This document shows, piece after piece, positions 1-64,000 of a DNA stretch of 64,000 nucleotides (positions within the stretch are counted from its first letter, which is position 1; each line of letters opens with the position of its first letter). Made by a program: the position numbers and the translations under genes. Source of the DNA: Bacteroidetes bacterium GWE2_42_24 (GTDB lineage Bacteria; Bacteroidota; Bacteroidia; Bacteroidales; TTA-H9); assembly GCA_001768515.1 (NCBI GenBank), contig MEOA01000001.1, positions 372,001-436,000 of the forward strand, read 5' to 3'. Under the pieces are notes generated by a model, which had not been told where the DNA came from, made no database searches, and worked only from the letters and a program-made list of their open reading frames with translations.

Positions 1-1385
1 TGGGTCTGGGACGCGGAACCATCAATTTCCGTCTGCGTGATGCTATTTTCAGTCGTCAGCGTTACTGGGGAGAGCCTTTCCCTGTATACTACAAGGACGG
101 CATGCCTTACATGTTGCCCGAAAATGAATTGCCGTTGAGGCTTCCTGATGTGAACGCCTACCTTCCCACTGCTTCAGGCGAACCACCGCTGGCCAGAGCT
201 GAGAACTGGACCTATAACGGATACCCGTTAGAGACCAACACCATGCCCGGATTTGCCGGTTCAAGCGGATACTACCTTCGCTATATGGATGCTGCCAATC
301 CCGGCGCCTACTTCTCAAAAGAGGCCGTCAACTACTGGCGTAGCGTCGATCTTTATATCGGCGGAGCAGAGCATGCCACAGGTCATCTTATTTATGCCCG
401 CTTCTGGAATAAATTTCTGTATGATATAGGGATGGCTGTTGAGCAGGAACCCTTCAGGAAACTCATCAATCAGGGAATGATTCAGGGTAGGTCGAGTTTC
501 GTTTACCGCTTGACGGGAACCAACAAGTTTGTTTCTTTTGGTTTAAAGGATAGGTATGATGTTCAGGAAATTCATGTTGACATAAGCATCGTTGACAATG
601 ATATACTCGACACCGAAAAGTTCCGCAGGTGGCGGCCCGATCTGTCTGATGCCGAATTCATTCTTGAGGATGGTAAATATCACTGCGGCCATGAGGTGGA
701 GAAGATGTCAAAATCGCTCTACAACGTTCAGAATCCCGATGATCTGGTAGAACGTTATGGTGCCGATACCCTCCGCCTGTACGAAATGTTTCTTGGCCCG
801 CTGGAGCAGGCGAAGCCTTGGGATACCAAGGGAATTGAAGGAACCTTCCGATTCATCAGAAAGTTTTGGAAACTATTCCACGACCGCGACAACAACTTTC
901 TGGTAAGCGATGAACCTGCCACCGATGCAGAACTCAAAACCCTTCATAAGACCATTAAAAAGGTTCAGGAGGACACAGAACGGTTCTCGTTCAATACCTG
1001 TGTAGCAAGTTTCATGATCTGTGCCAATGAACTCACCGATCTGAAATGCAATAAACGGTGCGTACTTGAGCCACTGGTAGCCTTGCTTTCACCTTTTGCC
1101 CCCCATATCGCCGAAGAGCTATGGTCACTGCTGGGGAACAATGGAAGTGTAAGCTTCGCGGGGTTTCCATCATTCGATGAGAAATACCTGGTTGAAAGCA
1201 TCTTCGAATACCCTGTCAGCTTTAATGGAAAGATGCGGTTCACCATGGCCTTGCCAATCGACCTGCCTGCCGCCGGAATCGAAAAGGCCGTTCTGGCCAA
1301 CGAAAAGACGCTAAAATATCTTGAGGGGAAACAACCCCGGAAGATGATCGTTGTACCCGGAAAAATCGTGAATATCGTGCTCTAG
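1..1385 (+). CDS. leuS: Leucyl-tRNA synthetase, C-terminal part (5' truncated by window edge)
   Basis: This charges tRNA-Leu with leucine in the cytoplasm. The reading frame is open from base 3, so the gene starts upstream of the window. The visible part contains the class I catalytic region (motif [12 protein letters not shown] near the start) and the KMSKS signature (KMSKS at about bases 703-717). It then has the helical anticodon-binding domain and the small C-terminal domain ending in KIVNIVL. About 460 residues are present out of roughly 920-950 for bacterioidal LeuRS. The stop is TAG at 1383-1385. The order catalytic, KMSKS, anticodon domain is typical and nothing looks damaged. Identity as LeuRS rather than Ile/ValRS rests on the RQRYWGEP and [13 protein letters not shown] contexts. 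Confidence 0.95.
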
Positions 1386-1394
1386 GCGGTGTAC

Positions 1395-1472
1395 TGGTGA
1401 TCTCTCTTCACCACCAGCAAATAAATAAATGGGCGAAACGCCGAAGCATAATCGCGTTCGGGGTTTCGCCCA
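1395..1472 (+). terminator. Hairpins after leuS
   Basis: A strong imperfect inverted repeat lies at 1430-1445 and 1457-1472 (16-bp arms, one mismatch, 11-nt loop). It is preceded by a smaller GGTGA/TCACC hairpin near 1396-1413. No U-tract follows, so this may be a processing or REP-like structure rather than a classical rho-independent terminator. An open frame at 1429-1650 crosses it and is not believed. Confidence 0.4.
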
Positions 1473-1895
1473 TGATTTGTTATACCCGTGCCTCCTGATC
1501 AGTGCAAATTATTCGAAGGATCTTTCGCGGGGTGTTGCATGGGATGGTTATGCTATTGGCAGGCTTTATTTTGATCGACCCGATGCGCATATAATTCTCT
1601 GCGTATCAATCTGCCAACTCTACCCTGATCGCTGCGCCCTGATGGCATAGCGTTGCGAAAATGCATATCCGGCATCCTGAGAAGCCCGTGGCTAAGTTCC
1701 ACTCTTACTTTGGTACCATCATAAAAAATAGCGAAACCTAAATACCTGGCTTAAATACGTCCTGATTATTATGCTCTGTTATCCTGCCAATTAACCTAAA
1801 AATAGTTTACGTAAAACTTCAAATATTCTGACTTAGACCAATGATTGTGTTTGTCCGGTGAGATATTATAATACTTATACAATTCGTTATTCTGT
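1473..1895. other. Intergenic, no gene seen
   Basis: The stretch between leuS and the nudC promoter has no credible reading frame, tRNA or repeat that I could recognise. Confidence 0.5.
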
Positions 1896-1903
1896 TACCT
1901 TTG
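1896..1903 (+). promoter_or_regulatory. Bacteroidota -7 box for nudC
   Basis: TACCTTTG matches the phylum's -7 consensus TAnnTTTG. It lies 50 bp before the nudC start. No clean -33 TTTG is visible at the expected distance. Confidence 0.5.
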
Positions 1904-1953
1904 CGGGCTGAAACATCAATATACCTTGAACCTGAAATTAATCAGTAAAGAGC

Positions 1954-2787
1954 ATGATTCAGGAAATTTTCCCTCACCGCTTCAATAATCAATATCGCCC
2001 GAATTGTGTGGCCGATGAAAATGATTTCATCCTCCATTTTAATGGAAATGCCCTCTTATTGAAGGCACGTGGCAATGTATTTGAGATACCACGGCGTAAG
2101 GACTTCCCGGGGATGCCGGATCAACCGGAATCAACATTTTTATTTACGCTGAATGAGGTGCCTTGTTTTTTGATCTGGGATGATCCGGCTACTGTTGATC
2201 CCTCATTTGTTTATAAGGAAATCAGTTTTTTCAGAACTATAGGTCAACGGGAAATAGGATGGATATGTATTGCAGGGTACCATTTGATGAGCTGGTACTC
2301 ACAAAACAGGTTTTGTGGTAAATGTGGTAAACCAACAGTACAAAAACCCGATGAAAGAGCCATACAATGTCCTGCGTGCAACAGTATTGTCTATCCGAAG
2401 ATTTCACCGGCGGTCATTGTAGCCATAACGAGTAATGATAAGATATTGCTCGCCCGTAATTCAGATTTTCCCGATAACTGGTATTCATTGATTGCCGGGT
2501 ATGTTGATGTCGGGGAATCGCTCGAAGAGACATTGAAACGTGAGGTTAAAGAAGAGGTGGGATTGGATATTAAAAATATCAGGTATTATAAAAGTCAACC
2601 CTGGCCTCCTTCAGGTTCTTTAATGGTTGGCTATATCGCGGAGGCTGATGAAAATCAGCCAATTTCTATTGATCATAAAGAAATTGCGGCGGCTGACTGG
2701 TTTTCAAGGGGAAATCTTCCAAAACATTCGCTGAATGTAAGTATTGCCGGCGAGATGATTGAAAAGTTCGAGAGCGGGCAACTGTAA
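1954..2787 (+). CDS. nudC: NADH pyrophosphatase / NAD-cap hydrolase NudC
   Basis: This Nudix hydrolase cleaves NAD(H) to NMN(H) and AMP, and in studied relatives removes NAD caps from RNA. The 277 residues are close to the E. coli enzyme (257). Seen in order: an N-terminal NudC-type domain, a four-cysteine zinc ribbon (C121, C124, C139, C142), and a full Nudix box from G182 to L204 (G-x5-E-x7-REV-x-EE-x-G). The motif SQPWP at 214-218 is the signature that separates NudC from other Nudix enzymes. It stands alone between leuS and the rhomboid gene with its own promoter. Base composition is more AT-rich than leuS. The start is the first ATG after the promoter. Confidence 0.93.
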   Translation: MIQEIFPHRFNNQYRPNCVADENDFILHFNGNALLLKARGNVFEIPRRKDFPGMPDQPESTFLFTLNEVPCFLIWDDPATVDPSFVYKEISFFRTIGQREIGWICIAGYHLMSWYSQNRFCGKCGKPTVQKPDERAIQCPACNSIVYPKISPAVIVAITSNDKILLARNSDFPDNWYSLIAGYVDVGESLEETLKREVKEEVGLDIKNIRYYKSQPWPPSGSLMVGYIAEADENQPISIDHKEIAAADWFSRGNLPKHSLNVSIAGEMIEKFESGQL

Positions 2788-3330
2788 CGATCTTCCGCCT
2801 GTTGAGGCCTGGCAAATAGCATCCAAACCCGAAAAAACAAGCACCAGTCCGGAATAGTATTTCATTTCTTTAGCAACCGGGTTGTTTTTATCCTTTGTAC
2901 CTGTAAATAATTATTATTGTAACGTTGGTTTGCCATAGCTGAAGCAAGAAGTATTAAATACCAAATAGATACAGGCCCTACAATCGTTCGGAAAGTATTT
3001 AATCACAGCGGGAAAATGGTAAAAGAAAGGAACAGGACAGGGCAAACATGACTGAATGTGGCACATCAGAAGAAGAGGTATAGCAGCAGAGATGAAATCC
3101 ATGATGTATTACAACTGGCTATGGATGTCGTCAGCCTAATTGTATTCCAATGAATTATCAAAGGAGAAACACAAAGAGGCGGAATAAACTGAAAAAACCC
3201 TACTTTTGAGATGCGATTAATCGTATATATGAACATGAAGTGACATTCAGCAGGCGGTCATACCATTGCCTTTTCGGATTCCGATCACATTCGCAAAAGT
3301 AACAGAAGTCTAAACATATAACCAACGATT
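2788..3330. other. Intergenic with one possible promoter
   Basis: No credible gene. TACTTTTG at 3201-3208 fits the -7 consensus and could serve the rhomboid gene 120 bp downstream, but no -33 box is evident. A 62-codon minus-strand frame (2914-3102) has no recognisable feature. Confidence 0.4.
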
Positions 3331-4812
3331 ATGGCTTTCGGACTCTCACCCGTGTACGTCGAAGAGTTTAAACAAAACGACCTTGACAGGGACCATTTTT
3401 TGGTATTGGCTCTTGAAGCGGCACTTATGCTGAAATGGACTATAAGTTATGTCAATGAATCTGGTTTTATAGCCACCACAAGACTCTCATGGAAATCATG
3501 GAAGGAAAGAATCAGTATTCGGGTTGAAAATGGCACCGCTGACATTAAAAGTGAATGTCTGGGGGCTCAGTTTTATGATTGGGATAAAAATCAAGACAAT
3601 GTAAACGCACTCATTGCCGCTATTAGGTCTTTTAAAAGAAGGCTTACGGAAGAGGAAATTGAAAACAGGCTGGCTGTGCTAAGAGAACAATTTTCTGCAA
3701 ATGAGGACAATGTATCTGATAACCCTCATGTTGTCACAGAAGGAACTGATGCCAGTCTGGTAGGGCGTTTTAGTTTAGGCCGGGGATATTTTATTACAGC
3801 TGCGTTGATCGCCTCGAATGTTTTAATCTTCATCTTAATGATGATTAAGGGTGTTCATTTCCTGCAGCCCGAGGGACAGGAATTATTAAGGTGGGGTGCT
3901 AACTTCCGGCCAATGACGCTTGAAGACCAATACTGGCGATTACTTACTTCATGTTTTTTGCACTTCGGAGTTTTTCACTTACTGATAAATATGTTTGCCC
4001 TTCTTTATATTGGGCTTATTTTAGAACCTCACCTCGGTAAATCCAGGTTTTTAGCTGCCTATCTTTTCTGCGGAATTACGGGTAGTGTAGCCAGCATATG
4101 GTGGAATGACATGACCATAAGCGCCGGGGCTTCAGGAGCCATCTTTGGCATGTATGGTGTCTTTCTTGTTTTATTGACCACTAACCTTCTGCCCGATACA
4201 GTTAAAAAAAGGTTGTTGGCGAGCACTTTCTTATTTGTTTTGTACAACATTGTATATGGCTTAACGACTGAGAATAATGTTGACAATGCTGCACATATTG
4301 GTGGCCTTTTGTGCGGACTTATAATAGGTTTTGCTTACTTTCCGAGTTTAAAGAAAGCAGGATTCCCATCTCTAAAATATGCAACAATTGGCTTATTAAC
4401 GGCTTTACTTCTTTGGTTTTCAACTTCTGTTTGCAGGTCTCTACCCAATGACTTCGGCAAATACGAAGCAGCAATGAAAAGGGTTTTTGCAATGGAGGCC
4501 ATGGCACTTGAGATTTTTAGCCTGCCGAAAGGAACTCCTGATGAGGTGTATCTGAAGGAAATTAGAGAAAGGGGTATTTACTATTGGAATGAGAATATAA
4601 ATGTAATCAACAGTTTTAAGAATTTGGAATTGCCACAACCCATAAGGGAGAGAAATAGCCGGCTTAAAAAGTATTTTGAGATTCGTGCAGAGAGCTATGA
4701 GCTGATGTATAAGGGCATCGAAGAGGGTACGGATAAATATAATTTCAAAATTGGTGAATACAATAGAAAGATTGAATATATTTTGAAGGAACTAAGGGGC
4801 AATTCAAAATAA
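3331..4812 (+). CDS. Rhomboid-family intramembrane serine protease with N- and C-terminal extensions
   Basis: This probably cleaves transmembrane segments of substrate proteins within the inner membrane. Residues 1-140 form a soluble N-terminal domain with no motif I recognise. Membrane segments begin near 153. The rhomboid core carries H216/N220 (HLLIN), the nucleophile motif GASGA with Ser268, and the catalytic His322 (AAHIGG). After the last membrane helix (about 370) there is a soluble tail of about 120 residues rich in charged residues. At 493 residues it is longer than minimal rhomboids because of both extensions. The dyad is intact, so activity is likely. AT-rich composition and a hairpin-bearing region downstream hint that it may belong to the accessory island, which is uncertain. 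Confidence 0.88.
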   Translation: MAFGLSPVYVEEFKQNDLDRDHFLVLALEAALMLKWTISYVNESGFIATTRLSWKSWKERISIRVENGTADIKSECLGAQFYDWDKNQDNVNALIAAIRSFKRRLTEEEIENRLAVLREQFSANEDNVSDNPHVVTEGTDASLVGRFSLGRGYFITAALIASNVLIFILMMIKGVHFLQPEGQELLRWGANFRPMTLEDQYWRLLTSCFLHFGVFHLLINMFALLYIGLILEPHLGKSRFLAAYLFCGITGSVASIWWNDMTISAGASGAIFGMYGVFLVLLTTNLLPDTVKKRLLASTFLFVLYNIVYGLTTENNVDNAAHIGGLLCGLIIGFAYFPSLKKAGFPSLKYATIGLLTALLLWFSTSVCRSLPNDFGKYEAAMKRVFAMEAMALEIFSLPKGTPDEVYLKEIRERGIYYWNENINVINSFKNLELPQPIRERNSRLKKYFEIRAESYELMYKGIEEGTDKYNFKIGEYNRKIEYILKELRGNSK

Positions 4813-5266
4813 GGTAGAAACTTCACCGAATCTTCGCGTCTTCAATATTAAGTGTTTGCTCTAACGTGTCGCTGTCATTATCCTATGTATATGTCTTTTA
4901 AAGGTTTCCCCGGATAATTGAGCCTTGTTGTTGCGTTAATGCCTCAGGACGAAATACTACAGGGTTTACTAAAAACCCCATTAATACCATTTAAAACAGT
5001 CTTCCTTCGTGACGAGTAATATGTACAGTTTTGCTCTTAGCTTTAAAAATGCTGTCCCAAAGCGGCAGTCGTTGATATATGTCCAGTATGTGTTAAATAA
5101 TATTAGATCAGATCAAAGGAATCATAGCTACAAAGCCTGAATCGAATTTCCGTCTGATCTTTTTCATATCACAGAAAATTATAGAATTAAAATTTCTGCC
5201 CGGTTTTTTCAGACCACCTCAGTGTTGGCGTGGCAGCGCGTTTAAGTACTATTTATTAGCAGCAGT
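4813..5266. other. Intergenic with inverted repeats (convergent gene ends)
   Basis: The stops of the rhomboid (+) and hydrolase (-) genes face each other here. An 8-bp perfect inverted repeat (AGATCAGA 5105-5112 / TCTGATCT 5153-5160) could stop transcription. Another segment, 4859-4944, has TAACG/CGTTA ends and inner ATTATCC/GGATAAT arms, resembling a weak attC-like site (see findings). No gene seen. Confidence 0.4.
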
Positions 5267-6148
5267 TTATTTCATTCCTTTCAGCACTTTTTCTAATATT
5301 AAATTAAATTCTGCCGGTTTTTCTATCATCGGATAATGCCCGGTTGCAGAGATAATTTCAACTTGAAAACCATTTTTACAATGTTTTTTCAGTCCGGTTT
5401 CGTTTGTTGGAAAACCGTCATTGTTTATTAAATACAACTTGTAATCAAGCTGTTCCAATCTTTGTGCATCGTTATATGAGTATTGCATTTGCTTCATAAG
5501 AGTCTCATAGCCAATAACGGAATCGCTGTTTGCAAAATCTGTTTTTACCCTGTCTTTCACCTCCTTTGATGTTGTCGGGTGAAAAAGCATCAAATCAGCA
5601 TAGGCAGGTGCCGAATTTTTAAAATCCTTTTCAAGCATTGGAAAGAAGTCGTTCATTTGTTTCAATTGTTCCGGCGTAAATACAACGTCAATTAATTTGA
5701 AATTGTCGATACCTACAATGCCAACTATTTTATGATTGTTGGTTAATGCTGTTTGCAACATGATTTCGCCTGACATGGAATGTCCGATGATTACGACATG
5801 TTTAAGGTTCATAGTGTCGATAAATGCTATTATATCATTAGCATATTCCTCAATTGTCCAGTTGGTTCTTTCGGCAGCGGATTTGCCAAAGCCCGGCAGG
5901 TCAATCGCGAAAACATTGTAATTTTTAGAAAAATAATCAACCTGATTCTTCCAATATTTTCCGTCAATACACCAACCATGTAAAAAGAGAAGTGCTGTGT
6001 CGCCCTGTCCTTGTTGAATATAACTGATTACAACTTTTTTTTCTCTGATGGTGATTTGTTTAGTTTCCGTCCTTTTTTGTGCCTGTATCATGCTTACATT
6101 AGATAAGAGTGAAGCAATGACGATTAGTAAAATTGTTAATTTTTTCAT
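5267..6148 (-). CDS. Secreted alpha/beta hydrolase
   Basis: A single-domain alpha/beta-hydrolase of 293 residues with an unknown small-molecule substrate. The chosen start (ATG at 6148) gives a clear signal peptide (MKKLTILLIVIASLL...AQA-like cleavage near 24), so it acts outside the cytoplasm. An upstream in-frame start would overlap the regulator gene and destroy the signal. Seen: oxyanion segment LFLHGW (54-59), nucleophile elbow GHSMSG with Ser124, a likely acid in the LINNDG segment, and the catalytic His in ATGHYP near the C-terminus. It follows the WYL regulator on the same strand but has its own -7 box, so the regulator may control it. AT-rich. Confidence 0.82.
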   Translation of the reverse strand: MKKLTILLIVIASLLSNVSMIQAQKRTETKQITIREKKVVISYIQQGQGDTALLFLHGWCIDGKYWKNQVDYFSKNYNVFAIDLPGFGKSAAERTNWTIEEYANDIIAFIDTMNLKHVVIIGHSMSGEIMLQTALTNNHKIVGIVGIDNFKLIDVVFTPEQLKQMNDFFPMLEKDFKNSAPAYADLMLFHPTTSKEVKDRVKTDFANSDSVIGYETLMKQMQYSYNDAQRLEQLDYKLYLINNDGFPTNETGLKKHCKNGFQVEIISATGHYPMIEKPAEFNLILEKVLKGMK

Positions 6149-6166
6149 TTCTGTTTTAATTTGGCG

Positions 6167-6174
6167 CAAAGATA
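6167..6174 (-). promoter_or_regulatory. -7 box of the hydrolase gene
   Basis: On the minus strand TATCTTTG matches TAnnTTTG, 18 bp before the chosen start and between the two genes. It supports the shorter start of the hydrolase. Confidence 0.55.
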
Positions 6175-6206
6175 AAAGGCACGTAGGACAGCCCTTTGTC
6201 AGGGGT

Positions 6207-6896
6207 CTAAAATATTTTTTTTGAACGTTCTTCCAGATAATGTTCAATGCTGAAACTCATGTCGGGGTTGAAATGAGTTTGAGTTGTTTTAAGCACATTA
6301 ATTCTGTCAAGTCGAAACTCTCTGATTTCTTGTCTTAATTCACAAAATGCTATGGTTGTCCAAACAGCACCACTAAAGTAAACTGCATAAGGTCTGATTG
6401 TTCGTTCAGTTAATTCCTCTTCCTTTTTTGACTGGTATCTTATTATCAGTTTTTCGCTTTCAGTAATTGAATGCTGGATAGTATCCAAATACAAACTTGT
6501 CGGTGCCCAGGGTTTGTGAAACCCGATTCTTGAATCTAAAAATTCCAATTTGTCTTTATTGTCAGGTGGTAATACAGCTTTTATTTTTAGAAGCGCTGAT
6601 TCGTAATTTTGTTTAAGAGAATCTTCGGTGTGGTAGTTTAGGATTTTACTTGTGGTCACCAAAGCTCTTGCTTCTTCCATCGTGAACATTACAGGTGGCA
6701 ACCGATAACCTTCAACTAAAAAATAACCCTTTCCCTCTTCTTCGCCAATTGGAACACCTGCAAGTCTTAATGTTTGAATATCTCTGTAAATTGTCCTGTT
6801 CGTAACTTCAAATCGTGAGGCTATTTCACGGGCGGTTGTCAGTCGCTTAGACTGAAGTTGAATGAGGATGCTGGTTAGTCTGTCGAGTCTGTTCAT
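6207..6896 (-). CDS. HTH/WYL-domain transcriptional regulator (YafY type)
   Basis: A cytoplasmic DNA-binding regulator of 229 residues. The N-terminal 55 residues form a DeoR/HTH_11-type winged helix (RLTTAREIASRFEVTNRTIYRDI), followed by a short wing and a linker. A WYL domain spans about 130-225 and ends in the FRLDRI segment typical of the family. WYL domains bind ligands such as nucleotides or nucleic acids, and these regulators are common beside defence genes, but here the neighbour is a secreted hydrolase. The start lies 30 bp after a cassette-boundary-like repeat. The family is clear; the effector is not known. Confidence 0.88.
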   Translation of the reverse strand: MNRLDRLTSILIQLQSKRLTTAREIASRFEVTNRTIYRDIQTLRLAGVPIGEEEGKGYFLVEGYRLPPVMFTMEEARALVTTSKILNYHTEDSLKQNYESALLKIKAVLPPDNKDKLEFLDSRIGFHKPWAPTSLYLDTIQHSITESEKLIIRYQSKKEEELTERTIRPYAVYFSGAVWTTIAFCELRQEIREFRLDRINVLKTTQTHFNPDMSFSIEHYLEERSKKIF

Positions 6897-6924
6897 ATGT
6901 CATGCTGGGGCTACTTAAATTGCG

Positions 6925-6996
6925 GCTAACTCGTTTATATTTTCACCAAATGCGTAGCTATACACCCAATTTGAGCGTATAACAACATCTTCATGG
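6925..6996. repeat. Cassette-boundary-like inverted repeat, copy A
   Basis: This segment aligns along about 65 bp with copy B at 13746-13812, both containing TAACTCGT, a TATA-rich part, CACCAAA/CCACAAA and a GTATA...CCCAA(A)TT...GTATA palindrome. The palindrome arms (TATAC/GTATA around CCCAATTT) pair almost fully if G-U pairs are allowed. On the minus strand the element ends in CGAGTTAGC just before the WYL gene, like the end of an integron attC site. Confidence 0.45.
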
Positions 6997-7035
6997 TGTT
7001 TTATTCCCGCAATCAATAGTTTGTTAAAAGTATTA

Positions 7036-7395
7036 CTAAGCGTCATGGGGTGTATCAATTCTTTGTATGCTCTTTTCGCTCATGTGGGTATATATTTCAT
7101 TGGTTTTAATGCTTTTATGCCGTGGTAGTTCCTGAATGTATCGCGCATCGGCTACTCCAGCTATCTGTGCCCGCAGGTACTGATGTGCTTCCGGTTCAAG
7201 CTTTACCTCTTGCCCCTCACTTAGTATCTGGTCATCTGCATTGTTGCCCTGGTTCAGACCCAAACACTTCACCCCTTGGCTAACCCAATTATCATTTACA
7301 AATCCCATCCTGTTAGAATGTGTAACGTCGCTATCGGGTTTAGTGCCACAATGATCTATAGGTGCTATCCTGATGTCTGCTTGGCGATGGGGCAT
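7036..7395 (-). pseudogene. Internally deleted tyrosine recombinase fragment, copy A
   Basis: A 119-codon frame. Its first 35 residues resemble the extreme N-terminus of Bacteroidota site-specific tyrosine recombinases (RIAPIDHCGTKP). Its last 35 residues are the C-terminal catalytic tail (ARYIQELPRHKSIKTNEIYTHMSEKSIQ), which contains the YIQ-LGH-like box and the nucleophile Tyr in EIYTH. The roughly 200 residues between, including the catalytic Arg and Lys region, are missing. The usual LGH is PRH here. A homologue with the same internal joint occurs at 63445-63741, so the deletion predates the duplication. It is unlikely to be active as a recombinase. Confidence 0.7.
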
Positions 7396-7878
7396 TTAGT
7401 AACTATCTTTACAACAACCTAAGGATAAACATATATGACAAAAGTAATCTTTTTGACCTAACAGCACAATTATTGAAAAAACCTGACTGCTCCTGAGAAA
7501 GGTTAAGATAGTTCGTTGTCAGCGTGTAAGGGCAAGGCGGTTACCTTATTGCCCCGGATACCCTCGCCCGATTAGTTGAGCCAAAGCCAACCCCATGCAA
7601 TTGCTTAATGCCTTTCTAAAATGCCGTCTGCTTCGCGCAGAGAGGAAAAACTAAACCATCAGGTCACTAAAAAAAGGTCAAAACCATTCATTTATAGCAC
7701 TATTCTATCAGAGTTATATAACATTAGTTACCTTAAACTCAGTAATACCTTCAACCACAACAGCCGATTTTCCTCTGAATTATATCAATAACTGCCGGTA
7801 AGTACATAGCCTGTTAAGGGGTATAGTTCAATATGTACTGCATCGCCGGGTCTTGCAGACCGCTCAGAGTCCTATTTA
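7396..7878. other. Intergenic, no gene recognised
   Basis: The DNA between the recombinase fragment and the DUF6602 gene is AT-rich and contains no convincing frame. I could not find a clear attC-like pair of arms here. Confidence 0.4.
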
Positions 7879-8670
7879 TTATGCCTCGTTTTTTAAAAGG
7901 CAAACGGTTCTATTTCGTTTTGTCTCTTTCGTTCCCTCTATTGGGAAGTCCATAAAATATCTGTCAGTCAAATCTGCCGAAGTCGTCATATGAATGAGAT
8001 TAGAAATAAAGTAAGAATGCGATAAATCGTCTAACTTATAAATGTTATAAAAATCTGCATTACAATCTGCTTCAATTGGAGGATTTAATCCTTCACTGTC
8101 CAACCAATGTCGAATGAAAATGTTACCACCTAATGAAAAATGATTGATAATTCCTCTTGAGAGTCTAAGCGAATCATCAATAACGGATGAATTTATATTG
8201 CCTTGAAAATCAAATGAAATTAACCCTCTAAATATTCGATTATTATCTGTTCTTGATAGTCTTGGAAACCTATCTATGGAACTGAAATTTTTTACTACCT
8301 TGTATAAACCATTTTTGTTTGTTCGATTAGATAGTATACGTGATTTTACTTCTATTACAGCCTTAACGCAATCTTGGGTTACAATTACAAAGTCACCTTC
8401 ACTAAATATTGTAGGTTGAGTATTGTCATAAATCAAAATGTCGATTTGCTTTGAAACAACATTTTCATTGTGAGATATTTGATTTAAAACAAAACCTGTC
8501 CCAACAGATAGATTATTAGGTAACCTGGTTTTTAAAACGTCTTTAAGTATTTCTTCTTTATATCTTCCGTCCTCTCCCCAATTAGCATCACCAATTAAAT
8601 TTCTTACTCTATTTTTAATAGTATCAAGTTCTCTGCTTATTGAAATCTGATATTCTAACGTATTTATCAT
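7879..8670 (-). CDS. DUF6602-like protein with a PD-(D/E)XK-type nuclease signature
   Basis: A soluble protein of 263 residues. The segment with D77 (KQIDILIYD) followed by E107-V-K109 (AVIEVKS) fits the PD-(D/E)XK nuclease core and matches the family I know as DUF6602. The activity is inferred, not shown. It starts 9 bp after the stop of the DUF3800 gene on the same strand, so the two are almost certainly co-transcribed. No signal peptide or membrane segment. AT-rich, like its neighbours and unlike the core genes. The location beside a Gabija operon suggests a role in defence. Confidence 0.7.
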   Translation of the reverse strand: MINTLEYQISISRELDTIKNRVRNLIGDANWGEDGRYKEEILKDVLKTRLPNNLSVGTGFVLNQISHNENVVSKQIDILIYDNTQPTIFSEGDFVIVTQDCVKAVIEVKSRILSNRTNKNGLYKVVKNFSSIDRFPRLSRTDNNRIFRGLISFDFQGNINSSVIDDSLRLSRGIINHFSLGGNIFIRHWLDSEGLNPPIEADCNADFYNIYKLDDLSHSYFISNLIHMTTSADLTDRYFMDFPIEGTKETKRNRTVCLLKNEA

Positions 8671-8679
8671 ATCGCTTTG

Positions 8680-9822
8680 CTATTTATCAAGAAGGTGTTT
8701 AAGTTCATTGAATGTGTCTTTGTTTAAAATGTCAAGTTCGTTGCCAGTAGCTAATTTTATTGTATCTCTTGCTTCTTTAATTCTATTTAACATTGGTAAA
8801 ACGATTCTTTTTCCGTGATTAATAAAGTTGTCTAAGTCTTTGGAACAGGAAGGTATTTTATACCCGTCACGACTTGATGCAATTAAAACTCCTCTGTCCC
8901 TAAGATTGCCAACAACTTTTGTTCTGAAATATTCTTCTTTTAATCCTTCGTGTCTACTTTGATTTAGGTGATTGAAAAGTTCTTTTGTCGAAACATAGCG
9001 ATTTCTAATGCTTGCCCTTTGAAATAGTAAAAGAAGCTTTAGAAAATTTATTTGATCAATTTTCTGTTGGTCGCGTCCTGTTTCTTTGTCTATAAAGTCA
9101 TGAACCCTCTGATAACAAACTTCCGCAATTTTAGGGTCAAAGGTTTCATCAACATTTGTTTCTTGGAATTCTTGGAAAGAAAATTCTTTTGGAAAGAAAT
9201 TTAAGCTACTGATTTTAGGTTTTAATATTGTCTCAAATTCATCACTGTTCTCAGATTTTTTTGATTCGTCAAATATGTAGCCTAAAGTTCCTGCTACGAA
9301 GTCAGCTAATTGTATGAAATAGCTTTGTTTACTGTTAAGAATATTGAAGTCAGAGCCAGAGAAAAGATTTCGCTCATGGTGCTTTTCAACGTAAGTTTTG
9401 AACTCCCTCATAAAATCATTTCCTCCGTGTTCGTCAACATAAAGTTCAATTCGTGGAAATGTCCTGTATAGTTCTTTATAAACTAAATTATTTAAGTATT
9501 TGTAGAATGATTTTTTAATGCTGAAACCTTTTCCAAATAGTTTTCTCTTGTCAACTATAACAGCATATATTGAAATGTCAAGCTGGGCAATATCCTCTAA
9601 AATTCGTTTTCTTCTTGCGTGGTTTGGTCCAACACCACTTGATTTCATTTCACCCGTTTGAAAATTGTGCTTTCTTCTTATTTCGTCAATGTCTGTTTTT
9701 AGTTTCTCTAAATTCTCGTTTTTGCAAATAACAGTCGCAACGATAAAGTGACTTCCTTGTGTTTGAAAGTCAAATGAGCTGTTTCCAAACTCGTCTGCAA
9801 ATGCGGTTATATTGTGTTGCAT
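8680..9822 (-). CDS. DUF3800 domain protein with C-terminal extension
   Basis: A 380-residue cytoplasmic protein. DUF3800 has an RNase H-like fold and is frequent on mobile elements. Seen: FADEFGN (D10, E11) at the N-terminus, VDEHGG near residue 125, and SYFIQLADFVAG near 195, the three conserved acidic positions of the family. Residues from about 240 onward form a helical extension with a winged-helix look (a RYVSTKELFNHLNQ segment), which could bind nucleic acid. It is the first gene of a two-gene unit with the DUF6602 protein. The start is 20 bp downstream of an attC-like site, as expected for a gene cassette. Function in defence is an inference. Confidence 0.75.
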   Translation of the reverse strand: MQHNITAFADEFGNSSFDFQTQGSHFIVATVICKNENLEKLKTDIDEIRRKHNFQTGEMKSSGVGPNHARRKRILEDIAQLDISIYAVIVDKRKLFGKGFSIKKSFYKYLNNLVYKELYRTFPRIELYVDEHGGNDFMREFKTYVEKHHERNLFSGSDFNILNSKQSYFIQLADFVAGTLGYIFDESKKSENSDEFETILKPKISSLNFFPKEFSFQEFQETNVDETFDPKIAEVCYQRVHDFIDKETGRDQQKIDQINFLKLLLLFQRASIRNRYVSTKELFNHLNQSRHEGLKEEYFRTKVVGNLRDRGVLIASSRDGYKIPSCSKDLDNFINHGKRIVLPMLNRIKEARDTIKLATGNELDILNKDTFNELKHLLDK

Positions 9823-9841
9823 TGTCGTTTTTTAAAATGAG

Positions 9842-9971
9842 GCATAACGGTTAGTATAAGAATAGTAGCCGACTGCGTGGCACTTTCCTGTCAAGTTACA
9901 CAAAAGTTGTAGCGGGCTACAACCCTTGAATTTACTACTGAACCGGCTATTATTTTTATACATTGTTAGCG
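9842..9971 (-). repeat. attC-like recombination site between the Gabija and DUF3800 units
   Basis: Outer arms 9842-9871 and 9944-9971 are imperfectly complementary: TAAC/GTTA at the ends, a short spacer of unequal length, then 17 bp with two mismatches (ending TAGCCG/CGGCTA). An inner perfect hairpin GTTGTAGC/GCTACAAC lies at 9906-9923. On the minus strand it begins CGCTAAC and ends CGTTATGC, close to the integron R-box pattern (RYYYAAC ... GTTRRRY). The length (130 bp) is close to the Vibrio-type attC. It sits downstream of gajB and just before the next gene, the normal cassette position. Confidence 0.65.
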
Positions 9972-10098
9972 TTTCGTGCTTTATTAATTATTACTGTCTT
10001 ACTGTGTGTAGGGCAAGCAAGCTCTTTGGCTGGTTTTGGTTGAGCGTTAGCTTGTGCGACCAGACAATGTGCTTGAATGCGAAGGGCTAGCTCTTGAC

Positions 10099-11871
10099 TC
10101 ATACGTATTCAATACCTGGTAATTTCATAAAACAACTTACATTCTTTTGCCATGGATTATTTCTAGTCAATTGAGTTTTACTTGCCGTAAATGAAACCTT
10201 TTTTCTTGCTCTTGTAACTGCAACATAGAATACACTTAACTCGTCTAAAAATTGTGATTCATTATTTTTATCAACAATTAAATTACAATCAGCCGTACTC
10301 TTGCAATTCTTACAAAACCCTATCCAGTTTGGAAACAAATCCTGCTCCATGTCTGGAAGAATTACATAGTCCCACTCAAGTCCTTTTGCCGCATGAACTG
10401 TAGATATGATAATTTTAGAATCAAGAAATTCCATGTATTGTTTCAAGCCATTATGTTCAAATGTATCTTTAATTAAATTACTTCTATCTTCATCAGAAAG
10501 AAAAGTATAGTCAATAAATATGCGAAGCCAAAACACATCGAGCAATTCAAATAATGCCTTAATCAAAGCAGTATCATCATCTTTAAAAATCTTATGAACT
10601 TTCAGAACATGCTTTTTCCCAAGTTTTTTGGTCACCCTTTTGTTAACTTTTATCAGTTCAATAAATTCAAAAAGACATTTACGATTGAAGCTAATGTAAC
10701 TGGCATCTTCATCAGTAAATAACCCATAAAAAAATAGTATTTTATTATGCGTGAAAGTATCAATGATAAAATTTATGTTTGGACCGCGCTGTTTAACTAA
10801 AATAGCTAAACTCGCTGCTGGTTCAGTTTTTAATGTATTTAGAGAAGCCTGAACAACTTCGAGGGATTCAATGCTTTGGTCTTCATAAACAGAGAATTCA
10901 ATTTTTGAATTTAATGAATCAGGATTTAAAAATGGAGTCAGTGCATTTTGCCTTATTATCTTATCAAGCTGCAACATATTAGGATTAGAAGCAAAACGAT
11001 AATTCTTATCAAGCTTAATTACTTTAAGTTTGAACTTAGTTTCCGCTTTAGATAACAAATTCGGTATAGCGCCAATAAAACCATAAATCCTTTGAAGTGA
11101 ATCTCCTAGTAAAATAACATTTGTTTTTTCTATGATTAAAAAATGAAGTAACCAATAACTAAGGATATTAGTGTCTTGAAACTCATCAACTAATATAGTT
11201 GTGTAATAATTTTGGTAGAAAGTGAGAATGTTTGGATAATTTTGAAATAATTTAATTACAAGCGTTAGTATTGCATTATAAGGTATTGCCCCTTTAGGCA
11301 AAAATTCTGTAATAACAATGTTATTATACTCATCGATTTTTTCATTTAACTTACTTCCTTGAATATTCTTGACTGAGATGTTAAATTCAGACAACAATTC
11401 AGCATCTTGGAGCGATAAACCTTTAAATGTTTGCATTAAATTACTTGGGTCACCATCATCAATAGATTGCAAAGAGTCTAAATTTAACAATGCTGGGTGT
11501 AATTTTTGACCGTATTTTTTTAAAATAGTACGGCAAAAGCCATGGTAATTTGACACATACGATTTATCCTTAATATTTATCTCTTTCCCAATACCCTCAA
11601 GAATTGCGGGAATATTACGACTGACATCTTTTTTAATTTTATAGGCAGCGTTAACACTGAAAGTTAAGGCTAGTAACCTTTTGGGAGAAGGTATTTGACT
11701 ACTTGCAATCATAAATGCTATTCGGCTAACCATTGTATGAGTTTTGCCATAACCTGCTGGAGCTTCCACTAATAATCTTTTTTCAGGGGAGAAAATAACT
11801 TCAAGTTGCTTTTTATCTCCCTGATGCTTTTCAATTATGCGTGCTTTTATTGTTTCTAGTGCTTTATCCAT
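10099..11871 (-). CDS. gajB: UvrD/Rep-like superfamily 1 helicase, Gabija GajB-type
   Basis: This is a helicase partner of the OLD-family nuclease in a Gabija-type anti-phage operon. Motifs in order: Walker A APAGYGKT (37-44), motif Ia LLALTFS, motif II ILVDEFQDT, motif III VILLGDSLQRIYGF, motif V STVHAAKGLEWDYV, motif VI FYVAVTRARKK. A CxxC...C segment (GFCKNCKSTADC) lies just before motif VI. In studied Gabija systems GajB senses DNA ends produced by GajA or nucleotide changes. At 590 residues it is somewhat longer than the described GajB (about 490). Its ATG overlaps the gajA TGA by one base (TGATG), indicating translational coupling. AT-rich composition suggests acquisition. Confidence 0.82.
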   Translation of the reverse strand: MDKALETIKARIIEKHQGDKKQLEVIFSPEKRLLVEAPAGYGKTHTMVSRIAFMIASSQIPSPKRLLALTFSVNAAYKIKKDVSRNIPAILEGIGKEINIKDKSYVSNYHGFCRTILKKYGQKLHPALLNLDSLQSIDDGDPSNLMQTFKGLSLQDAELLSEFNISVKNIQGSKLNEKIDEYNNIVITEFLPKGAIPYNAILTLVIKLFQNYPNILTFYQNYYTTILVDEFQDTNILSYWLLHFLIIEKTNVILLGDSLQRIYGFIGAIPNLLSKAETKFKLKVIKLDKNYRFASNPNMLQLDKIIRQNALTPFLNPDSLNSKIEFSVYEDQSIESLEVVQASLNTLKTEPAASLAILVKQRGPNINFIIDTFTHNKILFFYGLFTDEDASYISFNRKCLFEFIELIKVNKRVTKKLGKKHVLKVHKIFKDDDTALIKALFELLDVFWLRIFIDYTFLSDEDRSNLIKDTFEHNGLKQYMEFLDSKIIISTVHAAKGLEWDYVILPDMEQDLFPNWIGFCKNCKSTADCNLIVDKNNESQFLDELSVFYVAVTRARKKVSFTASKTQLTRNNPWQKNVSCFMKLPGIEYV

Positions 11872-13595
11872 CAGTTAGTTGCTATGTCTTTAGCTTTAGC
11901 AATTAAATCTTTGTAAACTTGAGGAATTTCTTCAAGCTTTAAAGTGAGACCAATTAATCGACCAAGAGGTTGTGATTTATTAATTGAAAACCAAGTTGAA
12001 TAGAATGCTTTTAAATGAGGGATATTATTTTTGTCAATTCCCGATAACTTTAGCTTAAAATCAATTGCTGCAGGCAAATAGTCATACTTGCTAAAGGCAC
12101 GTTTATTTACGGCTTTAGCATCTAATTCCCTTTCTAATTTTAAAGAATCATATTCACAAACGATTGCCTCTAATGTTGATTCTTTACCATTATCTATTAA
12201 AAACATTAGCTCTGCCTCAAAATCGCGCTCGTTTGTTTTTAGTAGATTATGTATTCCACTTGGACTAGTATTTCCATCATTATCATTAATACCAATACAT
12301 GGTATCCCAAATTTTTCAGCAATTTGTATAAGTTGTGGTACCGAATCACCACCAGCCTGAATTACTGTAATTCCAAAATCATCGAAATCAATATCTGCCT
12401 TTTCTCCAAAAAATGGGAAACTACCAAACTCAGAATCACCTTCAACAAATATTGCACAACGAGCAAAAAAGGCTTCTTTTATAAATGGAAAGTGAAGAAA
12501 TAAATGTTTATCTAGTTGTTCTCCAAGCGCTAATTTACTACCAGATACAATCTCAATTTTTTCGTCTTTCTTAAAGAGTCTAATTATCTGTTTATAATCA
12601 TTTAATATGATGCTAGGCGAGTGAGTTGCTATTATGATTTGTCCGATAAATTTATCAATATTAAAAAGTTCCTTTATTAGTTTTGTAAAGTCCTCATTTT
12701 TATTGCTGATTACCTTATTTAAGTATTTAATTAATGAACGCTGCATATATGGATGAAGATGTATCTCAGGTTCATCAAGCCCTAGCACCATTGAAATTGA
12801 CTTTTCTCCATTTTCTTCATTTTCAAAAATGCCACGTTCACCACGTTGTTCTGTAATAGTTTGTAATTTATCAAGTATAGAAAGTGTGACTAATAATAAA
12901 AATTGAACACCATATCCGCTTTTTGATAAGGCTTCACCTTTTCCATCTTTAAGTGATATTAATTTAGGTATCAAATTTTCAATTTCGTTTTCTACGCTCG
13001 CTGAAACATCATAATCTTTAAAAGCTTTTATTTTAATAAGCTTTGAATTCAAATCAGATATTAATCCTTCCATCTCACCACTATCGATAAGATTCTCTGT
13101 TTTTAATTCTTTATTGTTTAAATAACCTTTTACAATGTTTGTAAGAAATCTGCCAACCCCGCGACCTTTGTCAAAATTAATCTCGGCAATCGGATTTCTT
13201 AAAGAATCATAGAATATAAAATTCAAGCATCTCATCAATGATGCTGAAATATATGTTTCTGTCTCCTTATGATAAAATTCAATGTTTTCATCAGGAGTAA
13301 TTTGCTTACACACTATGTTAATTTTAGAATAATCATCTAAGTCAAATAAGTCCTCAAAATGACCAATCTCTTCATTTACTAATTGTAAACCTATCTCTAT
13401 ATTAATAGGCAGAGATTTATCACTAAAATCATCTATCCAGAATGCTCTCTTTGAAAATATGGTATTTAAAAGATTTAATGTGTTTGATTTTCCGAGATTA
13501 TTCTCGCCAACTATAAAATTACAGGTAGAATCAAAATCAATTTTGACAGCATTTAGATTTCTGTAGTTCTCGATTGAAATATTTATAATTTTCAT
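11871..13595 (-). CDS. gajA: OLD-family ATPase/TOPRIM endonuclease, Gabija GajA-type
   Basis: The nicking endonuclease of a Gabija-type defence system. Residues: ABC-type Walker A GENNLGKS (30-37), Walker B with DE at 274-275 (LGLDEPEIHLHP), switch His325 (ATHSPS), then a C-terminal TOPRIM domain with E385 (FVEGDSE) and D438/D440 (INDNDGN). These are the metal-binding acids expected of an active nuclease. The chosen start (ATG 13595) gives 574 residues, very near described GajA proteins, and begins directly with the ATPase strand. A longer frame adds 16 residues that belong to a repeat region. It is followed by the helicase with a 1-nt overlap. The alternative label is a class 2 OLD/helicase pair not strictly Gabija. 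Confidence 0.85.
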   Translation of the reverse strand: MKIINISIENYRNLNAVKIDFDSTCNFIVGENNLGKSNTLNLLNTIFSKRAFWIDDFSDKSLPINIEIGLQLVNEEIGHFEDLFDLDDYSKINIVCKQITPDENIEFYHKETETYISASLMRCLNFIFYDSLRNPIAEINFDKGRGVGRFLTNIVKGYLNNKELKTENLIDSGEMEGLISDLNSKLIKIKAFKDYDVSASVENEIENLIPKLISLKDGKGEALSKSGYGVQFLLLVTLSILDKLQTITEQRGERGIFENEENGEKSISMVLGLDEPEIHLHPYMQRSLIKYLNKVISNKNEDFTKLIKELFNIDKFIGQIIIATHSPSIILNDYKQIIRLFKKDEKIEIVSGSKLALGEQLDKHLFLHFPFIKEAFFARCAIFVEGDSEFGSFPFFGEKADIDFDDFGITVIQAGGDSVPQLIQIAEKFGIPCIGINDNDGNTSPSGIHNLLKTNERDFEAELMFLIDNGKESTLEAIVCEYDSLKLERELDAKAVNKRAFSKYDYLPAAIDFKLKLSGIDKNNIPHLKAFYSTWFSINKSQPLGRLIGLTLKLEEIPQVYKDLIAKAKDIATN

Positions 13596-13619
13596 AGTTG
13601 CATTGTCTTTTGGGTGTGA

Positions 13620-13860
13620 GGGCAAAAAATAGCTCTTTTGCAAGCTGAAGAATCAGCTTGTGTGTTAGAGCTTGCAAATGTGCTATTTGTGTGTTGGATT
13701 TTCATCGGTTTGTCTATGTTGTATCGGTCTTTTTGCATGAACGCATAACTCGTATATATATCCACAAAGTTGTTGATATACGCCCAAATTGGGCAGATAT
13801 CATCATATTTAGGGCGGTTTTCCGTAAATAAGTAACTGTAGCGTGTCATAGGGATTAATA
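13620..13860. repeat. Cassette-boundary-like repeat copy B and hairpins upstream of gajA
   Basis: This contains copy B (13746-13812) of the repeat at 6925-6996, with the palindrome GATAT..TGCCCAA/TTGGGC..ATATC and a second pairing GTATATC/GATATATAC. On the minus strand it ends CGAGTTATGCG, an attC-like end. Nearer the gene are a perfect 8-bp hairpin CAAGCTGA/TCAGCTTG (13641-13660) and the pair TTGCAAGCT/AGCTTGCAA around it. An 85-codon frame across this DNA is the translation of the palindromes and is not a gene. Promoter of gajA not identified. Confidence 0.5.
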
Positions 13861-13861
13861 A

Positions 13862-14137
13862 TTATCTGAAAGCTTTGGTCTGGCTTTTTTCATCGTTCTG
13901 AAAGTTGACCTCTACCTCCCGGACAACCAATCCTCCATGAGCCATAATTGGTAGAATTCTCTCAGCATCGTTAACGATTTGCCGGGAAAAAACATCAGAA
14001 TGTTCCTTTTCAATCAATAGTACATGATTTTCTCTAATTCATTCACCACTTTACTGCCATTTATCTGATAACTTATATTCAATCACCTTAAGGTAAACGA
14101 CCCTGTCAAAAATACTCAATTTATTCAACCGATTCAT
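13862..14137 (-). pseudogene. Short degraded gene with two in-frame stops
   Basis: From an ATG at 14137 one frame reads through 91 codons with protein-like composition, broken by TAA and TGA about 28 and 32 codons in. The second part reads ENHVLLIEKEHSDVF... and REVEVNFQ before TAA. Its continuity in one frame on both sides of the stops suggests a recently inactivated small gene or a gene with sequencing errors. I do not recognise the family. It lies between the N1 element and gajA in the orientation expected for transcription from N1. Confidence 0.35.
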
Positions 14138-14286
14138 ATTACACAGAAAGAATCACTACAGTTAAAAGAATACACTAATCGGCTCGTAGTATGACTTTAA
14201 TGGTCCAAGGGACATTTGCGCTTTCGCATCTCTTTCATATCATCTTACCCCAATCCATTCCAAAAGCTCACTACCCCACCCTCCAC

Positions 14287-14560
14287 AGCTTCGCCAGGTC
14301 AGTTACAGCATAATTGTACTAACATTTTGGTCGTGAGGGCGGTATGAGCAAAAACGCGTGCAGGACTTTGCGCCGAAAAATGGCTTATTTTCCACTTCCC
14401 CGGGCTGTCCCCCCTCTCTCAGGGGTGGAGCACCCGATGTGCTGTTCTGACGGTAGGTGAACAACCGACACTCAATTGATGCCAAATGTAGAAAATCTTT
14501 TAAAATATATAACAAAATTGGATATTTTTTTTCACGGATTAACTCACTGACAGGCTGTGC
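14287..14560 (-). ncRNA. N element, copy 1: conserved promoter plus transcript-like region
   Basis: Homologous, in inverse orientation, to 62915-63193. The last 83 nt of the two copies (14287-14369 here) differ at only 8 positions. Further upstream, a hairpin-rich variable part, the promoter and the block with TTAACT..CTGACAGGCTGT are also shared. The start of transcription would be near 14476 and the conserved part would run about 190 nt. Hairpins AGCAC/GTGCT and CCCCT/AGGGG lie in the variable middle. Both copies share an 8-codon frame MLVQLCC(N/Y) near the 3' end (14299-14325). I do not recognise it as tmRNA, SRP RNA, RNase P or 6S RNA. Confidence 0.45.
14483..14516 (-). promoter_or_regulatory. 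-33/-7 promoter of N element copy 1
   Basis: On the minus strand TTTG (14516-14513), 22 nt, then TACATTTG (14490-14483). The second N copy has the same two boxes with the same 22-nt spacing, which makes chance unlikely. It directs transcription leftward toward the degraded gene and gajA. Confidence 0.6.
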
Positions 14561-14726
14561 TATCTGGCACTACTGCGTTTGCTAAGACTAACCGGTAGCC
14601 AACCTCCACCAATGCCATCTGCCTCACAAGAATTCAAAAACAGATTTTCGGCTTTCTTGCTTTCCATTATTCAAACGATATTCTATTTTTAGGACAAGAT
14701 TTTACGTCTGATTTCCCCCTCATCAA

Positions 14727-15040
14727 AAAAAAATTCAACTTTTTTCAAGATTTTTCTGTACGGTTTTGTCACAAAATCCTAATTTTTAATTAGCTGATTA
14801 TTCGCTTGTTGTAATCCGATTTTACCCCTGAGTTACCCCAAAGTTATACCAAAGTTAGGTCAAAGTCGGGTTTTTCTTATGTATCGCCTACGGCTGTAGT
14901 AACTATGGAGTAAATTTTATATATAGGAAAATTAACTATGTAAAATATTTGGCACGATTTTAGTAAAAGCAATTCTGTAGCCGTTTTTAACGGGAATGAT
15001 TACTTAAAAATTCCTTCCGGTTTTTCAGTTATTTCTCCCA
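14727..15040 (+). repeat. S element, copy 1: tandem 11-bp sites plus sigma-54-like promoter
   Basis: One of three homologous elements (others at 38285-38530 and 62300-62612). In order: an A/T tract with AAAAAATTCAACTTTTTT, a TTTTACCCCTGAGT block, three tandem 11-bp units (14838-14870; consensus CCAAAGTTAGG), a block TTTTTCTTATGTATCGCCTA, a second block GTAACTATGGAGTAAA, and TTGGCACG at 14949-14956. The gap from the repeats to TGGCAC (14950) is 79-80 bp in all three copies. Copies 1 and 3 also share ACGGGAATGAT downstream. The next gene in this direction is the M48 lipoprotein, 450 bp away. Confidence 0.7.
14950..14965 (+). promoter_or_regulatory. Sigma-54-like -24/-12 promoter (S copy 1)
   Basis: TGGCAC then 5 nt then TAGTA. 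The -24 box is perfect and followed by G as in TGGCACG. The -12 box differs from TTGCA at more than one base. Conservation among S copies supports function more than this single match does. Confidence 0.4.
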
Positions 15041-15446
15041 CAATTTAATTAATAGCAGGCATTTAATCGAATGCCTCTACAACGCCTGAAGCAAACCCAT
15101 GTAATTGCCGGCGTGTCCAACCGGGAACAGGCGTGGCAATAAGGATTGAAGCTTGAAGTCACCAGTAAATACCGCTTTGCTCAGGTAGAAATCATGGTTT
15201 AGCCCGGCGGTCGGGAAGAGAGTCCATCGGCAATAGCTCAATGAATCAAGGCGACTTTATTGTTTGCCGTAAATATGGATTGATCGTGTAAAATAGCCGG
15301 AGTGCAGCACCGCGCGGTCATGGGTATAAGGCCACGGAATAAATGGTTGGCCAATAAGTCGCAGGGCTGATTATAAATCAAAATGTATCATCAATGAGAT
15401 TTGCCTGGATTTTGTATCTTTACACATCCTAATAAAGTACAGAGCC
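15041..15446. other. Intergenic upstream of the M48 gene
   Basis: No credible frame; all six frames are interrupted. TATCTTTA at 15415-15422 is one base from the -7 consensus and 24 bp before the M48 start. Confidence 0.4.
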
Positions 15447-16262
15447 ATGTTTAGACGCGCATTTGTTTTCAACGCCCTGCTGTTGGTTATCATGGCAGGA
15501 GGTTTGGCCGGTTGTTCAGAGAACAGCGACGATACTACAATAAATGTCTTCTCGGTTGATGATGATATCGAGCTGGGCAAACAGGTAGACGCCGAGATCC
15601 TTGCCAATCCCGCGGAGTATCCTCTCCTCGACTCAGCAACGAACACTTTGGCATATTCGCACCTCTACCGCATCAGGAACACCATCCTGGCTTCGGGAAA
15701 AGTGTTTTACGCGCAACGGTTTGGCTGGCGGTGCAGAATCATCAAAAATGATTCGGTAGTGAACGCCTTCTGCGTTCCCGGCGGCGACATGTACTTTTAT
15801 ACCGGGCTGATCAAACTGCTCGATAACGAGGCACAATTTGCAGGTGTAATGGCGCACGAAATGGCTCATGCCGATCGTCGTCACAGCACCGATCAAATGA
15901 CCAAAGCTTACGGAATTCAAGTTCTGTTAAGCATTTTGCTTGGAAATAACGCCTCCACCCTCGAGCAGATGGTAGCCGATCTGGCCAATGGGCTGGGAAC
16001 CCTGGCTTTCAGCCGGAGCAATGAGTATGAAGCGGATGAATACGCGGTCAAATACCTGTATCCCACAGCTTATGATTCACCAGGTCTTGGCGACTTTTTC
16101 ACCAAACTTGAAGGGCAGAGCCAAACACCCACCTTCCTGAGTACACACCCCTCACCGGAAGACCGGCTGACTAAGATCAACGAGCAATTTCAGGCACTGG
16201 GTGGTGTTCACGGTCAGACCTTCCCGGAACGTTACAGCGAGTTTAAAACTTCACTCCCATAG
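15447..16262 (+). CDS. M48-family metalloprotease lipoprotein (BepA/LoiP-like)
   Basis: A zinc metalloprotease anchored in the cell envelope, probably for envelope protein quality control. It has a lipoprotein signal with lipobox LAGC (Cys23), zinc motif HEMAH at 137-141, and the third-ligand helix EYEADEYA near 193-200. The mature enzyme is a single M48 domain of about 250 residues, and no TPR repeats follow, unlike BepA. It ends in an HPSPEDR segment typical of the family. Monocistronic. GC content returns here to that of the core genome. Confidence 0.92.
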   Translation: MFRRAFVFNALLLVIMAGGLAGCSENSDDTTINVFSVDDDIELGKQVDAEILANPAEYPLLDSATNTLAYSHLYRIRNTILASGKVFYAQRFGWRCRIIKNDSVVNAFCVPGGDMYFYTGLIKLLDNEAQFAGVMAHEMAHADRRHSTDQMTKAYGIQVLLSILLGNNASTLEQMVADLANGLGTLAFSRSNEYEADEYAVKYLYPTAYDSPGLGDFFTKLEGQSQTPTFLSTHPSPEDRLTKINEQFQALGGVHGQTFPERYSEFKTSLP

Positions 16263-16610
16263 TCCGGCATCCTGGTTGTTTAATGTCAGGCGTTTAGCGT
16301 GTATGGTTCAATATAAAATACTTTAAGACCCGGGGTCGGATTAGGGCAAACAGGTTCTGATGCCGATGACAACCTTAAGGCGATAGTCGATGGCTAAATG
16401 TTAACGTCAAATTTCTCCGGAACACGATAACAGGTATCAAATATATAACTAAACCATTGAAGGAACGTCGTTGAAATGTCCGCAACCGTACACCCCAATG
16501 AAACAGAACCGAACAACCAGTTAAATGTGAAAAACTGTTAAACTGTTGTTTTGCAAAAGAATAAATTTCGTGGCACAAAGTTGGGGTGAAAGGGATAAAT
16601 TTTGCAGAAC
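16263..16610. other. Intergenic before the HlyD operon
   Basis: No gene seen. TGGCAC at 16571-16576 resembles a -24 box, but the -12 position is poor. No good -7 box was found. Confidence 0.35.
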
Positions 16611-17861
16611 ATGGATCGTATCATCGAAAAAAAGAAGTGGACTCCCCAAAAGATCGGTTATATCGTTGCCGGTGTGCTATTTGTTTTTTTTATTGCCTGG
16701 TTGACCATTTTTCGTGACAACCGGAGCCGGTTGTACATCGATCGCAACCAGATTACCATTGCAGAGGTAAAACTCAACAAATTCCAGGAATTTATTCCCG
16801 TTGACGGGGTGGTATATCCCCGTACCACCGTGTACATCGATGCCATGCAGGGCGGTGTGGTTGAGAAACTGTTTGTTGAAGACGGAGCGATTCTGAAAAC
16901 TGGTGATCCGATTCTGAAGCTTCACAATCCTTCGATGGAGCTCAGCTACATGGATCAGGAAACGCGCATGTACGATGCCATCAACAATCTTCAGAATTCC
17001 AAGATATCGCTCGAACAGAACAAATTCGTCAGGCAGAAGGAAATTGTTCAGCTTGAGTACCAGTTGGATGGTGTTGAGCGGGATTACCGGCGTAAGGTAG
17101 GCTTTCATGAAGAGAAGCTGATTTCAGACAAGGAGTTTGAAGATGCCACCAGAGATTACAAAAACACGCGCAAGCAATTAACGATCAGCCTCGACCTCAT
17201 GCGGCTGGATTCTACTTCAACCGTTGACCAGAAACGCCAGATTGAGAGTTCAATGACGCGTATGGGCAACAACCTTTCATTGTTGCAACAGAACATCGAA
17301 AACATGACCATCAGGGCCCCGGCCGATGGAAAGTTATCGTCGTTCAGTGTCGAGATTGGTGAAACCAAATCATCGGGAGAACACCTCGGTCAGATCGACA
17401 TTCAGGATGGCTTCAAGCTGAGGGCCAACATAGATGAACGGTACGTTTCAAAGGTTTTTGTAGGTCAGCCGGCAGAATTTGATTTTACCGGCAAAACATT
17501 CCGGTTGAGCATCTCGAAGATATATACCAACGTGACCAACGGGTCATTTCAGGTTGATCTGACCTTTGACAGTATTTCTCCCCAGCAGATAAAGCGCGGG
17601 CAGACGGTGCAGCTCAGGCTTCAGTTCAGTTCTGCTGCCGATGCGCTGATTGTCCGTCGCGGAGGCTTTTTCCAGGAAACGGGCGGAAACTGGATATACG
17701 TGGTAGATCCGTCGGGTAGCTACGCGGTAAAACGCCCGATCCGTATTGGTCGTCAGAACACCAACTTCTATGAAGTGCTCGAAGGACTTGAAGAAGGTGA
17801 AAAAGTAATTGTCTCTTCGTACGAGTCCTTTGGAAAGAAAGAAAAATTGATTTTTAAATAA
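16611..17861 (+). CDS. HlyD/MacA-type periplasmic adaptor of an ABC export system
   Basis: The membrane fusion protein of a tripartite ABC efflux or export system. One N-terminal transmembrane helix (about 17-36), then a beta/lipoyl region with GDPILKL, a long coiled coil (about 110-220), the second lipoyl half (IRAPADGKLSSF), and a beta-barrel/MP domain ending EEGEKVIVSSYESF. About 416 residues. The ATG at 16611 is preferred to a TTG three codons upstream. It begins an operon with the ATPase 24 bp downstream and the FtsX-type permease after it. No TolC-like gene is in the window. The substrate is unknown; MacAB-type peptides or antimicrobials are the usual guess. Confidence 0.9.
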   Translation: MDRIIEKKKWTPQKIGYIVAGVLFVFFIAWLTIFRDNRSRLYIDRNQITIAEVKLNKFQEFIPVDGVVYPRTTVYIDAMQGGVVEKLFVEDGAILKTGDPILKLHNPSMELSYMDQETRMYDAINNLQNSKISLEQNKFVRQKEIVQLEYQLDGVERDYRRKVGFHEEKLISDKEFEDATRDYKNTRKQLTISLDLMRLDSTSTVDQKRQIESSMTRMGNNLSLLQQNIENMTIRAPADGKLSSFSVEIGETKSSGEHLGQIDIQDGFKLRANIDERYVSKVFVGQPAEFDFTGKTFRLSISKIYTNVTNGSFQVDLTFDSISPQQIKRGQTVQLRLQFSSAADALIVRRGGFFQETGGNWIYVVDPSGSYAVKRPIRIGRQNTNFYEVLEGLEEGEKVIVSSYESFGKKEKLIFK

Positions 17862-17885
17862 TACACATTTTTAACAGTTTTAGCG

Positions 17886-18572
17886 ATGATAAGAACAGTC
17901 AATCTTAATAAAGTATTTCGCACCGATGAGGTAGAAACTACGGCGCTCAATCAGGTAACCCTCGAGGTTAAGCCAGGCGAATTTGTTGCCATCATGGGTC
18001 CTTCGGGTTGCGGGAAATCCACCTTGTTGAATATCCTGGGTTTACTTGACAACCCTTCCTCAGGTGAGTATTTCTTCACCGGCCATGAGGTGTCGAAGTT
18101 TTCGGAAAAACAACGTGCCCGTCTCAGGAAAGAGAACATTGGGTTTGTGTTTCAAAATTTCAACCTGATAGACGAACTGAACGTGTTTGAAAATGTAGAG
18201 CTTCCGCTTATTTATCTGGGGATGAGTACTTCGGAAAGAAAGAAACGGGTAGAAGAGGTACTTGAACAGATGAACATCATACATCGTAAGAAACATTTTC
18301 CGCTTCAGCTCTCGGGAGGTCAGCAGCAGCGTGTTGCAGTAGCCCGTGCAGTGGTTGCCCGACCCAAGATGATACTGGCCGATGAACCTACGGGGAACCT
18401 TGATTCGGCGCATGGCGAAGAGGTGATGAACCTGCTGGATGGTTTGAATCAGAAAGGGACCACCATCATCATGGTAACCCACTCGCAACGTGATGCTGAA
18501 TTTGCCCAGCGGGTAGTACGTCTGTTCGATGGACAGATCATCAACGAAAACATCCGGGAACGGGTGATGTAA
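17886..18572 (+). CDS. ABC transporter ATPase, MacB/LolD type
   Basis: The 228-residue nucleotide-binding subunit of the export system. Walker A GPSGCGKS (38-45), Q-loop FVFQNFNLI, signature LSGGQQQRVAVARA, Walker B MILADEPTGNLD, and H-loop VTHSQ are all intact. The EPTGNLD form is typical of the MacB/LolD/FtsE group. It works with the FtsX-type permease encoded next (149 bp later). The region between has no separate gene, so co-transcription is likely. Confidence 0.93.
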   Translation: MIRTVNLNKVFRTDEVETTALNQVTLEVKPGEFVAIMGPSGCGKSTLLNILGLLDNPSSGEYFFTGHEVSKFSEKQRARLRKENIGFVFQNFNLIDELNVFENVELPLIYLGMSTSERKKRVEEVLEQMNIIHRKKHFPLQLSGGQQQRVAVARAVVARPKMILADEPTGNLDSAHGEEVMNLLDGLNQKGTTIIMVTHSQRDAEFAQRVVRLFDGQIINENIRERVM

Positions 18573-18721
18573 CCTGATCACTGCCCGCCTCGCGCAGCAA
18601 CAGGCTAAAACCCGACCCTGCAAGGCCTGAGGTCACCGCCAACCGGGATCAGGCCGCCGGTTTCGGAAACACAACAGGCTATACATATCTGACAATTTTT
18701 TACTCAGCACCCGACCATCTC

Positions 18722-21166
18722 ATGATCCAGTCAATAGAATTCCGTGTCTTAATTCGCCGGCTTATTAGTCAGAAATCATACTCGATCATCAACCTGATCG
18801 GGCTGACGGTAGGTTTTACCGCTGTAACGCTGATTGGGCTCTATGTTATTAACCAATTATCGTTCGACAAGAATCTGGCTGACCACGAGCGGGTGTTCCG
18901 GCCTGTACAAATACAGAACGAGCCCGGTGTCGGTGAGCAACATGTGGCAGTTACGATGGGTCCGCTGGCCGCTTCAATGAAAGCAGAACTCCCGCAGGTG
19001 ACCGATGCCGTAAGGATCATGCCATGCTGGTATTTCAATCTCATCTCGATTGCCGGACAGGGAAGCGATTCCAACGCGGTTCCGAAGCAGTTTAATGCCC
19101 GCAACTTCTGGTATGCCGACTCCAACGCCCTTTCCTTCTTTGGCTTCACCCTGCTGGAAGGGAACCCTGAGACAGCACTCAGGCATCCTTTCTCGATTAT
19201 AGTTACCGAAAAACAAGCATCAAGACTCTTTAACCGCGACAGGAATGTTCTTGGACAAACCCTCATCATCGACGGCGGATCGTATGCGATTACAGGCGTC
19301 ATGAAAGAGATGGAGGGAGAGAGCCATCTAAAGATCAGGGCACTTGTTTCCTTTTCATCGCTTGACAATGATCCCCGTTTTGAATACCTGAAACATTGGG
19401 GAAACAACTCGCTCGGGACTTATGTAAAACTAAACTCATCTGATCAGCAGGCCGCAGTAGAGGCTGGCATGAACGAAGCCTTGCGGAAGCGGACACTGAA
19501 GGAGGATGGCAAGGAACCCGACATAAAATTCTACCTGCAGCCGCTCGATGAAGTCTATCTTGATTCAGGGCATATCAAATTTCAGATTACCAGCCAAAAC
19601 GGCAATTCCACAACTGTTTATCTGTTCCTTATCGTTGGTGTGCTGGTGCTGATCACTGCCTGCGTAAACTTCATCAACATGTCGCTTGCCCGTGCAGTAA
19701 AACGGTCGCGTGAAGTGGGGGTAAGAAAAGTGCTTGGGGCTACATCCTATGATCTGTTCGCCCAGTTACTGGGAGAGGCCATCCTTTTTGCTGTAATCTC
19801 AGCAGGGCTGGCTGTGATGTTGGTTGAACTGCTTATGCCAACATTTAATTCCATCATGAACCTGCAGCTTAGCCTGTTCGATAATCCCTGGCTGTTTCCT
19901 CTTCTGGCAGGTGCCGTTATGCTTGTAAGCATCATCTCAGGCGGCTATCCGGCGTTTTATTTATCACGTTATAAGCCGATTGCTGTTCTAAAAGGGGTTG
20001 GGAGCAACCGGGGAAAATCGGCCGGTTACCTGAGCCGTTCATTAATAGCCTTCCAGTATGCCGTGACTACCGGAATGGTGTTCATGGTTATCGTGGCGTG
20101 GTCGCAATACCAGTTTGCCATGAAGAAAGATCTTGGCATTAACTACAATGGCGTGGTAGCCTTGCATCACCGGGAACCGAATCCGCAGAAGTTTATCCCG
20201 CAAATGAAGGCACGTTTGCTTCAAAATCCGGGTGTTGAAGCTGTAGCAGCGGCTGCCGATATAAACGGAGCCGCGGGTAGTCAGGGGCCGGTTATGATCG
20301 ACGATTCGGCCAAAAGCAAACTGATGGTCAGGTATTGCTTCATCGACGAAGACTTCTTCCCGATGATGGGGATTCCGGTTGTTGAAGGAAGAAATTTCAG
20401 TCGTGACTTCACCCTGGATTCAAGTCTCAGTGTGATAGTCAATCAGGCCGCGGTTGAAGCCCTTGGCTGGACTGATCCTATCGGGAAGCGAATTAAAAGC
20501 TTCACCGAAGATAGCACCTTAAGGCCTGTAGTTATTGGTGTCATCCGCGATTATAACTACTATTCAATCCACTGGAAAATCGAACCGGCCATCTTCCTGT
20601 GCCGGATTGAAGAGACAGGGACGCTGGTTGTAAAGCTTCGAAACCCCGGGCAGGATACCATCGCCAATTCAGCGGTCATGCAGCATATTGAGACGGTGTG
20701 GAATGAGTTTTTCCCTTCGGCTCCCTTCGAACCCGAGTTTGCGAGTGAAAGAATTAAGGGATGGTATGCCAATGAAAACCGGACCATGCAATTGTTTCTT
20801 TTCTTCGCCGTGCTGTCGGTAATCATCTCCTGTCTCGGGCTATATGGACTTTCGAGTCTCATGATGGAACAACGTATCCGGGAAATCGGAATCAGGCGGG
20901 TTTTAGGAGGCAGCTACGAGAGCATCAGCAGGTTATTGCTGTCGCAATACATCAGGCTGGTATTGGCAGGAGGGATTGTTGCAGCGCCGGTGGCATGGTT
21001 CCTGGCACGGAACCTGCTCGACGGCTTCGCCTACCGGACAGGAATCTCGCCAATCATGCTGGTTGTTGCGCTTTTGATCACCATAATCGTGGCCATGCTC
21101 ACCATCTGGCACCGGGTGTTTTCTGCCGCGCGAACAAATCCCGTCGATGCCCTCAAATATGAATAG
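18722..21166 (+). CDS. FtsX-like ABC permease (MacB periplasmic core domains), 814 aa
   Basis: The membrane subunit matching the preceding ATPase. It is a double-length Bacteroidota permease: N-terminal helix (about 22-45), a MacB_PCD periplasmic domain, an FtsX block with three helices (about 295-430), a further helix near 450, a second periplasmic domain, and a C-terminal FtsX block (about 690-805). It ends in the family's typical NPVDALKYE. It has no ATPase domain of its own. A related but separate permease is at 35247-37589. Role in export or in handling envelope stress or peptides is inferred from family. Confidence 0.9.
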   Translation: MIQSIEFRVLIRRLISQKSYSIINLIGLTVGFTAVTLIGLYVINQLSFDKNLADHERVFRPVQIQNEPGVGEQHVAVTMGPLAASMKAELPQVTDAVRIMPCWYFNLISIAGQGSDSNAVPKQFNARNFWYADSNALSFFGFTLLEGNPETALRHPFSIIVTEKQASRLFNRDRNVLGQTLIIDGGSYAITGVMKEMEGESHLKIRALVSFSSLDNDPRFEYLKHWGNNSLGTYVKLNSSDQQAAVEAGMNEALRKRTLKEDGKEPDIKFYLQPLDEVYLDSGHIKFQITSQNGNSTTVYLFLIVGVLVLITACVNFINMSLARAVKRSREVGVRKVLGATSYDLFAQLLGEAILFAVISAGLAVMLVELLMPTFNSIMNLQLSLFDNPWLFPLLAGAVMLVSIISGGYPAFYLSRYKPIAVLKGVGSNRGKSAGYLSRSLIAFQYAVTTGMVFMVIVAWSQYQFAMKKDLGINYNGVVALHHREPNPQKFIPQMKARLLQNPGVEAVAAAADINGAAGSQGPVMIDDSAKSKLMVRYCFIDEDFFPMMGIPVVEGRNFSRDFTLDSSLSVIVNQAAVEALGWTDPIGKRIKSFTEDSTLRPVVIGVIRDYNYYSIHWKIEPAIFLCRIEETGTLVVKLRNPGQDTIANSAVMQHIETVWNEFFPSAPFEPEFASERIKGWYANENRTMQLFLFFAVLSVIISCLGLYGLSSLMMEQRIREIGIRRVLGGSYESISRLLLSQYIRLVLAGGIVAAPVAWFLARNLLDGFAYRTGISPIMLVVALLITIIVAMLTIWHRVFSAARTNPVDALKYE

Positions 21167-21405
21167 GTAAAAGGAAGGCTGTTTCACGCTTCAGGTGACG
21201 AAACATGTTGTCGGCAGGGATCCTTAAGGGAGATACTTTTACAGACCCGCTATTGGCGTCCCGGGGGATGTGTGCTTCCCCCCCGGCCGGGTGTTCGCGA
21301 CGCCGGCAGTCAGCATCAGATGTCGCCTGAAAAGGAGGATAACCGACAACCTTTTGAACAGTGTACCGTACAAAGGATGTCGGCCACTGTAAACATAATT
21401 CCAGG
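21167..21405. other. Intergenic before the PPDK-like gene
   Basis: It contains a GC-rich inverted repeat around 21270-21300 (CCCGGGGG...CCCCCCGG). The open frame continues upstream to 21361, but the residues before the chosen Met look non-coding. Confidence 0.3.
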
Positions 21406-24081
21406 ATGAAATCCGAAATAACTGATTTTGCATTACGTGCAAACTATCCCAACTATCGGTGCACGAACTATTTTTGCGACAATTTCGGGAAGACGACTGA
21501 TGCGTCGGCCGAATTACCGGGATATGGTCCCCCGGAAATTGAATACCATGTTGCAGGTCAGAAGAGTCCCTGCCTACTGGTGACCGGCTACATCGATGCA
21601 CACCTGCTGTTTAACATGCCGGGTAAGGAAGGAAGGCAGTATCTGATGCATCTGATCAGAGAGCAGGAAGGCAACAGAAAATCGATTGATTATCTTGAAG
21701 CCGGGCGTCAGGCTTACCGTGGAAATTTCAGGCGGATGAAGATGTCGATGGGGTTGATTGAAAACAAGTTTGTTGTTCCTTCCGTCACAACGAAGCAATA
21801 CAGCGTGAAATTTGTCAGCCATAAAGGAGCCAACCTGATTGGTTTGACGCAGGAAGGATTTCCCGTCCCCGACTTCTGCATTCTGACGACCAAGAGCTAC
21901 AAGCTATCGCCCCCGAAGCGGCAGAAGCACCTGATCAGTGCCATCTACAACCTTGAACTGCTTACCTCCGACAGGCTGGGAAACCCTGAGAATCCCCTCA
22001 TATTCGCCGTGCGCTGTGCATTACCTGAATACCTCCCGGGATTGATGCCCACCTACCTGAATGTCGGGGTTACCGATGAAGTATTTCACGGATTAAAGAA
22101 AATATATGGAGACGTGGTTGCTGAGAAAATCTACTACAACAACCTCAAGACAATCTTCTCGGTGCTTTGCAACGGAAACGATCACTGCAACGCCACAGCC
22201 CCCCTGCATGAGGCTGCAGGAACCCGGGAAAGCCTCAGGGATAAGATCGGTTACTACCATCAAAAAATATCAGAAAAGGAGCCGGCCATTCTGACGGATG
22301 CCTTTTATCAGTTCTCTTTCTTCGTGAAGGCGGCGGCTTCATTCTATGCCGACAACCAGGATCTGATCTACACTTTTCAGAAAGGAGAAAGAGCCAGACC
22401 GGCATTGATACTGCAAAAGATGGTATGGACAGTGCGTGACGACGATTCCCATCCCGGGGTGTTGTACAGCCGGCATTCAAGAACGGGGCTGGGCATGCAG
22501 ATCGAGAGTTTTAACAACATCTTTGGCGAGGATATCATGACAGGCCTCATTAAAACCGAGGACACCGAATTCTTTCACCGCGATACCATAAAAGAACAAT
22601 TCCCCGGGGTTTATCATTTTTCACCCTACGCCCACCTGCTGGAGAAAAAATTGAAGTCGGCAGCCACTGTAGAATTCGCCGTGGAGTCGTCGGAAAAGAA
22701 ACACCTGTTTGCCATTCTGCAACTTGACAATTCAGAAATGACCGGCAGGGCAACCCTTCTGTCGACCATCGACCTTTATCAGAACAAAATTATCAACAAA
22801 GAGCGGGTGGTAAAACTGATCATGCCCTACCACCTGCGGCAGATATTCTCGGAAAGAATTGACGACGATTCATTCAACAAACTTCAATTCTTCAGTCACG
22901 GCATCTCCATCCTTCCACGAACGGCTGTCTCAGCCAGACTATTCTTCTCCTCAGCAAGAGCGATAGAAGCCAAGCGGGGCGGCGACAGAATCTGTTATTG
23001 TAAGTCAACCTATTGCCCTACCGACCGAATGGTGATGAGCGAGGTAGATGCCATCCTGAGCCTTACACCTGCGGCCATTCACGTTGTAACAGCGTGTCTG
23101 GGTTATGGAATTCCGGCCTTAATCAACCTCGAAAACAATAATATTGTTTTGCGCGACAATACGCTTATCAACGAGCAGGGACATGTACTCAGAGAAGGCG
23201 ACTGGATAACCATTTCAAGCAAACAAAGAACCTTGTTTGCAGGGAAAGCAACCTTCAAGGCTGCCCGTTTTCAAAAGTACCTCGAGGGGCAGAAACTGGA
23301 GCTCGAAGCCAAAGAGGAGAAAGTATTCATAAACATGTCGAAAGCCTACAAGGCTTATCAGGCAATTGTCGATTCAATTGAATACGGGGAGATCACGAAG
23401 CTCTCGGATCTGACCCGACTGATCAGAAACGATTTGGACAAGAAACCCGAGAAGGCACAAAAGTTTGTGAATGCATGGTTTGACAGCCACACTACCTACT
23501 ACGTACAGCAGATACTGAAGAGCCAGCTTGGGACACATCTTGAGCAACACAACCTTTACAATCTGCTGACTATCTCACGACGAATCCTGTTCTTTAAAAC
23601 GATCATTCCAATCTGTCGGCGACAATATTTACAAGGCTACTCGGCGGGTGCTTTTATGATTGGGCGGTTTATCTGCCAGCATCACCCTGTTGAGTTCTGG
23701 AAGGCGCTTACGTTGAACGAAATCGTCTTCCTGCTGAATGAATATATCCTCTTCGAAAAGTATTTACAGGTATTGAACGATTTCGGCGAAAAGCATATCA
23801 ACAGGGCACGTAGTGAAATACTAAGCATGGGCCTCGGGCAAATCTCGATGACAGAAAACAACGCGGTGGCGTTTATTGCCTTGAAACTGGCCAATGTTGA
23901 CTGGACCTCATTAGCGGCAATAGCAGATAATGGCACCGATCAGGAGACCCGGTTGTTAATCCGTTTGATAAAGCTGCCTTACGGTGTACTTTTCAATTAT
24001 GATCAGCCATGGTCGGTTGGTGTTCTGGAGGAAATCTGCAGGCAGGAACAGTTGCCTTTACCCGATCGTGATGCAGTTTAA
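21406..24081 (+). CDS. PPDK/PEP-synthase-like protein lacking a recognisable PEP-binding barrel
   Basis: A protein of about 891 residues. The middle has PPDK-type ATP-grasp motifs (GLTQEGFPVPDFCIL; FAVRCALPEYLPGLMPTYLNVG, equivalent to SVRSG...MPGMMDTVLNLG). A phosphohistidine-domain segment with H559 aligns with the TSHAAVVARGMGKPC motif (here IHVVTACLGYGIPA) and is followed by LREGDWITISS, as in PPDK. The last 300 residues are helical, and I cannot find the TIM-barrel motifs of PPDK. It may be a phosphotransfer protein or a diverged enzyme with another acceptor. The N-terminus (about 150 residues) is also unassigned. It is followed 12 bp later by a NAGPA-type gene. Start at ATG 21406; an ATG at 21361 is possible. 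Confidence 0.65.
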   Translation: MKSEITDFALRANYPNYRCTNYFCDNFGKTTDASAELPGYGPPEIEYHVAGQKSPCLLVTGYIDAHLLFNMPGKEGRQYLMHLIREQEGNRKSIDYLEAGRQAYRGNFRRMKMSMGLIENKFVVPSVTTKQYSVKFVSHKGANLIGLTQEGFPVPDFCILTTKSYKLSPPKRQKHLISAIYNLELLTSDRLGNPENPLIFAVRCALPEYLPGLMPTYLNVGVTDEVFHGLKKIYGDVVAEKIYYNNLKTIFSVLCNGNDHCNATAPLHEAAGTRESLRDKIGYYHQKISEKEPAILTDAFYQFSFFVKAAASFYADNQDLIYTFQKGERARPALILQKMVWTVRDDDSHPGVLYSRHSRTGLGMQIESFNNIFGEDIMTGLIKTEDTEFFHRDTIKEQFPGVYHFSPYAHLLEKKLKSAATVEFAVESSEKKHLFAILQLDNSEMTGRATLLSTIDLYQNKIINKERVVKLIMPYHLRQIFSERIDDDSFNKLQFFSHGISILPRTAVSARLFFSSARAIEAKRGGDRICYCKSTYCPTDRMVMSEVDAILSLTPAAIHVVTACLGYGIPALINLENNNIVLRDNTLINEQGHVLREGDWITISSKQRTLFAGKATFKAARFQKYLEGQKLELEAKEEKVFINMSKAYKAYQAIVDSIEYGEITKLSDLTRLIRNDLDKKPEKAQKFVNAWFDSHTTYYVQQILKSQLGTHLEQHNLYNLLTISRRILFFKTIIPICRRQYLQGYSAGAFMIGRFICQHHPVEFWKALTLNEIVFLLNEYILFEKYLQVLNDFGEKHINRARSEILSMGLGQISMTENNAVAFIALKLANVDWTSLAAIADNGTDQETRLLIRLIKLPYGVLFNYDQPWSVGVLEEICRQEQLPLPDRDAV

Positions 24082-24093
24082 ACATTCAATTGC

Positions 24094-24939
24094 ATGAATA
24101 GAATCAGATGTTTTCTGTTGCCGGTATTCGTATTGGTCATAGAATCCCTGTGTTTTTGCCAGGCGCCTGCCGGCTTTATCCAACGGCAGTTATCACCCGG
24201 ATTGACATGGTACAGTTTGGAGGGTGATACACTGTGGGGTGTCAGTCAATGCATCAATGTGCTGGAAGTTGATCCCGAACGATATGCCCTCAGGTTGGTG
24301 AGTGGCCGCGAAGAATTAAAGACCCTCAGCACTTTTGCAAAGGAATCGGGAGCTGTGGCTGCTGTGAATGGTAACTTCTTCCATACAGTTGAAGGAGGAT
24401 CGGTTTGCTTCACTAAAGTCGACGGAGTGATTACCGACACCACACGTTATAACCTTCCTCCCCGCTGGTTTCTCGATCAACTCGATGATGCTGCACTTGT
24501 TTCAGATGGTCAGGAAATAAAAATTATCCTGTGTCCGCCTGATGGCTGGAAAAGCGCTGTGCAATACAGCACCATCATTTCGGCAGGGCCACCGTTACTG
24601 ATAGACGGGAAGTTGCTGCCAATCAGTGATCAAAGCTTCAATACACGGCGTTACGGGAGAACGGCAGTTGGAATCACGGCCGGTCACCGGATGATTCTAT
24701 TAACCGTAAGCGGAAATGCGCCCCTGTCGCAAGGGTTCACCATGCCGGAACTCCAGAAGATGATGTCGTTGTTTGGTTGCGTCGGTGCGCTGAATTTTGA
24801 CGGAGGGAGTTCTGCAACCATGTGGATTGGCGCTTTGCCGGAAAACAAACTGGTAAGTCATCCGGGAAAGGGCCGGGGCAAAAGTCAGCACAACGAAAGA
24901 AAGGTTGCCAATTCACTGATCATCATTCCCCGGCGGTAA
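24094..24939 (+). CDS. Secreted phosphodiester glycosidase (NAGPA domain) protein
   Basis: A 281-residue exported protein with a signal peptide (about 1-22). The NAGPA domain is seen in the motifs AAVNGNFF (about 90-97), an RRYGRTAVGI segment, and LNFDGGSSATM near the C-terminus. Proteins of this family uncover GlcNAc-phosphodiesters in eukaryotes and act on exopolysaccharide or cell-wall phosphodiesters in bacteria. The substrate here is unknown. It is 12 bp after the PPDK-like gene and probably co-transcribed. Confidence 0.85.
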   Translation: MNRIRCFLLPVFVLVIESLCFCQAPAGFIQRQLSPGLTWYSLEGDTLWGVSQCINVLEVDPERYALRLVSGREELKTLSTFAKESGAVAAVNGNFFHTVEGGSVCFTKVDGVITDTTRYNLPPRWFLDQLDDAALVSDGQEIKIILCPPDGWKSAVQYSTIISAGPPLLIDGKLLPISDQSFNTRRYGRTAVGITAGHRMILLTVSGNAPLSQGFTMPELQKMMSLFGCVGALNFDGGSSATMWIGALPENKLVSHPGKGRGKSQHNERKVANSLIIIPRR

Positions 24940-25077
24940 GAAGTTCGCGCATCACAACCGGGGCCGCGTAGCAGCGGCAACATGCAGCAAAGACTTATAG
25001 CGGCGATACGATGGCTGCCATGTTGGTCCGTATAAACAAACATCATCGCGGGTTGTTAGTACCTGAAATATTTTCAG

Positions 25078-25542
25078 ATGAAAGGCATTCAGGATTATTA
25101 CCCCGATCATTTCGCGCACTGTCATGGTTGCGGTCGCTTAAACGAGAACGGTCTGCAATTAAAAACATTCTGGGATGGTGAAGAGACCGTTACACGCTTT
25201 ACACCCGGACCACATCACACAGCTATCGAAGGTTTCGTATATGGCGGATTGCTGGCTTCCATCATCGATTGCCATGGCACCGGCTCGGCCGCGCTGGCAT
25301 TGGCCCGTGAACGGGGAATACACATTACAGAATTTAATGCGCCCCGTTGCGTCACGGCATCCTTACACGTAAACTACAAGAAAGCAACCCCCCTGGGTCC
25401 CGAACTTGAAGTACGGGGTATCATAAAAGAGGTAAAGAGCCGCAAAGTAATCGTGGAAGCCCGTTTGATCGCCAATGGCCAGGTATGCGTGACAGGCGAA
25501 GTGGTTGCCGTGGAGGTCCCCGAAGACTTTGGAAAGGCCTGA
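25078..25542 (+). CDS. PaaI-family hotdog thioesterase
   Basis: A small cytoplasmic acyl-CoA thioesterase-like protein of 154 residues. The hotdog fold is recognised from CHGCGRLNENGLQL, HHTAIEGFVYGGLLASIIDCHGTGSA (the central helix) and the strand SLHVNYKKATPLG. The GG..A..D pattern on the helix fits the PaaI/YbgC catalytic region. The Cys-rich start (HCHGCG) is typical of a subgroup. Monocistronic; the substrate is not determined. Confidence 0.85.
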   Translation: MKGIQDYYPDHFAHCHGCGRLNENGLQLKTFWDGEETVTRFTPGPHHTAIEGFVYGGLLASIIDCHGTGSAALALARERGIHITEFNAPRCVTASLHVNYKKATPLGPELEVRGIIKEVKSRKVIVEARLIANGQVCVTGEVVAVEVPEDFGKA

Positions 25543-25569
25543 GGTTGAAATAGGCAGGACGGCTAATAG

Positions 25570-25715
25570 TCCCCGAAGGCTTTCGGGAGGCTTTGGGTTT
25601 GGTGTGGACAATGACTTTGGCATTGGCAGGCACAAGATGTTGGTGGTGCGATTATTACACGTAGAACCATTGAACAAAAAGAACCACAACCCCGAAGGGG
25701 TGGCATTATTATAGA
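25570..25715. repeat. Dispersed intergenic repeat R (copy 1)
   Basis: This is the reverse complement of pieces of 34880-35155: the palindrome AACCCCGAAGGGGTGGCATTAT with flanking AGAACCA, and the segment GGCATTGGCAGGCAC...GTTGGTGGTGCGATTATTACACG. The order of the pieces is kept. The palindromic core could act as a terminator for the thioesterase gene. Confidence 0.6.
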
Positions 25716-25780
25716 ACTGATTTCAATAAAACATGAATTGTCATCAGCCCGGGTGTGACGAACTATCTTCGTGTTGGTTT

Positions 25781-25813
25781 TTGCATTAGCCAGTGGTTTT
25801 TCATCTACCTTTG
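25781..25813 (+). promoter_or_regulatory. Promoter of the trkA-trkH operon
   Basis: TTTTTG (-33, TTG at 25781-25783), 22 nt, and TACCTTTG (-7, 25806-25813). It lies 20 bp before the ATG chosen for trkA and makes the ATG at 25825 unlikely. Confidence 0.65.
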
Positions 25814-25833
25814 CGATGTAAATAATGCTGACC

Positions 25834-26529
25834 ATGGAAACAAAGAGAATAGCAGTCATCGGTATTGGTGATTTTGGAGGAGCCATTGCCCGAAGCCTGA
25901 CCCGCAAAGGAGCAGAGGTTTTGGCCATCGACAGCCACATCGCCACCATCGAAAGCATAGCCGATGATGTAGCTTTTTGTGTAACCCTTGACGCCACAGA
26001 CAGGAAGGCGCTCAAAGCACAGGAAATTGACAAGTTTGATGCAGTGGTAGTTGCTATCGGGCAGGATTTTGAACAGCGTCTGTTGGTTGTTGCCCAATGT
26101 ATGGAACTTGGTGTGAAACGAATCATGGCACGGGCAGCAGGCAAAAACCAGCGGTTGATTCTTGAAAAACTGGGGGTTAGTGAAATTCTCATGCCCGAAG
26201 AAGAGGTGGGCTCGGTAGTAGCGGAACGGCTCCTCTTGCCAACACTTGTTTCGTATCTTCAGCTTCCCGACAATTACCGCATTGCAGAAGTGCTTACACC
26301 ACCTAAAGTAGTGGGCCGGACCATCGGTGATCTGGATATGCGCGACCGTTACAGGCTAAGTCTTGTGACACTAAAAATGGAAGATACCAAAAACTCAATA
26401 AAAGGCCAGAAACTTAAATACCACGTTGTCGGGGTTCCGGAATCAAAGACGGTAATCCTCGAGACCGACCATCTGGTTCTCTTCGGCACACAGGCCGACA
26501 TTCAGCGATTTATCGATATAAACACCTAA
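25834..26529 (+). CDS. trkA: TrkA/KtrA-type potassium uptake regulator
   Basis: The cytoplasmic regulatory subunit of the potassium uptake system. The RCK_N Rossmann domain (IGIGDFGGAIARSL) binds ATP/ADP or NAD(H). A conserved acidic residue ends strand 2 (AIDSH), and a C-terminal RCK_C domain (about 140-230) binds a further ligand. About 231 residues, a single RCK unit as in KtrA, not the doubled E. coli TrkA. It is followed by the channel subunit after 6 bp. Confidence 0.92.
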   Translation: METKRIAVIGIGDFGGAIARSLTRKGAEVLAIDSHIATIESIADDVAFCVTLDATDRKALKAQEIDKFDAVVVAIGQDFEQRLLVVAQCMELGVKRIMARAAGKNQRLILEKLGVSEILMPEEEVGSVVAERLLLPTLVSYLQLPDNYRIAEVLTPPKVVGRTIGDLDMRDRYRLSLVTLKMEDTKNSIKGQKLKYHVVGVPESKTVILETDHLVLFGTQADIQRFIDINT

Positions 26530-26535
26530 CCGGCT

Positions 26536-28353
26536 ATGCTGAGGGAGTTATATCTTCAGATCAGAGAGTTTTTCCTGTTGTGGCTTTATGAACGCAGGGA
26601 AGTCATCACCCTCCTCATGCGCTGGTGCAGTCTTCCGGTTGGATTGGCAGGTGTATCGGCCGTAATTTATACTTTTGGTTTTTATAGTACACCGCTCACC
26701 GAGAAAATAGCGATGACCACCATACACGTCACAATGGGATTCTACCTTGTGAAGTATGTGTTGAGTTCATTGACCGAACTTCATCCCCTCAAATATCTGC
26801 GACGCACCTGGTTTGAAGGGTTTCTGATGCTCGTGGTGGCCATTTCAGTATTGCTGAGGATTTTTTATGGTCACAACCTGATCGACACGACGTTTATCAG
26901 GCTTGGATTACCGCTCCTTCCTTCGGTGTATGTCCTCTTCATTCAGGTGTACTTTCTCGTGATTCTCCTGGTAGAAATGGCCCGGCTAGCATCAAGGCTC
27001 GATCGAATTCATATAGGTCCGGCAGGATTGCTCACTATTTCGTTTGTCTTTTTAATTATAACCGGGACGCTTCTTTTGATGATGCCGCGTATGACCGTTA
27101 CCGGGGGGATACGCTTTCTGGACTCGTTGTTTACTTCGACGAGTGCCTGTTGTGTAACAGGGCTTATTGTAGTCGATACAGCCTCTTTCTTCACCATGCG
27201 GGGGCAATTTATTATCTTGCTGCTTATTCAGTTGGGTGGCATCAACATCATTTCATTTGCCACATTCTTTACCAGTTTCTACCGTAATCTGGGGGGGCTT
27301 AAGTACCAGTCGCTGATGAAAGATCTTCTTAGCACAGATAAACTGGCCGATACGCACAGCCTGTTGCGGCGGATTGTGATGTACAGTTTTATGATTGAGG
27401 GGGTTGGTACGCTGTTAATCTACCTGTCGTGGAGAGATTACTTTGTCGATTTGTCCTCAGGGCGGCAGTTTTTCTACGCAATTTTCCATTCTATTTCGGC
27501 ATTTAATAATGCCGGATTTTCTTTGTTTACCGACAACCTTGCCGGAGAAATCATAGGGAAAGCCTGGGTTTCGCACATCATCATTGCCTTGCTGATTATT
27601 TTTGGTGGTTTGGGATTTCTTGTCATTCAGGATGTTTTTTCACCCCGAAGTATCCTCTTCAGGATAAAACATCCCTGGCGCCGCATCGCGACATCCTCAA
27701 AAGTGGTATTACTCACCTCCGGCATCCTGATCCTGGCCGGGATGTTTGTATTTCTGATTGCTCCCCACAACGAAGCCATTCAGGGGCTCTCGTGGGGACG
27801 TAAGATACTGGCGGCTTTTTTCCAGTCGGTAGTGAGCCGCACTGCCGGCTTCAATTCAGTCGATCTGTCGTTACTGCCTACCTCGATTATTGTTTTCTTC
27901 ATGTTTCTGATGTATGTGGGCGGATCACCCGGCTCTACTGCCGGGGGAATTAAAACCACCACATTCGCTGTGTTGATGCGTTCGTCGGTAGCAACATTGA
28001 GAGGAGAAAAATACCTCACGATGTTCAGGCGAAACATCTCTTTCGACACGCTTGACAAAGCTTATGCGTTAGCCTTCTACAGCATGGCGGTCATCATGCT
28101 GTCGGCATTTCTGTTAACATTTACTGAACCTGATGTCAACTTTGTGAGTATTCTTTTTGAAGAGATTTCGGCCTTTGCAACGGTAGGGCTCTCCACTGGC
28201 ATCACAGCACAGATGAGTGATTCAGGGCGGTTAATTCTCATCATGTCAATGTTTATTGGAAGGGTTGGAACCCTTACGCTCGGTATGGCACTCACCCGTA
28301 AAGTAGCCTTTACCCGACAGAGTTACCCGACTGCCGACATCCCAATTGGTTAA
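26536..28353 (+). CDS. trkH: TrkH/KtrB-type potassium uptake channel subunit
   Basis: An integral membrane potassium translocator of 605 residues. It shows repeated M1-P-M2 units with filter-like segments (STSACCVTGLIVVDT, SAFNNAGFSL, SRTAGFNSVDLS, SAFATVGLSTGIT), each with the conserved glycine. An N-terminal extension of about 130 residues adds helices before the core, as often seen in Bacteroidota. It works with the RCK protein encoded 6 bp upstream. It ends 2 bp before the next gene, so the operon may extend to the glycosidase. Confidence 0.93.
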   Translation: MLRELYLQIREFFLLWLYERREVITLLMRWCSLPVGLAGVSAVIYTFGFYSTPLTEKIAMTTIHVTMGFYLVKYVLSSLTELHPLKYLRRTWFEGFLMLVVAISVLLRIFYGHNLIDTTFIRLGLPLLPSVYVLFIQVYFLVILLVEMARLASRLDRIHIGPAGLLTISFVFLIITGTLLLMMPRMTVTGGIRFLDSLFTSTSACCVTGLIVVDTASFFTMRGQFIILLLIQLGGINIISFATFFTSFYRNLGGLKYQSLMKDLLSTDKLADTHSLLRRIVMYSFMIEGVGTLLIYLSWRDYFVDLSSGRQFFYAIFHSISAFNNAGFSLFTDNLAGEIIGKAWVSHIIIALLIIFGGLGFLVIQDVFSPRSILFRIKHPWRRIATSSKVVLLTSGILILAGMFVFLIAPHNEAIQGLSWGRKILAAFFQSVVSRTAGFNSVDLSLLPTSIIVFFMFLMYVGGSPGSTAGGIKTTTFAVLMRSSVATLRGEKYLTMFRRNISFDTLDKAYALAFYSMAVIMLSAFLLTFTEPDVNFVSILFEEISAFATVGLSTGITAQMSDSGRLILIMSMFIGRVGTLTLGMALTRKVAFTRQSYPTADIPIG

Positions 28354-28355
28354 AA

Positions 28356-30359
28356 ATGACGCTTATGTTTGGTTTGAACAAATTCACGCTCTACACAATT
28401 TTCGCCCTCTTGCCCGGCTGTCTGTCAGCACAGCCTAATCCGGCTGCATGGCCCGATGAGCTCAACATGAATTATACCCCATCTTCGGCATTCGATCAGC
28501 CGGGTGCCTTCATGAGTGATATGGGAGCATGGTTTGGGTTCGGAGTACCATCTGAAGACCATCCCGAATGTTATGGGGCGTTCACCGGCCCATGGCTTAT
28601 GAATGGTCAGCCCGGCTGGATATCCGACGGCCTGATTCAATTTACCCTTACCGACATCACGGGAAAGACAGTGATCAGGCCTGTCGGTTTCGAAGCCCAT
28701 GGATTCCCGGGACGTCTGGAGCAAAGCATGAAGTTCGGAAACATTCTGATGCGCTCAGAACTGGTGTTCGCGTCGGCAAGCACGGCACTCACCAGGGTTA
28801 TCCTGATTAACCCGGGACCTGAATCCGAAAAGGTCATTCCGGTGTGGAAAGGACGGTTGTTCGCCAACACGTTAAAAGCAAAAATACTTGATGATGGCCT
28901 CCGGCTTACAGATAAGTCCGGATCACGCGTGATCAGCCTGCGCACCACTGCAGGAGCAGAGGTGGAAACGGTTAATGATTCCGTTTTCTCGCTGAAGAAC
29001 AAACCCTTGACATTAACGCCCAAAGGATTTGCTACCTACATCGTGGCAGTAAGCTCTTTCAATGATTCCGGTGAGGTCTCACTGGGACTGTCTTCTGTTA
29101 ATGAGGTACTCGGGAATCCGGATGCTGTATTCGATAAAAACATGGTTCGTTGGAAGGGTTATTTACAAGCCGCTTTTAAGAATCTGAAGTCATCACCCGA
29201 CTCGGCAGCTGCCCCCGGGATAATAGTGAAAAGTATTCAGACACTCACCACCAACTGGCGGGCAAAGATGGGAGCGCTTACCCATGATGGCATATTCCCC
29301 TCTTCATTCTACAAGGGCTTTTATGGCTTCTGGGCATGGGATAGCTGGAAACAGGCTGCTGCATGCGCATGGTTTAATCCTGCTCTGGCAGAATCGCAGG
29401 TAAGGCTTATGTTTAGCCGCCAGGACACATCAGGCATGGTGCCCGATGTGATTTACGCTGACCCTTCCGGCGATAACTTCCGCAACACGAAGCCGCCTCT
29501 TTCGGGATGGGCTGTAAACGAAATTTATGATGCAACTTCAGATGTTGCATTCGTGAAGGAGATGCTTCCCGCGCTACTCCGTTATCATGCCTGGTGGTTC
29601 AGGTACCGGGATGCCGATCAGAATGGCCTCTGTTCATGGGGCTCTGCCGATAATACCCTGGAGGCTGCCAAATGGGAAAGTGGCATGGATAATGCCGCAC
29701 GGTTTGATCATGCTGAACTGGTTCCTTCAGGCGACCATGCATGGTGTATGACACAGGAATCGCCCGACCTGAATGGTTATCTCTATGCTGAGAAACTATA
29801 CCTGGCCCGGTTGTGCGAAGCAGCCGGGAGAAATGATGATGCTGCAACGTTGAGAACCGAAGCCGGTAAACTTCGTACGCTGATCAATGAGGTGCTCTGG
29901 GATAAGACGGAAGGCTTTTATGCTGACAGATACGCCGGGCAAGGTCGGTTTATCGGGGTAGCCGGTACTGAAGGGTGGATTCCACTGTGGGCGGGCGTAC
30001 CGGATAGCCTTCAGGCCAGCTCGACAGCGAATATTATCACTGACCCTACGCTCTTCCACACGCTGATGCCTTTCCCGACCCTCGCGGTTAGGGCGGCAGG
30101 TTTCGCTCCGGATAAAGGATACTGGCGCGGACCCGTCTGGCTTGATCAGGCCGGCTTTGCCCTGGCCGGGCTGCGACGTTACGGAATCAGCACAACTGCC
30201 GATGAACTCCTGCATCAACTGCTCACCGCGCAAAACGGCATTACAGAAAAAGGGACTCCGCTATTTGAAAATTATAATCCCCTGACAACACAGGGACAAA
30301 ACGCTCCCCACTTCTCATGGAGTGCCGCCCATCTGATACTTATGCTGATGCAGCGTTGA
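28356..30359 (+). CDS. Secreted GH63/trehalase-like glycosidase (MGH1-type)
   Basis: A 667-residue (alpha/alpha)6-barrel glycosidase with a signal peptide (cleavage near SAQP, about residue 27). The N-terminal half is a beta-sandwich. The catalytic barrel starts near 290. The general acid is expected in the FWAWDSWKQ segment (about 326-334), and the C-terminal FENYNPLTTQG segment carries the conserved glutamate. FHTLMPFPTLA and YWRGPVWLDQAG are typical of GH63/GH37. The linkage specificity (alpha-glucoside, trehalose or alpha-mannoside-like) cannot be read from sequence alone. It is 2 bp after trkH, an odd pairing that may be only positional. Confidence 0.82.
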   Translation: MTLMFGLNKFTLYTIFALLPGCLSAQPNPAAWPDELNMNYTPSSAFDQPGAFMSDMGAWFGFGVPSEDHPECYGAFTGPWLMNGQPGWISDGLIQFTLTDITGKTVIRPVGFEAHGFPGRLEQSMKFGNILMRSELVFASASTALTRVILINPGPESEKVIPVWKGRLFANTLKAKILDDGLRLTDKSGSRVISLRTTAGAEVETVNDSVFSLKNKPLTLTPKGFATYIVAVSSFNDSGEVSLGLSSVNEVLGNPDAVFDKNMVRWKGYLQAAFKNLKSSPDSAAAPGIIVKSIQTLTTNWRAKMGALTHDGIFPSSFYKGFYGFWAWDSWKQAAACAWFNPALAESQVRLMFSRQDTSGMVPDVIYADPSGDNFRNTKPPLSGWAVNEIYDATSDVAFVKEMLPALLRYHAWWFRYRDADQNGLCSWGSADNTLEAAKWESGMDNAARFDHAELVPSGDHAWCMTQESPDLNGYLYAEKLYLARLCEAAGRNDDAATLRTEAGKLRTLINEVLWDKTEGFYADRYAGQGRFIGVAGTEGWIPLWAGVPDSLQASSTANIITDPTLFHTLMPFPTLAVRAAGFAPDKGYWRGPVWLDQAGFALAGLRRYGISTTADELLHQLLTAQNGITEKGTPLFENYNPLTTQGQNAPHFSWSAAHLILMLMQR

Positions 30360-30498
30360 AAAATTCATTTGAAGACCGGCCGGATAGGGGTTTGTAAACA
30401 ATAAGGCGGTGGTACTGATACCCTTCATTGTTTTCCGTTAAGAGCAAGACCTTCTCAGATAGCCAATAGCCGATAGTTAACAGCCGGCGGGAAACTGC

Positions 30499-30506
30499 TA
30501 CCTTTG
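30499..30506 (+). promoter_or_regulatory. -7 box of the DUF3109 gene
   Basis: TACCTTTG fits TAnnTTTG, 18 bp before the ATG at 30525. It argues against the upstream TTG start at 30504. Confidence 0.5.
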
Positions 30507-30524
30507 CGCTCAAATTTATGCCTG

Positions 30525-31082
30525 ATGAAAATTGTTGACAATTGCCTGGTTTCCGATGAACTGGGAACCATCCATTTTGCCTGTGATCTCTCGCAATGCC
30601 ATGGTGCATGTTGCGTAGAGGGTGATGCCGGGGCACCGGTTGCCGAGAACGAGATCGGCCTGTTGGAAGATTGCCTGGAGAGTGTAATGCCCTACATGAC
30701 CGAAAAGGGGCGTGCCGAAGTGACCCGTTACGGTGTGTTTGACTATGATGCAGCAGGCAATTTCGTGACCCCGCTGGTTGAAGGGCGTGAATGCGCATTT
30801 GTTTATTTCGAAGGGGAAACTGCCCTTTGCGCGATCGAGAAGGCCTGGCTGGAAGGGAAGAGCACTTTCAGGAAACCTGTATCATGTCACCTCTACCCTG
30901 TACGCATCCAGAAGTTGAAGGAAAATGACGGAATCAACTATCACAAATGGCATATTTGTAAGCCGGCACTAAAAAGAGGCCGGAATGAAGGAATTCCCCT
31001 CTACCGATTCCTCAAGGAACCTCTGATCAGAGCTTATGGCGAAAAATGGTACGAGGATCTGGTGAAAGAAATAGAAGCATAA
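30525..31082 (+). CDS. DUF3109 (YkgJ-like cysteine cluster) protein
   Basis: A 185-residue cytoplasmic protein of the DUF3109 family, widespread in Bacteroidota and without assigned function. It has a cysteine pattern typical of a bound metal or Fe-S cluster: CDLSQCHGACC near 20-30, then Cys in ECAFV and LCAIE, SCHLYPVRI and ICKPAL. The YkgJ group shows the same arrangement. The start is set by the -7 box just upstream. Confidence 0.85.
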   Translation: MKIVDNCLVSDELGTIHFACDLSQCHGACCVEGDAGAPVAENEIGLLEDCLESVMPYMTEKGRAEVTRYGVFDYDAAGNFVTPLVEGRECAFVYFEGETALCAIEKAWLEGKSTFRKPVSCHLYPVRIQKLKENDGINYHKWHICKPALKRGRNEGIPLYRFLKEPLIRAYGEKWYEDLVKEIEA

Positions 31083-31501
31083 AACAACACTTTTCATAGC
31101 TTTCCGGCCTTTAATCTCTCCGTGGTCAGTTCAGATTGCTGACCAATGATTCTGGTGGGGTGTTGAACGGGATTGAGCGAAAGAGAGGCAGGCAAAAAGA
31201 CATCAATTTACTGAATTGCCAGGCGACATTGTAGCGCCACGGTTTATCATTTCTGCTGATTCATCAGATCGGGGAGTGTTATTCCATTCTGTCCGTCGAA
31301 ATGATATTGCCTGCGATAAAGAACTAAACCCTATATATTTAACATGATTGACCCCCTGATAAAGTTTAGGGCTGTAAGCCGGGATACGATCCAACAAACT
31401 ATCATTCAAATTTTTATCTGAAACATGTTATATTTCCACCCTTTTTCCTAAATTTGCCCCCTTATCGCGTAATTTTTTCAATGTAAATAATTTAAAGTCA
31501 A
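31083..31501 (+). promoter_or_regulatory. Long leader/upstream region of EF-G2
   Basis: No gene in 419 bp. TAAATTTG at 31449-31456 is a good -7 box, 45 bp before the EF-G2 start. In Bacteroides thetaiotaomicron the EF-G2 gene is activated by the carbon regulator Cur, so this length would leave room for an activator site. I could not recognise one. Confidence 0.45.
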
Positions 31502-33634
31502 ATGAAGGTTTATCAGACGAAAGAAATCCGCAATATCGCACTCGTTGGAGGCGCTAAAACCGGAAAAACCACCCTCGCCGAATCGATGCTATTCGAAGGC
31601 GGCGTGATCACCCGAAGAGGTACGATCGAAGACAAAAATACCGTTTCTGACTATCGTGAAATAGAGCTTGAGCGTCAAAACTCGGTCTATTCCACAGTTT
31701 TATATGCCGAATATGAAGGAAAGAAGATCAACATGATCGATTGCCCTGGCTTCGATGATTTTGTTGGTGAGGTGGTTGCAGCCTTTAAGGTAGCTGATAC
31801 CGCATTGATGGTTGTTAATGCTCAGAACGGTGTAGAGGTTGGTACAGAGATCACATGGCGCAATGCAACCAGGTATGAGATGCCGGTAATTTTCGTTGTA
31901 AACCATCTTGAGCATGAGAATTCTAATTTCGATGAAACCGTTCGTCAGTTACACCAGTCATTTGGCGGTGGTGTTACGGTATGTCAGTATCCCGTGAATG
32001 AAGGTGTTAGTTTCGATTCTGTGATTGACCTTCTTCAGATGAAGATGCTGAAGTTTAAAAACGGTGGTGGTAAAGCTGAAGTGCTTGACATCCCCGCCGG
32101 TGAAAAGAGTAAAGCCGATGACCTCTATGCCAAACTGGTTGAAGAACTTGCCGCCAACGATGAAGAACTCATGGAGAAATTCTTCGAAAACGGCTCTTTG
32201 ACTGAAGAAGAAATGAGCCGTGGCCTGAAGATCGGTCTTACCACCCGTGGTGTTTTCCCGGTTTTCTGTGTTAACGCGAAAGCCGATATGGGCGTCAATC
32301 GTCTGATGCAGTTTATCTGCAATACCGTTCCTGCTCCCGATGAAGTAGCCCCGGTTAAGACCACCGAAGGAAAGGAACTTTCATGCAAGGCCTCTGATCC
32401 TGCAAGTGCGCTCGTGTTCAAGACCTCTATTGAGCAGCACATTGGTGAAATCAGCTTCTTCAAAGTCTTTGCCGGTGAAATTGCAGAAGCCATGGATATG
32501 GTCAATTCACAAAATTCATCCAAAGAGCGTCTTTCACAGCTCTTTGCTGTAGCAGGAAAGAACCGCGTAAAACTCGACAAGGTAGTCGCCGGAGATATTG
32601 CTGCTGCCATCAAGCTGAAAAGCGTCAAGACCAATCATACCCTCAATTCTCCCAGGAATGCCGATGACCGCATCGAGCCGATCGTTTATCCCAATCCTAA
32701 AATCACCATGGCTGTTAAAGCCAAAAACGCCAGCGATGACGAAAAAATCGGCACACTGTTCCACGAAATGCACCGTGTAGATCCTACTCTGACGGTCGAA
32801 CAATCGAAAGAGCTGCGTCAGTTGATCATCGGTGGTCAGGGTGAATTACATCTCAATATTGCCAAATGGCTCATCGAGAATGTCCACAAGATTGCCATCG
32901 ACTTCATCGCACCGCGCATCCCTTACCGTGAAACCATCACAAAGTCGGCCAAGTCCATGTATCGTCATAAAAAACAATCTGGCGGTTCAGGTCAGTTTGG
33001 TGAAGTTCACATGATGATCCAGCCTTACAATGAAGGAATGTCTAACCAGACCGAATTCCCTGTACGTGGTTCCGATGTTCATGAACTTGACTGGGGCGGC
33101 AAACTCGTGCTGAATAACTGTATCGTTGGTGGTGCCATCGATGCCCGTTTTATTCCCGCCATCCTGAAGGGTATCATGGAAAAAATTGAGCAGGGTCCGC
33201 TTACCGGCTCTTATGCCCGCGACATCGTGGTTAACATCTATGATGGTAAAATGCACCCTGTCGATTCAAACGAAATCTCCTTCAAGCTCGCAGGACGTAA
33301 TGCCTTCAGAGAGGCTTTCAAAAATGCTGGTCCCAAGATTCTGGAGCCTATCTATGATGTTGAAGTAATCATGCCCGAAGATAAGATGGGCGATGTGATG
33401 ACCGACCTTCAGGGCCGCCGTGCCATGATCATGGGAATGGACAGCGAAGGAAATTATCAGAAGATCAAAGCTCGTGTTCCGCTTGCTGAAATGAACCGCT
33501 ATTCCACTTCCCTGAGCTCAATCACCAGTGGCCGTGCCATGTATTCGCTCAAATTTGCCGAATACGCCCAGGTACCGCCCGATGTTCAGACTGCACTGCT
33601 CAAGGCTTACGAAGAACAGGATACTGAAGAATAG
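31502..33634 (+). CDS. fusA2: EF-G2, elongation factor G paralogue with altered GTPase motifs
   Basis: A 710-residue EF-G-like protein that promotes ribosomal translocation. All five EF-G domains can be followed, ending in the domain IV/V segments. The G domain is unusual. The P-loop is GGAKTGKT (16-23). The usual DTPGH is DCPGF with Phe84 in place of the catalytic His. The NKxD motif is NHLE (134-137), and the switch I ERGIT is replaced by ERQNSVYST. These changes match the Bacteroides EF-G2 paralogue shown to translocate without GTP hydrolysis and to help during carbon limitation. The main fusA is not in the window. Long leader with its own promoter and a strong terminator. Confidence 0.88.
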   Translation: MKVYQTKEIRNIALVGGAKTGKTTLAESMLFEGGVITRRGTIEDKNTVSDYREIELERQNSVYSTVLYAEYEGKKINMIDCPGFDDFVGEVVAAFKVADTALMVVNAQNGVEVGTEITWRNATRYEMPVIFVVNHLEHENSNFDETVRQLHQSFGGGVTVCQYPVNEGVSFDSVIDLLQMKMLKFKNGGGKAEVLDIPAGEKSKADDLYAKLVEELAANDEELMEKFFENGSLTEEEMSRGLKIGLTTRGVFPVFCVNAKADMGVNRLMQFICNTVPAPDEVAPVKTTEGKELSCKASDPASALVFKTSIEQHIGEISFFKVFAGEIAEAMDMVNSQNSSKERLSQLFAVAGKNRVKLDKVVAGDIAAAIKLKSVKTNHTLNSPRNADDRIEPIVYPNPKITMAVKAKNASDDEKIGTLFHEMHRVDPTLTVEQSKELRQLIIGGQGELHLNIAKWLIENVHKIAIDFIAPRIPYRETITKSAKSMYRHKKQSGGSGQFGEVHMMIQPYNEGMSNQTEFPVRGSDVHELDWGGKLVLNNCIVGGAIDARFIPAILKGIMEKIEQGPLTGSYARDIVVNIYDGKMHPVDSNEISFKLAGRNAFREAFKNAGPKILEPIYDVEVIMPEDKMGDVMTDLQGRRAMIMGMDSEGNYQKIKARVPLAEMNRYSTSLSSITSGRAMYSLKFAEYAQVPPDVQTALLKAYEEQDTEE

Positions 33635-33660
33635 TGAATCCGTAACGCTATACAATGCAA

Positions 33661-33694
33661 ATGGCCGGCCTTATAAAGGCCGGCCATTGTTTTT
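33661..33694 (+). terminator. Rho-independent terminator after EF-G2
   Basis: A perfect 12-bp stem (33661-33672 / 33676-33687) with a 3-nt loop, followed by TGTTTTTT. It lies between the convergent EF-G2 and EamA genes and could act on both. Confidence 0.9.
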
Positions 33695-33728
33695 TAGTCA
33701 GGATGAGGCGTGGTTCTTTCGCTTCCGG

Positions 33729-34631
33729 CTAGAGAAAGAATAAGACCACACCGATGACACTCACTACAGCACCAATCACTTCACGCAGGGTAATCTTCTG
33801 ACCCATAAATATTACTGATGGTGCAATGATCAGCACCGGGACAATGGCCATTAATGTGGAAGCAATGCCGGTAGAAGTATATTGTACCGATAATAGTGAA
33901 AAACTTACGCCAAGAAAAGGGCCGAAAACAGAGCCCAGCAGAACCCCCTTCATCGCTTTGCGATCATGCAATGCTGCTGTAACAAGATTTGTTTTGCGGA
34001 AACCTGCCACGATAAGCCCAAAGCCAACCATGCCTGCCATTATGCGGATATGGCTTGCAGCAAACGGGTCGTAATCGCCCATCCCGTACTTGCTGATCAC
34101 AAGCCCTACCGCCTGACCTGCTGCACCCCCCAACGCAAAAAGAAGCCCCTTAAGGGGATAATTTAACGCCAGCTTATTGTTGCTGCTATTACGCGCCAGA
34201 ATAGCCATGGCAATACCTCCAACGGTGAGTGTCATCCCACCCAGGTGAAGCCATCCCATCGTTTCACCCAACACGAGCCATCCTATAAAAGCAGTAATAG
34301 GCGGCACCAGTGTCATGATCAGCATCGCCACCCGTGCCGATAGTAAGGCATAACTGCGGAAAAGACAGTAGTCACCAAAAACAAAACCCACCAGCCCCGA
34401 TAAGATCAGCCATCCCCAGTTATGCACCGAAGCATCGAACGGTAACGGAGTTCCCCGGTAAATCCAGGTAAAGAGCAGCAAGATGAAAAAGGCGATGAAA
34501 AGCCGAAGAAAATTTACCGCCAGCGAACCAATACGCCTGGTTGCCATCTCGAACGACAGGGCAGTAACAGTCCAGAAAACAGCGGTAGCCAAAGCGGCCG
34601 ATTCACCGGCATAGGCGAAGGGAGGGGTCAT
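33729..34631 (-). CDS. EamA/DMT-family transporter
   Basis: An inner-membrane transporter of 300 residues with ten hydrophobic helices in two EamA halves (about 5-140 and 150-295). Family members export amino acids, nucleotides or other metabolites; the substrate is not predictable here. It has its own -7 box and no partner gene. Ends at a shared terminator region with EF-G2. Confidence 0.9.
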   Translation of the reverse strand: MTPPFAYAGESAALATAVFWTVTALSFEMATRRIGSLAVNFLRLFIAFFILLLFTWIYRGTPLPFDASVHNWGWLILSGLVGFVFGDYCLFRSYALLSARVAMLIMTLVPPITAFIGWLVLGETMGWLHLGGMTLTVGGIAMAILARNSSNNKLALNYPLKGLLFALGGAAGQAVGLVISKYGMGDYDPFAASHIRIMAGMVGFGLIVAGFRKTNLVTAALHDRKAMKGVLLGSVFGPFLGVSFSLLSVQYTSTGIASTLMAIVPVLIIAPSVIFMGQKITLREVIGAVVSVIGVVLFFL

Positions 34632-34651
34632 TGACTCACATTTTAAGCCGG

Positions 34652-34659
34652 CAAAGATA
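34652..34659 (-). promoter_or_regulatory. -7 box of the EamA gene
   Basis: Minus-strand TATCTTTG, 20 bp before the start codon, matches TAnnTTTG. Confidence 0.5.
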
Positions 34660-34845
34660 CATTTTTCAAACGTTTACACTCGGCCCGGCTCATTAAGACT
34701 TTGCTTCAGGTTATGAATCGTCTGATTATATACATGAAGAAGTCCACACTCCCCTTCTAAAAAGCAACAAATCACTAAAATGACTCCCTGCTAAAAAAAC
34801 GCAGATAGCTATCGGTAGCCAAAGCCAAAACCAATGTTCTACGAT

Positions 34846-35155
34846 AAGATGTCACCCCTTCGGGGTTTTTGGTTCTGTTGATAATGTTGTTCTGTAATAA
34901 TGCCACCCCTTCGGGGTTTTGGTTCTTTTTGTTCAGTGGTTCTTCGTGTCATTATCACGCCAACCAACATCTCGCGCCAGCCAGTCAATGTCTTCCTATG
35001 GTTATCACGAGTTTATATCCAAGCCTTACCTGAATTACACAGAGTTACACAGAGGAGAAATTTATCCACTCTGTGGCTCTCCGTGCTTCTCTGTGGCTCT
35101 CCGTGTAATAATCGCACCACCAACATCCCGCACCAGCCAATGCCAAAGCCTAAGT
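34846..35155. repeat. Dispersed intergenic repeat R (copy 2) and related short repeats
   Basis: Two copies of the palindrome CACCCCTTCGGGGTT with flanking GGTTCT (34853-34930), a block TTACACAGAG...CTCTGTGGCTCTCCGTG with a local repeat (35035-35105), and TGTAATAATCGCACCACCAACATC...CAATGCCAAAGC (35103-35152). Most match 25570-25715 in inverse orientation. Frames through this DNA (34900-35245) are translated repeats, not genes. No gene is seen in 34660-35246. Confidence 0.65.
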
Positions 35156-35246
35156 AAGTCCGATTCTAAATGCTGCTTTAAGCCTTCGCCTTCTTATAAA
35201 GAAACATCAGCCATGCATAATTGCCGTAGTGCAGCCAATCCTTAAA

Positions 35247-37589
35247 TTATTCCCATCTTAAAACGTCTGCCGGGTTGGCTGTAACAGCCTTCACACCATG
35301 CCACGTGACAGTAAGCATGCTAACGAGCAAAGTCAGGAGTAAGGCGACCAAAGGAGCAATCCAGCCTACAGTTACATGGAAGGGGAAGCTGTCGAGCCAG
35401 CGCCAGGCAAGGGGGATGGTTAGCGGGACAGCCACCACGGCAGCTACCAATACCCAACGCGCGAAGCCACGATAGAGCAACACGAGGAGTGAAGCCTCAC
35501 CGGCACCGTTCACCTTTCGTATGGCCAGTTCACGCCGTCGTTTGCGGGTCACGTATCCGGCCATCCCCAATTGCCCCAGGGCAGCTATCACCAGCGCCAT
35601 TGCCGCCATTGCAAGAAAGACATCGGAAAGGCGTGCCTCGGTTTGAAGGGATTCCTGCTGAATTTGCCCGACAATCTTATAGTCAAGTGGGAACCCCTGT
35701 TCCCATTCCTTCCATATCTTTTCTACCTGTCCGATTACGGCCTTTTCGTTACGGGCGTCATAACGTACACTCACCCATTGTATCGACTGATCATTCCATA
35801 CAAAGACCAACGGCCTGACCGGCTCGTTGAGCTTATCGAACTGAAAATCGCCCACCACTCCGATCACCTCGGGATTGGCTGACTTGAGTACCCAACCCCC
35901 TTCCTTCTTCGAGAACTTCTGCCCGATGGCATTGCTCCATCCGATTGCTTTAACGGCTGCCTGATTCAAAATAATCCGTCCATTCCTGTCGGCCTGGTTT
36001 TGTTCATCGAAATTTCTTCCATCAACTATCTTCATTCCCATCGTTTCAATAAACCACGGGTCGATGCCCATGATGCGGAACGGGATCTCCCGGTTATTGA
36101 TGGTATGGGTCTCGGTATTGAACATCGATCCCGGAACCCCTTGCGAAAAGCTTGCTTCCTCAATCATCGGTTCCTGCTTTAGTCTGTTGCGCAGCTCATC
36201 CTTGTGTTTCCAAACTTCACCCTTGAGCTGAAAATGCAGCACCCCATCGCGACGGAAACCCATGTTACGGTGTTGCAGATAATAGAATTGACGTCCGATG
36301 ATAACGGTTCCTGTAATTAATGCAATAGAAATAGCAAACTGAAAGACTACCAGGGATGTACGCAGCAGCATAGCGCGCCTGCCTCTGGCCAGGGCTCCAC
36401 GCATTGCCTGAACCGGGCTAAAGGAGGCCAGTACAAGGGCAGGAGTCAGACCCGACAGAAAACACAATATCAATGGCGCTGCCAGCATCAGGTAAAAGGG
36501 GATTTTCAATTGTACAGCCGATCCAGCGATAAGGTTGAAGACAGGTAACATCAGCCAGGCAATTATCATCCCGCTTACTACGGCGAAGAGGCTGATGAAG
36601 AAAGATTCTGCAATGTACTGACTGAGTAAAACTGCCCGTGGAGCACCGAGTATTTTACGCAGTCCCGTTTCGCGTGCACGTCCAAGTGCTTCGGCTGTGG
36701 CCATATTTACGAAGTTGATCACCGCCAGTAACAGAATCATCACACCTACGGCTGCCAGAACCAGTGTTACCTCTTTATTCCCATGTCTGGCACCGGTTTC
36801 ATATTGGGCGGTATTAAAAAAATAGATGTCGTTGAGTGGCCTCAGGTGTATGCCTATGTTCTCCTCAGGATCATCGTTGTAAATATTTTTCTTCAGGTCG
36901 AGCGACATGGCGATCTCTGTCGCGGCAGGATCAGTTCCCTCTGCAAGCGTAAAATATGTAGGGAAATTTGAAGCGTGAAAGCTGTCGAGATAATCGGAGC
37001 CAAACCATTGTTTCAGGATTTTAATAGAGAGCAGTGCATCAAACCTGAGGTGTATATCATCGGGATCGGCAACCACAGCCGTCACTTTTACCAGCACCCC
37101 CCGTCGCGTCTTAATAGTCTGCCCGATAGGATCATCGTCACCAAACAGCATACTTGCCGTCGAGGCTGTCAGCACCACTGAGGCAGGATCTGACAGGGCA
37201 GTGGCTCTGTTGCCACGGATGAATTTCAGGCTGAACATCCCCGGAACCACAGAATCAACACAGGCGAAACACCCTATACGGTAGTGCTTGTCGTTGCAGA
37301 ATACATCGGCATTTTGATCAAAATAAAACCTCCCGGTTTTTTCGACGCCACTGTAGCGGTTGGTCATATAGGATCCAAGAGCAGGCGGTACTACGCACCA
37401 ATCGCCAAATTCAAGACGATACATTCTGTTTCTGTCTGTGACATCCCTGTCGTGATCAAATTCCTTTTTCACATAGAGCATGATGAGGGTGAAGATACCA
37501 ACCCCCAGGGCGAGTCCACCGATACTGATGAGGTGAAAAACCGGATGCTTGCGGAACTGTCGGATAAACAAAACGAAAGCCTGTTTCAT
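35247..37589 (-). CDS. FtsX-like ABC permease, second copy of the family, no ATPase nearby
   Basis: A 780-residue membrane protein of the Bacteroidota double-FtsX type, homologous in layout to 18722-21166. N-terminal helix (about 18-40), MacB_PCD domain, three-helix FtsX block (about 270-400), another helix near 415, second periplasmic domain, C-terminal FtsX block, ending NPADVLRWE. No ATPase gene lies beside it, so it would need an ATPase from elsewhere (perhaps that at 17886-18572). Monocistronic and intact. Confidence 0.88.
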   Translation of the reverse strand: MKQAFVLFIRQFRKHPVFHLISIGGLALGVGIFTLIMLYVKKEFDHDRDVTDRNRMYRLEFGDWCVVPPALGSYMTNRYSGVEKTGRFYFDQNADVFCNDKHYRIGCFACVDSVVPGMFSLKFIRGNRATALSDPASVVLTASTASMLFGDDDPIGQTIKTRRGVLVKVTAVVADPDDIHLRFDALLSIKILKQWFGSDYLDSFHASNFPTYFTLAEGTDPAATEIAMSLDLKKNIYNDDPEENIGIHLRPLNDIYFFNTAQYETGARHGNKEVTLVLAAVGVMILLLAVINFVNMATAEALGRARETGLRKILGAPRAVLLSQYIAESFFISLFAVVSGMIIAWLMLPVFNLIAGSAVQLKIPFYLMLAAPLILCFLSGLTPALVLASFSPVQAMRGALARGRRAMLLRTSLVVFQFAISIALITGTVIIGRQFYYLQHRNMGFRRDGVLHFQLKGEVWKHKDELRNRLKQEPMIEEASFSQGVPGSMFNTETHTINNREIPFRIMGIDPWFIETMGMKIVDGRNFDEQNQADRNGRIILNQAAVKAIGWSNAIGQKFSKKEGGWVLKSANPEVIGVVGDFQFDKLNEPVRPLVFVWNDQSIQWVSVRYDARNEKAVIGQVEKIWKEWEQGFPLDYKIVGQIQQESLQTEARLSDVFLAMAAMALVIAALGQLGMAGYVTRKRRRELAIRKVNGAGEASLLVLLYRGFARWVLVAAVVAVPLTIPLAWRWLDSFPFHVTVGWIAPLVALLLTLLVSMLTVTWHGVKAVTANPADVLRWE

Positions 37590-38284
37590 ATAGCAATTGT
37601 ATGATGATGATTACTAACCCTTAGAAGATCTAATCGCTAAAAAGTTACAAAGTTATAAGGTTAAAACAGGTTGAAGAACAAAGCCACCCGATATGCTCAA
37701 TTTTCATTAAACTCAGATCTCCTGACCTGGCGAAGAATCAATTGTCACGGTTTTATAAAGTAGCCTGAGGTTAGTGCCTGGTATTTCGGTTTCGTAATCC
37801 TTCAATTGGGCACAAATAATGGCCACAGCGTCGTTATCTATTGGGGAGGCCAAGGCTACCGGAGTTGTCCACGAATTACAAGAATTAACACGAATAAGGA
37901 CAAAGAAGAAATTCGTGGATAAAAAAGAAACGTCCACAGAAGTGCGCGAAATCAATTCGTCAAATTCGTGAAATTCTTGGATAAAAAGGAAACATCCACA
38001 GAATTACGCGAGTTTGCACGTAAAACAATTCGTGAAATGCAGGAAATCCTGCTGAAACACGGTGCAGCAATGGCTGTTTCTTTACCGCGAATTAACTTCC
38101 TGGCGGTGCGTGCCACTGAAAAACAAATCTTACGTACTCATGTAAAACTAACTTATTAACCAACCTGACCCGATGCAATCTATCTCCCCTGACCTCAGTG
38201 GCAAATTTGCGCTCGTATCCCTTCCAAATTTTCAACCATTTTCCATTTTACATGCATGTTGTCACATCTGATTTCACCCTCTTT
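37590..38284. repeat. Intergenic with short direct repeats
   Basis: A segment starting GGTTAAAACAGG (37659-37712, containing AAAGCCACCCGATATG..CAATTTTCATTAAACT) recurs at 38580-38634, about 920 bp away and flanking the S2 element. A second pair, ATTC(G/T)TGGATAAAAA(A/G)GAAAC(G/A)TCCACAGAA, lies at about 37911-37940 and 37972-38001. Frames here (37713-37955, 37968-38159) come from these repeats and are not believed. Confidence 0.5.
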
Positions 38285-38530
38285 TAAAAAAAATCAACTT
38301 TTTTTTACTTTTTTTATGTAATAATAATCACGTAAATCAATATTTTAAACAATTGATTACATGTTATTTGTAACTCCGCTTTACCCCAAAGTTAGGCCAA
38401 AGTTAGGCCAAAGTTATGTTTTTCTTATGAATCGCCTATTGCTGTAGTAATTATGGAGTATATTTTATATGAAGAAATCATAACTATATAAAAATTTTGG
38501 CACGACTTTTGTAATTGCTCTTTTGGAGCC
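38285..38530 (+). repeat. S element, copy 2
   Basis: Same order of blocks as at 14727-15040: AAAAAAATCAACTTTTTTT, TTTACCCC, three exact 11-bp tandem units beginning 38386, 38397 and 38408, TTTTTCTTATG(A)ATCGCCTA, GTAATTATGGAGTA and TTTTGGCACGA. This copy has the most regular repeats and the best -12 match. The nearest gene downstream is hutH on the opposite strand, so no gene is obviously driven. No N element is found beside it. Confidence 0.7.
38498..38513 (+). promoter_or_regulatory. Sigma-54-like -24/-12 promoter (S copy 2)
   Basis: TGGCAC (38498-38503), 5 nt, TTGTA (38509-38513); one mismatch to TGGCAC-N5-TTGCA. Preceded by the three 11-bp units 80 bp upstream, a plausible activator position. 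Confidence 0.5.
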
Positions 38531-38774
38531 ACATTACTCTGATATTTAAAGACCAGGTCAGGAGTTTCTGAAATTTAAAAGGTTAAAACAGGATAAATAA
38601 CAAAGCCACCCGATATGCCCAATTTTCATTAAACTACCGGATGGCTCTATATCAGATTACATTGCTTTGTCAGGAGAATCATCTGTTGGCGGTTCATCAG
38701 ACAAAATCAAATGTCAAAGCATCAGAGACAATGACTTTCCCTGACGGCTCAACAACCAGATGCCCGCGCAACCA
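38531..38774. other. Intergenic downstream of S2 and of hutH
   Basis: It contains the second copy of the GGTTAAAACAGG repeat. Here the repeat forms a hairpin, AGCCACCCG/CGGATGGCT (about 38604-38648), which may stop hutH transcription or transcription from S2. Confidence 0.4.
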
Positions 38775-40292
38775 TTAAATTCCCGGCACCAGTGAATCGG
38801 GAACATTCAGCGCCACCTGCCGCAGGAAGGCAGCAGTTGTCACCATGTCGGTGAACATGATTCTGTCGTTCTCAACGAAGGGAACTTCCTTGCGATAATC
38901 GGCCACAAAGTGCTCAATGAAGGCCGAAGAGCGGGCAGGACGCCTGAATTCGAGGGCCTGAGCTGCATTCATCAGTTCAATGGCTAGAATCTTCTCAAGA
39001 TTGTTGACAACCCGCAGAAGCTTGGTCGCAGCATTTGCCCCCATGCTCACATGGTCTTCCTGTCCCTGTGATGACTCGATCGAATCAACAGAAGCAGGTG
39101 TGCTCAATTGTTTGTTTTGACTCACGATGCTGGCAGCCGCATACTGCGGAATCATGAAGCCTGAGTTTAAACCGGGTTTGGCGACCAGGAAACCGGGTAA
39201 TCCACGTTTCCCGGCAATGAGTTGGTAAGTTCGCCGCTCGCTGATATTACCCAGTTCGGATAAGGCAATGGCCATGAAATCCATGACTAAGGCGATAGGT
39301 TCCCCATGGAAGTTTCCGCCACTGATGATCAAATCCTCCTCAATAAAGATGGTGGGATTATCGGTTACGGCATTGATCTCGGCCGAGAATACCTTTGCTG
39401 CATGGTTAATCGTATCTTTCACAGCGCCGTGCACTTGTGGAATGCAACGGAAAGAGTAGGGATCCTGTACATGTTCTTTTGGGCGGTTGATGAGTTCCGA
39501 ACCTTCGAGCAGTTCGCGGAACCTCCTGGCTGTATTGATCTGTCCCTGATGACCTCTGATCTGATGTAGCAGGTGATTAAATGGTTCGGGGCGTCCATCG
39601 AAGGCATCGAGCGAGAGGGCGCCGATTATGTCGCTTAGGATAGAGAGTCTGAACGATCTGATGAGGCTGTACACGCCATAAGCGCTCATGAACTGGGTTC
39701 CATTGAGCAGGGCCAGTCCTTCTTTTGACTGAAGAACCAGGGGCTTCCATCCCATCAGGCTGAGGGCTTTCGCGGCATCCATCTTTTCGCCCTTCACGCG
39801 CACTTCACCCAGTCCAAGCAAAGGAAGCGAGAGATGAGCAAGTGGTGCCAGATCGCCTGAGGCACCCAGTGAACCCTGTTCATAGACGATGGGTAGCACA
39901 TCGTGATTATAAAAGTCGAGCAGACGCTGCACCGTGTCGACCTGTACTCCGCTATGGCCATACGACAGGGAGCGGGTTTTCAGGATGAGCATCAGCCTGA
40001 CCACATCGGCAGGGGCCTCTTCACCCATACCACAGGCATGCGACATCACCAGGTTAGTCTGCAACTGCGAAAGGTCTTCACGTGAAATCCGGTGGTTACA
40101 AAGCGAACCAAAGCCCGTGTTGATTCCATAGATGGGATCATCCTGACCTGCCATCTTCTGGTCTAGATAGTCGCGGCAGGCAGCGATACGGTGAATGGAT
40201 TCTGCCGAAAGCTTCACCGTTTGCCTATCGTTCAGAATATTAAACAGGCTGTTGAAGGTAAGTTTATCGGAACCGATTGTATATGTTTTCAT
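38775..40292 (-). CDS. hutH: Histidine ammonia-lyase
   Basis: It deaminates histidine to urocanate, the first step of histidine use. It contains the MIO-forming triad A144-S145-G146 (GSLGASGDLAPLAH), YGINTGFG at 55-62, SHACGMG near 84-90 and the C-terminal SQEDHVSMG region (reads SQGQEDHVSMG). About 505 residues, normal for HAL. ATG 40292 is preferred because residues upstream in the longer frame are unlike the family. Other hut genes are absent from the window. The gene has a leader of about 180 nt with a short upstream frame, suggesting attenuation-type control. Confidence 0.92.
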   Translation of the reverse strand: MKTYTIGSDKLTFNSLFNILNDRQTVKLSAESIHRIAACRDYLDQKMAGQDDPIYGINTGFGSLCNHRISREDLSQLQTNLVMSHACGMGEEAPADVVRLMLILKTRSLSYGHSGVQVDTVQRLLDFYNHDVLPIVYEQGSLGASGDLAPLAHLSLPLLGLGEVRVKGEKMDAAKALSLMGWKPLVLQSKEGLALLNGTQFMSAYGVYSLIRSFRLSILSDIIGALSLDAFDGRPEPFNHLLHQIRGHQGQINTARRFRELLEGSELINRPKEHVQDPYSFRCIPQVHGAVKDTINHAAKVFSAEINAVTDNPTIFIEEDLIISGGNFHGEPIALVMDFMAIALSELGNISERRTYQLIAGKRGLPGFLVAKPGLNSGFMIPQYAAASIVSQNKQLSTPASVDSIESSQGQEDHVSMGANAATKLLRVVNNLEKILAIELMNAAQALEFRRPARSSAFIEHFVADYRKEVPFVENDRIMFTDMVTTAAFLRQVALNVPDSLVPGI

Positions 40293-40407
40293 GAATGTAG
40301 AATGATTTTTTTGAATGGTAAATACAGCGTAAACAGGAAGAGTCACCTCCCGGAAGGGGTGACAATCTGAGTATTAAAAAAGGATGGGGAATGAAGTCCC
40401 GGGCAGC

Positions 40408-40470
40408 CTACCTGAGGCAGAGGCAGGCGCGATTGACCTTGATCTTGTATTTGAGCTGATACGAATGCAT
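40408..40470 (-). CDS. Putative 20-aa leader peptide upstream of hutH
   Basis: A frame starting ATG at 40470 and ending TAG at 40408, located directly after a -7 box (40478-40485), so the transcript would start at or next to the ATG (leaderless). The peptide begins MHSYQLKYK and ends RACLCLR, basic with two cysteines. A hairpin GCCTGCCT/AGGTAGGC overlaps its end (about 40405-40428). This arrangement resembles translational attenuation leaders. Whether it is translated is not known. Confidence 0.45.
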   Translation of the reverse strand: MHSYQLKYKIKVNRACLCLR

Positions 40471-40477
40471 AGCACCG

Positions 40478-40485
40478 CAAAGGTA
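40478..40485 (-). promoter_or_regulatory. -7 box of the hutH transcript
   Basis: Minus-strand TACCTTTG matches TAnnTTTG. It lies about 186 bp before the hutH ATG and 8 bp before the leader-peptide ATG. No clear -33 box. No gene is seen from here to 40776. Confidence 0.55.
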
Positions 40486-40776
40486 GAAAAAAATACGGCT
40501 GGCGGTTGTAGGCTTTTTCTGACGCCTGTCAGCGGTCTGATCTCTTACCGGTAGTTATGTCGCTGAAATCTATTTCCTCTTTTCTGTGCAACTGAAAGAA
40601 TCAAACGCCTATAAAGTGCCCATATTATACGAGCCAGGCACGCTGTAATAAAACGAAGGATAAAGCTAACATCCAATGAAACGTTCAAAAAGCATAAAGA
40701 ACCATGGAAGCTCTAAATACCGTTTCAAATTGTGCTACCTGCGTCGGAAAATTATTATCAACTAATTATTCACCTG

Positions 40777-43404
40777 TTAATCACCGCCAATGCTGATTGT
40801 GTTTCCCACGGAGATACCCACTCTGATTCCGAAGGCCTTGTAACCATCGTCTTCCCAGGCGGTGAAAGCTTCCACCTTAATCATGTGCAGGATGTTTTCG
40901 AGACCATAGCCAACCTCGGTATAATTAGGGGCGTGTTCGGTACGAAGGTAGTTTACACTGAGACTTTCCCGTATGCCTGCCACATTAAGCCAGAAGATGC
41001 GCGACAACAGGAACCGGTTCATCCTGACCGTCGTCATGGCACTTACCCAGGATCCCTGAGTGCTGAAGCGATAATAATCCAACAACCGGTAGCCTTCCAT
41101 TGGTCCTTTAATGGTTATGGCAGTCAGGTTGCCATTAAAATGTTTGAAATCGGTGAAAGAAATCGCGCCATCATGGAAGGTAGTTCCGCCTGACAGTTTC
41201 ATTTCAAATACACCACGGGCACCTTTACTCAAGTGATGAATGCCTGCTTCCAAACGGTGAAAGTCAACATCGGTTCCCGTCAGATGACCCAATGCCCCGG
41301 TGTAATTAAGTGTAAGCTCAGGATACGATTCCATCACAGGCCAAAGTTTGCCATTGTTGCGCCTGAACCTTAGTCCGGGACGATAACTCAGTCCTGCATT
41401 CAGCATGAAGGCTTCATGTTGCGCAAACCGGGTATCGGGTAATTCAATCGATACAGGTGCATTCGGTGTATAACCCCGTCCTGTGCGCGACACCCAGGTA
41501 TAATCGGTCGTGTTTTCAAGTGGTGAACGACGCGACCACTCCACGCCCCCTGTGAGCTTCATCCGGGAGGTCAGTTGCGCGGTACCATTGATTCCGCCAA
41601 AAGTCTTCTCGTAAATCTTCATGTAATTGTCCATCCACAGGAGCGAATAGAACGTATTAATAAACGGATGAACCGGTTCATCCGGATTGAACTGTTCCAC
41701 ATAGTTTCCGCCCCTGAGGCTGATTTCATTGCGACGCCATGAATCTTTTTGATAGCGCCAGGTAATCTCACCGCGACCATAAAAAGCCCGGCTGACGAAC
41801 CCATACCTTAAATCGCCTTTCAGCCTGAAACGGTCTCGCCCATATCGGGTCAGTTCGATGGGAATGGTGAAGTTGAGCCCCTCCACGGTGTTAAAATTGA
41901 GTTGCTCGAAGGGTGAGCCATTCCGAATCCACCAGTTCTTACTGATCTTGTAGCGATTTCCAAACAAGAGGCCACTTGCCACCTTGCCAAACTTTCCACC
42001 GATATGTGCAGTATCACTTTTTTTCACCGCCTCCACGCTGTCAATCTTCTTGCCTAGTCCCGGCCGCTTCTCAAGATTTGTTAAGGGGATGGGGCGCAAT
42101 GAATCCCAGAAGGCTGCATCGCGTTTAAATGCCATTGTATCAATATTCTGGGTGTAATCCAGAATGACCTCAGGCTCCTTCTCTTTCTTCTTCGATTCGC
42201 GCTCCATTTTTTTCATCACTTTCCTGAACTCCTTCAATGTGAACTTCTGGGGTGGGGGGGTTAGGGTTCCGGATGTGTCGGATTGCTTTTGTTTCAGTCG
42301 CTCCTTTTCTTCTGCCACTGCCTGGGCATAATCACGTTCGGTCTTTTCGTCGATAAGCACAAGACGGTCATATGACAGGGTATCGTTAATGGTTACCCGA
42401 TAGTCGCTGAGTGAAGCCAGATACTGAAACTTCATTCCCACACCGAAGAAACTCCCGTTCATATCGTAGCGATGGCTTACCGGAAACCAAACTTTTGAGC
42501 TGACTGGTGCAAACATCTGGTTGATGTTGATCTCAAAACCCTGCGACCAGGTCTTCAGGGTAAAGCTGTATACCGACCAGCTCCCTTCAACAATATAGAT
42601 GTCGCCTTCGAACACATTGGCGCCCCGGCTTCTCGGAATGACCCTGATCTGGCTGATCTCGTTCTGTCCCTCCAGAAAACTGTTAACGAGCTTAAACCGG
42701 TAAAACCCAAATGCAGAGGGACTGAGCGGCGAAACCACCCCTGCAAACATCGGCTCATAGATGTTGGCACCAATAAACTGATTTATCTCAACACGCCCTG
42801 TATCCTGGTTGTTTGATCTTGCTGAGAGCACCTCCTGGCGATAGGTGTTGGGGTATTCGTAGTAATTGCGGCTAACCGTTTCCGATAAAAAATACTCCAC
42901 GGTGTCGAGTGGTTGCTGAGACGCCAGAGTACGTACAAGTTTCGGTATTTTTATCTCACCAAAACCCTTGATGTAAATGGTGGCTTCATAACTTTTCACC
43001 AACATCCTGTAGTAACGGGCCGAGGCGATCGCTTTCCGCATGATTGCATAGGCCGGGTCCTCGCTTGAGGTGGTGACTGTAAAAACAGGTAACTGCACGG
43101 CCTGGGGGAGCAGATTAACAGTAATATTTTCATAGCCTGAGCCTACGGTAATAATCTGCTTTTCGGTTGTGCGTCCAAGAAACTGAAAGTTGACATGATA
43201 CATACCGGGAGACAGCGGAAAATCAAACATCCCCTGTTCATTGGTTACCGTCCCCGATTTTTTCTCCACCACATACACAGTGGCATAAGGCAATGGCTCG
43301 CCTTGTCCGGAGGTGATGATTCCCCGGATACCAGTTTGTCCTTTTACAGTGCCACAGAACACGCAACTAACAAGCAGGAGGAGCAGAAGGCCATTCTTTA
43401 TCAT
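40777..43404 (-). CDS. DUF5686 outer-membrane protein with carboxypeptidase-regulatory domain
   Basis: An envelope protein of about 875 residues. Signal peptide from ATG 43404 (MIKNGLLLLLLVSCVFCG). Then a CarboxypepD_reg-like beta-sandwich (GIRGIITSGQGEPLPYATVYV...GMFDFPL, about 25-105), then the DUF5686 region rich in beta strands, with a charged lysine-rich insertion near 400. The C-terminal half alternates aromatic strands, consistent with an outer-membrane barrel. Function is not established. A longer frame to 43506 lacks a signal and crosses the promoter, so the shorter start is used. Confidence 0.85.
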   Translation of the reverse strand: MIKNGLLLLLLVSCVFCGTVKGQTGIRGIITSGQGEPLPYATVYVVEKKSGTVTNEQGMFDFPLSPGMYHVNFQFLGRTTEKQIITVGSGYENITVNLLPQAVQLPVFTVTTSSEDPAYAIMRKAIASARYYRMLVKSYEATIYIKGFGEIKIPKLVRTLASQQPLDTVEYFLSETVSRNYYEYPNTYRQEVLSARSNNQDTGRVEINQFIGANIYEPMFAGVVSPLSPSAFGFYRFKLVNSFLEGQNEISQIRVIPRSRGANVFEGDIYIVEGSWSVYSFTLKTWSQGFEININQMFAPVSSKVWFPVSHRYDMNGSFFGVGMKFQYLASLSDYRVTINDTLSYDRLVLIDEKTERDYAQAVAEEKERLKQKQSDTSGTLTPPPQKFTLKEFRKVMKKMERESKKKEKEPEVILDYTQNIDTMAFKRDAAFWDSLRPIPLTNLEKRPGLGKKIDSVEAVKKSDTAHIGGKFGKVASGLLFGNRYKISKNWWIRNGSPFEQLNFNTVEGLNFTIPIELTRYGRDRFRLKGDLRYGFVSRAFYGRGEITWRYQKDSWRRNEISLRGGNYVEQFNPDEPVHPFINTFYSLLWMDNYMKIYEKTFGGINGTAQLTSRMKLTGGVEWSRRSPLENTTDYTWVSRTGRGYTPNAPVSIELPDTRFAQHEAFMLNAGLSYRPGLRFRRNNGKLWPVMESYPELTLNYTGALGHLTGTDVDFHRLEAGIHHLSKGARGVFEMKLSGGTTFHDGAISFTDFKHFNGNLTAITIKGPMEGYRLLDYYRFSTQGSWVSAMTTVRMNRFLLSRIFWLNVAGIRESLSVNYLRTEHAPNYTEVGYGLENILHMIKVEAFTAWEDDGYKAFGIRVGISVGNTISIGGD

Positions 43405-43426
43405 GATTTCGGCGAATTGATTTTTG

Positions 43427-43434
43427 CAAAGATA
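43427..43434 (-). promoter_or_regulatory. -7 box of the DUF5686 gene
   Basis: Minus-strand TATCTTTG, 23 bp before the chosen ATG. The 330 bp from here to the M13 gene hold no gene that I recognise. Confidence 0.55.
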
Positions 43435-43763
43435 GTCATAGTCGGGTGGACGTACAGAAAGCCGATTGGTTACTTTCAGATTCAAAATCCAGGCATTAAT
43501 ATCCAACTCAAACGCGATTCTTAGTTTTTAAATATAGCGGTCGTGCGATTCAGTATTGCCATTTTTGTCGTTTTTCGCTGTTATTTTGTATTCACTGTTC
43601 TGTACTATTATGTTCGCCCCCGAACACACGCTGTGCATTTTCCAACACCATTACCAATTAATGACAACAGGCGAAATTTATTTAACACACAAGCAATTAA
43701 CGTTTTGACAGTTTTGGCTCGATTTTATAGAGAAGGGCAGCAAACTCTTTAAACAAGTCGTCT

Positions 43764-45791
43764 ATGCGTAAAATTATTCCCCTCTCGCTGGCTGTGCTGC
43801 TCATGGCAGGTTGCAGCCAAAAAAACAACCAACATGCTTCGGTGAAGGCCATCGACACGGCCAACATGGATCTGAGTGTAAATCCCGGTGACGATTTTTA
43901 CCGGTATGTGAATGGAAACTGGCTGAAGAAAAACCCGGTTCCCGACCAGTATGCCGATTATGGTGCTTTTACAGAACTTGCAGAACGCAATCGCGAGATG
44001 CTTAAAACACTTGTGCTTGAAGTTGCCGACGGAAAATCAGAGAAAGGAACCGAAGCCCAAAAGATTGGTGACTTTTATGCCTCTGGTATGGATTCCGTTG
44101 CCCGCGATAAAGCCGGTATAACTCCCTTAAAAGCTGACCTCGACAAAGTCGCCACCCTTACTACACCCGATCGCTTTGCCCGTTTCCTTGCCGATCTCAA
44201 CATCCGTGGCGTTTACACCACTTTCATCCCGTTTGCCATGGCCGACGTGAAAAACAGCGGGCAGGTGATCCTTAACCTTTATCAGGGCGGCCTTGGTCTG
44301 CCGGAGGTTGAATACTACACGGTAGATGATAACCAGATGAAAGAGATCAGAGCCGAATACGTGAAATATGTTGCTAAAATGCTCATGTTCGCTGGTGATG
44401 ATAAAGCTGAAGCAGCCAAAGAAGCCGAAGCCATACTTGAACTGGAGACCAAATTTGCAAGAGTATCCATGACACTGTTAGAACGCAGGGATCCCGAGGC
44501 CAACTATAACAAGATGGCTGTTACTGATTTGAAAAAACTGGCGCCCAACTTTGACTGGGATACCTATTTTGATGCCATTGGATTGAAAAATCTCACTGAA
44601 GTAAATGTACACCAACCAAAATTCATTGAGGGTGTCAGTAAACTTCTGAAAGAAGTTCCTGCTGCTACATGGCAGTCTTTCCTGCGATACAACATCATAC
44701 AAACCAACAGTGCTTATCTCAACGATACCCTCTATGTCGAGACCCACAACTTCTATAACGTATTCCTTTCTGGCCAGAAAGAAATGCAGCCCCGCTGGAA
44801 AAGGGTCCTCAATTCTACAAGTGGTTCGCTTGGAGAAGCCATTGGGAAGGTTTATGTAGCCCGCTACTTCCCCCCTGAAGCAAAACAACGTATTACTGAT
44901 CTGGTAGGAAACCTGAAGAAATCACTGGCTGAAAGGATTTCCGGGTTAGCATGGATGGGCGATTCCACCAAACAGAAAGCCCTTGAAAAGTTGGCTGCCA
45001 TGCAGGTAAAGGTTGGCTATCCCGATAAATGGATCGATTATTCGACCCTCGATATCAGTCGTGAATCCTACATCAACAATATTTGGAATGCAAATGCATT
45101 TGAATTCAGACGCGATATTGCCAAGGTTGGCAAACCAGTCGATAAGGCTGAATGGGTTATGACCCCTCAAACCGTTAACGCCGGTTATGTGCCATCGAAA
45201 AACGAAATCGTGTTTCCTGCCGCAATCTTACAACCCCCCTTCTTCTATCAGGATGGTGATGATGCTGTTAATTACGGAGCCATTGGTGTAGTAATTGGTC
45301 ATGAGATGACCCATGGCTTTGATGATCAGGGACGTAAGTACGATCTGAAAGGCAATCTTACCGACTGGTGGAAGCCAACCGATGCCGGGCAGTTTGTCGA
45401 TCGCACCAGTGTGTTAATAGAGCAGTGGGATAACTATGTGATGCTCGATTCACTCCACCTGAATGGCCAGGTCACGCTGGGTGAGAACATCGCCGACAAC
45501 GGAGGTCTGACGGTTTCAATGAATGCATTTAAAAAAGTGCTGACAGGTACTGAAGAGAAGATTGATGGGTTCACTCCGGTTCAACGCTTTTTCCTGTCTT
45601 ATGCAACCATCTGGCGTGAAAATGTCCGCGATAAAAAACTTGCCCGTGATATCAAGGAAGATGTTCACGCCCCCGGAGAATCGCGTGTAAATCGTGCCGT
45701 CTTCAACATTCCTGAATTTTATGAAGCGTTCCCTGTAAAAGCCACAGAACGGCTTTTCATTCCCCTTGAGAGCCGCGCTTCAATCTGGTAG
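43764..45791 (+). CDS. M13-family (neprilysin/PepO-like) metallopeptidase lipoprotein
   Basis: A zinc endopeptidase of 675 residues that cleaves oligopeptides in the envelope. Lipoprotein signal with lipobox LMAGC (Cys17). N-terminal M13 domain beginning NPGDDFYRYVNGNWL. Catalytic HEMTH near residue 513 (GHEMTHGFDDQGR), third zinc ligand in GENIADNGG, and the C-terminal RVNRAVFNIPEF. The domain order is complete. Together with the S9 peptidase that follows, it suggests a peptide-degrading locus. Confidence 0.95.
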   Translation: MRKIIPLSLAVLLMAGCSQKNNQHASVKAIDTANMDLSVNPGDDFYRYVNGNWLKKNPVPDQYADYGAFTELAERNREMLKTLVLEVADGKSEKGTEAQKIGDFYASGMDSVARDKAGITPLKADLDKVATLTTPDRFARFLADLNIRGVYTTFIPFAMADVKNSGQVILNLYQGGLGLPEVEYYTVDDNQMKEIRAEYVKYVAKMLMFAGDDKAEAAKEAEAILELETKFARVSMTLLERRDPEANYNKMAVTDLKKLAPNFDWDTYFDAIGLKNLTEVNVHQPKFIEGVSKLLKEVPAATWQSFLRYNIIQTNSAYLNDTLYVETHNFYNVFLSGQKEMQPRWKRVLNSTSGSLGEAIGKVYVARYFPPEAKQRITDLVGNLKKSLAERISGLAWMGDSTKQKALEKLAAMQVKVGYPDKWIDYSTLDISRESYINNIWNANAFEFRRDIAKVGKPVDKAEWVMTPQTVNAGYVPSKNEIVFPAAILQPPFFYQDGDDAVNYGAIGVVIGHEMTHGFDDQGRKYDLKGNLTDWWKPTDAGQFVDRTSVLIEQWDNYVMLDSLHLNGQVTLGENIADNGGLTVSMNAFKKVLTGTEEKIDGFTPVQRFFLSYATIWRENVRDKKLARDIKEDVHAPGESRVNRAVFNIPEFYEAFPVKATERLFIPLESRASIW

Positions 45792-45802
45792 TCAATAATA
45801 CA

Positions 45803-45850
45803 GCGGGAAAGGCCACCTCAGGTAAATGGAGGTGGCCCCCGCTTTTATTT
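45803..45850 (+). terminator. Rho-independent terminator between the M13 and S9 genes
   Basis: GCGGG...GGCCACCTC paired with GAGGTGGCC...CCCGC (45803-45819 / 45829-45842), then CTTTTATTT. It suggests the two peptidase genes are separate transcripts or that read-through is partial. Confidence 0.75.
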
Positions 45851-45864
45851 CTAAAACCCACCCC

Positions 45865-47952
45865 ATGAAAACAACCAAACTTAATATTTCGGTAACCTTT
45901 GTCCTCTCAATGTTGTTTACTACATCAATGGAAGCACAAAATATCTATACCCCTCCTCCTACACCGGCCCGGCCGGTTACCGACACCCTCTTCGGTCAAA
46001 AATTTACCGATAACTACCGTTGGCTCGAAAATGGAAAAGAACAGGAAGTCATCGACTGGACAAAATCCCAGCATGATGCCACCGTTGCATTCGTGAATGC
46101 CGGTTGTCCTGCTGTAAAAGGACTGCGGGAAGAGATCACGGCGGTAATCGATCGTGATTATACCGGCCCCGACTTTATGCAGGGCAACCGGCAGTTCTTC
46201 AATCGCAAGAAGAAAGGCGAAGCACAGAGTAAACTCTATACCCGGCTCAACGGAAAAGAAGTGCTGATTTTCGATCCCGTTGCCATTGATCCTTCCGGCA
46301 AATCAGCAATTGGTGGAAGCAGTTATACCGAAGATGCTTCGGTGGTGGCTATTGGCCTCCAAAAAGCAGGCGCAGAAATCCTCACTTTTTTTATCCTTGA
46401 TACCAAAACCGGGAAACAACTTTATAAACCCATTGATGGAATCTATGGCTTTAATTTCGCCAAGGATGGAAAACATGCTTATGTCACCATCAGAACCAAA
46501 GAGATGGTTGACAAACAAGAACCACCGCGGACTTATTGGCATACCCTCGGAAAAGATCTGAAGGATGCCCGTTTCCTGTTTGCTCCTTCCGATGCAAAAG
46601 ATGTGGCAGGTATCTGGGACTCCCGGTTCAGTGACCTGACCTTTAAATCTGAAGGCGATTTCTACAGTACCACCATCAGTTACAGAAAAGCAGGAACCTT
46701 CGATGAGATGAAGGTGATTTATTCCAGTAAAGAGTATCAGGCTAATCCGGAAGCCATTGGAGATAAAATTTATTTCCTGACCAACCATGGAGCCCCTAAC
46801 CAGAAAATCATGGTTACCGATAAAGCCACACCTGAATTTGCCCACTGGAAGACCCTTGTCCCCGAACAGGAGACCGTGATTGAGGATTATGCCGTAACCA
46901 ATGACAACCTCATCGTGATGGATAAAAAAGACATCCAGAGCAGACTCGGACTCTACGACCTCAATGGCCACTTTCTCCGTTTTCTGGAACTTCCCGAGGT
47001 TGCCAATGTATCGTATGTTAACTTCCACCGTGAAAGCAATACGTTATACTTAGGCCTCGAATCATTTACTTTCCCCTTCCGGATTTATAAAGCAGATCCT
47101 AAAACTTTCAAATGGGAGCTCTACTATGAGATGGAGACCCCCATCGATACTAAAAATATTACCGGCAAGGTGGTATTCTACAATTCGAAAGATGGTACAC
47201 GTGTGCCATTACTGCTGATGCACCGCAAGGACATAACCCTCGATGGAAATAATCCTGCCCTGCTTACTGGTTACGGTGGATTCAACATTGGCGAATCACC
47301 ATCATTTATCGGAATGGCTGCCTCATGGGTAAACCGTGGAGGTGTATATGCCATTGCAGGTCTCCGTGGAGGAAATGAATATGGGGAAAACTGGCACAAG
47401 AACGGAATGCTGCACAAAAAACAGAATACTTTCGATGATTTCATCGCTGCCACCGAATACCTCATTGAACAGAAATACACCAATCCTCAGAAGCTCGTTA
47501 TCAGGGGTGGGAGCAATGGCGGGTTGCTCATGGGAGCCATCATTACCCAGCGACCCGACCTTTACAAAGCATGCATCTGTGCTGTGCCGTTACTCGACAT
47601 GGTAAGGTTCCACAAATTCCTCATCGCCCGTTATTGGATTCCGGAATATGGTGATCCTGATAAAGAGGAAGACTTCAGGTATATTTTCACCTACAGCCCT
47701 TATCACAACATCCGGCTCGGCGTGAACATACCCACTACAATGATAACTGCCGGTGCTAATGATGTGCGTGTTGACCCTTGTCATGCCAAGAAGATGGCTG
47801 CCGCCCTTCAGAACAACCCCGGTCAGATTGACCCCGTATTGCTTTACATCGATTACAACAGCGGGCATGGTTCGGGAAAATCTACACAACACCAGATTGA
47901 TGATCAGGAATTTATGTGGAGGTTTATGATGAGCCAGGTAGGCATGAAATAA
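45865..47952 (+). CDS. Prolyl oligopeptidase (S9 family), exported
   Basis: A serine peptidase that cuts after proline in short peptides. It has a signal peptide from ATG 45865 (MKTTKLNISV...SMEAQ). The propeller domain starts YTPPPTPARPVTDTLFG, and the C-terminal alpha/beta-hydrolase has nucleophile GGSNGG (Ser about residue 549), the acid in GANDVRVD and His in SGHGSG. About 695 residues, standard for the family. The frame extends upstream across the terminator, so the shorter start is chosen. Confidence 0.94.
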   Translation: MKTTKLNISVTFVLSMLFTTSMEAQNIYTPPPTPARPVTDTLFGQKFTDNYRWLENGKEQEVIDWTKSQHDATVAFVNAGCPAVKGLREEITAVIDRDYTGPDFMQGNRQFFNRKKKGEAQSKLYTRLNGKEVLIFDPVAIDPSGKSAIGGSSYTEDASVVAIGLQKAGAEILTFFILDTKTGKQLYKPIDGIYGFNFAKDGKHAYVTIRTKEMVDKQEPPRTYWHTLGKDLKDARFLFAPSDAKDVAGIWDSRFSDLTFKSEGDFYSTTISYRKAGTFDEMKVIYSSKEYQANPEAIGDKIYFLTNHGAPNQKIMVTDKATPEFAHWKTLVPEQETVIEDYAVTNDNLIVMDKKDIQSRLGLYDLNGHFLRFLELPEVANVSYVNFHRESNTLYLGLESFTFPFRIYKADPKTFKWELYYEMETPIDTKNITGKVVFYNSKDGTRVPLLLMHRKDITLDGNNPALLTGYGGFNIGESPSFIGMAASWVNRGGVYAIAGLRGGNEYGENWHKNGMLHKKQNTFDDFIAATEYLIEQKYTNPQKLVIRGGSNGGLLMGAIITQRPDLYKACICAVPLLDMVRFHKFLIARYWIPEYGDPDKEEDFRYIFTYSPYHNIRLGVNIPTTMITAGANDVRVDPCHAKKMAAALQNNPGQIDPVLLYIDYNSGHGSGKSTQHQIDDQEFMWRFMMSQVGMK

Positions 47953-47984
47953 CAAAATAATTGATTGTTTATAGACACCTCATC

Positions 47985-48017
47985 AGAGGAGCAGGATGTA
48001 TCCTGCTCCTCTTTTTT
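47985..48017 (+). terminator. Rho-independent terminator after the S9 gene
   Basis: A perfect 12-bp stem AGAGGAGCAGGA / TCCTGCTCCTCT with a 4-nt loop, then a T-run. Confidence 0.92.
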
Positions 48018-48144
48018 GCATTGAGCGGGATGCAATAAACAGTTATGCCGGGATCTCTGCAAGCGTACGCTACCCATTCCGGGAGCAGCATATACTTATT
48101 GAACTATAGCTGATGAAATCTTTTTCCTGTTTCAGAATTAAACA

Positions 48145-48152
48145 TAAATTTG
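48145..48152 (+). promoter_or_regulatory. -7 box of the NagX-like gene
   Basis: TAAATTTG fits TAnnTTTG, 19 bp before the start codon. Confidence 0.5.
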
Positions 48153-48171
48153 TCTTCATACAAATGGATAA

Positions 48172-49308
48172 ATGTCCGAGTTAAATCAACGGTTCCTGTC
48201 ACTGGATGTATTCCGCGGCCTGACCATTGGCTTTATGATCATCGTTAATTCTCCGGGTAGTGGTGCACACTCTTTTGCACCACTGGTTCACGCCGCATGG
48301 AATGGGTTCACGCCAACTGATCTGGTTTTTCCTTCCTTTCTGTTTGCCATTGGCAGTGCGATGAGTTTTTCGCTCAGGAAGTATGTAGCCGAAGGGAACC
48401 TTACGGTCTTAAGAAAGGTGATTTGGCGAACGTCTGTCATTTTTTTACTGGGATATCTCATGTATTGGTTCCCCTTCTTCCGAATCGATGCCGCAGGAAA
48501 CTTCATCGAGGCACCCTTCTCCGGAACCAGAATCCCCGGGGTTTTACAACGGCTGGCTTTATGCTACGGGATGGGTGCCTTGCTTGTATTGTATATTCCC
48601 CGGCGATTGCTGACAATCCTTGGAGTTGCCCTCCTCTTATTTTATTGGGCGCTGCTTTTAATCGCCGGCGATGCTGAAGCGCCGCTCAGCCTTACAGGAA
48701 ACGCGGTGTCAAAGCTCGACCTTTGGCTTTTCGGCCCGGGCCATTTATGGCATGGCGAAGGGATTCCATTCGATCCCGAAGGCATGCTCAGTACCCTTCC
48801 TGCCCTTATCAACCTGCTGATTGGTTATTGGACCGGCGAATTCATACAGAAAAACGGGAAAAATTATGAAACAGTGGCCAGGCTGATGCTAACAGCTGTC
48901 GTATTGTTATTCGCAGCTTATTGTTGGCAACCCTTCTTCCCTTTCAACAAAAAGCTCTGGAGCAGTTCGTTTGTATTGCTTACTTCAGGACTCGACATCA
49001 TGATTATGGCAGTCCTGTTTTATCTGCTTGAACTGAAGAATTCACATAAAGCCTGTTGGCCGGGTTTCTTCGTAATCTTCGGGAAGAACCCGCTCGTGAT
49101 ATACCTTATCTCGGAACTCATGCTAACCGTCTTCTGGATGGTAAGGACTCCTTCCGGTAAAAATCTCTACGACTTTCTAAGTATCGAAGTGTTCCAGTCA
49201 ATTGTCTCCGGACCATTGGGATCTCTGCTGTTCGCGCTGAGCGTGATGATGTTCTGCTGGTTAATTGCCTTGTTGATGGACCACAAAAAGATTTACATCA
49301 GAGTTTGA
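48172..49308 (+). CDS. NagX-like membrane acyltransferase (heparan-alpha-glucosaminide N-acetyltransferase family)
   Basis: A multi-pass inner-membrane protein of 378 residues with about ten helices. It begins RFLSLDVFRGLTIGFMIIVN, the hallmark of the DUF5009/HGSNAT-type family, which acetylates glucosamine or related sugars using acetyl-CoA across the membrane. The conserved His is probably in FAPLVHAAWNG. In Bacteroidota these genes often sit in polysaccharide or amino-sugar loci, and a SusC/SusD pair follows 350 bp downstream. The exact substrate is inferred only. Confidence 0.85.
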   Translation: MSELNQRFLSLDVFRGLTIGFMIIVNSPGSGAHSFAPLVHAAWNGFTPTDLVFPSFLFAIGSAMSFSLRKYVAEGNLTVLRKVIWRTSVIFLLGYLMYWFPFFRIDAAGNFIEAPFSGTRIPGVLQRLALCYGMGALLVLYIPRRLLTILGVALLLFYWALLLIAGDAEAPLSLTGNAVSKLDLWLFGPGHLWHGEGIPFDPEGMLSTLPALINLLIGYWTGEFIQKNGKNYETVARLMLTAVVLLFAAYCWQPFFPFNKKLWSSSFVLLTSGLDIMIMAVLFYLLELKNSHKACWPGFFVIFGKNPLVIYLISELMLTVFWMVRTPSGKNLYDFLSIEVFQSIVSGPLGSLLFALSVMMFCWLIALLMDHKKIYIRV

Positions 49309-49659
49309 TCCGTGAAAACCCGGCAAATCCGGACTAACCTGACTATACTCCCCTTTTATTATGCAACTGCATGCTTTCAGGAGAAGAGGCATCCCGGTTT
49401 TTCTTACCAGGAAAGTGTATTATATTGCCTGCAAGGCGCATTATGATTGCATAAAAAAAAACTTGCATTCCCCGTGAAACTTTTTTTTATATCTTGCAGA
49501 GTCATTCTGCTGGACCAACCCTTAGCCATTTTATTTGATAGTGAGTGTATTAATTAAAAACTAAAACGTTTAAGTGTTTTTTTAACAGTACTAAATTATC
49601 AACCAGAACCAGAGGGTAGACTGACAGCATGATTATTTTTACCGAAATCATAGTGTAGT
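49309..49659 (+). promoter_or_regulatory. Upstream region of the SusC operon
   Basis: No gene in 351 bp. A -7-like TATCTTG at 49491-49497 is preceded by CTTGCA near 49470, a possible promoter. The mRNA leader would be about 150 nt. No regulator (ECF sigma/anti-sigma or HTCS) gene lies beside the pair. Confidence 0.3.
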
Positions 49660-52600
49660 ATGATCAAACAATTACAAATCTGTGTCTTAGTATTGGTCTT
49701 CAGTATGGGGGCCGTTGCCCAACAGGTAAGCCTGAGTGGCAAAGTAACATCTGCCGAAGACGGAAATCCATTGCCCGGTGTCACTATTAAAATCAAAGAG
49801 AGCATCAGGGGTACTATTTCCGATCTCAATGGCATGTACAACCTCGATGTTGAAAAAGGACAAACTTTAATTTTCAGTTTTATGGGTTTTGAAAATCAAG
49901 AGATTGTTATTCAAGACCAGCGTAAACTCGATGTTGTCCTCGTTACCAAAGGGGTAGAGCTGGGAGGAGTAGTCGTTACAGCCCTCGGGGTTAAACGCCA
50001 GCAAAGGGAAATAGGCTACTCGACCGAAAAAATTAGTACCACCGATCTGGTAAGAGCAGGTTCGGCCAACGTTCTGAGTGCCATTACCGGCAAATCGGCA
50101 GGTGTACTCGTCTCAAACAACGATGGTGTGGAAGGGGGCTCCACCCGTGTCACCATCCGCGGTAACAACAATCTTAATGGAAACAATCAACCCCTCATCG
50201 TGGTCGACAATGTGCCCATGGATAACACCCCCGGGCTCGAGGACATCGGCCGTGGTATCGATTGGGGGAATGGTATTGCCGACCTGAATGCTTATGATAT
50301 TGAAGATTATACCGTGCTGAAGGGAGGCGCTGCCGCTGCCCTTTATGGCTCCCGTGGTGCCAACGGTGTCATTCTGATTACCACAAAACGGGGTAAAAAA
50401 CAAAACGGGGTTGGAATAACCTATAACCTCGACTATAAAATCGTCCATCCATATCGTTACCGCGATGTTCAGAATGTGTACGGAAGCGGAGGCCCGATCA
50501 CTCTACTTGAGCCAACATTTCCGCTTGATGAATCCGGAACCCCAACCTATCTTCCTTATGGTAACGACCACCTTGTGATCAATCAGCAAGGGACAACCTC
50601 AACAACCTCCGCTGAATTTGGCTACTATGGTTCATCCGCCTCATGGGGCCCAAAAATGGAAGGACAAATGATCAAATGGTGGGATGGCGAAATGCGACCT
50701 TATTCAGCGCAGCCCGATAACTTAAAGGCCCCCTTCAGCGACGGGCATACCGTCACCCACAACATCGAAGCCAATGCCGGAAGCGATAAAGGAACACTGC
50801 GTGTCTCACTGACACGTCAGGATAACACCCCGATTATATCAAACAGCAACTTCGACCGCACCACCATCAACCTTGGCGCCAACATGAAGGTCTCGGAAAA
50901 GCTAAAAGCCGATGTTACGCTCACCTATGTTAAGTATAACAGACTTAACAGCCCGGTAATCGGAGAGGATGCCAATTCAATTAATAAAGGGCTGTTGTAC
51001 GGATGGGGAAGAAGCTACAAGGGACTTGACAGAGAGAACTACCAGCTTGCCGATGGTTCCCGCAACTCACTTGAAGGTTACCAGGATGTTTTCCCTTATG
51101 TTGATAACTATATCTGGTGGAATTATTACAACAACAACACGACCCTCAACCGTGACAAGTATACCGGAGCACTCTCGCTCACCTACGATGTTACACCATG
51201 GATCAATATTACAGGGCGCATAGGACGTGACTTCAGTATGGAGCAATATGAGAACCGAACTAAGCCAACCGATTATCTTGGCCTGCAGAATGGCAGTTAT
51301 TCGAACAGCCTTTCTAAAAATTACTCCGATAACTTCGACCTCATCATCACTGCAAATCGCGAAAACATCTTCGGAACTGATCTGAATGTTCGTCTCACTA
51401 CCGGAGCTAACCGTTATGATCAGAACTATTATTACATCTATGGCCATTCAGGTACATGGTATTATCCTAATATGTACACCTTTTTCAATTATACTGAGAC
51501 CGTTTACACAACTGACGATCAAGGAAATACCATTGTATCACAAATGGGTGATCTGGCAGAAGATGTGGTTGCTCAGGAAAAAATCAGCAAACAAAGGGTC
51601 AACTCTGTATATGCATTCCTGAATCTTGGGTGGAAAAACTACCTCTTTGCCGATATTACTGGTCGTAACGACTGGTCATCGACACTGCCCTCCGACAATA
51701 ACTCTTTCTTCTATCCTTCTATCTCGCTCAGCTTCATCGCCAGCGAAGCTTTTAAGGTTCAGGAAAAAATTCCATGGCTTAATTTTTTGAAGATCAAGGG
51801 AGGTGTTGCTCAGACAGCTTCAGGTACTGATCCGTATAGAACAAAATTCTATTATACAATTGGCCTGTTCGGCGGACAGCAAACGGCTACCTTCCCCGGT
51901 GAAATACCACCCATCGCCCTGAAGCCACAAAGGGTAAATGCCTATGAAGGTGGATTTAATCTTGGACTGTTTGATAACAGAATTGACCTCGATTTCGTTT
52001 ATTACTACAAATACTCCTTCGATCAGATACTAAACCTTCCTGTACCCGAGAGTTCAGGTTCCGCTAATATCAAAATCAATGAGGGTGTCTTATCGAACCG
52101 CGGTCTGGAAATTACCATCAATGCCGTACCAATCCAGACCCGCAACATCGTGCTCCGCACCGGGCTCAACTTCTCGCTGAACAGAAATAAAATTATCAGC
52201 CTTGGTGATTATTCCGACACCTATCTGCTGGCCGACATCTGGGGCCTCAACGGCCCGGCTATAGTACTGCAGGAAGGCAGCGACTACGGGACTATTGTAG
52301 GCTATGACTATGTGTACGATGCCAATGGCAACCGCATTGTCAACGATGAGGGCACCAAGTACGAGATCACCGATACACGTGTACCCATAGGCAATGCTTC
52401 GCCTGATTTTACAACCAATTTTACAACCAATTTTACTTACAAAAATTTCACGGTAAGCACCCTGGTTGACGCTAAAATTGGTGGCGACATCTATTGTGGT
52501 TCGTATGTTATCGGTCTGCAGACAGGCCAAAGCCCCGAGACCCTTCTTGAACGTGAAGGCGGGGGATTACCCTATACCGACCCCGAAGGAAATGTCCGCA

Positions 52601-52980
52601 ATGTCGGCGTTATTCTCGAAGGCGTCCACGCCGATGGAACACCGAATACCACTGTGGTAAATTATCTCTACAAATACATGCCCAATGCCGGTGGCTGGGG
52701 TAAATTTGTTTCAACCCCCGGTATTGTTGAAAACACATGGATCAAGATGCGCGAGATCTCCATCTCGTACACCCTGCCGCAAAGTTTGATCCACAAACTG
52801 AAATTCATCCAAAACCTTAGATTGTCGATTACCGGGCGCGATCTCTTCTACTTCTACACGACCATTCCCGATAACATCAATCCCGAAGGAATCATGGGTT
52901 CGGGTAATGCTCAGGGCTTTGAATGGGCCTCCTATCCCGGAACAAGATCATTTATGTTTGGTTTAAGTGCAACCTTCTAA
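49660..52980 (+). CDS. SusC/RagA-type TonB-dependent outer-membrane transporter
   Basis: An outer-membrane importer of 1106 residues that takes up oligosaccharides or peptides together with its SusD lipoprotein. Signal peptide (about 1-20); CarboxypepD_reg domain (LSGKVTSAEDGNPLPGVTIKI...GQTLIFSFMGFENQEI, about 25-95); the family link VVVTALGVKRQQREIGYSTEKI; plug domain with SusC signature motifs (NNNLNGNNQPLIVVDNVPM, AAALYGSRGANGVILITTKRG); then a long beta barrel ending RSFMFGLSATF. No N-terminal STN domain, so not sigma-signalling. The SusD gene follows within 60 bp. The neighbouring PNGase F-like protein suggests glycoprotein-derived ligands. Confidence 0.96.
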   Translation: MIKQLQICVLVLVFSMGAVAQQVSLSGKVTSAEDGNPLPGVTIKIKESIRGTISDLNGMYNLDVEKGQTLIFSFMGFENQEIVIQDQRKLDVVLVTKGVELGGVVVTALGVKRQQREIGYSTEKISTTDLVRAGSANVLSAITGKSAGVLVSNNDGVEGGSTRVTIRGNNNLNGNNQPLIVVDNVPMDNTPGLEDIGRGIDWGNGIADLNAYDIEDYTVLKGGAAAALYGSRGANGVILITTKRGKKQNGVGITYNLDYKIVHPYRYRDVQNVYGSGGPITLLEPTFPLDESGTPTYLPYGNDHLVINQQGTTSTTSAEFGYYGSSASWGPKMEGQMIKWWDGEMRPYSAQPDNLKAPFSDGHTVTHNIEANAGSDKGTLRVSLTRQDNTPIISNSNFDRTTINLGANMKVSEKLKADVTLTYVKYNRLNSPVIGEDANSINKGLLYGWGRSYKGLDRENYQLADGSRNSLEGYQDVFPYVDNYIWWNYYNNNTTLNRDKYTGALSLTYDVTPWINITGRIGRDFSMEQYENRTKPTDYLGLQNGSYSNSLSKNYSDNFDLIITANRENIFGTDLNVRLTTGANRYDQNYYYIYGHSGTWYYPNMYTFFNYTETVYTTDDQGNTIVSQMGDLAEDVVAQEKISKQRVNSVYAFLNLGWKNYLFADITGRNDWSSTLPSDNNSFFYPSISLSFIASEAFKVQEKIPWLNFLKIKGGVAQTASGTDPYRTKFYYTIGLFGGQQTATFPGEIPPIALKPQRVNAYEGGFNLGLFDNRIDLDFVYYYKYSFDQILNLPVPESSGSANIKINEGVLSNRGLEITINAVPIQTRNIVLRTGLNFSLNRNKIISLGDYSDTYLLADIWGLNGPAIVLQEGSDYGTIVGYDYVYDANGNRIVNDEGTKYEITDTRVPIGNASPDFTTNFTTNFTYKNFTVSTLVDAKIGGDIYCGSYVIGLQTGQSPETLLEREGGGLPYTDPEGNVRNVGVILEGVHADGTPNTTVVNYLYKYMPNAGGWGKFVSTPGIVENTWIKMREISISYTLPQSLIHKLKFIQNLRLSITGRDLFYFYTTIPDNINPEGIMGSGNAQGFEWASYPGTRSFMFGLSATF

Positions 52981-53039
52981 TTGAAATCATCATGAAAAAG
53001 AATACTGCCACTTCGATCATATCAAGAAATAAAGCCACC

Positions 53040-54662
53040 ATGAAAATTATTCGGAATATCTTTGCCGCCAGCTTGTTAGTTATATCATTAACAGCCTGTA
53101 ACAAGGATTTTGAGGAAATCAATACCGATCCCCACGGGTTTACAACTACAGGCGACGGCGCGCTGTTTAACGGGATCATTGAGTCGCTCGTACTCTCAGG
53201 GAATGAGCAATTCTATATCAACAACGAGATTCTTTACAAACAGGCACAGTCGGCTGCCCTCACCAAGGAAGCCTGGGGCAATTATACCATCGGAACCGAG
53301 GAAATGTGGAAAAAATACTACAACACCTTACCTGCCGTCAGGGAACTCGAAAAACGCTTTGCTGCCTATCCTGCCACTCCCGGGGTCAACAACATGCGGG
53401 CGATGCTTAAAATTATTGTGGCATACAAAACCTTTAAAATGACCGACTTGTTCGGTGACATCCCTTTCTCTAAGGCTGGTTATGGCTTTCAGAACCTTGA
53501 GATGCTCCATCCTGAGTATGATACCCAACGCGACATATACATCGCGCTGCTCGGGGATTTGAAAACTGCTGCCGCCATCATCGATGATACCGCCTCTACA
53601 GCCGAACCTTTTACTTCATTCAAGCAATTTGACAGGCTTTTCCTTGGCGATGTCACTGTTTGGCGAAAATTCGCCAATTCGCTCCGCCTTCGCTATGCCA
53701 TGCGAATGTCGGAGAAAGAACCTGAGTTGAGCGGTGAAATCATCCGTGAGATCATCGAAAACAACGAACCGGTATTATTGGGTTATGATTTCACAAGCCC
53801 TGTTCTGGAAGCTGCCTGTATCTGGCCTTCCATCTCGGGATTTAAAAACGAAAGCCTGAACTGGTCGTTCCGCGAGCACAACGGATTGCGGATGGGATCG
53901 AATATCTGGCATCAGCTATCCGCAAACGACAATTTAGATGGAAGCGGAATCTTTGATCCACGTGCCTACATCTTCTTTGAAACCGATGGAGATAATCAAT
54001 GGAAAGCGTTCCCTCAGGTGCCTGATGCCACAACCCCTTCCGCTGGCGGCGTGCCCTATGGTGAACACCGTGATGATGCGGGTAATTTCTCCATCAAGGG
54101 CGAAAATTGTAATTATTCCATCTTCAATTATTTTCTGATCCGCGATGAAAATTTCATGCCAATCATCCTCATGACTGGTGCCGAAGTTCATTTCATCAAA
54201 GCCGAAGCTTATTTCAGAGGCATTGGCGTAGGAATGGACCGCGATATGGCTGATATTGAATACATGAACGGAATCAACGCTTCTGTAGAGTGGTGGTTAA
54301 AAACAGCCCACAACTCGCGGCTGCCATTATCGGGACTCAGTTTCGACGAGATGTTACCCATACCCCAACAACTGAATGCCTCCTCGGTGCTTAATGTATT
54401 TGGCTCATGGAATGCTCAGACGGATGAAGAAAAACTGAAATTCCTCTATACCCAGCGGTGGCTTGATGCTTTCCGTCAGCCCTGGGAAGCTTATGCACTC
54501 GCCAGAAGAGTGTCGCTGCTGCCTCGTGAAGGTAATCCCATCGCGCATTACAGAATGCCTTATCCTCCTTCTGAAAACCAGTACAACACAGCGGCATGGT
54601 CAGATGCCCGCAGCCGCCAGGGAGGTGACTCTCCTGACGTTAAAATGTGGTGGATTCCATAA
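53040..54662 (+). CDS. SusD/RagB-type outer-membrane lipoprotein
   Basis: A surface-exposed ligand-binding lipoprotein that forms a lid on SusC. It has a lipoprotein signal MKIIRNIFAASLLVISLTAC followed by NKDFEEINTDPHG, typical of the SusD-like_2 group. The middle is helical with TPR-like repeats. It ends RQGGDSPDVKMWW. 540 residues from ATG 53040. An in-frame ATG at 52992 adds 16 residues before a normal signal and is less likely. It is the second gene of the operon and probably co-transcribed with the PNGase F-like gene 71 bp later. Confidence 0.93.
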   Translation: MKIIRNIFAASLLVISLTACNKDFEEINTDPHGFTTTGDGALFNGIIESLVLSGNEQFYINNEILYKQAQSAALTKEAWGNYTIGTEEMWKKYYNTLPAVRELEKRFAAYPATPGVNNMRAMLKIIVAYKTFKMTDLFGDIPFSKAGYGFQNLEMLHPEYDTQRDIYIALLGDLKTAAAIIDDTASTAEPFTSFKQFDRLFLGDVTVWRKFANSLRLRYAMRMSEKEPELSGEIIREIIENNEPVLLGYDFTSPVLEAACIWPSISGFKNESLNWSFREHNGLRMGSNIWHQLSANDNLDGSGIFDPRAYIFFETDGDNQWKAFPQVPDATTPSAGGVPYGEHRDDAGNFSIKGENCNYSIFNYFLIRDENFMPIILMTGAEVHFIKAEAYFRGIGVGMDRDMADIEYMNGINASVEWWLKTAHNSRLPLSGLSFDEMLPIPQQLNASSVLNVFGSWNAQTDEEKLKFLYTQRWLDAFRQPWEAYALARRVSLLPREGNPIAHYRMPYPPSENQYNTAAWSDARSRQGGDSPDVKMWWIP

Positions 54663-54733
54663 ACAAAACAGGATGCAAACATTCATTTTTTTTAAATCGT
54701 TAAACCTCTTCTTTTAATTTAATACAGACCATT

Positions 54734-57244
54734 ATGAACAGAATTATTTACAAATTTCAATTCCTGCTGGTGGTACTTCTTCTGTCGCTGAACCTTCCGG
54801 TAAGCTCACAGAGTAACCAGTATCTCCATTTCGACCGTGTTGACGACTGGGTATCCGTTCCCAACGCTGAATCTTATGTTTTAAACTCGACAGCAGGCGT
54901 CTCAATGGCCGGTTGGTTTTTCTCCGATGACCTTTCCTATGGTCAGGGAATGATGGGATTCAGAGGCGGTAGCACTGAATTCTATATGATTCAGATCGGT
55001 GACGGAAAACTTGAGTGCCGCTACATCAGCAGCACCGGATTCCATGAGTATGTTGGTCCTGCCAACACCATTATCCCTCAGGTATGGCAACACCTGGCAC
55101 TGGTGTACAATGGAACTACGCTGACCCTCTATGTAAATGGTAATGTTAAAGGCAGTGCAGCCTGCTCAGGTGTCCTGACTGATGCTTCTGTCCCTTTTGC
55201 CATTGGTAAATCGCCTGTCGGGAGTTATGAGTTCTATTTCGGTGGCCGTGCCGATGAAGTATCTGTATGGAACAAAGGACTCACGCAAGCCGAAATCCAG
55301 GACATGATGCAAAATGAGCTCACCGGAACAGAGGCTGATCTGCAGTTGTACTATAAATTCAATCAAGGGGTTCCCGGTGGTAACAATACCGCGATCACGA
55401 AACTTATTTCCGAAATCCAGTCACCTGTCCGCGATGGTGATCTGCTCAACTTTGCCATGACCGGAAATTCATCAAACTTCCTTGGCACCCTCGATCCTTC
55501 CTTTCAGGCCATCTCGTTCCCTCCAATCCCGAACAAGCTGACTACGGCCGAACCTTTCACCATTGAGGCCACTGCTACTTCGGGGTTGCCCGTCAGCTTT
55601 GCAATCATTTCAGGGCCGGCCACCATTAATGGTAATCTTATAACCCTCACCGGCGATACAGGAAAGGTGATCGTTGAAGCCACGCAACCCGGTGGTGGGC
55701 AATACGACCCGGCTACACCCGTCAGGCAAAGCTTCATGGCTTTAAGCCCTACGCTGCATGTACCCGAAATTGATATCCGGCACCCGCTTGCCGGTGATGT
55801 TTACATGAGTTCGCTCGCCCCTCTTGAACTGGCAGCCATCTCTTCAATCACCTATCCCGAGCTTTTCTCGGTTTCGAACGTTAAATTTATTATTGACGGA
55901 CAGACCATTGCTGCCCGTTCTTATTGGAACGACCACTATACCGGTTGGTGGACCCCGCCCGCCTATGGCAGTTACCTGATGGAAGTACAATGCTCCAACA
56001 ACTACGGTGCCCTCGCATCTAAAACTGTAAGTATTAACATTGTTCCAACAGCAGAGGATATGTATGTGCCTGCTGTTCAGGATGTGTTAATCAACACCAA
56101 CATCAACCACACGATTGTCACAGCCGAATTGCCTTCCTTCATGGCCGCTTTCGACACCATTCTGGCCACCCTCACCGTTTCATGCCCTTCGGCTGGTTGT
56201 GGTGAATGGGACCGTGTCGCATGGATTGAAGCCCGCGGACATGATGGTGAATGGTATGAAATTATCCGCTACATCACCCCCTATGGTAAAGCCTGTTCAC
56301 ACACCATCAATTTAACCGACTATGCCATGGTGCTGCACGGAAAAATCGACTTCCGGGTGAACTGCGAAACCCTCGACAATGGCTATATCTACGACCTCGA
56401 TATTACCTATAAGGCTGGTACCCCTCCCTACAAGTACAGCTTTATGCAAAAGATCTGGTACGATACCTATCAGTTTGGTGATTATGCCAACCTGCAACCC
56501 GTTGAGCAGGTTGACTATGAATTCCCTGCTAACGCGCTTGCTGCAAAGCTTAAGCTCGTCTCTACAGGCCACGGCTGGGGCGATCTTAATACCAACAATG
56601 CTGCCGAGTTCTACAATGCCACCCATACCATTTGGGTCAATGGAACCAAAACCTTCGATCAGGTTAACTGGCAGGATTGCAATCCTAATCCTGACGGTTG
56701 TCAGCCACAAAACGGTACATGGTACTACGACCGTGCAGGCTGGTGCCCCGGTGCCATTGCCCGTTGGTTTGATTTCGATATGTCACAGTTCGTTGCGAAT
56801 GGGAATATCCATCTTCAGTACAAGTTCTTTGAAAACTATGTTGACCTGTGCCATCCCAACCATCCGGATTGCGTATCGGGGGTCACGTGCTCCGACTGCA
56901 GCGACGGATTTAATCCCCACCTGATCGTTGCCTCCCACATCGTTTCTTACGCCAATAGCCCCATTGTTGTGGTAGGTGAAGAGAAACCCGCCATCGCCAG
57001 GATATCGGCCTTTAACGCCAATCCTAACCCCACCCGGGGGATGATCGAGATATCGCTGACTGGAAATGTTAAAGTGGATAAGGCAAAAATTTTCCTGTAT
57101 AATCTGTCGGGTAAACTGGTACACCAGTTCGACTGGGACGGAACAACCCGTTCGGTCAACCTTTCCGGCCTTCCCAAAGGACTTTATTTTATGCAGATGA
57201 CAGGCAACGGCATTTCCGACGCCCGTAAAATTGTGATCCAGTAA
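54734..57244 (+). CDS. LamG + PNGase F-like protein with type IX secretion domain
   Basis: An 836-residue exported protein. Signal peptide (about 1-27). LamG/concanavalin A-like domain (LHFDRVDDWVSVPN...FGGRADEVSVWNKGLT, about 30-200). Then Ig-like sections (about 260-440). A PNGase F-type region (about 445-740) starts with VQDVLINTN and CGEWDRVAWIEA, the acid-containing motif of the N-glycosidase N-terminal half. It continues with KLVSTGHGWG, NAAEFYNATHTIWVNG and NGTWYYDRAGWCPGA of the second half. The final roughly 75 residues (NPNPTRGMIEISL...KGLYFMQM...KIVIQ) are a type A Por secretion sorting domain. It probably removes N-glycans from glycoproteins at the cell surface or outside. Full catalytic identity needs alignment. 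Confidence 0.85.
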   Translation: MNRIIYKFQFLLVVLLLSLNLPVSSQSNQYLHFDRVDDWVSVPNAESYVLNSTAGVSMAGWFFSDDLSYGQGMMGFRGGSTEFYMIQIGDGKLECRYISSTGFHEYVGPANTIIPQVWQHLALVYNGTTLTLYVNGNVKGSAACSGVLTDASVPFAIGKSPVGSYEFYFGGRADEVSVWNKGLTQAEIQDMMQNELTGTEADLQLYYKFNQGVPGGNNTAITKLISEIQSPVRDGDLLNFAMTGNSSNFLGTLDPSFQAISFPPIPNKLTTAEPFTIEATATSGLPVSFAIISGPATINGNLITLTGDTGKVIVEATQPGGGQYDPATPVRQSFMALSPTLHVPEIDIRHPLAGDVYMSSLAPLELAAISSITYPELFSVSNVKFIIDGQTIAARSYWNDHYTGWWTPPAYGSYLMEVQCSNNYGALASKTVSINIVPTAEDMYVPAVQDVLINTNINHTIVTAELPSFMAAFDTILATLTVSCPSAGCGEWDRVAWIEARGHDGEWYEIIRYITPYGKACSHTINLTDYAMVLHGKIDFRVNCETLDNGYIYDLDITYKAGTPPYKYSFMQKIWYDTYQFGDYANLQPVEQVDYEFPANALAAKLKLVSTGHGWGDLNTNNAAEFYNATHTIWVNGTKTFDQVNWQDCNPNPDGCQPQNGTWYYDRAGWCPGAIARWFDFDMSQFVANGNIHLQYKFFENYVDLCHPNHPDCVSGVTCSDCSDGFNPHLIVASHIVSYANSPIVVVGEEKPAIARISAFNANPNPTRGMIEISLTGNVKVDKAKIFLYNLSGKLVHQFDWDGTTRSVNLSGLPKGLYFMQMTGNGISDARKIVIQ

Positions 57245-57289
57245 ACCGGATCGTTTAAACCATTGCCGGAAGTTCATGCAACCGGTTCA

Positions 57290-57319
57290 ATCCCCCCGCG
57301 TCGCGGGGGGATTTTTTTT
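57290..57319 (+). terminator. Rho-independent terminator after the SusC/SusD/PNGase operon
   Basis: A GC-only stem CCCCCCGC / GCGGGGGG with a 3-nt loop at 57292-57310 and a run of eight T. It marks the end of the operon. Confidence 0.93.
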
Positions 57320-57549
57320 CTTCCTGAAGAGGAATGAAAATGTGAATAACTATTGCTGTAATTGCCTGACTTCCCGATTCTGCAAAAAGGAATCATGGTA
57401 GTGCTTTCATCCCTGTATCCAGGTTCCCGGAACGGCTTCTTTTCAACAAAAGTCACCGGCTTCTCGTTGTTCTCTCAATTTCAGGGAAAATAACAAAGGA
57501 GGGCTGGTTCTCTTCACCCAGACCTGCAAGATGACAAAAATGATATTAT

Positions 57550-57900
57550 CTATCGACGACTCCGGCGGGCATCGATAAAGCTCTTTACAAAGCAAATCAT
57601 CGACACCATCGAAGTTAACATCATCACGGCAACCCTGACGATTGAACCTGCCTGCCCCCGGTCTATACCCCCAAGCAGGGGTTTAATCAAACCAATAAAC
57701 ACCAGCAGGGTGAGCACTACGGCAATGTGTGCCTGAAGCTTGTTTTCGCTGCTTACCCCTTTGTGCAGGGCGGCAAGAATCAACCCGGCTGCCACGGGTA
57801 TCAGGGCTGTCATGGATGGCGTCTCAGAAGCCAGGTATCCCCACAGACCTAAAACCACGAGGACAATGGCGTTGATTAAGTTGGAAGTATGTTTATGCAT
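57550..57900 (-). CDS. Small four-helix membrane protein, function unknown
   Basis: A 116-residue inner-membrane protein. Four hydrophobic helices: about 8-24, 30-48, 57-77, 85-105, ending FVKSFIDARRSRR. It resembles an unnamed family common in Bacteroidota and environmental bacteria. ATG 57900 is chosen; the longer frame to 57993 has no membrane or signal logic. No functional clue from neighbours. Confidence 0.7.
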   Translation of the reverse strand: MHKHTSNLINAIVLVVLGLWGYLASETPSMTALIPVAAGLILAALHKGVSSENKLQAHIAVVLTLLVFIGLIKPLLGGIDRGQAGSIVRVAVMMLTSMVSMICFVKSFIDARRSRR

Positions 57901-58289
57901 ATTGAGCTTAGCTTTAAAATTTGTACCCTTATTAACAACGGGTTGAATGGAATGTTGAAAATGAAATTGGTTAACCTGCGCTGTCCTCACCAATGGTTAT
58001 CAGGAATCTTACCCACAAAATCAACAAAATCAGCTTCTCATTGTTATTGATTTTGGTGCCACTATGTGCAAATATTTGAAAATCTTACTGTTTCTTTTGT
58101 TGGCAGGTTTTTTACTTAAAAACATTCTAATGCCTTATCATCAGATGATTTGTATTATGATTGAGTAACTGCAATTTGTCACCTTAATTAGCTGCCACGG
58201 CGGCAATGTCCCGTTCTTCGGTTCTCTAATCCCGCAAATGTTTGCCTTCAAATACAGCATTTGCCCTCAAATCCTTCAAGAAATACCCG
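57901..58289. other. Intergenic upstream of the acyl-CoA dehydrogenase
   Basis: Divergent spacer, no clear promoter. A 34-codon hydrophobic frame at 58064-58168 is noted but not supported. Confidence 0.3.
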
Positions 58290-59801
58290 ATGCCAATACC
58301 CGGATTCGATAGTACGCAGTCATTTCAAACCTTTATTGGTGCTTTTAAAAAGACCCTGAACAGCGTCTTCCACGAAAGAGACCACATCGAACAATTCATA
58401 CAGCGCCGGGGGTTCCCCGCACTTGTCCTGCGTGAAATTATGTCCGCCAACCCGCTCTCGGTAGCCATCCCTGCCCGATTTGGCGGAAGGGGTGCCAATG
58501 TGAAGGAGTGCCTGGGACTGCTGGAGGCTGCCTCTTATGAATCGCTGCCCTTATCGCTTACATTTGGAATTAACCTTGCACTGTTCATCGAACCTGTGGC
58601 TAAATACGCCCGGGAAGAAGTGAAGCAGGAGGTTTTCGACCGCTTTCTGACCCGCCAGCACATGGGGGGTCTCATGATTACTGAACCCGACTTTGGCAGT
58701 GATGCCCTGAACATGCAAACCGTCAGCGTGAAATCCGAAACCAATTACCATATATCAGGCGTCAAACACTGGCAGGGTCTGACCGGTATGGCCGACTACT
58801 GGCTGATTACCGCCCGGAATAAACCTGATACAGGCGATCTGGGAAGAGATCTCGGGTTCTTTATCTGCGATGTGACAAAACCCGAACAACACATCCATGT
58901 TGAGGAATACTACAATAACATTGGCCTCTATCCCATCCCTTATGGAAAAAACATCATCGATGTTACCATCCCGGAACAATTCAAACTAAAACCCGAAACC
59001 ACCGGCCTGAAGCTGATGATGGACCTGCTTCACCGAAGTCGTTTCCAGTTTCCGGGAATGGGCGTCGGATTTATCAGGCGGATGCTCGATGAAGCAACCA
59101 ACCACTGCAAGTCAAGGTTCGTGGGGGGAAAGTCGTTATGGTCGCTTGATCAGATTCAGTATGCGATCTCTAAAATTCAAAGTGCCTTTACCATCAGCTC
59201 GGCCATGTGTCTGAGAAGTGCTGCCGTCAGCGGTATTGAGCACAATGTGGCGGGTGCTGCTATCGAAGCCAACAGCTTTAAAGCCTATATCACCGACCTG
59301 ATGCAGGAGGCCGCACAAATCGTAACACAACTTTCCGGCGCCAATGGTTATAAAGCAGAGTCCGTAGCCTCGCGCGGGATCATTGATTCGCGTCCCTTCC
59401 AGATCTTCGAAGGATCGAACGAGATGCTCTATACCCAAATCTCGGAGATGATCCTGAAGAAGATGGCAAAACGCAAAATAAACAACCTCACAGAGTTCCT
59501 GAAGGGCTATGAATTGACCAGGCTGGTGGCTGATCGTTTTAAATCGCTCCTTAACTTTTCTCCCGATATCAGGCTATCGCAGCGCCGCCTTGTCGATCTG
59601 GGAAAAATCATTTCAAGGGTTATCTCTGCAAATCTCGTGGAGGAATTGGGTCACAAGGGCTATCGAAGTGACATGATTAACTCCTGCCTGGAAACGATCA
59701 GGCATGAAGTTTCTACCCTGGTCAGTTCCTACCAATCGCATACGTTAGTCGCCCCTGCTGACAATTACGAAGAATCATGCGACTGGATGGCCTTCTGCTG
59801 A
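58290..59801 (+). CDS. Acyl-CoA dehydrogenase family protein
   Basis: An FAD flavoprotein of 503 residues with the ACAD fold: N-terminal helices, the middle beta domain with MITEPDFGSD (substrate/FAD motif), HWQGLTGMADYWLITA, and a C-terminal helical domain with FEGSNEMLYTQISE, where the glutamate is the likely base. Oxidises acyl-CoA thioesters in fatty acid or amino acid breakdown. It is shorter than the very long chain type but has a C-terminal extension of about 90 residues. ATG 58290 is preferred to TTG 58242. It precedes a TetR gene, which may regulate it. Confidence 0.9.
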   Translation: MPIPGFDSTQSFQTFIGAFKKTLNSVFHERDHIEQFIQRRGFPALVLREIMSANPLSVAIPARFGGRGANVKECLGLLEAASYESLPLSLTFGINLALFIEPVAKYAREEVKQEVFDRFLTRQHMGGLMITEPDFGSDALNMQTVSVKSETNYHISGVKHWQGLTGMADYWLITARNKPDTGDLGRDLGFFICDVTKPEQHIHVEEYYNNIGLYPIPYGKNIIDVTIPEQFKLKPETTGLKLMMDLLHRSRFQFPGMGVGFIRRMLDEATNHCKSRFVGGKSLWSLDQIQYAISKIQSAFTISSAMCLRSAAVSGIEHNVAGAAIEANSFKAYITDLMQEAAQIVTQLSGANGYKAESVASRGIIDSRPFQIFEGSNEMLYTQISEMILKKMAKRKINNLTEFLKGYELTRLVADRFKSLLNFSPDIRLSQRRLVDLGKIISRVISANLVEELGHKGYRSDMINSCLETIRHEVSTLVSSYQSHTLVAPADNYEESCDWMAFC

Positions 59802-59955
59802 ATCTTCCGGCCCCGGGCTCTCCCTGTGCGATGGAGTTTGTAATTCTCTGACATCTTTCTCTCTTTCCAACTGCCGGCCTCCATCATGCTATGGTGTCAC
59901 CTCCCTGAAAACAAATGACTTCACGGCCCGTGCCGTGAATGAAATTAAAAATTAG

Positions 59956-59996
59956 TGAACATTGTTTTGTATTCTGAACAATGTTCAATATATTTG
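59956..59996 (+). promoter_or_regulatory. TetR promoter with palindromic operator
   Basis: -33 TTTTG (59965-59969), 19 nt, -7 TATATTTG (59989-59996). A perfect 11-bp inverted repeat TGAACATTGTT (59956-59966) / AACAATGTTCA (59977-59987) covers the -33 box and the spacer. Binding there would block RNA polymerase, so autoregulation by the TetR protein 18 bp downstream is likely. Confidence 0.85.
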
Positions 59997-60014
59997 CACC
60001 GTTAAAAATATATC

Positions 60015-60599
60015 ATGGATAAAAAGCAAATACAGGAGCAACGCATGCGCGGCTACTTCATCGAGGCCACTAAAAACATATTGCGTTCTGAAGGAGTCAA
60101 AGGAATCAGTGTCCGCAGTATTGCCGATGTAGCCGGCTATTCATTTGCCACGCTCTACAACTATTTTCGTGATGTGAGGCAACTGATATTCATTTGCGTA
60201 AGCGACTTTCAGGACGAATGCCGCTCGGGAATTGAACAGCAGGCTGCCGGAATACCTCCGGGAAAGGAACACCTGAAGGCCGTCCTGAAGGGCTATATGG
60301 AATACTTTACCGAATACCCCGGCATCTTCCAGCTTTTCTTCATCGAAAAACTAACCGATATCAGCGACAGCAGGGTTACTGCCGATCAGATTTACGGATT
60401 TCTGGATTCGCTGTGCGAAGCCGACTGGCAGCACATAATGGATCAGGGCAATCTTACGCCCGAAATCGTGGCCATGAAGAAGCAAATGGCCAACAACCTC
60501 ACCGCCGGGATACTCCTTTTCTACCTGAACCGCCTGTCACCCGCCGACTGGCAAACATTCAGCCATCAGGCCAACCTTCAGATCGAAACTTTGATATAG
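60015..60599 (+). CDS. TetR/AcrR-family repressor
   Basis: A DNA-binding repressor of 194 residues. The HTH lies at about 12-55 (NILRSEGVKGISVRSIADVAGYSFATLYNYFRD), followed by a helical ligand-binding domain. Next to an acyl-CoA dehydrogenase, an acyl-CoA or fatty-acid signal is plausible, as in FadR/FabR-type TetR proteins. The operator overlaps its own promoter. Confidence 0.92.
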   Translation: MDKKQIQEQRMRGYFIEATKNILRSEGVKGISVRSIADVAGYSFATLYNYFRDVRQLIFICVSDFQDECRSGIEQQAAGIPPGKEHLKAVLKGYMEYFTEYPGIFQLFFIEKLTDISDSRVTADQIYGFLDSLCEADWQHIMDQGNLTPEIVAMKKQMANNLTAGILLFYLNRLSPADWQTFSHQANLQIETLI

Positions 60600-60705
60600 G
60601 TGCAGCTAATCGCTAATTAATGTATCAACATTTACGAAGATACTGACCAGGGGGTAGAAGTGAAGCTGCAATACAATTAAACCGGTTAGCTTAATACATG
60701 TCGCC

Positions 60706-61065
60706 GTGAAAACTAAAAAAGAACTAAAGGACATCTATAAAGAGATGAAATTTAAGATGGGCGTATTCCAAATCAGGAATATGGTCAATGGTAAAATCTA
60801 TGTTGAAGGAAGTCTCGACCTGGTAGCCATTTGGAACAGGCACAAATTTCAGTTGAAGATGGGTGTACATCCTAACGAAGAACTACAGAACGACTGGAAA
60901 GAGCTTGGCGAAGAGCATTTTGCTTATGAAATTCTGAGTGAGATCAAACAGGATGATACCGAAAATGTTGACTATCTGAAAGAAGTGAGGCAACTGGAAT
61001 TATTGTTTATCGAGGAATTGCAACCATTTGATGAGAAGGGCTACAACCGGAGACGTCGTGTGTAA
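60706..61065 (+). CDS. GIY-YIG-fold protein
   Basis: A 119-residue protein. GVFQIRNMVNGKIYVEGS matches the GIY...YIG core, with the first motif reading GVF and the second IYVEGS. NRHKFQLKMGVHPNEELQNDW and the Glu in ELLFIEELQPF follow the family pattern. Small single-domain members are common in Bacteroidota and may be nucleases, but the weakened first motif leaves activity doubtful. Start GTG 60706; ATG 60748 is possible. Confidence 0.75.
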   Translation: MKTKKELKDIYKEMKFKMGVFQIRNMVNGKIYVEGSLDLVAIWNRHKFQLKMGVHPNEELQNDWKELGEEHFAYEILSEIKQDDTENVDYLKEVRQLELLFIEELQPFDEKGYNRRRRV

Positions 61066-62299
61066 GCGATCAGTCTGGTTAACCCCAAAGCAGCAATGTA
61101 GTATTGGTTAAACTAAACAATGGCTCCCGGATTAACACCAGACGACCGGCCTCCGTATCATACTTAAACAACCATTTCTTAAGTCTTTGCAATAATGGCT
61201 TCTGTCGCTGATAAATCGTACATCAGGGTTTAGAAGGTAAGATGCAGAATACCCATGTCTCAATGAAAATGAGAACATGTTTCATATAGTACTTTCCATG
61301 TTCCAGGCCCTTGTCGGGCCAACCGGTGTCAAACCCGACTCTTTCTACAGCCCCTCGCTGATAAAATCCAAACACGGGTTGTAAGCAACGGCGCGAAAAC
61401 ATCCTGTTTAAAGCCCGTCAGGCCACCCAATCCGGGAAGACAGAAGGTAACGGGATGTAAATCCTTTCTGTCAAAACGAAGCCTCCAATAGTTCAACGGG
61501 CTTAAGAAAAATAACCGGCTCATTGCCGGAACAATCAAGGAATACTGCAAGCAACACGATTGCTGCCACAGCGACTCCTACTTGAATGGGCTGTCCGGTC
61601 AACACCCATGCCACAGATGAGCTCCTCCCCGATTTCAGAATAGAAGCATTTTGACACCTAAGATTCACCAAAGTTGTGGCTCATTCGTGACTGCTTCGTT
61701 GCCGGTTCGTGGAAATACGAAACCAACACGAAGCCCCCACGAAACCGCTTCGAAGCCACTTCGAAACCAGTTCGAAGCGATGATATATTTGGCCCCTGTT
61801 TATCAGCCGTTTAAAAAGTTTCGCGATGTTGTAGAATAATGTGGGTTTTGGGGCTATTTTCAACAAAAACTGCCAATTGGTTTCAGGCACCTGACACCCA
61901 CATAGCATGCAGCCATGCCAGAAAAAGCTTCGTTGATTAATGAAGATGGATTGGTTAGTTATAGGGGACCCCATCCGGCAATCCCTGCGCACGATCCTTC
62001 CTTTACTACCCACCTGTGATTGCAGGGAGCGGTCCCCCTGTCATTCCGCACGAGCAGGTTTCTTGGTGTCCAACAAATAAGTCGGTTTGACTCCCGGAAC
62101 TACTGCCGACGGGCTCTCTTCACGATCCTGAAGCGAGGCCGGGAGAATTACCCGAGCGGATCGTTATTTTCAGATAACAATAAGTTTCAATCATCATTGC
62201 CGGCCCGGTTCCCGGTTGGCTGCCATGGCGATTGCAAAAATATGCCTCTGAAAGTGTAATGGTATGACATCCAGTGATTGGTGTAAAATTGCCAAAGAA
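61066..62299. other. Long intergenic region with an 11-bp-periodic repeat
   Basis: No credible gene. At 61718-61779 the motif CGAA(A/G)CC occurs six times with an exact 11-bp period and alternating A/G. Frames crossing this DNA (61329-61550, 61651-62013, 62020-62259) have no protein-family features. Confidence 0.5.
61718..61779. repeat. Six-fold 11-bp periodic CGAARCC repeat
   Basis: C positions at 61718, 61729, 61740, 61751, 61762, 61773; the units alternate CGAAACC/CGAAGCC (the last ends CG). Period 11 puts the units on one face of DNA. No known CRISPR, because units are short and there are no unique spacers. Confidence 0.8.
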
Positions 62300-62612
62300 A
62301 TCATCGGATAACCGGCAGGGGTTTTTGCATGATCATTCCCGTGGTGAAAAATGCTATTAAATGGCTACCACTAAAACTGTGCCAGAAATTTTACATAACT
62401 ATTCTTTCTACATATAAATTTTACACCATAGTTACAACAGCCATAGGCGATACATAAGAAAAACCCAACTTTGCCCTAACTTTGGCCAATCTTTGATGCG
62501 ACTCAGGGGTAAAATAGACTTGCAAACAACACATTTTCAAATAATTAAAAAACATGATTTAGTGACATTGTGTTACAATAAAATTATTCAAAAAGTTTAA
62601 TTTTTTTTCAAA
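62300..62612 (-). repeat. S element, copy 3 (inverted)
   Basis: On the minus strand: AAAAAAAATTAAACTTTTT, TTTTACCCCTGAGT, three 11-bp units (plus 62464-62496), TTTTTCTTATGTATCGCCTA, GTAACTATGGTGTAAA and CTGGCAC (plus 62379-62385), followed by ACGGGAATGAT and CCGGTTAT. 79 bp separate the repeats from TGGCAC, as in the others. It points left, toward non-coding DNA. Confidence 0.7.
62369..62384 (-). promoter_or_regulatory. Sigma-54-like -24/-12 promoter (S copy 3)
   Basis: Minus-strand TGGCAC, 5 nt, TAGTG. The -24 box is exact, the -12 box is weak, as in copy 1. Confidence 0.35.
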
Positions 62613-62914
62613 TTGGCGCTTAAATCCAGTATCAAGACGCGTCTATTATCTGGAATTACCTCCATAAAATAGAAAACAAGGATTGGATAACGTTTTCCGG
62701 TACAATTGCAAAGACCTGTTTTGAGAAGTTTGGATAAACGAATTCAATCAACTAATAAAGCCGGACAATTGACGTTACTAAAAGGAAATCAAGGTATTCA
62801 TGTTTTAGCGTGTATCAATAAACATCGCGATAGTTAAGGGTAAGCGGCACCCGGTAAAATTGTTAGTCCCCGAAGAAAAATGAACGAAAAAAAATGAAAC
62901 GCCGGAAATGCAGA
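62613..62914. other. Spacer between S3 and N2
   Basis: No gene or repeat recognised. The matching spacer in copy 1 (14561-14726) is shorter and not clearly homologous. Confidence 0.4.

Positions 62915-64000: not shown

What the first reader, a model, noticed from the sequence alone, without database searches (positions are those of the whole stretch)
14727..15040. S element: three copies with phased 11-bp repeats and a sigma-54-like box at fixed distance
All three copies (14727-15040, 38285-38530, 62300-62612) keep three tandem 11-bp units (CCAAAGTTAGG-like), a CTTATG(T/A)ATCGCCTA block, an ACTATGG block and TGGCAC 79-80 bp after the repeats, while the intervening bases vary. Such selective conservation is typical of regulatory DNA: an activator bound to phased sites upstream of a sigma-54 promoter. 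No obvious gene follows any copy, so the product may be an unannotated RNA. The -12 box is imperfect in copies 1 and 3.
Basis: partly seen in the sequence, partly recalled or inferred. Interest (0 to 1): 0.8.

Follow-up and report, generated by a model that had tools for sequence, protein, structure and literature searches.

The report
Dispersed sigma-54-type promoter cassette, ~57 copies
The three repeats belong to a family of about 57 near-identical, roughly 320-bp control sequences scattered through one lineage of Bacteroidota; each looks like a switchable promoter of the sigma-54 type, is kept at the same chromosomal places in related species, and would put dozens of unrelated places under one signal.

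Summary
All three copies are there (copy 3 on the minus strand) and belong to a dispersed family: ~57 copies in this 4.3-Mb Bacteroidota genome, at least 42 in a sister species (MAG SZUA-528), 3 on contigs binned as SZUA-381, none in another species of the genus, and only one weak hit among 57 further relatives. In 97 of 100 matches the conserved CTTATG block lies 78-79 bp before TGGCAC. GG(-25,-24), T(-15) and G(-13) stand in exact sigma-54 register in 92 of 98 copies; the usual C(-12) is mostly T. In the sister species similarity between copies stops at the predicted transcription start. The genome has rpoN, 15 full activators, and other sigma-54-type boxes before genes. At least 19 loci hold S beside the same genes in both species, and all 3 SZUA-381 copies are syntenic, although flanking DNA is saturated: evidence of purifying selection. 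Downstream genes are oriented at random; no common ORF, terminator, RNA fold or inverted ends were found. Best reading: a lineage-specific, multicopy sigma-54-type promoter cassette with an operator of phased 11-bp repeats. Which RNAs it makes and which activator binds remain unshown.

The parts
14655..14823 (+). copy 1: AT-rich upstream part of the cassette (with a TGTCACA half-site near 14768-14774)
   Evidence: region -295..-127 relative to TGGCAC; family similarity extends to about -300
14824..14868 (+). copy 1: array of 11-bp direct repeats (CCAAAGTTA-type units), putative activator site
14871..14896 (+). copy 1: conserved block TTTTTCTTATGTATCGCCTACGGCTG
14950..14964 (+). copy 1: sigma-54-type -24/-12 box TGGCACGATTTTAGT (predicted +1 near 14976)
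38203..38371 (+). copy 2: AT-rich upstream part of the cassette
38372..38416 (+). copy 2: array of 11-bp direct repeats (three perfect CCAAAGTTA units)
38419..38444 (+). copy 2: conserved block TTTTTCTTATGAATCGCCTATTGCTG
38498..38512 (+). copy 2: sigma-54-type box TGGCACGACTTTTGT (predicted +1 near 38524); a convergent aromatic amino acid lyase gene ends at 38775
62511..62679 (-). copy 3 (inverted): AT-rich upstream part
62466..62510 (-). copy 3: array of 11-bp direct repeats
62438..62463 (-). copy 3: conserved block TTTTTCTTATGTATCGCCTATGGCTG
62370..62384 (-). copy 3: sigma-54-type box TGGCACAGTTTTAGT (predicted +1 near 62358)

Best explanation
S is a dispersed, lineage-specific promoter cassette of about 320 bp (roughly -295 to +25 around TGGCAC). 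RNA polymerase with sigma-54 binds the -24/-12 box; an activator binds three to five helically phased 11-bp direct repeats whose CAAAG cores start about 115, 126, 137 (and 148) bp before the predicted start; the activator opens the promoter on a signal. About 57 copies put that many intergenic places under one signal. Transcripts are locus-specific: mRNA of a gene that follows closely in a few copies, otherwise a leader or noncoding RNA, or one running towards a convergent gene. Shown by sequence: the family, the rigid architecture, the sigma-54 register, rpoN and activators, conserved positions across lineages, and in the sister species the end of similarity at the predicted start. Inferred: that sigma-54 uses it, that the repeats bind the activator, and what the RNAs do.
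For: ~57 copies in G000 and 42 in the sister species. Spacing identical (79 bp) in 94 of 100; GG, T and G of the sigma-54 register in 92 of 98. The box pattern gives 46 genome-wide hits against 3 for the reversed control, most of the 46 being S copies. In the sister species similarity between copies ends +16 to +35 nt after TGGCAC in most and is practically gone at +50. rpoN once and 15 full activators. Independent boxes in the same register, TTGGCACGACATTAGC 60 bp before an iron-alcohol dehydrogenase gene beside an AcoR-like activator, TTGGCACGATGTTGGC before a permease gene, and two paralogous sRNA-like loci, show that non-TTGC variants of -12 occur at plausible promoters here. At least 19 S loci adjoin the same orthologous genes in two species while flanking intergenic DNA is saturated (core 67% identity, flanks 28-31%); all 3 copies of a third lineage are syntenic with G000 copies. 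A gene starts 102 bp after TGGCAC at the same locus in both species.
Against: The canonical C(-12) is present in only 19 of 98 copies. Direct 11-bp repeats are unusual for Fis-type activators, which mostly bind palindromes (general knowledge). Downstream genes of 150 aa or more are 42 codirectional to 40 opposite, unlike ordinary gene promoters. No transcription data. The same repeats occur in family B, which has no sigma-54 box. Gene conversion between copies could also keep them alike.
Confidence: 0.66

Rival explanations
1. S drives a family of small or antisense RNAs: a multicopy sigma-54-dependent ncRNA array, working like the Qrr sRNAs of Vibrio but much larger and more variable. (A special case of the best explanation: same promoter, specific kind of product.)
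For: Random orientation to genes and intergenic gaps of a few hundred bp. About 14-20 G000 copies are alignable to +350-370. Five loci in three lineages (L023, L093, L101, L134, L204) share a GC-rich ~150-nt downstream stretch, 72-92% identical between L101 and L134 per 40-nt bin. The genome has two other sigma-54-box sRNA-like loci with terminators.
Against: No consensus fold in 33 copies; in the 5-locus set the covariation term is unfavourable and only 2 of 38 pairs show compensatory change. No consistent terminator. No Rfam match. In the sister species the downstream parts share nothing.
Confidence: 0.3
2. S is a selfish dispersed repeat (MITE-like) that happens to carry a promoter, comparable to Correia or BOX/RUP elements; copies are maintained by spread and gene conversion, with little host function.
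For: High copy number, lineage restriction, intergenic sites, random orientation, contig ends falling in copies, recent segmental copies sharing several hundred bp on either side, chimeric copies such as L031/L033 and L140/L146.
Against: No terminal inverted repeats or target duplications were noticed (by eye, not scanned systematically) and homology ends vary between copies. Positions are conserved in three lineages after flanking DNA has saturated. Constraint is uneven and follows a promoter layout rather than decaying evenly.
Confidence: 0.22
3. S is an anchoring or recombination site (nucleoid or replication element), the sigma-54-like box being coincidental.
For: Random orientation; shared 11-bp arrays with family B; pairs whose similarity changes near the CTTATG block.
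Against: The GG/T/G register and the end of similarity at the predicted start fit a promoter exactly and would be unexplained; no recombinase was found associated (none was searched for specifically).
Confidence: 0.08

Closest known systems
sigma-54 (RpoN)-dependent promoters with upstream activator sites, including those mapped in Flavobacterium psychrophilum (PMC9723704)
   Same: -24/-12 box in exact register, activator-like repeats about 115-150 bp upstream of the predicted start, rpoN and activators present
   Different: ~57 near-identical cassettes, 11-bp direct-repeat operator, -12 mostly GT rather than GC, no orientation bias towards genes
Qrr small RNAs (multicopy sigma-54-dependent sRNAs of Vibrio; from general knowledge)
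   Same: several dispersed copies under one sigma-54-type promoter architecture
   Different: no conserved RNA body, fold or terminator found here; copy number about ten times higher
Correia, BOX/RUP and other small intergenic repeats (PMC2229807 and PMC3049150, abstracts only)
   Same: short, intergenic, high copy, lineage-specific
   Different: no inverted ends seen; positions conserved across species; rigid regulatory layout under constraint
BosR sites beside a sigma-54 promoter in Borrelia (PMC3037356, abstract only; direct-repeat detail from memory)
   Same: a further DNA-binding regulator acting at a sigma-54 promoter
   Different: one promoter there, dozens here; repeat sequence differs
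TAACTGA intergenic direct repeats of Beggiatoaceae and some Bacteroidetes (PMC4679880)
   Same: genome-wide intergenic direct repeats of a short unit
   Different: 7-bp unit near start codons, proposed to act on translation

Membership tests
sigma-54-dependent promoter | TGGCAC-type -24 element with GG at -25/-24 | tested here: met
   GG in 93 of 98 copies
sigma-54-dependent promoter | -12 element TTGC with GC at -13/-12 in fixed spacing | tested here: inconclusive
   spacing exact, G(-13) in 97 of 98 and T(-15) in 96 of 98, but C(-12) in only 19 and T in 67
sigma-54-dependent promoter | organism has rpoN and enhancer-binding activators | tested here: met
   one Sigma54_DBD gene, 15 full Sigma54_activat proteins
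sigma-54-dependent promoter | upstream activator sites roughly 80-150 bp before the start | tested here: inconclusive
   11-bp repeats with CAAA at 89, 100, 111 (122) bp before TGGCAC in most copies: right place, but binding of an activator is untested
sigma-54-dependent promoter | rpoN-dependent transcription start about 12 nt after -12 | not testable with these tools
   no expression data; only the end of similarity at that point in the sister species
Qrr-like multicopy sigma-54 sRNA | conserved RNA body with fold and intrinsic terminator | tested here: not met
MITE / insertion sequence end | terminal inverted repeats, target duplications, discrete ends | tested here: inconclusive
   ends inspected by eye only, none seen; homology ends vary; empty sites not examined
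MITE / insertion sequence end | insertion positions not shared after long divergence | tested here: not met
   at least 19 loci shared with G002, 3 of 3 with G060, although flanks are saturated
PEP-CTERM/PrsR sigma-54 promoters | PEP-CTERM genes in the genome | tested here: not met
   no PF07589 match at E<=1

The most novel reading that the evidence does not exclude
A single activator acting through phased 11-bp direct repeats controls more than 50 near-identical sigma-54 promoters that mostly make locus-specific noncoding or antisense RNAs: a dispersed, position-conserved ncRNA regulon of a size not described for sigma-54 in the papers found here.
Probability: 0.3. Interest if true: 0.75.

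Novelty: new variant of a known kind. Interest (0 to 1): 0.56.

Why it matters
Sigma-54 regulons are usually sets of gene promoters that share only a short box. Here a whole ~320-bp cassette is repeated ~57 times with rigid spacing, irrespective of gene orientation, and is held at the same places across lineages. If it is transcribed, one signal would switch on dozens of mostly noncoding transcripts. It also bears on how dispersed repeats become regulators, in Bacteroidota, where sigma-54 is little studied.

Tried and rejected
PEP-CTERM/PrsR promoter idea: no PEP-CTERM proteins. Common ncRNA: no Rfam family, no fold, no consistent terminator, covariation unfavourable. Common peptide: reading frames seen in some G000 copies are broken by stops and non-triplet gaps in others (judged by eye). 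Coding origin of the upstream -1300 to -300 part shared by some copies: only short inconsistent frames in the consensus. Viral origin: no viral contig with the pattern. tRNA or Rfam genes in the window: none. Specific activator: comparing activators of G000, G001 and G002 leaves one candidate, L046 (83% identical in G002, at most 43% in G001), but two G000 activators (L041, L051) and some of the other genomes' were not recovered by that script, and G002 is incomplete, so this is only a lead.

Full report
Observation. The three copies exist as described. Copy 3 is on the minus strand. A sequence model built from 27 copies scores them 118-119 bits (E 6e-36 to 1.1e-35; the copies are part of that model). 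The repeat pattern alone hits the window only in the three copies, 6 hits against 0.01 expected.

The family. The pattern and the model find about 57 strong copies in this genome, two of them cut by contig ends, plus weaker ones. The sister genome G002, whose contigs match MAG SZUA-528, has 42. Another species of the genus, G001 (96% complete), has none; of 57 further relatives only G012 has one weak hit. A pattern scan of ~85,000 genomes found only SZUA-528 and one contig of SZUA-381 (records very near the window may be left out there, and the exact pattern matches only a minority of copies). SZUA-381 holds three copies on two contigs. All three lie beside genes similar to those at G000 S loci L032, L027 and L093, at 76-86% nucleotide identity. 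As the bin is labelled Crocinitomicaceae, those contigs may be misbinned from a relative of SZUA-528 (inference).

Architecture. Across 100 matches the TTTTTCTTATG block starts exactly 79 bp before TGGCAC in 94 and 78 in 3. CAAA cores lie 89, 100 and 111 bp before TGGCAC in most copies, with a fourth at 122 in some; self-similarity of the stretch peaks at lags 11 and 22. GG, T and G stand at -25/-24, -15 and -13 of a sigma-54 box in 92 of 98 copies; -12 is T in 67 and C in 19. An AT-rich part to about -295 carries TGTCACA and other conserved blocks. In G002, overlapping hits between copies fall from 771 in the bin at 0 to 2 in the bin at +50, so similarity stops where transcription should start. 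In G000, subsets of copies are alignable to +350-370 or, upstream, to -1200 or beyond.

Sigma-54 context. The genome has one rpoN and 15 full activators. The box pattern YTGGCACRNNNYTNGY gives 46 hits against 3 for the reversed control; nearly all are S copies. Among the others are TTGGCACGACATTAGC 60 bp before an iron-alcohol dehydrogenase gene next to an AcoR-like activator, TTGGCACGATGTTGGC before an FtsX-type permease gene, and two paralogous loci with a box and a strong terminator (gene names read from the sequences, not scanned). Strict TGGCAY-N5-TTGCW boxes number only five, so this organism seems to tolerate other letters at -14 and -12. In Flavobacterium psychrophilum a typical -24/-12 motif was mapped and its contribution at one operon confirmed by mutagenesis (PMC9723704); sigma-54 targets reported in Bacteroidota include chaperone genes and ABC permeases (PMC12316311). 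S copy L006 lies 449 bp before a long gene that reads as htpG (name from sequence, not scanned).

Selection. At least nineteen S loci of G002 adjoin genes orthologous to those at G000 S loci. By my rough estimate about one would be expected if places were random. In fifteen such pairs the S core is 67% identical, while stretches at +40..+170 and -420..-300 are at 31% and 28% in ungapped comparison. Orthologous cores are usually not closer to each other than to other copies; this fits either saturation under constraint or exchange between copies. Two pairs remain 92% and 98% identical. Chimeric-looking copies (L031/L033, L140/L146) suggest that copies do recombine.

What follows S. Genes of 150 aa or more downstream are 42 codirectional and 40 opposite. 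Convergent reading frames end as close as 119-211 bp. In a few copies a gene starts within 105 bp: one at +102 at the same locus in both species (reads as a VOC-family protein), a signal-peptide protein at +40 (L113), another at +77 (L156). No common ORF, fold or terminator was found. A five-locus subset shares a GC-rich ~150-nt stretch across three lineages, but its predicted pairs are not backed by covariation.

Second family. Element B shares the same 11-bp repeats but has a different core, TTTTTAGCGGGTTTACAGTA, often followed by a TATGTTTG-like box as expected of the main Bacteroidota sigma factor (that consensus is from general knowledge). It has at least 17 copies in G000, a few in G002, none in G001: the same distribution as S. 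A shared repeat-binding regulator is the simplest explanation.

Literature. Four text searches found sigma-54 maps in Bacteroidota and promoter-bearing or direct-repeat intergenic elements in other bacteria, but nothing like this cassette. The library is partial, so this is not proof of novelty.

Verdict. The promoter reading is supported by register, spacing, endpoint, genome content and positional conservation. The RNA reading is open. The mobile-repeat reading is weakened by position conservation but not excluded. Transcription, sigma factor use and the activator are unshown.

Noticed in passing
L174:2011-2230 and L175:1984-2160 (G000 C42:43010 and C45:47983): Two paralogous sRNA-like loci, each with a sigma-54-type box (TTGGCACGCTACTTGC, TTGGCACAAACCTTGT) and ~130-140 nt later a strong terminator (CCGGTTCGCAGTNGATGCGCACCGGTTTT-like); no Rfam match.
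   Followed up: partly
L002-L005, L007, L009, L011, L012, L016, L018, L021, L035, L038: Second dispersed family (B, ~180 bp) sharing the CCAAAGTTAGG 11-bp repeats and also carrying two TTCGTTCAATG repeats; at least 17 copies in G000, few in G002, none in G001.
   Followed up: partly
window 10099-13643 (minus strand): GajB and GajA homologues side by side (E 1.7e-223 and 1.7e-208 in PADLOC): a Gabija-type anti-phage system just upstream of S copy 1.
   Followed up: partly
L172:4953-8238 (minus strand): AcoR-like activator next to an iron-alcohol dehydrogenase gene with its own sigma-54-type box 60 bp upstream.
   Followed up: partly
L031 downstream of S (minus strand, about 823-1000): Tandem repeat of roughly 54 bp, GAAACCCTGAAGGGGTGTAATTATTATAGAAAAGGAAATATC.., running from ~110 bp after TGGCAC.
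   Followed up: no
L002, L009, L021, L038 and L004, L005, L018, after the B element: Short repeats GTAGAGACGCACGACCCGTGCGTCTCT and low-complexity TTTGGC/TTGACA hexamer tracts follow B elements.
   Followed up: no
L046 (G000 C4:14331-14831): Only activator among those compared that is shared by the two S-bearing species (83%) without a close relative in G001.
   Followed up: partly
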